A DNA stretch of 21,037 nt from a virus: positions 1 to 21,037 of IMG/VR virus record IMGVR_UViG_3300023116_000440; one strand, given 5' to 3'. The position numbers and the translations under genes are program-made. The notes beneath the pieces are model-generated. The model did not search any database, had not been told where the DNA came from, and saw only the letters and a list, made by a program, of their open reading frames with translations. Positions 1 to 21,037 of this stretch are shown here, in pieces (the first letter of the stretch is position 1; each line of letters opens with the position of its first letter).

Positions 1-2
1 AC

Positions 3-71
3 GAGTGTTTTGACGAGCTGCTAGAGAAGCTGGACTACATGAGGTCTCAACTGATCGAACAAGAGGGTTGA
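3..71 (+). CDS. 3' end of an unidentified protein (partial)
   Basis: An open frame enters from the left edge and ends at TGA 69-71, giving 22 residues ending in SQLIEQEG. The piece is charged and looks helical (ECFDELLEKLDY). The -35 box of the gp32 promoter overlaps its stop codon, so the next transcription unit is packed directly against it. There is too little sequence to identify the protein, and the frame could be chance read-through, although close packing against a strong promoter is typical of phage genomes. Confidence 0.5.
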   Translation, partial: ECFDELLEKLDYMRSQLIEQEG

Positions 72-96
72 CACCCGCCCTGGTATCCCCTATAAT
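68..96 (+). promoter_or_regulatory. sigma70-type promoter for gp32
   Basis: A perfect TTGACA (68-73) and a perfect TATAAT (91-96) are separated by 17 bases. Transcription should start near 103, about 80 bases before gp32. Such a consensus-like promoter would be read by the unmodified host RNA polymerase, which suits early or middle expression of a replication gene. No T4-type late octamer lies upstream of gp32. Confidence 0.9.
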
Positions 97-102
97 ACAG
101 AC

Positions 103-183
103 ATGGCACGGGAGACACGACCCCCTTCCGTGCCATTTACATTATGTTGGGTCATTCAAAGTACACAAAGTTAACAAAGTAAA
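103..183 (+). promoter_or_regulatory. Structured gp32 leader: candidate pseudoknot plus three 9-base repeats
   Basis: A perfect 9-bp stem pairs ATGGCACGG (103-111) with CCGTGCCAT (128-136). Loop bases GACCC (119-123) can pair with GGGTC (149-153), giving an H-type pseudoknot with loops of 7, 4 and 12 bases. After it come three CAAAGT repeats at 157, 166 and 175, exactly nine bases apart and ending at the ATG, in a stretch with no obvious structure and no clear Shine-Dalgarno sequence. T4 gene 32 mRNA is repressed by its own protein through a leader pseudoknot followed by cooperative binding to an unstructured region over the start; this leader has the same arrangement. The function is inferred. 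Confidence 0.65.
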
Positions 184-1083
184 ATGTCATTTTCAAGTTT
201 TAAATCTGGTTCTTCTTTCGCTGCTCTTCAGAAAGAACTAGAGTCTGAGTCCAAAGCAAAGTCTGGTGGCGGCGGCAGTCCTAGTAATGAGTGGAAGCCC
301 ACTCCCAACAAAGAGAAGACTGGTGGTGGAGCAGTTGTCCGCTTGCTCCCTGGTCCTGATGGAACTCCGTTTGTGAAACTCTTCACTCACATGTTCCAAG
401 GTCCTGAAGACGATTGGTTTGCTGAGAACTGCCCTACTACCCTGGGTGGTGACTGCCCTGTGTGTAAGGCGAACCGTGGTTACTATAAGGATGGTCGCTC
501 AGATCTTGCTGCTGGTAAGTCCCGTAAGAAGAAGTACATCAGCAACATCTATGTGATCAAGGATCCTGCCAACCCTGAGAACGAGGGTAAGGTATTCCTC
601 TGGCGTTATGGTCAGCAGATTTTCGACATCATCCAACGTGCTATGTTCCCCGACGAAGGTTTGGGTGACGTTCCGGTTGATGTGTTTGATGTGAAGGAAG
701 GTGCTAACCTCAAGGTTCGTATCACTTTCAAGGGTCAGTATCCTAACTATGAATCTTCTACGTTCGGTGATCCTACTGCTCTGTCTATGGATGATGATGA
801 GCTGGATGAGATCTTCAACCAACTCCATCCTATCAGCCCTCTTATCGACAAGAGTCAGTTCAAATCCTACGATGAACTGGAGACTCGTCTCAATGCTGTG
901 ATGAATCCTTCCAAGCGTCGTAGTGTCACTGAGGAAGTGTCCGATGAGATCGATGATGAACTGGATTGGGCAGAACCTACTGCCAAGGCACCGGAACCCG
1001 TTGCTGCTGCTCCTACATCATCCAGCACTGAAGAAGAGGATGCTTTCTCTTTCTTCCAGAATCTTAAGAACAAAGACTTCTGA
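184..1083 (+). CDS. gp32: gp32-like single-stranded DNA binding protein
   Basis: This is the phage single-stranded DNA binding protein that coats DNA during replication, recombination and repair. At 299 aa it is almost the length of T4 gp32 (301 aa). A zinc-binding set is visible as H69, C83, C91 and C94 (CPTTLGGDCPVC), close to the H-C-C-C set of T4. The core around residues 115-185 carries the basic and aromatic stretches expected of the OB fold (KSRKKKYISNIYV, VFLWRYGQQIF). The C-terminus is acidic and ends AFSFFQNLKNKDF, matching the tail that recruits replication proteins in T4. The start follows three CAAAGT repeats, and a strong sigma70 promoter and structured leader precede it. It is monocistronic, closed by a terminator at 1120-1159. 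Confidence 0.95.
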   Translation: MSFSSFKSGSSFAALQKELESESKAKSGGGGSPSNEWKPTPNKEKTGGGAVVRLLPGPDGTPFVKLFTHMFQGPEDDWFAENCPTTLGGDCPVCKANRGYYKDGRSDLAAGKSRKKKYISNIYVIKDPANPENEGKVFLWRYGQQIFDIIQRAMFPDEGLGDVPVDVFDVKEGANLKVRITFKGQYPNYESSTFGDPTALSMDDDELDEIFNQLHPISPLIDKSQFKSYDELETRLNAVMNPSKRRSVTEEVSDEIDDELDWAEPTAKAPEPVAAAPTSSSTEEEDAFSFFQNLKNKDF

Positions 1084-1119
1084 TAAATACAACTGAATAT
1101 CGTCGGCGCTATGCTATAC

Positions 1120-1159
1120 GGAGGGGGACTGGCAAAATCCAGTCAATCCCCTCCTTTTT
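1120..1159 (+). terminator. Rho-independent terminator after gp32
   Basis: The left arm GGAGGGGGACTGG (1120-1132) pairs with CCAGTC (1139-1144) and CCCCTCC (1148-1154). There is a 6-base loop and a 3-base AAT bulge, followed by TTTTT (1155-1159). This is a strong intrinsic terminator for gp32. Its T-run overlaps the stop codon of the convergent gp53 gene. No T-run is seen on the other side, so it may stop minus-strand transcription only weakly. Confidence 0.85.
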
Positions 1160-1829
1160 ATTTGCCCGTCTGCTTGAGCTTACTATTCAAGAAAGCAGAA
1201 GATTTTTTGTACTGTGTCTGTCTTCTGATATCATCAATAAATGGTTCGACAAGAGATGGTTTCAAGGCATACATATTTCTCTTGTCGTCGTTTAGTTTCT
1301 CTTCATACTGGAAGATAGTTACTGGGAATGATAGGTCTCTGCCAGCAGCAAACTCTACACTACCATCGAAAAAATACTTATGACTGCTGGTGTAGAATGT
1401 CTCGTCTACGTGTGTTCCCTCGTCATATAACACTCTTCCAAACACTTCTTCTTGTACACTATTCGCTACGATTTCATAGTGTCTGATAGTATTGTAAGGA
1501 TCTTTGTAAGATTTTTCTACCTGCTTCTGTAACTGTGTAGCAGTTAAAGGAAAATCAAATAGAGGATTGATCAGACCATTGGTTAGGATAATAATCCAGT
1601 CGTAATCTGGTCTACCATACAATGCTTCGGATACTATGTCCAACCTTCTAACAGAATCATCAATCGTGATCCTATTATACAGTTGACTTTGATCGAATAC
1701 ATCACTGTTGATACGGAATCGTTTGAAAAAGTTTTTAGCAATGACAAAATCTGATTCCGAGAACGGATAACTAATAGGTTTTTGATCGTACTTTAGATTT
1801 GGTACGAGTGAGAAGTAAGATGATGTCAT
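1158..1829 (-). CDS. gp53: gp53-like baseplate wedge protein
   Basis: Baseplate wedge subunit of the contractile tail, 223 aa against 196 in T4. The N-terminal half has the family pattern: a YDQKPISYPF start, a hydrophobic DFVIAKNFFKRFRI stretch, then RPDYDWIIILTN and NPLFDFPL, where the tyrosine and tryptophan-rich 'YDWIIILTNGL' block is characteristic of gp53 proteins. The C-terminal part ends in a basic region. Its start overlaps the gp48 stop by one base (TAATG), pointing to coupled translation in the minus-strand cluster gp4, unknown, gp48, gp53. It is the last gene of that cluster and meets gp32 tail to tail. Confidence 0.88.
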   Translation of the reverse strand: MTSSYFSLVPNLKYDQKPISYPFSESDFVIAKNFFKRFRINSDVFDQSQLYNRITIDDSVRRLDIVSEALYGRPDYDWIIILTNGLINPLFDFPLTATQLQKQVEKSYKDPYNTIRHYEIVANSVQEEVFGRVLYDEGTHVDETFYTSSHKYFFDGSVEFAAGRDLSFPVTIFQYEEKLNDDKRNMYALKPSLVEPFIDDIRRQTQYKKSSAFLNSKLKQTGK

Positions 1830-2794
1830 TAGTATGTTGCGTTTTCGTTGTCTGTAATGTCGTTTCTGTATACGAGCTTGGTCTCTTGGAATCCTACAGT
1901 CAACTGTGTTGCTACAGGAGAACCACTTTTGTATGTAGCGAAAGATCCATCAGGTGTATAACTTACATCAACATTAGATATTACACAATACTTCCACTTG
2001 GGAAGGTATGGATGTAACTTCGATCCTTTTTTATATTGCACATCTACTAAATCAGGAACACCAATATAGTTTGCGTTTGTTTGTTCTCTATTGATGTCAG
2101 ACTGCTGCTGCCCACCGCCGGATCGGTTGTCCAAAAGGTTTTTCTTTAGATTTTCAAAAACACCAGCATCGGTGCCATACCTAGGAAGAGATGCTTGCTT
2201 GAATGTATTGATGATTCTTTTAACTTCTCTTGCCTCGTCCTCATTTTGTGGAGCAAACTTCCATGTATGACTGAAGTTTCTTAAACCAAATCCTTCAAAT
2301 AATAGTTCAACGTTTGGGTTTAGAACGGTGCCTGTTGTTGAGCTTAAGACTTGATTGATATCATTTGATCCGCCAATGTTACCAGGAAGATTATTTAAGG
2401 TACTTACTATACCTTGAGCAATAACAGAGTCAACTCTTCCAGTCATATTTCTTGCACCATCAACCATAGCAGTAATCGCTGCCCCCGGCTTCACAGCAGC
2501 AGCTGCCCCAGCTACTCTTAGAGCATCTCTTTGTATATTAGTAAATGATTTATCACCCCACGAAGCAGCATATTTTACTTCTACATCTTCTGGCATGTAA
2601 AGGAATACTGTATTTAAATCCTCGTCTTTTGTCGCTGATTGATTCCCGCTGGTAGTGTAGTATTGGGCTTCATTGATAGCAGACTGATCGCTTGTGATAT
2701 CCTTAGAAAAAGGAGGGACATATTTATAAAACTCGAACGACATGTAATCTGTGTCGGCATCATATAATGTTTTGTGTGGGTATCTTAGTGTCAT
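1829..2794 (-). CDS. gp48: gp48-like baseplate tail-tube cap protein
   Basis: Probable gp48, the protein that caps the baseplate and, with gp54, starts tail-tube polymerisation; gp48, gp54 and the tube protein share one fold. The protein has 321 aa (T4: 364). Visible signs are the N-terminal YMSFEFYKYVPPF strand region, an Ala-rich middle (AGAAAAVKPGAAITAM, about residues 92-110), and the tube-like block FSHTWKFAPQNEDEAREVKR followed by IINTFKQASLPRY. The C-terminus has the strand-rich KYCVISNVDVSYTPDGS. It overlaps the upstream gene by four bases (ATGA) and gp53 by one. It could be confused with gp54, but gp54 is better matched by the gene at 3904. Confidence 0.8.
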   Translation of the reverse strand: MTLRYPHKTLYDADTDYMSFEFYKYVPPFSKDITSDQSAINEAQYYTTSGNQSATKDEDLNTVFLYMPEDVEVKYAASWGDKSFTNIQRDALRVAGAAAAVKPGAAITAMVDGARNMTGRVDSVIAQGIVSTLNNLPGNIGGSNDINQVLSSTTGTVLNPNVELLFEGFGLRNFSHTWKFAPQNEDEAREVKRIINTFKQASLPRYGTDAGVFENLKKNLLDNRSGGGQQQSDINREQTNANYIGVPDLVDVQYKKGSKLHPYLPKWKYCVISNVDVSYTPDGSFATYKSGSPVATQLTVGFQETKLVYRNDITDNENATY

Positions 2795-3432
2795 TTCCCG
2801 CTATATTCTCTGGTTGATACGATGAGTTTGAGTTTCTTATCAGAACCTTTTGTTTCTTTCCAGACTAGTTCTTTTTCATAAGGGACAAGTTTCTTTCCCT
2901 GTAGAACAAAATCTTCTACGGGTAATAATATAGCGGTCTCCCATTCATCTTTGGCTAGATCTAGATAGAAGTCTTTTGTATTCTTCTTTAGATATTTATG
3001 AACAATACCTTGAGGAACGTTAAGCTTTCCTTCTTTCATACTGTTGATGGCATACACTCTCTTCTTTGGTGGGAGATAGTGTAAGTTAGCACCCCAAAAG
3101 TATGATGACTCTACAGCAAACACATATACAAGAGGGAACTGATCATAGAATGGTAGACTTTTTGTTGTTGCTTTGTAGTCAAAGAAATATAGATGACCTT
3201 TGAGAGGGAAGAGTCTTAGTTCATTCTCATCTTGATGCTCTGGATTCTGTTGAGCATCTCTCCTCTCATCCATGACCAGTTTTACATTCTTAGTTAGACT
3301 ATAGATCTGTTGTCTGTACCAGTCATAACTTTTACTTTCCCCTTTAGTTTTTAGTCTTATCTTTTCAAAGATAGTTTCATATCCAGGATCTTCTTTTATT
3401 GTTCTTGCTACTGGCTTGAACCCTGTTGCCAT
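2791..3432 (-). CDS. Conserved phage protein of unknown function, probably virion assembly
   Basis: 213 aa, no function recognised. The centre is rich in aromatic residues and distinctive: LKGHLYFFDYKATTKSLPFY, then DQFPLVYVF, then GANLHYLPPKKR (about residues 77-128). This pattern (a YFFDY strand, a 'PFYDQFPLV' turn, a 'NLHYLP' strand) suggests a small beta-rich domain. I believe similar proteins occur in other T4-like marine phages, but I cannot assign a T4 counterpart. The start is well supported: AGGAG six bases upstream of the ATG on the minus strand. It lies between gp4 (one base away) and gp48 (four-base overlap), so a role in baseplate or neck assembly is likely by context only. Confidence 0.75.
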   Translation of the reverse strand: MATGFKPVARTIKEDPGYETIFEKIRLKTKGESKSYDWYRQQIYSLTKNVKLVMDERRDAQQNPEHQDENELRLFPLKGHLYFFDYKATTKSLPFYDQFPLVYVFAVESSYFWGANLHYLPPKKRVYAINSMKEGKLNVPQGIVHKYLKKNTKDFYLDLAKDEWETAILLPVEDFVLQGKKLVPYEKELVWKETKGSDKKLKLIVSTREYSGK

Positions 3433-3433
3433 C

Positions 3434-3871
3434 TTACACTCCTAGGTGATCTTCGGTGAGTATCATAAACTTCATCTGTCTATCTTCACAAAAGTTTTCT
3501 GCTGCTCTCCACTTAGCAGTGTTCTTCATGTAGGTCATCACTTCTCTCTTCCAAGCAGCAGTCTTTCTTTTAGGTTTATCAGTTGGTTTCTTAGTTTGTT
3601 TCTTAGGCTTCACTTCAATGATATACTTACTAGTCAGTCCTGATTTACTTTTTACTTTGATGTAGAAATCTGGATAGTATCTATGAACTCTGCCGTCAGT
3701 AGGACAACGATAAGGAATAATAACCTCCTCACTACCCCACTCCATAATGTTTGGGTTGTTATCACAGAATGTCATAAACTTACGTTCCCATAAAGAACGG
3801 TAGATAATCCTGGTAGGATTACCACGGTACTTGGATGGGTTAACTGGTTTGTATATCCCAGAGTAAGCCAT
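3434..3871 (-). CDS. gp4: gp4-like head completion protein with nuclease-type fold
   Basis: Head completion protein (T4 gp4, also called gp50 or gp65), needed to finish DNA-filled heads before tail joining. The length of 145 aa fits T4 (about 150). The N-terminus YKPVNPSKYRGNPTRIIYRS and the block WERKFMTFCDNNPNIMEW are hallmark gp4 sequence. A PD-(D/E)XK-like set is visible: E29 (WERKF), D68 (YYPDFYIKV), and E86-V-K88 (YIIEVKPKK), resembling the TnsA endonuclease N-terminal domain. A Lys-rich segment follows (residues 88-108). It is the first gene of the minus-strand cluster; a late-type octamer TCTAAATA lies 24 bases upstream. Whether it cuts DNA is not shown by the sequence. Confidence 0.92.
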   Translation of the reverse strand: MAYSGIYKPVNPSKYRGNPTRIIYRSLWERKFMTFCDNNPNIMEWGSEEVIIPYRCPTDGRVHRYYPDFYIKVKSKSGLTSKYIIEVKPKKQTKKPTDKPKRKTAAWKREVMTYMKNTAKWRAAENFCEDRQMKFMILTEDHLGV

Positions 3872-3876
3872 AAATA
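3869..3876 (+). promoter_or_regulatory. T4-type late promoter box for gp54
   Basis: CATAAATA matches the NATAAATA late octamer of T4-like phages. It ends 27 bases before the gp54 start and overlaps the gp4 start codon on the other strand. Confidence 0.65.
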
Positions 3877-3895
3877 GTCATGATATGTCTGTAAA

Positions 3896-3903
3896 TATTT
3901 AGA
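3896..3903 (-). promoter_or_regulatory. T4-type late promoter box for the gp4 cluster
   Basis: On the minus strand this reads TCTAAATA, one base from the NATAAATA pattern. It ends 24 bases before the gp4 ATG, the same distance as the box before gp26. It faces the plus-strand box at 3869-3876. Confidence 0.45.
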
Positions 3904-4656
3904 GTGGCAAAATCTCTTACGAACTTTATCGAGAGCGTAAAGCAGCAAGGTGGATTTTCCTTCAGCAATAACTATGATGTAGACTTTTCATTCAAGAAAC
4001 CAGACGGTGTTCTTGTAAAAAGAATGAGGGATTTTGGTATTGATTTTTCTGTTGGAAGCACTATAAGTTCCGGTGACAATGGAACAAACCGAGGTTCAGG
4101 TGTCTCTGGAAGTGGTGGTCTTATTAAAATGCTCTGTGATGAAGCACAACTACCCAACGTACAGGCATCGACAGGACAAATCACAGGCAGATATCTAGGA
4201 GAAGGTATCGTTAACTACCCACACACTAGATTGTATAGCGACTTCCAACTAGGGTGGATGGGTGATAGAAATATGTTACCTTTAAAGTTTGTTAACTTAT
4301 GGTATAACTTTATCTTCCAAGAGTATAGTAATACAGTGGCAGATACAGAAGTAAATCCTTCTAACTTAACAGGGCAATCATTGACTGCTGTAAAAGAGTT
4401 AGCATCTGTTGGTACTGCAGCACGTCAAGTAAGACTAAGCTATCCAGAAGATTATCTATGTAACATCATTGTTACTAAAACAGAGAGAGGACCGAAAGCT
4501 GCTAACGAAAAAGCATCTATATCATATACTTTAGTTGATGCTTTCCCATACTCTATTGACACAACGCCTCTATCGTATGGTGCTTCTCAGATTACAAAAA
4601 TCTCTGCCAACTTCTATTACTCCAAGCATTACGTAACCTATAACAACGTAGCATAA
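3904..4656 (+). CDS. gp54: gp54-like baseplate tail-tube initiator
   Basis: Probable gp54, which sits on the finished baseplate and primes tail-tube assembly together with gp48. It has 250 aa, shorter than T4 gp54 (320). It begins with GTG (GTG GCA AAA). The sequence is strand-rich and tube-like: YDVDFSFKKPDGVLVKRM near the N-terminus, a Gly/Ser loop (residues 54-73), the block NYPHTRLYSDFQLGWMGDRN, and a C-terminal LSYPEDYLCNIIVTKTERG then SYTLVDAFPYSIDTTPLSYG. The last part resembles tube proteins, in which a 'DAFP' segment precedes the final strands. It heads the plus-strand hub cluster behind a late promoter box. Confidence 0.8.
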   Translation: MAKSLTNFIESVKQQGGFSFSNNYDVDFSFKKPDGVLVKRMRDFGIDFSVGSTISSGDNGTNRGSGVSGSGGLIKMLCDEAQLPNVQASTGQITGRYLGEGIVNYPHTRLYSDFQLGWMGDRNMLPLKFVNLWYNFIFQEYSNTVADTEVNPSNLTGQSLTAVKELASVGTAARQVRLSYPEDYLCNIIVTKTERGPKAANEKASISYTLVDAFPYSIDTTPLSYGASQITKISANFYYSKHYVTYNNVA

Positions 4657-4659
4657 ATA
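4652..4659 (+). promoter_or_regulatory. T4-type late promoter box for gp26
   Basis: CATAAATA overlaps the gp54 stop codon and ends 24 bases before the gp26 ATG. Exact match to NATAAATA. Confidence 0.65.
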
Positions 4660-4683
4660 CATATATTGATTTGATTTTTTTGT

Positions 4684-5436
4684 ATGGCTTTACCATCTCC
4701 TTCGGTTCCTACATATGAGGGAACCATTCCTTCTACGGGAAAAAAGATTAAGTACCGTCCATTCCTAGTAAAAGAAGAAAAACTTTTGCTGCTTGCTATG
4801 GAGGGTGAACCAGAACCAGGGTCCCCTAAAAAAGCATGGACAGATTGGGAGAAAGAAGTAAAAGATACGGTAAGGAATCTACTTAAGAACTGTATTCAAA
4901 CTAGGATTAAGATCGAAGACCTTGCTAACTTTGACCTAGAATATATCTTCCTTCAGATTAGAGCTGTGTCTTCTGGCGAAGACATCAATATGAAAGTCAC
5001 CTGTAGAGATGATGGCGAGACTCAAGTTAATGTAAGAATCAATCTCCTTGATGTCAAGGTAGACAAAGAAGAGAACCACACAAATAAAATCATGTTGAGT
5101 GATGACCTAGGAATGGTCATGAAATATCCTGGCATCGATCAGTTTGTTGATATCACTCTTCTAAACAAGAGCATGGACAACACCGAAGAGTTGTTTGATA
5201 TGATTTCTCGATGTGTAGATCAGATCTTCCAAGGTGAAGAAGTATGGGACGCTGCTGATACACCTCAGAAAGAAATCATTGAGTTCATTGAGGGTATGAC
5301 ACAGAAACAGTTTGAAAAACTACAAGAGTTCTTCACGACTATGCCTGTGCTGAGACATAGTTTTGATGTAACTAACCCCAACACTGGTGTCACCAGTACG
5401 TATACACTTGAGGGATTACAGTCTTTTTTCGGGTGA
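4684..5436 (+). CDS. gp26: gp26-like baseplate hub subunit
   Basis: Baseplate hub protein of the T4 gp26 family (T4_baseplate family), 250 aa against 208 in T4. The N-terminus TYEGTIPSTGKKIKYRPFLV followed by KEEKLLLLA is the family signature: a beta hairpin and then the 'RPFLVKEEKLLLLAMEG' helix. The middle carries NLLKNCIQTRI, then DLEYIFLQIRAVSSGE, also typical. The C-terminus ends in a helical QKQFEKLQEFFTTMP segment. It is preceded by a T-rich stretch without a visible Shine-Dalgarno sequence. Its TGA overlaps the GTG of the next gene (GTGA), so translation of the two is probably coupled, as expected for a hub protein and its assembly factor. Confidence 0.9.
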   Translation: MALPSPSVPTYEGTIPSTGKKIKYRPFLVKEEKLLLLAMEGEPEPGSPKKAWTDWEKEVKDTVRNLLKNCIQTRIKIEDLANFDLEYIFLQIRAVSSGEDINMKVTCRDDGETQVNVRINLLDVKVDKEENHTNKIMLSDDLGMVMKYPGIDQFVDITLLNKSMDNTEELFDMISRCVDQIFQGEEVWDAADTPQKEIIEFIEGMTQKQFEKLQEFFTTMPVLRHSFDVTNPNTGVTSTYTLEGLQSFFG

Positions 5437-5615
5437 GTTTGTTTTATAATAGCCTTTCTAACTATTATAAAACAAACATGTTATTGATGTCCGAGCATAA
5501 ATATTCTTTGACAGAGATTGAAAATCTTATTCCCTGGGAGCGACAGATTTACATCGCTCTATTGAACAATCATATGAAAGAGAAGGAAGATCAACGGAAA
5601 GCTCAACAGCAATGA
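5433..5615 (+). CDS. gp51: gp51-like baseplate hub assembly factor
   Basis: A small helical protein (60 aa) in the place of T4 gene 51, directly after gp26. The sequence SLTEIENLIPWERQIYIALL followed by NNHMKEKE has the 'WERxIYxxLLxxxxKE' pattern seen in phage tail and hub assembly chaperones. The frame opens with GTG in a GTGA overlap with gp26. An internal ATG at 5478 would give a 45-residue protein starting MLLMSEHKYSL, which keeps the whole conserved part, so the start is uncertain. It is far shorter than T4 gp51 (249 aa), so it may be a functional analogue rather than a full homologue. It overlaps the next gene by four bases (ATGA). Confidence 0.7.
   Translation: MSLFYNSLSNYYKTNMLLMSEHKYSLTEIENLIPWERQIYIALLNNHMKEKEDQRKAQQQ
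5496..5503 (+). promoter_or_regulatory. Possible internal late promoter box
   Basis: CATAAATA inside the gp51-like gene, 108 bases before the large gene at 5612. Exact match to the octamer, but coding sequence alone could produce it (His-Lys-Tyr codons). Confidence 0.35.
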
Positions 5616-8600
5616 TATTTAAAGGACTACCACCAGCACACTACATTCAAGGTCAGGCAGGACGCTGGGAGATCGAGTTTGAAAGTGATGTTGACCACGC
5701 TATCTATTTCTGTGGAAAACCAGTAGCAGGCACTGGTAAAGAAAGAAATGCTGATCAGAAAGAAGCACTAGCATGGCTACAAAGTCTTGGTCTTTCTTAT
5801 GGTGACATTTTAGATAAAAGAAAAGATCTTTTAGTAACGATCAAGAATCTTATTGATCTTCCCGGTGCTCAAGAAAAATATCCATATCTAGCTGTTCCTG
5901 TTAGTTATACTGGTTCCGATCCCGACACTAAGTTTGGTGAGTCTGAAGTTTCTGCTGAGATTGAAGTATACGAAAGAGATGATGCTGGTCCTTTAAAATT
6001 TATAGTTGAAGCTCCCCCTAATATGGCGGGGACTAATAAAGTAGGTAAGAGATCAAAAAGAAAACTTAAACTAGGTAGATCAACTGCCGAGGCATATGCT
6101 AGTGGCATAGAAAAACTTCTAGAAAGAAATGCCGACGAGATTATTAAAGGTCTTAAGGATAACCCCGATCAACAGCAGACTAAACCAGATAAGGAACCAA
6201 AAGAAAGTAAAAAGGTCGCCAGTAAGTTTGTTAATGTAAAGTATGGTGCTGGTGCTAAGAAAGCACCTAACTTTAATGCTTTTGTTGGTGGCAAGATTAT
6301 GTCGGCGTTTAAGAACGCTGCCATTGCCCGTAAAGAGTTCGTTGATATGGGTGGGTCTGTTGAAGACCTAAAGAATAGAAAACTTAAAGATCGTTTCATC
6401 TCCAGAGCATTAGGGTTTGAGTTCGGTGGTGATGCTATCAATAGAACTAGAGGAACGTTCTCTAGTGATCCAGAACTCACACAAGATCCTGCTTTAACTA
6501 GAGGACAAAGATTTAGTGCTGGCATCAGACCATTGATGTCATCTACTCTACCATCTAGAGCACCAGAACCACCTGATTATTCTGCTGCTGCTGATGCTGG
6601 TCTTGCTCCTGATGTAGAGATTATTGACAGTAGTTATTCGGATATTTTATCTGCTTACTCTCTCTCTGGTAGTTCACTGGAGGGAAATGTAGAGACAGAG
6701 AAGAGAGGAACCTATACAGATTTTCTGATCAAAGAAAAGATTCAAGAAATCTATGACAAGATTGGTAATAGAAAAAAGATAAAGGAAGAAAAACTTGAAC
6801 TATCTAGAGAAGAGAAAGAGATAGAGCAAGAGGCATCAGACAAGAAAAAGATATCAAAAAGAGAGAAGTTATTAGAAGGTATTGCTGGCGCTGCTGGTGT
6901 TAAAGCATATATTCCACAGTTCCCTGACGATCCTATTGATAAACTTGCGGATCTTATCTTCGGTTCGAGAGAAGGTGATGGTGAGGAAGAAGATAGTCCA
7001 TGGTGGCAAGACTTATTAGGATTTGGATTGGAGATTGCTGGTGAGGAGGCATCTGAGAGAGGGATCAAAGGACTGGCAGATAAGTTCCTCAAGCGTAGGG
7101 CAGGGCAAGCAGTAACACAGCAGGCTGTAAGGTCTGGAGCAACCTCTGCCGCTTCTGGCGCTGCTGCCAGCGGAGGATCTGCTGCTGCCGGTGGTACTGT
7201 CGGTGGTACTGCTGGTGGTGTTGCTGGTGTGGGTGCTGGTGCCGCTGCTGCTATCATTCTGGGTGCTGGTCTCGCTGTTTCTGCTATAGGCGAAGGTGCT
7301 TTCCAACTCAGAAAGATGGGAAAGGATGTCGAAGAAAAAGCTTTAAAAAACTACGAAGAAAAGAGTTGGGCAGATCCTAGGAAGTCGTTAGACTGGATCA
7401 TACTACAGGGTATGAAGTTTACAAACCATACCCTTAATGGTCTTGGAACTACACTTGATATTCTTGGATCCCCATTTAGATATGCTATTGAGTTGATTAG
7501 ATATCCATTCCTCAATGAAGAGGATAAGAAGAAACAAGCAACTAACCTTGCTAAGTTTGATGCCAGAATTCGTGAACAGATGAGAGAACTTCTCAATGTT
7601 GCTACGCTTGGATTAGGATTTAAAGAGAAGGGAATGTTTGGTAACATCTATGGTGATGCTAAAGCACAGGAAGAAATGATGTCTAAGATGGCATCCGGCA
7701 CAGCACCATTTGAACCTGATTCTTTCCCAGCACAGAAGATTCAATCAGCCAGAAGTAAAGTAATGGTTGGCGAAGCAAACTCTAGCGACAATAAAGGAGA
7801 ACTAGTTGGTAACAAGGCAGAGATTGCTGCCATGGTTAATAAAAGTGTAGCAGAAAGTGTAGGCGGTGGTGTATACAGTGGTGCTAGATTAATCTTAGGT
7901 GTTATCGACAACTTATTGTCTAGATCTGGTCCTATTGGTAGTGCTTTGAAACCATTTATCACTCAGAAACTTGGTGCTGCCATGAAATATTTTGGCATGG
8001 AAGAAGTCAATGAGTCTACTGGATTTGGTCTAGGACAAACAAAAGATGCTACGCCAATGAATGCTGCTGAGTTTTTAACAGGTAGCGGTGATGGTGGAGG
8101 AAGAGACAGAGAGGGTGGACCAAGAGAAGATCAACTACCAACAGGAACTCCTCTACCAAAAGATAAAGAAGCAGCTGCTAAAGTATTAATGAAAGGATTA
8201 ATGGATAGAGGATTTACTAAGATAGAAGCTGCTGCTATTGTTGGTAACTTATGGGCAGAGTCTAGGTTTGATCCCAAGGCAGTTAATCCTAAATCTCGTG
8301 CTTATGGATTGATGCAATGGTTGGATGGTAGAAAAGATAAACTAGATGAGCTCGCTAGAGACAAAGGTAAGTCGATTGATGATGTTGATCTACAGTTGGA
8401 TTACATTGCCTGGGAACTAAAGGGTGGTAATCCATACGAAACTTCTCAGTTCCAAAAAGCGATGGCTTATGGTGATAGTGTTGCTTTAAAAACAAAAGGA
8501 TTTGGTTATGAAGTAGAGAGAGCAGCCGACTGGGAACTAGAAGACTCCATGGATGATAGAATAGGTGCTGCTCAGTCTGCCTATTCTTTAGCTGAAGGTG

Positions 8601-8890
8601 GAGGAAATAATACTGCTGTTACTAACAGAGGAGAGGATCCTTCTGTTAACTATCGTTCTCCTTCTGCTTCGGCATCTATGAAACCAGACACAGCACCAGC
8701 AGAAAAGATAGAGATAGTTTCTAATAACATGTCTACTGGTGGTGGAGTAGTTATCATGCCAATCATGATGAACAATGATGGTGGGGAGATGATGGATGAC
8801 CCATCTCCCGTCCCCATGGCACCATCCATGTCATCTTCAGAACCAGATAGAATGAAGATGCTGAAGAATATTATTAGAGAGAGGCAATAA
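5612..8890 (+). CDS. Large tail protein (tape-measure or hub-like) with C-terminal lysozyme-like domain
   Basis: 1092 aa. Order of parts: a unique N-terminal domain (1-120); a Lys-rich linker (about 180-220); a segment at 271-305 shared with the next gene (FGGDAINRTRGTF, TQDPALTRGQRF); a charged coiled-coil stretch (about 368-420); a Gly/Ala-rich hydrophobic stretch (about 532-562) that could span or enter a membrane; then a lysozyme-like domain (about 856-994). That domain has NLWAESRFDP with candidate catalytic E883, and YGLMQW (G899-W903), the pattern of phage tail lysozyme (Phage_lysozyme2 type). Its place after gp26 and gp51 and before gp27 is where T4 keeps gp28 and gp29, so a tape-measure role is a reasonable inference. 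T4 gp29 is much shorter (590 aa). Confidence 0.75.
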   Translation: MIFKGLPPAHYIQGQAGRWEIEFESDVDHAIYFCGKPVAGTGKERNADQKEALAWLQSLGLSYGDILDKRKDLLVTIKNLIDLPGAQEKYPYLAVPVSYTGSDPDTKFGESEVSAEIEVYERDDAGPLKFIVEAPPNMAGTNKVGKRSKRKLKLGRSTAEAYASGIEKLLERNADEIIKGLKDNPDQQQTKPDKEPKESKKVASKFVNVKYGAGAKKAPNFNAFVGGKIMSAFKNAAIARKEFVDMGGSVEDLKNRKLKDRFISRALGFEFGGDAINRTRGTFSSDPELTQDPALTRGQRFSAGIRPLMSSTLPSRAPEPPDYSAAADAGLAPDVEIIDSSYSDILSAYSLSGSSLEGNVETEKRGTYTDFLIKEKIQEIYDKIGNRKKIKEEKLELSREEKEIEQEASDKKKISKREKLLEGIAGAAGVKAYIPQFPDDPIDKLADLIFGSREGDGEEEDSPWWQDLLGFGLEIAGEEASERGIKGLADKFLKRRAGQAVTQQAVRSGATSAASGAAASGGSAAAGGTVGGTAGGVAGVGAGAAAAIILGAGLAVSAIGEGAFQLRKMGKDVEEKALKNYEEKSWADPRKSLDWIILQGMKFTNHTLNGLGTTLDILGSPFRYAIELIRYPFLNEEDKKKQATNLAKFDARIREQMRELLNVATLGLGFKEKGMFGNIYGDAKAQEEMMSKMASGTAPFEPDSFPAQKIQSARSKVMVGEANSSDNKGELVGNKAEIAAMVNKSVAESVGGGVYSGARLILGVIDNLLSRSGPIGSALKPFITQKLGAAMKYFGMEEVNESTGFGLGQTKDATPMNAAEFLTGSGDGGGRDREGGPREDQLPTGTPLPKDKEAAAKVLMKGLMDRGFTKIEAAAIVGNLWAESRFDPKAVNPKSRAYGLMQWLDGRKDKLDELARDKGKSIDDVDLQLDYIAWELKGGNPYETSQFQKAMAYGDSVALKTKGFGYEVERAADWELEDSMDDRIGAAQSAYSLAEGGGNNTAVTNRGEDPSVNYRSPSASASMKPDTAPAEKIEIVSNNMSTGGGVVIMPIMMNNDGGEMMDDPSPVPMAPSMSSSEPDRMKMLKNIIRERQ

Positions 8891-8893
8891 ATA
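8886..8893 (+). promoter_or_regulatory. T4-type late promoter box before the M23 gene
   Basis: AATAAATA overlaps the stop codon of the preceding gene and lies 71 bases before the next ATG. Exact match to NATAAATA. The spacing is longer than at the other late boxes because a palindromic element lies between. Confidence 0.6.
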
Positions 8894-8913
8894 CTAGGGG
8901 AAAAATCACTAGT

Positions 8914-8963
8914 TGATTCCTTGAATCTGGAAAAAATTTTTCCGCCAAAAAATCGCTAAAAAA
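8914..8963 (+). repeat. Noncoding palindromic element, copy 1
   Basis: This gap element reads TGATTCCTTGAATCTGG, then a near-perfect palindrome GGAAAAAATTTTTCC (8929-8943), then A-rich sequence with CGC/CGCC islands up to the ATG. A closely similar element stands at 17626-17675. It forms a 7-bp hairpin but has no T-run after it, so it is not a classic terminator. Its role is unknown. Confidence 0.6.
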
Positions 8964-8964
8964 C

Positions 8965-11295
8965 ATGGCAGCAGGAACCACCATATACAGGCAGGCAAAT
9001 GTAGGTAATCTCGGGAAGTTTATCGGAGATAAGATTGGTTCTGCACGTAAGATGGCAGCGGAAGCAAGAAAAAAGAACAAAGATAGTGATGTAGAAACAG
9101 GAAGAGGATATTACTTCGGTAAGGCATTAGCATCTGAGTTTGGTGGAGATAGAATAGCAAGAACAAAGGGAATGTTTAAGACAAACCCTGATGTTACACA
9201 AGATCCTGCTTTATCTAAGAAGCAAAGGTTTGAAGGTGGTATTGCAGGAGAACTTAAGAGTGTACAAGATGTTATAGACGAGGGAGGAACACAAGACAAA
9301 CCATTAAGATCATGGTTAACTCCTCTACTTGATGCCATTGCTAGCAACAATAGAAAGATTGCCGATGCTTTCAGAAACATGGGCAAGAAAACCGATGAAG
9401 CATCGGATGAACAGGAAGAACAAAACCAAACCAAAAAACAAACTGTAAAGTTCTTTGATTTTTTAGGTTCGTGGATTGATAATGACAACGAACTTTGGGA
9501 AGAAGAAAATAAACTTCACCAAGAAAAACTAGATAGAATGAGGGAAGCACAGGATGATGCTTCCATGGCAGGTATTGAGTCTATGCAAGAAGCACCTGGA
9601 GTTTCTTCTGCTGATGGTGGTGAAGGAGAAGGAGAAGGAGAAGAATCTGCCACAGCAGGTAAAAAGAAAGGTAGTAGAAGTGGTGGTTTACTTAGCAATA
9701 TTACAGAGGGACTTACCGAAGGGATTGCCGAAGGATTTACAGAAAAGTTAGTCGATAGAATAGGTAAGAGTAACAAGTTTGGGAGAATCTTAAGAAGAAC
9801 TCCTTTTGGTAAGAGGAGGATGAGGAACGCGTATAAGAAAAAGATTGGTCCACTGGAAATGGGATCCAAAGCTCCGTGGGCAAAGGCTGGACCCGGTGAG
9901 AGGGGTAATGCTTTTGGGTTTGTTCCCAGACTGGCAGAAGGCACTGCCCCGATGACTAAACTAGCGCCCGGCACTGCTCCTACATTACAACCAGGAAGAT
10001 ATAATAAACCCACTGTAGGATCCTTAGGAATGGACGACGCTGTTGTTCCTTTAGGTAAGAACAATCCTATTTCTGATCTTATGGATCAGGCAGAGGGTGC
10101 TAAGAATAAAATGAAGGGAGGTTCTAGCGAGATTAGTGTTGATAAGGAAGCAAAGTTACTACAAGATGTTACGTTATCTTTACCCCAAGTTGCTGCTGGA
10201 ATGACTCTAGGTTCTATTGGAAACTTGGTGCCTGGATTAAGTATTGTCCCTGGGGTATCAAACTATCTAATAGATTTTGCTAGAGACAAAGCAAAAGAGT
10301 TTGGATTACCAGAAAATCTCATTGGTAATGTAACGAGAGCAGAAGTAATCAAACAGAAGAAAACATCTGGTGGGATAGCAGCATCAGCAGGTAGTAGTAT
10401 CACGACAATCAATGATAAGAAGTCTAAGAAAAAAGAAGATAACACACCCAGATGGGTAAAAGCTATCAAAAATATTTTTGGACTCGGAAATACTCGCAAT
10501 AATCCTACTAATCCTAGGCGAAGACCACTAACAGGAATTGCTACCAAGATGGGTAGATCCATGTTAATGACCGGCGGACAAAGAAAACCAGGAAGTTATA
10601 TTACTAGTGCTTACAGATCATCGAGAAGACCAAACCACATGGGGATTGATGTTGCTGGAGGACCTTTCATCGCAAAAGCACCTGTCGCTGTAAAGAAACC
10701 AGGAAAGGTACATGAAATAGGAAACCAACCAAATGGATGGGGCAACTATGTGGTGGTTGAACATGATGATGGAAAGTATACTTTGTATGGTCATTTAGAT
10801 GAAGTAAATGTAAAGCAAGGTCAACGAGTAGGACCAGATTCAGATGGAAATCTATCAGTGATCGGAAAGATCGGAAACACTGGTAGATCGACTGATTATC
10901 ATCTACACTTTGAACTAGGAACTGGTTGGAATGGAACTATACAAGGTAACATGGATCCAACAAGTGTTGTCAATGACTATGTAACAACGGGTGGTCAGGT
11001 CTCCCCTGGCGAAGTTTCACCTGATGCTGAACCTTTTAATATAAGTGCAGCACAGGATTTTCTAGACGGAATAGCACAAGGACTACCGCCAGAGGAACAA
11101 CAAATAGTCCAACAAGCATCTGAAAGACCGATTGCTACGATTGTTCCTCTGGGTTATAACTCTCCAGATCGACGGGCCCAAGCAGCCGCTAGAAGAAGAC
11201 AAACGCAGGCTAATATTGAAGCTCAAAGATTAGCAGATGCAAAACTAGAGGATGAAAAAAATAAAGAAAACTATCCAACAGGAGCGAGATCATAA
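8965..11295 (+). CDS. Large tail-associated protein with M23 (LytM-type) peptidase domain
   Basis: 776 aa. Residues 59-93 match residues 271-305 of the preceding protein (FGGDRIARTKGMF, TQDPALSKKQRF). Gly/Glu/Ser-rich linkers fill much of 180-340. A C-terminal zinc metallopeptidase domain (about 540-680) shows the full M23 set: HMGID (H558, D562), YGHLDEV (H610) and HLHFE (H646, H648). M23 enzymes cut peptide cross-links in peptidoglycan. A charged Arg/Gln-rich tail follows (about 735-776). No signal peptide is seen, so delivery would be as a virion part at infection rather than by secretion. Position between the lysozyme-bearing protein and gp27 supports a tail-hub role. The exact virion location cannot be told. 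Confidence 0.82.
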   Translation: MAAGTTIYRQANVGNLGKFIGDKIGSARKMAAEARKKNKDSDVETGRGYYFGKALASEFGGDRIARTKGMFKTNPDVTQDPALSKKQRFEGGIAGELKSVQDVIDEGGTQDKPLRSWLTPLLDAIASNNRKIADAFRNMGKKTDEASDEQEEQNQTKKQTVKFFDFLGSWIDNDNELWEEENKLHQEKLDRMREAQDDASMAGIESMQEAPGVSSADGGEGEGEGEESATAGKKKGSRSGGLLSNITEGLTEGIAEGFTEKLVDRIGKSNKFGRILRRTPFGKRRMRNAYKKKIGPLEMGSKAPWAKAGPGERGNAFGFVPRLAEGTAPMTKLAPGTAPTLQPGRYNKPTVGSLGMDDAVVPLGKNNPISDLMDQAEGAKNKMKGGSSEISVDKEAKLLQDVTLSLPQVAAGMTLGSIGNLVPGLSIVPGVSNYLIDFARDKAKEFGLPENLIGNVTRAEVIKQKKTSGGIAASAGSSITTINDKKSKKKEDNTPRWVKAIKNIFGLGNTRNNPTNPRRRPLTGIATKMGRSMLMTGGQRKPGSYITSAYRSSRRPNHMGIDVAGGPFIAKAPVAVKKPGKVHEIGNQPNGWGNYVVVEHDDGKYTLYGHLDEVNVKQGQRVGPDSDGNLSVIGKIGNTGRSTDYHLHFELGTGWNGTIQGNMDPTSVVNDYVTTGGQVSPGEVSPDAEPFNISAAQDFLDGIAQGLPPEEQQIVQQASERPIATIVPLGYNSPDRRAQAAARRRQTQANIEAQRLADAKLEDEKNKENYPTGARS

Positions 11296-11298
11296 ATC

Positions 11299-12708
11299 AT
11301 GGAACAGTCTAATAGTTTTTTCAGAATCAAAGCAGCAACATTAGAGTCAGTATCTGGTGACAAGATTGAAATCAGTAAGTCTATCGCTGCCTTTTTATAC
11401 TTCGAGGACATCGAGAAACCATTTGTTAGTGCTACTCTTAGCATGATTGATTCTGGTCAAAACTTGATTGGTACTCTACCTATTCAGGGAGGAGAAAGAG
11501 TAGTCATTGACATCGTAGATGTTAAAGAAGAAGAGCATCGCTACGATCTATATGTGTGGGCGGTTAGTGGTAGAGTCTTCGATAGTTCCAAGCAATTCTA
11601 TAACTTGAGTCTAATATCATTAGAGGCATTGTATAATGAAGGTGTTAGAATCTATGAACCTTTGTCTGGTTCGCCGGAGGGTATTGTCAAGAAGATTCTA
11701 GAAGAATATCTGGAGACAGATAAAGAGATTAACTTAGAGGCATGTAAATATAATATCAAACTATTTCCTGAAGGAAAGAGAGCACACGCTCTCATCAATC
11801 AGATTTGTCCGAAGGCAGTACCACAAACATCAGAACCTGGAGGATCGGGATCATCTGACTCGGAAACTAAATCAGGAAAGACTTCTATTCCATCAGACAC
11901 TAACAAATCATCTGGTACATCTGGATTCTTGTTCTTCGAGAACAAGAATGGATTTAACTTTAAGTCGGTAGACTATTACTATTCTGATGGTAGTGATTCT
12001 TTTGGTGGACAGAAAGCATATGAAAATGTTTACGAAGCGAGACCAACTAATAGAGACTCCGCTTCATCAACTCAGGCAGACAGATATATTATCGAAGACT
12101 ATGCTTTTAGATCTGAGATAGACTTGTTCGAACAGATGAGGAGTGGGGTGTTCTCTACCTACTGTGTGTTCTATAACTATTCTACTGGAGCATATGAAGA
12201 GTACACCTACAACCTATCAGATTCTTTCGAGAACCAAGCACACCTAGGAAGTCAAACAAAACTAGGTAAAGTTCAAACCGAGTTGTCTACTAGACCTACT
12301 AGGATTATCTCTACCATTCTTGACCATGAGACATGGTATAACAATGCTGACACAGGATCTAATGAAGATAGAGATGGTGGATCGAGTAGCAACACATTCC
12401 CTGACTTTCAGAAGCATTATCTAGCACAATCATTCTCTAGATACTTTACTATGGATGTACATAAACTAGAGATTCTTATCCCAGGCAACCCAGAACTAAC
12501 TGTAGGTGACAAACTTGACATCAGACTACCTAACATGGTTGCCCAGAAATATAGAGAAGAACAAAAGTATGATGAGAATAACAGTGGATTGTATTTGATT
12601 TCTAAGATAGGACATAACTATGACCCACTAAATAGTAGAGTAAAAACTAAACTTGAGTTGATTAGAGACACTTCTGGCATGAAAGATTACGAGAACAAAG
12701 TGAAGTAG
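11299..12708 (+). CDS. gp27: gp27-like baseplate hub protein
   Basis: Central hub protein, a trimer in T4 that forms the torus carrying gp5. 469 aa against 391 in T4. The N-terminus has the gp27-type barrel sequence: AAFLYFEDIEKPFVSATLSM, then a GGERVVIDIVDV strand and YDLYVWAVSGR. A Ser/Gly-rich, probably disordered insert is seen at about residues 174-210 (PGGSGSSDSETKSGK). The C-terminal domain contains FSRYFTMDVHKLEILIPGNP and LTVGDKLDIRLPN, typical of tail hub proteins related to VgrG and gp44. It begins three bases after the M23 gene, and gp5 starts one base after its stop, which keeps hub partners co-expressed. Confidence 0.87.
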   Translation: MEQSNSFFRIKAATLESVSGDKIEISKSIAAFLYFEDIEKPFVSATLSMIDSGQNLIGTLPIQGGERVVIDIVDVKEEEHRYDLYVWAVSGRVFDSSKQFYNLSLISLEALYNEGVRIYEPLSGSPEGIVKKILEEYLETDKEINLEACKYNIKLFPEGKRAHALINQICPKAVPQTSEPGGSGSSDSETKSGKTSIPSDTNKSSGTSGFLFFENKNGFNFKSVDYYYSDGSDSFGGQKAYENVYEARPTNRDSASSTQADRYIIEDYAFRSEIDLFEQMRSGVFSTYCVFYNYSTGAYEEYTYNLSDSFENQAHLGSQTKLGKVQTELSTRPTRIISTILDHETWYNNADTGSNEDRDGGSSSNTFPDFQKHYLAQSFSRYFTMDVHKLEILIPGNPELTVGDKLDIRLPNMVAQKYREEQKYDENNSGLYLISKIGHNYDPLNSRVKTKLELIRDTSGMKDYENKVK

Positions 12709-12709
12709 T

Positions 12710-15700
12710 ATGGATCCAGTATTATCTACAGCATATCCCGTACATAAGATTGGTTCCGATGGATTGTCCTGGTGGGTAGGGCAAGTAGAATCTTTTGCAG
12801 AGGGAGATCCCAACGGTAATAATGATCTCAAAGATCCTAAGAAGTCTGGTAGATATAGAGTAAGGATTGTAGGTAGACACTTAAAAGATTGTAACTCTAC
12901 ACCTAGTTCTGATCTACCTTGGGCACATGTAATGATGCCTGCTACATCTCCATGGTCTGATGGTGGTAAAACTGGAGGAACCATCGGGTATACTGTAGGT
13001 AGTTGGGTCATTGGAATCTATCTAGACAATGATCAACAGAAGCCATTGATCATTGGTTCTATTGGACACACTGCTGGTGCTACTCTACTAGAAAATGTAG
13101 AGAACGATCCCAATCCAACAGGAACATGTAAATCATTTACTACTTTTATTTCTCCCGGAACCAATCCATTTGTTCATGCTCCTATCTCTCAGGAAGATTT
13201 AAGAGAGGATGCTAGACCAGCGGCACAAGAGACGGAAGGATCTACTACGCTACCAGCAGCAGGACTACCTGCCATTGCTGCTCGTCCTGGATACCAACCA
13301 TCAGCTTTCTATGCTTTGTTTGCTGATGCTTCCGAAACAAATCCAACGGGTAAGAAAGTATGTGTAGAGATCGCTAACCCTAAGTGTGGATCTGAAAAGA
13401 ACTTTGAGTCTAACTTAAAGAATATCATTGCTGATATGTTGAAAGCAAACCAGCAATCAAACGGAAACATTGGCACCTATTATGTTAGTAAGGCAAACGG
13501 CGAACTTAATAATTATATTTCCACAGGAAGAACATATATTAATAAAGCAATCAGATTAGTAACAAGTCTCATTGCCAGACTAAAAGGAGAGATTGTAAAA
13601 CTTATTCGTGATGGCATCGATAAACTGGTAGAAGTTATATTGTATGAAGACGTTGACACTAAAGATGTTCTAGGCAATGTCAACACCGGACCTGTTGCAC
13701 CTGATCTAGGTGTCGAACCCTTCAAACCTATTACAAAGAAACAAAGTAGACTCAAAGAGGTTATTGATGCAATCAACGATGTACTTGAGGAAGTTGGATG
13801 TAGCATGGAGGATCTTACTGAAAGGATTTCCGACTACGTTACTGACCTACTTTGGGGATTTTTAAAGGATGCTTATGAAGGAGCAGCATGTTTAGTAGAT
13901 ACATTGGTTAGTGGTATCATCAACCAAATCATTGAGTTTATCGAAACTACATTAGCATCTATTCTAGGACCACTCAATGATTTACTTGGTGTTCTAGTAG
14001 AACCCGTTAACCTAATCGGTAATATTGTTAGCGAGGCATTTGATCTTCTAGGCATTTCTTGTGATGGTCCCAAGGCTACTTGTGAAAAGATCGAGAAAGT
14101 TTGTGTTGACTGTAACAACGGAGACACAGATGATAACTGGTTGGATGATTTACTAGATCTTATTAGTGATGGTCCCCTTGACAATAATCAATACATCTGT
14201 GATGAAGCACTAGTAGCAGCCGATACACCAGCAACTGTCATCAGTTTTGTTGGCGGCATTCCCGGAGCGGTAGGAAGAGGAGATACTCCGGGTGAAGGTG
14301 ATCCAGTACCAACTACAAAACTTATTCAGTATACCTGTGAAGACATCACTGTTATCGAAGGTGAGCCTGCCGTCTTTACAATAAGAAGATTTGGTGACAT
14401 TAGTAAGTCTAGTAGCATCAAACTTAAAGTTGTTCCTAAGACAGCAACTCTAAATGAAGATTTTGCTGAAGATTTCGAAGGAAGTTCTATTGGTTTTGGA
14501 CCATACCAAACAGAAAAAAATATTGCTTTCAGAACCTTCAAAGATAAAGACCAAAAGGAAGGAGATGAATACTTCTTTATTAGATTAGAGAGTAGAGTAT
14601 TGCCTGCTGATTACGCTGTCAACTTCCCCAATGGCAGAGACTTCCGTTGTACTATTGAAGATGCTTTCACTAGTCTTCCATTTGTTCCTAACCCAAATGA
14701 TCCAGACCCTTACATTCCCCCATCGATTGTACTACCACCCGACTATGTAACACCAAATCCTATCCCTACTATCACTCCATCTATTACACGCTTCAATGTT
14801 AAGGCAGAAAGAAGTTTCTACTTGGAGGGTCAGTCTCCTAGGTTTATTATCACTGGAAGAAATGCTGTAGTCGGTCAGACATATAACTATTCTCTCAATG
14901 TAGATCCAGAAGATATTGTAGATGGTGAGACTACAGGAACGTTCGTTGTAAACGAAGACCAACAAGGATTTGTTATCTTTACACTTGCTACAGACAACGA
15001 TAACTTTAGAGTAGATCCACCAGGAACAATCCCTGTCCTAGATGCCGAGGGCAACGTCCAACTTGATGAGGAAGGAAATGTTATCTACAATGAAGAAGAA
15101 ATCGTCACAGAGTTTGATGATCTAAATGAAACTTTAACACTCACTGTCACCGAGACAGGAGATTCTGGATTCACTACAATCTTAGGAGAGGACAACGGAG
15201 AACCATCCTACTTTGTTAGAGCAGATGCTAACTCCTATAGTGAAGGAGATACTATCACTTATACTATTACAACAAATAATGTAGACACAGGTACTCTTCT
15301 ATTCTATACACTTTCCGGTGATGGAACAACAGTAGTTGATGGTGATCTGTCTGGATCATTTGAGATTGTAGATGGAGTAGCACAGGTTTTTGTTACTCTA
15401 CTTACGAATGACACTATCGATCCTAGCAGACTTCTGAACTTTGATCTTGACGTGGATGCTGGAGTAACAGTTATCATTTCACCTGATACTACAGGATTGA
15501 TTCCAGATGATGAAGAAGATACTACTCCATTATATCAGGTAGTATCTGATAAACTAGAGTATAAAGAAGGCGAAACGATTGTATATACTATCAGCACTGA
15601 TAATGTTCCTGACGGAACTGTATTACAATGGGCATTGTCTGGTGCTGGTATTACACCAGAAGATATTGTAGGAGGTAATCTCTATGGAAATAGTGTCATC

Positions 15701-16417
15701 ATCGACAACTCGGCAAAAGTATATGTAACTATTGAGGAAGATGTAGAGATAGAAGGATCTGAAAACATGACGTTCCTACTTGTAGGAACTGGTGCTTTCG
15801 CTTCTGTAATCATCATCGGAGAGATTCTAGATGAAGGAGATTCGGATACAGATCCTATTGTCGAACTAAAACCATGTCTTGATAAACCAATAGCAGGTCA
15901 ACCCATTACTGATGATACTGGATCCATCATTAGCATTCCTGTCATCAATCAGGGTTGTCCTTACCTAGAACCACCAAGAGTTATTATCGGTGGAGCAGGG
16001 TCTGGAGCAACTGCTATTGCTTTGCTAGACAATAATAATAAAGTTAGTGAGATTAGAGTTACCCGAGTTGGTAACGGATACAAACCTAATACATCTACAG
16101 AACAAGATCTTACTTGTGTTATTGATTCCTTCACTATCTTAAATGCTGGTAGTGGATATAAAACTGCTCCACAAGTCTTGATTAATGGACAGGCAGGTTA
16201 TGCCGAAGCAGAGATCAATGAAAGAGGATTAGTTATTAGTGTAAGAATCCTCGACAGATCTTTAGAAGTTATTGGTTTACCAAGAGTCACCTTCCAAGGT
16301 GGAGGAGGATTTGGTGCCAGAGCATTACCTTCTATTGTTTGCCTAGATACTATTGATGAACTAGCCGCTAGCGGTTACGCCAAGATTGGAACCGGAAGAT
16401 ATATTGACTGCCCATGA
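12710..16417 (+). CDS. gp5: gp5-like baseplate hub protein without lysozyme domain, with Calx-beta-like repeats
   Basis: 1235 aa, about twice T4 gp5 (575). Residues 1-125 form the gp5-type OB domain: WWVGQVESF, GRYRVRIVGRH, LPWAHVMMPATSP, GSWVIGIYLDNDQQKPLIIG. There is no recognisable T4-like lysozyme domain and no VxGxxxxx needle. Instead come a helical region (about 230-430), a Cys-rich patch (449-469, CDGPKATCEKIEKVCVDC), then four Calx-beta or Ig-like units near 540-650, 694-828, 835-935 and 942-1040, each with a Y/F-x-EGx start (YSEGDTITYTI, YKEGETIVYTI). The C-terminus (about 1055-1225) has paired Gly-rich GSGY/GNGY motifs. Its stop overlaps the next start (ATGA), which carries the missing needle-like part. 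The hub role is strong; the roles of the repeats are inferred. Confidence 0.85.
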   Translation: MDPVLSTAYPVHKIGSDGLSWWVGQVESFAEGDPNGNNDLKDPKKSGRYRVRIVGRHLKDCNSTPSSDLPWAHVMMPATSPWSDGGKTGGTIGYTVGSWVIGIYLDNDQQKPLIIGSIGHTAGATLLENVENDPNPTGTCKSFTTFISPGTNPFVHAPISQEDLREDARPAAQETEGSTTLPAAGLPAIAARPGYQPSAFYALFADASETNPTGKKVCVEIANPKCGSEKNFESNLKNIIADMLKANQQSNGNIGTYYVSKANGELNNYISTGRTYINKAIRLVTSLIARLKGEIVKLIRDGIDKLVEVILYEDVDTKDVLGNVNTGPVAPDLGVEPFKPITKKQSRLKEVIDAINDVLEEVGCSMEDLTERISDYVTDLLWGFLKDAYEGAACLVDTLVSGIINQIIEFIETTLASILGPLNDLLGVLVEPVNLIGNIVSEAFDLLGISCDGPKATCEKIEKVCVDCNNGDTDDNWLDDLLDLISDGPLDNNQYICDEALVAADTPATVISFVGGIPGAVGRGDTPGEGDPVPTTKLIQYTCEDITVIEGEPAVFTIRRFGDISKSSSIKLKVVPKTATLNEDFAEDFEGSSIGFGPYQTEKNIAFRTFKDKDQKEGDEYFFIRLESRVLPADYAVNFPNGRDFRCTIEDAFTSLPFVPNPNDPDPYIPPSIVLPPDYVTPNPIPTITPSITRFNVKAERSFYLEGQSPRFIITGRNAVVGQTYNYSLNVDPEDIVDGETTGTFVVNEDQQGFVIFTLATDNDNFRVDPPGTIPVLDAEGNVQLDEEGNVIYNEEEIVTEFDDLNETLTLTVTETGDSGFTTILGEDNGEPSYFVRADANSYSEGDTITYTITTNNVDTGTLLFYTLSGDGTTVVDGDLSGSFEIVDGVAQVFVTLLTNDTIDPSRLLNFDLDVDAGVTVIISPDTTGLIPDDEEDTTPLYQVVSDKLEYKEGETIVYTISTDNVPDGTVLQWALSGAGITPEDIVGGNLYGNSVIIDNSAKVYVTIEEDVEIEGSENMTFLLVGTGAFASVIIIGEILDEGDSDTDPIVELKPCLDKPIAGQPITDDTGSIISIPVINQGCPYLEPPRVIIGGAGSGATAIALLDNNNKVSEIRVTRVGNGYKPNTSTEQDLTCVIDSFTILNAGSGYKTAPQVLINGQAGYAEAEINERGLVISVRILDRSLEVIGLPRVTFQGGGGFGARALPSIVCLDTIDELAASGYAKIGTGRYIDCP

Positions 16418-17628
16418 GCTCCCCAACAGATAGACCATTATCAGCTACAGACTACGCTAATCTAAAGATAGATCAAAATCTTTACTCACCAGAAGCTCAA
16501 GCAGCTTTTGCTGCTGCCGGACCTTTTATTACAAAGTCCGAAGTGTGGGGAGAGATGTTGATCTGCTCATACCAAGAGAAGGATGGTGCCACTGGATTTG
16601 CCATGACAAATGGTAAGTGTGCCTTCCACATTGATAGTACCAATAACTTAATCTTTTCTGCTGGATCACCTGGACAATCAGGGTGTGGTGGCAAGATGGT
16701 ATTCAATGGCGGAGATACTCTCCAAAAGACTACAGGTATTGCTATAGAAGTTACCGGTAAAGCAGACACCACAACTAAACAACAAGATGCTAATGGTGAC
16801 GTAGAAGATACAGAAAATGAAGTACCATATTCTTTGAAAGTGTATGGTGATGTAAAGATTGAAGCAATCGGGGGAGAAGTACAGATAGCCGGGGATAATG
16901 TCACCGTTAATGGTAGATCTAGTCTAAACCTAGTAAGTGGTAAAGATATTACTCTTCAAGCAGGTAAGAATGGAGGTAAGATCAACCTATACGGCGGCGA
17001 GATCTACATGGACGCTGCTTTCCTCAAGAAAAAGATTAGTGGTGGCGAATACACTGACGGGGCTGGTGAAGTAAAGACAGATCAATATAAACCAGGAAGC
17101 ACAAACACTATTACATCTACCGGTAGTCTCACCCATAATATCACAGGAGACTATGAACTTGGTGTTCTTGGAGACTACAGATTAGGAGTAACAAAAAACT
17201 ATGCTTTAGATGTTACTTTAGATGCTGCTACTACAGTTAAAAAGAGTATGTCTACCTTAGTGTTTGGTAGATCTAAGCTAGAAGTACAAGGATTAGCTAT
17301 TGATAAAGGAGCTCCTACTGGTCCCAACTACGAACTTGCTATCGGACCCAATAAAGGTGCCTCGGAAGAGTTACCAGCATTTCAGGTAAAATCTCAAGGT
17401 TCTATTGGAATGGAGTCTACTATTGGTGGATTCAAGTTAACTAGTGGTGCTAAAGCATTATCAGAACTCTCGTTCAATGAAACTGAAGGTGAGTTTAGGG
17501 TGGGTCCTAAACTAGGATCCCTTAAGCTAGGACCGGAGTCAGCATCCTTAAGTTACCTTGAGGTAGCAAAACTTAACCTAACCGCAGCGGCAACCGAGCT
17601 AAAAGGTACACTGATTTTCCTAAACTGA
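16414..17628 (+). CDS. Needle-like tail protein with gp5-type octad repeats
   Basis: 404 aa. The N-terminal part (1-130) is globular, with SEVWGEMLICSYQEKDGATG and a Gly-rich SPGQSGCGGKMVFNGGD. Residues about 142-195 fall into units of eight with VxG-like phasing (VYGDVKIE, AIGGEVQI, AGDNVTVN, SGKDITLQ), the pattern of the triple-stranded beta-helix at the C-terminus of T4 gp5. A second repeat set occurs at about 240-270 (GDYELGVLGDYRLGV). This suggests the membrane-puncturing needle is encoded apart from gp5 here. It overlaps gp5 by four bases (ATGA), so equal, coupled synthesis is likely. It could instead be another structural protein with a beta-helix fold. Confidence 0.75.
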   Translation: MSSPTDRPLSATDYANLKIDQNLYSPEAQAAFAAAGPFITKSEVWGEMLICSYQEKDGATGFAMTNGKCAFHIDSTNNLIFSAGSPGQSGCGGKMVFNGGDTLQKTTGIAIEVTGKADTTTKQQDANGDVEDTENEVPYSLKVYGDVKIEAIGGEVQIAGDNVTVNGRSSLNLVSGKDITLQAGKNGGKINLYGGEIYMDAAFLKKKISGGEYTDGAGEVKTDQYKPGSTNTITSTGSLTHNITGDYELGVLGDYRLGVTKNYALDVTLDAATTVKKSMSTLVFGRSKLEVQGLAIDKGAPTGPNYELAIGPNKGASEELPAFQVKSQGSIGMESTIGGFKLTSGAKALSELSFNETEGEFRVGPKLGSLKLGPESASLSYLEVAKLNLTAAATELKGTLIFLN

Positions 17629-17675
17629 TTCCATGAATTCGGGAAAAAATTTCCCGGTATAAAAACGCCAAAAAA
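17626..17675 (+). repeat. Noncoding palindromic element, copy 2
   Basis: This reads TGATTCCATGAATTCGGG, then hairpin arms CGGGAAA (17640-17646) and TTTCCCG (17650-17656) around AAA, then A-runs with CGCC. It begins over the stop codon of the needle-like gene and closely resembles the element at 8914-8963. The arms differ between copies but pairing is kept. No T-run follows, so intrinsic termination is doubtful. Confidence 0.6.
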
Positions 17676-17682
17676 GTCGAGC

Positions 17683-17711
17683 TTGACAGATCCTGAGAAA
17701 CCCAGTAGAAT
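17683..17711 (+). promoter_or_regulatory. sigma70-type promoter for the small-gene cluster
   Basis: Perfect TTGACA (17683-17688), 17-base spacer, then TAGAAT (17706-17711). The start should fall near 17718, about 43 bases before the gene at 17761. Host-polymerase type, so early expression is expected after the late tail genes. Confidence 0.8.
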
Positions 17712-17760
17712 AACTCTGTCCAAGGTTAAGCAACATGTCCCTTAGAGGCTTTTAAAGATC

Positions 17761-17970
17761 ATGACTCAATACAAACCATATACTCCAGATTGGCACAGGA
17801 GACGTAGACTCACTGAAGTCTTATCCGACTATTTTGAGGATGGTGTAGATCCTGCTGATATTGCCAGTGAAGTGGTAGATATCCTTAAGGAGGAGATTGA
17901 GTATTATTCAGGAAAAGTCGAAAGAATGGAAGAAATGCTTAAGCATCTACATTCAATATCTAAATACTAG
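17761..17970 (+). CDS. Small conserved phage protein, unknown function
   Basis: 69 aa, not recognised functionally. The N-terminus is basic (YKPYTPDWHRRRRLTEV), followed by an acidic helical part and a predicted coiled-coil tail (ILKEEIEYYSGKVERMEEML). I have the impression that such 'YTPDWHRRR' proteins are common in T4-like cyanophages, but this is not checked. It is the first gene after a strong sigma70 promoter, with a 43-base leader that contains a possible six-codon reading frame (17735-17755). No membrane segment or signal peptide is seen. Confidence 0.7.
   Translation: MTQYKPYTPDWHRRRRLTEVLSDYFEDGVDPADIASEVVDILKEEIEYYSGKVERMEEMLKHLHSISKY
17959..17966 (+). promoter_or_regulatory. Possible late-type promoter box
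   Basis: TCTAAATA, the same octamer as at 3896-3903, ends 20 bases before the ATG at 17987. One mismatch to NATAAATA. It overlaps the last codons of the previous gene, so chance is possible. Confidence 0.3.
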
Positions 17971-17986
17971 GAATAGGGGTTAAAAT

Positions 17987-18304
17987 ATGCTTTCTACACA
18001 ATATCGTCTTAGATTAGAAGCTATTTGTAAAAAAATCTCCAATGGTGAAGCAGTTGATTTATCCGAAATGATTTGGGCAGAGAAACTTGCTAAATCACAT
18101 ACTACTGCCCGTGACTGGTTAAACAAGGCAAGGAGAGTAGCAGCCAATCCTGATATGGTTGATGGAGGTTTAGATGATTTTATGAATAAGATGGGATTAG
18201 GAGATCCTGACCCATCTAACCATCGTGGTGGATTTAAATCAGCTGATGAGATCGTAGATTGGTTCAAGCAAGATAAACCTGATGATTGGAGGCAACGTGA
18301 CTAA
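17987..18304 (+). CDS. Conserved phage protein, unknown function
   Basis: 105 aa with a clear ribosome binding site (AGGGG, 17975-17979, seven bases before the ATG). The N-terminal half is helical and charged (YRLRLEAICKKISNGEAVDL, EMIWAEKLAKSH), with a possible helix-turn-helix-like TTARDWLNKARRVA. The C-terminal half is rich in Gly, Asp and Pro (GLGDPDPSNHRGG) and ends EIVDWFKQDKPDDWRQRD. No enzyme motif is seen. It overlaps the glutaredoxin start (GTG at 18297) by eight bases and so belongs to the same operon. Confidence 0.75.
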   Translation: MLSTQYRLRLEAICKKISNGEAVDLSEMIWAEKLAKSHTTARDWLNKARRVAANPDMVDGGLDDFMNKMGLGDPDPSNHRGGFKSADEIVDWFKQDKPDDWRQRD

Positions 18305-18539
18305 AACAGCAGTTATCTATTCAAATGGTAGTCAGGAGTGTGAGCGTATGTCAGCACTTTTGAAAGCATTAGGTGGGGAATATCATGAATACATATTAGG
18401 TAAGCACTTTACAAATAAAGCATTTTATGATGAATTTGGTAAAGAAGCAACATTTCCTCAAGTTGCTTATGGCAACCAACATATTGGAAGCATGAAAGAA
18501 GCTTTACAGTATTTCAAAGAAACGGGGCTATTCAAATGA
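18297..18539 (+). CDS. Glutaredoxin-like protein
   Basis: Small thioredoxin-fold protein of the glutaredoxin type. Cyanophages often carry these, probably to reduce ribonucleotide reductase or other proteins. I choose GTG at 18297 because GGAGG (18288-18292) sits four bases before it; ATG 18282 would add five residues. Strand-loop-helix: TKTAVIYSNGSQECERMSAL, with the sole cysteine at residue 15. By eye this cysteine lines up with the second, not the first, cysteine of the classic CPYC site, so the chemistry may be unusual. The cis-proline motif TFPQV and the final helix (IGSMKEALQYF) fit the fold. About 80 aa, normal for phage glutaredoxins. Confidence 0.82.
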   Translation: MTKTAVIYSNGSQECERMSALLKALGGEYHEYILGKHFTNKAFYDEFGKEATFPQVAYGNQHIGSMKEALQYFKETGLFK

Positions 18540-18745
18540 GACCTATTATCCTTATTGGATGCTTCACACCATTAGCATTGATTTGGATTATTATGAAACT
18601 AAGTGTGTGGATTGCCGCTGTTACCGACGAGCAAACCTATGTCCGAGCAGAATCACGAAAACCACACGGACCTTATGTGGCAAACCCATATGAGGACGTT
18701 GATGAAGAGGAAGAGGAGTATGGAGACCGCACAGATTATCGATAA
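18536..18745 (+). CDS. Small membrane protein with acidic tail, unknown function
   Basis: 69 aa. One hydrophobic segment covers about residues 3-30 (IILIGCFTPLALIWIIMKL), followed by a hydrophilic part and an acidic run (DVDEEEEEYGD). A single-pass inner-membrane protein with the tail in the cytoplasm is plausible from the charge pattern. It overlaps the glutaredoxin stop by four bases (ATGA) and the next gene by 26 bases. No family recognised. Confidence 0.7.
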   Translation: MRPIILIGCFTPLALIWIIMKLSVWIAAVTDEQTYVRAESRKPHGPYVANPYEDVDEEEEEYGDRTDYR

Positions 18746-18866
18746 AGCGATTAAAGAGTATTATGAAGAGAAAGGTCTTCCAGTTCCTCAATGGAAAATG
18801 AAAAAAAATCCACAATGGTGGATAGATTACCTAATAGAACTTAATATTGATCCAAATAATCCATGA
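18720..18866 (+). CDS. Small basic protein, unknown function
   Basis: 48 aa from ATG 18720, starting METAQIIDKAIKEYYEEKGL and ending LIELNIDPNNP. I prefer this start because GAGGAG lies just upstream (18712-18717) and because the longer frame from 18603 would run through the preceding gene with low-complexity, unlikely sequence. The body is a helix, then a Lys/Trp-rich QWKMKKNPQWWIDYL. It overlaps the membrane protein by 26 bases in another frame and the oxygenase by four bases (ATGA). No family recognised. Confidence 0.65.
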   Translation: METAQIIDKAIKEYYEEKGLPVPQWKMKKNPQWWIDYLIELNIDPNNP

Positions 18867-19486
18867 CTTTAGAATATGATCCTGATGACTTGAATGTATT
18901 TGATAACTTTTTGTCGGATATTGATTGGGAAAGAGTTAAGGTTGCTTTTCTTGACCCAGACAAACCAATACAGTTTCATGTTAAATGGATGTTGGCGGAG
19001 ATTATTATTGCAGATAAAGATTCTAGACAATCTAACCTACAGTTAACTAATACGTCTTTTATCGATTTACATTTTCCGAAAAAAGATCCTGGTATAGTCG
19101 ATCCCATATCTTTTAAGTATTTGACTCCGATATTGGCAAAGATTAGACCGTACAAGTTATGGAGGATAAAATCCAACATTACATTCCTAAATACAACAGC
19201 TTTAGACTCTCTTAATGAACGTTATTGGCATATCGACGTAGATAATGCTATAATCCATAAAGGCATGACAGCCATATATTACATGACTACATGTGATGGC
19301 GGCACTGCCTTTTTAGCAAACGACCGTCGTGAGGCTTTTACGATAGATAGTGTGGCAAATAGGTTGGTAGTTTTTCCAAATCATTGGAAACATTCTGTTG
19401 TTAAACAAACAGACGCTACTTATAGATGTGTCGTAAATCTTAACTGGGTTGATAAAGTAAAAGAACAAAGGTACTTAAATGACTGA
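18863..19486 (+). CDS. 2OG-Fe(II) oxygenase
   Basis: 207 aa, non-heme iron enzyme of the prolyl 4-hydroxylase-like type that uses 2-oxoglutarate and oxygen to hydroxylate a substrate. The iron ligands are visible as H123 and D125 in YWHIDVDN and H177 in NHWKHSVV; R188 in TYRCVVNLNW is placed to bind 2-oxoglutarate. The region between (AIYYMTTCDGGTAF, NRLVVFPNHWKH) has the standard jelly-roll pattern. Such genes are frequent in marine T4-like cyanophages; their substrates are unknown. It may act on a phage or host protein or on a small molecule. It sits in an operon with glutaredoxin and overlaps both neighbours. Confidence 0.9.
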   Translation: MTLEYDPDDLNVFDNFLSDIDWERVKVAFLDPDKPIQFHVKWMLAEIIIADKDSRQSNLQLTNTSFIDLHFPKKDPGIVDPISFKYLTPILAKIRPYKLWRIKSNITFLNTTALDSLNERYWHIDVDNAIIHKGMTAIYYMTTCDGGTAFLANDRREAFTIDSVANRLVVFPNHWKHSVVKQTDATYRCVVNLNWVDKVKEQRYLND

Positions 19487-19661
19487 AAAAGAAACAAAAC
19501 TCAAAGATGCTTTCAACCTATTTTACGAAAGCGTCTTGAAACCAGACCCCGAGCTTCGTCAGTGTGCTCATGAGCAGGAGTGCTATTATGAACTGATGGG
19601 ATGGAGGGCAAAGATCATTGAGTACCTGGACACCGTTCGGAACCAAGAGACATTTCTCTAA
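19479..19661 (+). CDS. Small helical protein, unknown function
   Basis: 60 aa, starting MTEKETKLKDAFNLFYESVL and ending EYLDTVRNQETFL. It has two cysteines close together (QCAHEQECYY) and looks all-helical. It overlaps the oxygenase by eight bases. It ends 13 bases before the -35 box of the next promoter, so it is the last gene of its cluster. No family recognised. Confidence 0.65.
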   Translation: MTEKETKLKDAFNLFYESVLKPDPELRQCAHEQECYYELMGWRAKIIEYLDTVRNQETFL

Positions 19662-19674
19662 GTGGCACACCTCC

Positions 19675-19703
19675 TTGACGACCCCCTTCAGGCGTGGTAT
19701 GAT
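19675..19703 (+). promoter_or_regulatory. sigma70-type promoter for the three-gene acidic operon
   Basis: TTGACG (19675-19680), 17-base spacer, TATGAT (19698-19703). The start should fall near 19710, followed by an AAGGG ribosome binding site (19716-19720) and ATG 19727. A good host-type early promoter. Confidence 0.8.
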
Positions 19704-19726
19704 ATGTGGGTAATCAAGGGAACACC

Positions 19727-19921
19727 ATGAAACAAACCGAAGTAGCAGGCGTTGTCATTGACATTTGTAGTCGCTCATTTCTTTTGATTTCTGATGAGGG
19801 TGATGCCAAGCACATCCAAGCAGACACTCCAGATGAGTTTATTGCTATTCTAGCAGCTATCGACAACAAAATGCCTGAAGAACAAATTGAGTATGCTGAA
19901 CTTGCCCTTACTACTGATTAA
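19727..19921 (+). CDS. Small acidic protein, unknown function
   Basis: 64 aa from ATG 19727. I choose this over the GTG at 19706 because AAGGG lies six bases before it and because 19706 would be upstream of the expected transcript start. The sequence MKQTEVAGVVIDICSRSFLL is strand-like, then SDEGDAKHIQADTPDEFIAI forms a turn and helix, ending in an acidic tail. It looks like a small compact alpha/beta domain. Its stop overlaps the next start (TAATG). First gene of a promoter-led trio; no family recognised. Confidence 0.7.
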   Translation: MKQTEVAGVVIDICSRSFLLISDEGDAKHIQADTPDEFIAILAAIDNKMPEEQIEYAELALTTD

Positions 19922-20109
19922 TGGAAGTATTTACTGTTGAAGAATATTCGGAACGTTTTGACGAACTGACAAAACGAGTTGAAGAAGGCGAAATCATTGG
20001 TATTGTTACAGAAGATGGCAAAGCAGCAGTAATGGTGCCTGCTGAACTGTATAATGATACCGTAGACTTCATTGACCTCCATACAAAAGAAAACAACGAA
20101 GCACCCTAA
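19921..20109 (+). CDS. Phd/YefM-type antitoxin-like protein
   Basis: 62 aa. The first 45 residues follow the Phd/YefM antitoxin pattern: FTVEEYSERFDELTKRVEEG, then EIIGIVTEDGKAAVMVPAEL. In this family the N-terminal strand-helix-strand unit binds DNA as a dimer and the C-terminal tail wraps the toxin. Here the tail (residues 46-62) is short (DTVDFIDLHTKENNEAP). No partner of the RelE, Doc, YoeB or PIN kind is visible next to it; both neighbours are acidic. It may act as an orphan antitoxin against a host toxin, or only as a repressor of its own operon. Overlaps both neighbours by one base (TAATG). Confidence 0.65.
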   Translation: MEVFTVEEYSERFDELTKRVEEGEIIGIVTEDGKAAVMVPAELYNDTVDFIDLHTKENNEAP

Positions 20110-20390
20110 TGGACGATCTTAAAATTTACTGTCATACTCAAGAAGACCAATCACTTATGTTTGACTTCTTGTTTGAAGAATACCAAAATGACATCAAGTA
20201 TTGTACTTGGGAACCTGATGGTGATGATGAAAACCCCGGTACATGGGGTATGTTTATTGATGACTTTCCCTATCCAGAGCTTTGGGACAAGGTAGTAGCA
20301 TTCCTTGAGTCTGAAGATTCCTGGGCACTAGAGGAAGAAGTAGAGATGGCATTAGGTCACGGCGATGTTTGCTATCCCCCGCTCCTTTAG
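20109..20390 (+). CDS. Very acidic small protein, unknown function
   Basis: 93 aa with about 25 Asp/Glu against three Lys and no Arg. The sequence is aromatic-rich: MFDFLFEEYQNDIKYCTWEP, then a DGDDENPGTWGMFIDDFPYP segment, then helices (VVAFLESEDSWALEEEVEMA). The net charge recalls DNA-mimic proteins such as phage Ocr, but no sequence likeness is claimed. It starts in a TAATG overlap with the antitoxin-like gene, so both are made together. A late promoter box follows 11 bases after its stop. No terminator is seen. Confidence 0.7.
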   Translation: MDDLKIYCHTQEDQSLMFDFLFEEYQNDIKYCTWEPDGDDENPGTWGMFIDDFPYPELWDKVVAFLESEDSWALEEEVEMALGHGDVCYPPLL

Positions 20391-20401
20391 CAATCTGGTG
20401 T

Positions 20402-20409
20402 TATAAATA
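20402..20409 (+). promoter_or_regulatory. Consensus T4-type late promoter
   Basis: TATAAATA, the exact T4 late consensus. It ends only five bases before ATG 20415, which argues for the downstream ATG 20433 as the HNH start. The same transcript would run into the tRNA genes. Confidence 0.7.
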
Positions 20410-20432
20410 GGTGTATGTATCTATTCATAACC

Positions 20433-20852
20433 ATGATTACTTGTAAGTCTTGTGGTAAAGAAGTTCCACAAAGTCCCCGTAAAGGTGGGCGAGCAAAACT
20501 CTATTGTAACGAAAGTTGCCGTAACAAATGGCGTTATGAAAATGACCCATCTGTAGCAAATAGAAACACTTACACAGAGCAAAAATCAAGAGGTTATTCT
20601 AACAAATGGAAAGCACTTGAATACAAAGGTGGCAAGTGTCAAACCTGTGGAGAAAGTAGACCAGCAACTCTATGTTTTCATCATAGAGACCCATCCCAAA
20701 AAGAGTTAAAACTTGATGGGAGAAGTTTTGCTAATCGCAAATGGGATACAATCAAAGCAGAGGTTGATAAATGTGACCTTCTTTGCCACAACTGCCATCA
20801 TGTGCTACACTATGGAGGTAGTTGGGAAGAGTTCCTAAACGAGCAGGTTTAG
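20433..20852 (+). CDS. HNH endonuclease with N-terminal zinc finger
   Basis: 139 aa from ATG 20433; ATG 20415 would add six residues but lies at the expected transcript start. The N-terminus is a zinc-binding unit (C4, C7, C25, C29: MITCKSCGK, YCNESCRNKW). A linker leads to an HNH domain with C69-x2-C72 (CQTCGES), H83-H84 (CFHHRDP) and LLCHNCHHVLHY (C118, N120, C121, H122, H123). This is a homing-type DNA endonuclease often found beside phage tRNA genes. Its last ten bases, including the stop, form the 5' acceptor strand and U8 of the tRNA gene that follows. Target site unknown. Confidence 0.85.
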   Translation: MITCKSCGKEVPQSPRKGGRAKLYCNESCRNKWRYENDPSVANRNTYTEQKSRGYSNKWKALEYKGGKCQTCGESRPATLCFHHRDPSQKELKLDGRSFANRKWDTIKAEVDKCDLLCHNCHHVLHYGGSWEEFLNEQV

Positions 20853-20915
20853 CTCTCTGGTGAAAGCACTGTCCTCATAAGACAAGATAGGTGGGTTCGA
20901 TCCCCTCAACCTGCA
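20843..20915 (+). tRNA. tRNA with CAU anticodon (Met, or Ile after modification)
   Basis: 73 bases with a perfect 7-bp acceptor stem (GCAGGTT/AACCTGC) and A73. The anticodon loop is CTCATAA, giving CAU. The T-loop is TTCGATC and the D-loop holds GG. Weak points are mismatches at 27:43 (C-A), 50:64 (U-U) and 13:22 (C-A), and U instead of A at 14. CCA is not encoded. It overlaps the end of the HNH gene by ten bases. Most likely functional, but a decayed copy is possible. Confidence 0.75.
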
Positions 20916-20935
20916 CTCCCCTCAAGGAGCACCTA

Positions 20936-21018
20936 GGAGGATTGGCAGAGCGGTTAATGCAGCGGTTTGCTAAACCGTGAGGGTAACACCTCCGTTGGTT
21001 CGAATCCAACATCCTCCG
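20936..21018 (+). tRNA. tRNA-Ser (GCU)
   Basis: 83 bases. The acceptor stem GGAGGAT/ATCCTCC is perfect, with G73. The anticodon stem is GCGGT/ACCGT around TTGCTAA, so the anticodon is GCU (reads AGC/AGU). A long variable arm (GAGGGTAACACCTC) confirms the serine class, and the T-arm GTTGG/CCAAC encloses TTCGAAT. CCA is not encoded. It starts 20 bases after the preceding tRNA. Confidence 0.93.
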
Positions 21019-21022
21019 CTTC

Positions 21023-21037
21023 GGGTTTGTAACTCAA
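21023..21037 (+). tRNA. Possible 5' end of a third tRNA, cut by the window edge
   Basis: GGGTTTG (acceptor), TA (positions 8-9), ACTC (D-stem) and AA (14-15) fit the start of a tRNA, spaced four bases after tRNA-Ser. The rest lies outside the window, so the identity is unknown. Confidence 0.4.

Follow-up and report, generated by a model that had tools for sequence, protein, structure and literature searches.

The leader of gene 32 in the cyanophage-like virus analysed here raises the question of how a protein that binds single strands may recognise its own message. In T4, gp32 acts as a repressor of its own mRNA: it nucleates on a pseudoknot and from there spreads along an unstructured stretch with UUAAA repeats, both parts being needed (PMC535899, PMC3014915). 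How gp32 singles out this mRNA among other single strands is described as unclear for T4 (PMC535899), and a review asks that autocontrol by gp32 be studied across diverse relatives of T4 (PMC3014915). The first-pass annotation of the window (the whole stretch that was analysed, 21,037 nucleotides of the IMG/VR virus record IMGVR_UViG_3300023116_000440) had proposed that the T4 design is used in this leader with a different sequence. Here we surveyed the leader, its close relatives and the gp32 leaders of other T4-like viruses, and we consider with moderate confidence that it is a gp32 translational operator of T4-like build and unrelated sequence, gp32 being the probable ligand.

The gene at 184–1083 (gp32 and the leader features described below are all on the + strand) encodes a single-stranded DNA-binding protein of 299 amino acids with its ATG at 184, and it was rightly named gp32 from the letters alone, as it matches phrog_224 (E=3e-87) and PF08804 (E=3.6e-39; 135 bits against a cut-off of 26.8). 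The region 5′ of gp32 was read in contig L001, the leader of which is identical to that of the window; genes for a gp33-like late-transcription coactivator and a DUF1825-family protein lie there in the arrangement seen in cyanophages, and the DUF1825 ORF (PF08855) is complete at 1047–1388 of L001. The stop codon TGA of this upstream gene is at 69–71 of the window (frame GAG GGT TGA), inside the −35 hexamer of a sigma-70 promoter. This promoter, TTGACA-17-TATAAT at 68–96 (−35 at 68–73, −10 at 91–96), agrees with the consensus at 12 of 12 positions, and from its spacing transcription is predicted to start at about 103, which would place the stem and knot described below at the 5′ end of the mRNA. 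No intrinsic terminator (a G+C-rich hairpin with a run of T after it) was found in 1–1400. At the other end of the window, tRNA-Met (cat) and tRNA-Ser (gct) were found within 20843–21019, the start of tRNA-Met overlapping the end of an ORF at 20415–20852 that has HNH-like cysteine/histidine motifs by eye and no Pfam match; a small ORF at 19921–20109 resembles a Phd/YefM antitoxin below the Pfam cut-off, with no obvious toxin partner adjacent to it.

The leader begins with a perfect 9-bp stem, ATGGCACGG at 103–111 and CCGTGCCAT at 128–136, and the loop pentamer GACCC (119–123) is complementary to GGGTC (149–153), both as first described. The stem (S1) is longer than the nine pairs given at that time: G112-U127, A113-U126 and G114-C125 extend it to 12 pairs including one G-U, so that its 5′ arm ATGGCACGGGAG (103–114), at the predicted mRNA 5′ end, pairs with the 3′ arm CTTCCGTGCCAT (125–136), and the hairpin has an energy of −19.3 kcal/mol. 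The 10-nt loop contains GACCC, and pairing of this loop strand with the downstream strand (S2) would give connecting segments of 4, 1 and 12 nt, which by their geometry an H-type pseudoknot can accommodate. A stem of at least 9 bp together with a 5-bp knot arose in 21 of 20,000 dinucleotide shuffles of 103–183. The plain minimum free energy of the larger region has a z-score of only −0.95, and thermodynamic stability alone would therefore have missed this leader. Searches of the leader against Rfam, at relaxed and gathering thresholds, and a DNA similarity search against known phages gave no match.

Between the putative knot and the start codon three CAAAGT units lie at 157–162, 166–171 and 175–180, in the exact 9-base steps that had been noted; the array had been said to end at the ATG and in fact stops 3 nt short of it. 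These units stand in a largely unpaired stretch (154–183, mean P(unpaired) 0.67–0.68) over the ribosome-binding region, in which T4-type UUAAA/UAAA repeats were not found. The leader has no Shine-Dalgarno sequence of GGAG/GAGG type, in agreement with the earlier reading. An equally spaced triple 6-mer occurred in 1 of 20,000 dinucleotide shuffles of 103–183, and the score for three such units gave P=0.0015 for the window leader. The combined observation of stem, knot and repeats exceeds chance.

A protein scan of IMG/VR, taken over its full listing, placed four contigs with three distinct leaders in the clade of the window, and pattern scans with the CAAAGT triple and with GACCCC...TGGGTC returned mostly chance matches, with no extra member of the clade among the matches listed. 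The gp32 proteins of L003 and L004 are about 80% identical to that of the window, and both contigs retain the promoter as TTGAC(G/C)-17-TATACT, the stem, GACCC/GGGTC and the three CAAAGT units. Knot and repeats are thus conserved in relatives, where absence of the repeats had been named as grounds for refutation; the exact 9-base step is a property of the window, the steps in the clade being 9/9 or, in L003 and L004, 9/10. Shine-Dalgarno sequences are missing from the leaders of the clade. Compensatory changes in both stems had been suggested as a check on the fold. In S1 of L003 and L004 one such change is present (C109-G130 to U-A). GACCC/GGGTC is invariant among the three distinct leaders of the clade and the covariation test of 119–123/149–153 is therefore silent there; covariation of S2 appears only with more distant phages.

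These more distant phages (L267–L279, S-PM2, S-CAM1 and related phages) carry GGCAC..GTGCC-type stems with loops that pair with the leader start, and their S2 pairings are TTGTCCC/GGGACAA, TGACCC/GGGTCA, GACTCCCA/TGGGAGTT, TGACTCG/CGAGTCA and TGACGC/GCGTCA. When S2 partners were swapped among 18 phages, own partners scored 13.3 and swapped partners 11.07 (sd 0.51; P=1e-4). Pairs were counted over 16 distinct homologous regions aligned in blocks, with blocks and register set by hand; L185, which lacks S1, and L195, in which a G run is ambiguous, were left out. In this hand-blocked alignment 97.7% of S1 and 90.2% of S2 positions are paired, double changes occupy 22 cells where shuffles give 5.7, and covariation is 0.343 where shuffles give 0.132, with 0 of 500 shuffles reaching the observed value; the signal was lost in all slid versions of the alignment. 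A blind knot search, which uses no hand alignment, reached p≤0.05 in 24% of 111 distinct regions. In the clade of the window (L001, L003, L004) as in S-CAM1, S-PM2, L187, L194, L195, L213, L243, L251, L267, L277 and L279 it recovered the same S1/S2 at matching distances. Judged from these alignments, S1 and S2 probably form a covarying pseudoknot upstream of the gp32 start codon.

The position of the promoter differs within this group. In S-PM2-like phages the −35 box lies inside the S1 loop and S2 overlaps it, joining it to the leader start; mRNA started at this promoter does not include the 5′ half of the knot, so only read-through RNA from upstream genes could fold the knot. In the clade of the window the promoter is further upstream and the old −35 box in the loop looks decayed (ACGACC, GAGACC), from which we infer that the knot may now be part of the main gp32 mRNA. 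Most cyanophage gp32 leaders have the repeats without the knot. Small hairpins at the predicted 5′ end, just past the −10 box, were seen in L006, L008, L190, L198, L252 and L255, in the same place with other letters (GTGAC/GTCAC, TGGTTG/CAACCA, GTGTT/AACAC, GTGGT/ACCAC), and the S2 strand may have in them another partner to pair with.

The repeats were followed more widely by self-match analysis of the 50 nt that precede the gp32 ATG, in representatives less than 70% identical. The 54 cyanophage leaders gave a self-match peak at lag 9 (z=7.7) and also at lag 10 (z=3.2), and 27 leaders of distant T4-like viruses of IMG/VR gave a peak at lag 10 (z=5.6); the leaders of the other S-PM2 and Syn1 genes tested had only a codon-like period of 3, with no peak at 9 or 10. 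The three-unit score (steps of 8–11) was significant at p<0.05 in 39% of cyanophage leaders, in 22% of the distant leaders and, among 11 gp32 leaders of cultured phages other than cyanophages, in 18%; among 94 control leaders the share was 1%. The arrays end near the ATG (median 11 nt), and their units include CAAAGT (window), ACATCC (S-CAM1), AATCC, AATAC, AACGAA (L335), ATAACA (L287) and AAAATA (L309). Near-perfect tandem units of 9–10 nt were seen in the last 60 nt before the gp32 ATG of the distant T4-like viruses L287, L291, L309, L335, L338 and L340, among them ATAACATACG, AAAATACATC, ACGAAGTCA and ATAGAACAGA.

Evenly spaced repeats with different letters thus stand before many T4-like gp32 genes, and what is conserved therefore seems to be the spacing of the repeats rather than their sequence. 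The unit class has changed at least 20 times on the gp32 tree. Within leaders the units tend to agree: among 52 leaders with at least two ATCC/ATAC units 41 were homogeneous, against 17.6 (sd 3.0) when units were dealt at random, a figure inflated by shared ancestry. For concerted change of units only three phylogenetically independent pairs were usable, which gives no power.

The same stem and repeats can also be read without any autoregulation by gp32, the 5′ hairpin or knot mainly protecting the mRNA from 5′-end-dependent decay by way of RNase E and pyrophosphohydrolase, with the A-rich repeats as an unstructured ribosome landing site independent of a Shine-Dalgarno sequence. A stem at +1 is the usual location of a 5′ stabiliser, and the 12-bp stem sits at the predicted +1; the missing Shine-Dalgarno sequences in the clade would suit a landing site, and many other cyanophage gp32 leaders also begin with short 5′ hairpins of varying sequence. 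Yet neither function requires covariation of S2 or a 9–10 nt phase with matched units, and the phase is missing from the leaders of other genes; we regard this explanation as unlikely. Slightly less likely still is that the inverted and direct repeats work at the DNA level, as operators bound by a transcription factor that acts on the gp32 promoter, steps of 9–11 bp keeping its sites on one helix face. The S-PM2-like phages lend themselves to such a reading, with S1 flanking the −35 box and S2 linking it to the leader start, but G-U pairs, which only RNA reads as pairs, occur in both S1 and S2 and therefore favour RNA over a DNA operator; moreover the arms differ by single compensatory changes with no one recognisable site kept, and the repeats lie between promoter and ATG, ending near the ATG under different upstream promoters. 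That the repeats are bound by a different translational repressor of the phage such as RegA, with gp32 as just one target, is improbable. The sites of RegA are unstructured, A+U-rich and close to start codons (PMC3014915), as in the window leader, but RegA controls many genes, and phased repeats did not turn up in front of the other S-PM2 and Syn1 genes that were tested.

The operator reading that we favour would work in the following way. The promoter at 68–96 would give an mRNA beginning at about 103, of which the first 50 nt or so would fold as an H-type pseudoknot (S1 103–114/125–136, S2 119–123/149–153), and from the knot to the AUG a mostly unpaired A-rich stretch would run with its three phased CAAAGT units. 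When gp32 is in excess over the available single-stranded DNA, one gp32 would nucleate at the knot, and more gp32 molecules would then align on the repeats, cover the start region and block ribosomes, each repeat unit possibly accepting one gp32 monomer. For the T4 design with a different sequence, as it had been put, speak the identity of the gene, the layout, its conservation, the phased repeats and the covariation of both stems in the wider group; against it weigh the invariance of S2 among the three leaders of the window's own clade, the restriction of the knot to read-through RNA in S-PM2-like phages and the lack of a knot in most cyanophage leaders.

We further propose, tentatively, that the repeats act as a ruler: the units would change freely and together while the 9–10 nt step is kept, setting the register of gp32 monomers on the RNA as a sequence-assisted lattice, and in one cyanophage lineage a promoter shift would have brought a knot that was once confined to read-through RNA into the main mRNA. 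If this is true, the lattice would explain how gp32, a "non-specific" binder of single strands, can find its own mRNA. A phase that is kept across unrelated units and absent before other genes offers a direct test of step against unit sequence. It had also been suggested that the 9-base step reflects the gp32 site size, which is unproven and was not adopted. T4 gp32 occludes 7 nt (PMC7826291, PMC10484735) and the repeat units of T4 itself follow one another at 5 nt (L342), so a step that is 9–10 nt in relatives and about 10 nt in distant viruses is not simply equated with site size. The step may correspond to how monomers are spaced along the RNA or may serve something else.

A limited literature search in open-licence papers found no phased repeats or knot described for cyanophage gp32, and the known systems that come nearest are the gene 32 operators of T4-related phages. 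In T4/T2, as in the window, a structured element upstream of the gp32 gene is followed by an unstructured, repeat-bearing stretch over the start region. In T4 more than 40 nt of unstructured sequence follow the knot on its 3′ side, and the knot of the window spans −81 to −31, a similar layout, but there is no evident sequence similarity, the units being UUAAA/UAAA in T4 and CAAAGT here. The T4 knot is about 28 nt, whereas that of the window is about 51 nt with its 12-bp S1; the T4 leader combines the 5-nt step with a Shine-Dalgarno sequence, and the window leader has a 9-nt step and none. In T4 the segG reading frame and the 5′ part of the knot overlap (PMC535899), whereas the knot of the window starts at the predicted +1. 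The RB69 gene 32 operator, backed by probing and gp32 footprinting (PMC535899), likewise shares a knot and an unstructured stretch with the window, although its sequence is close to T4 and unrelated to the window leader. The upstream regions of gp32 in S-PM2/S-CAM1-like phages, as described above, are also close in kind, having homologous, covarying S1 and S2 together with phased repeats; they differ in the −35 box within the S1 loop, in a promoter-proximal mRNA without the knot, and in units of AATCC or ACATCC instead of CAAAGT.
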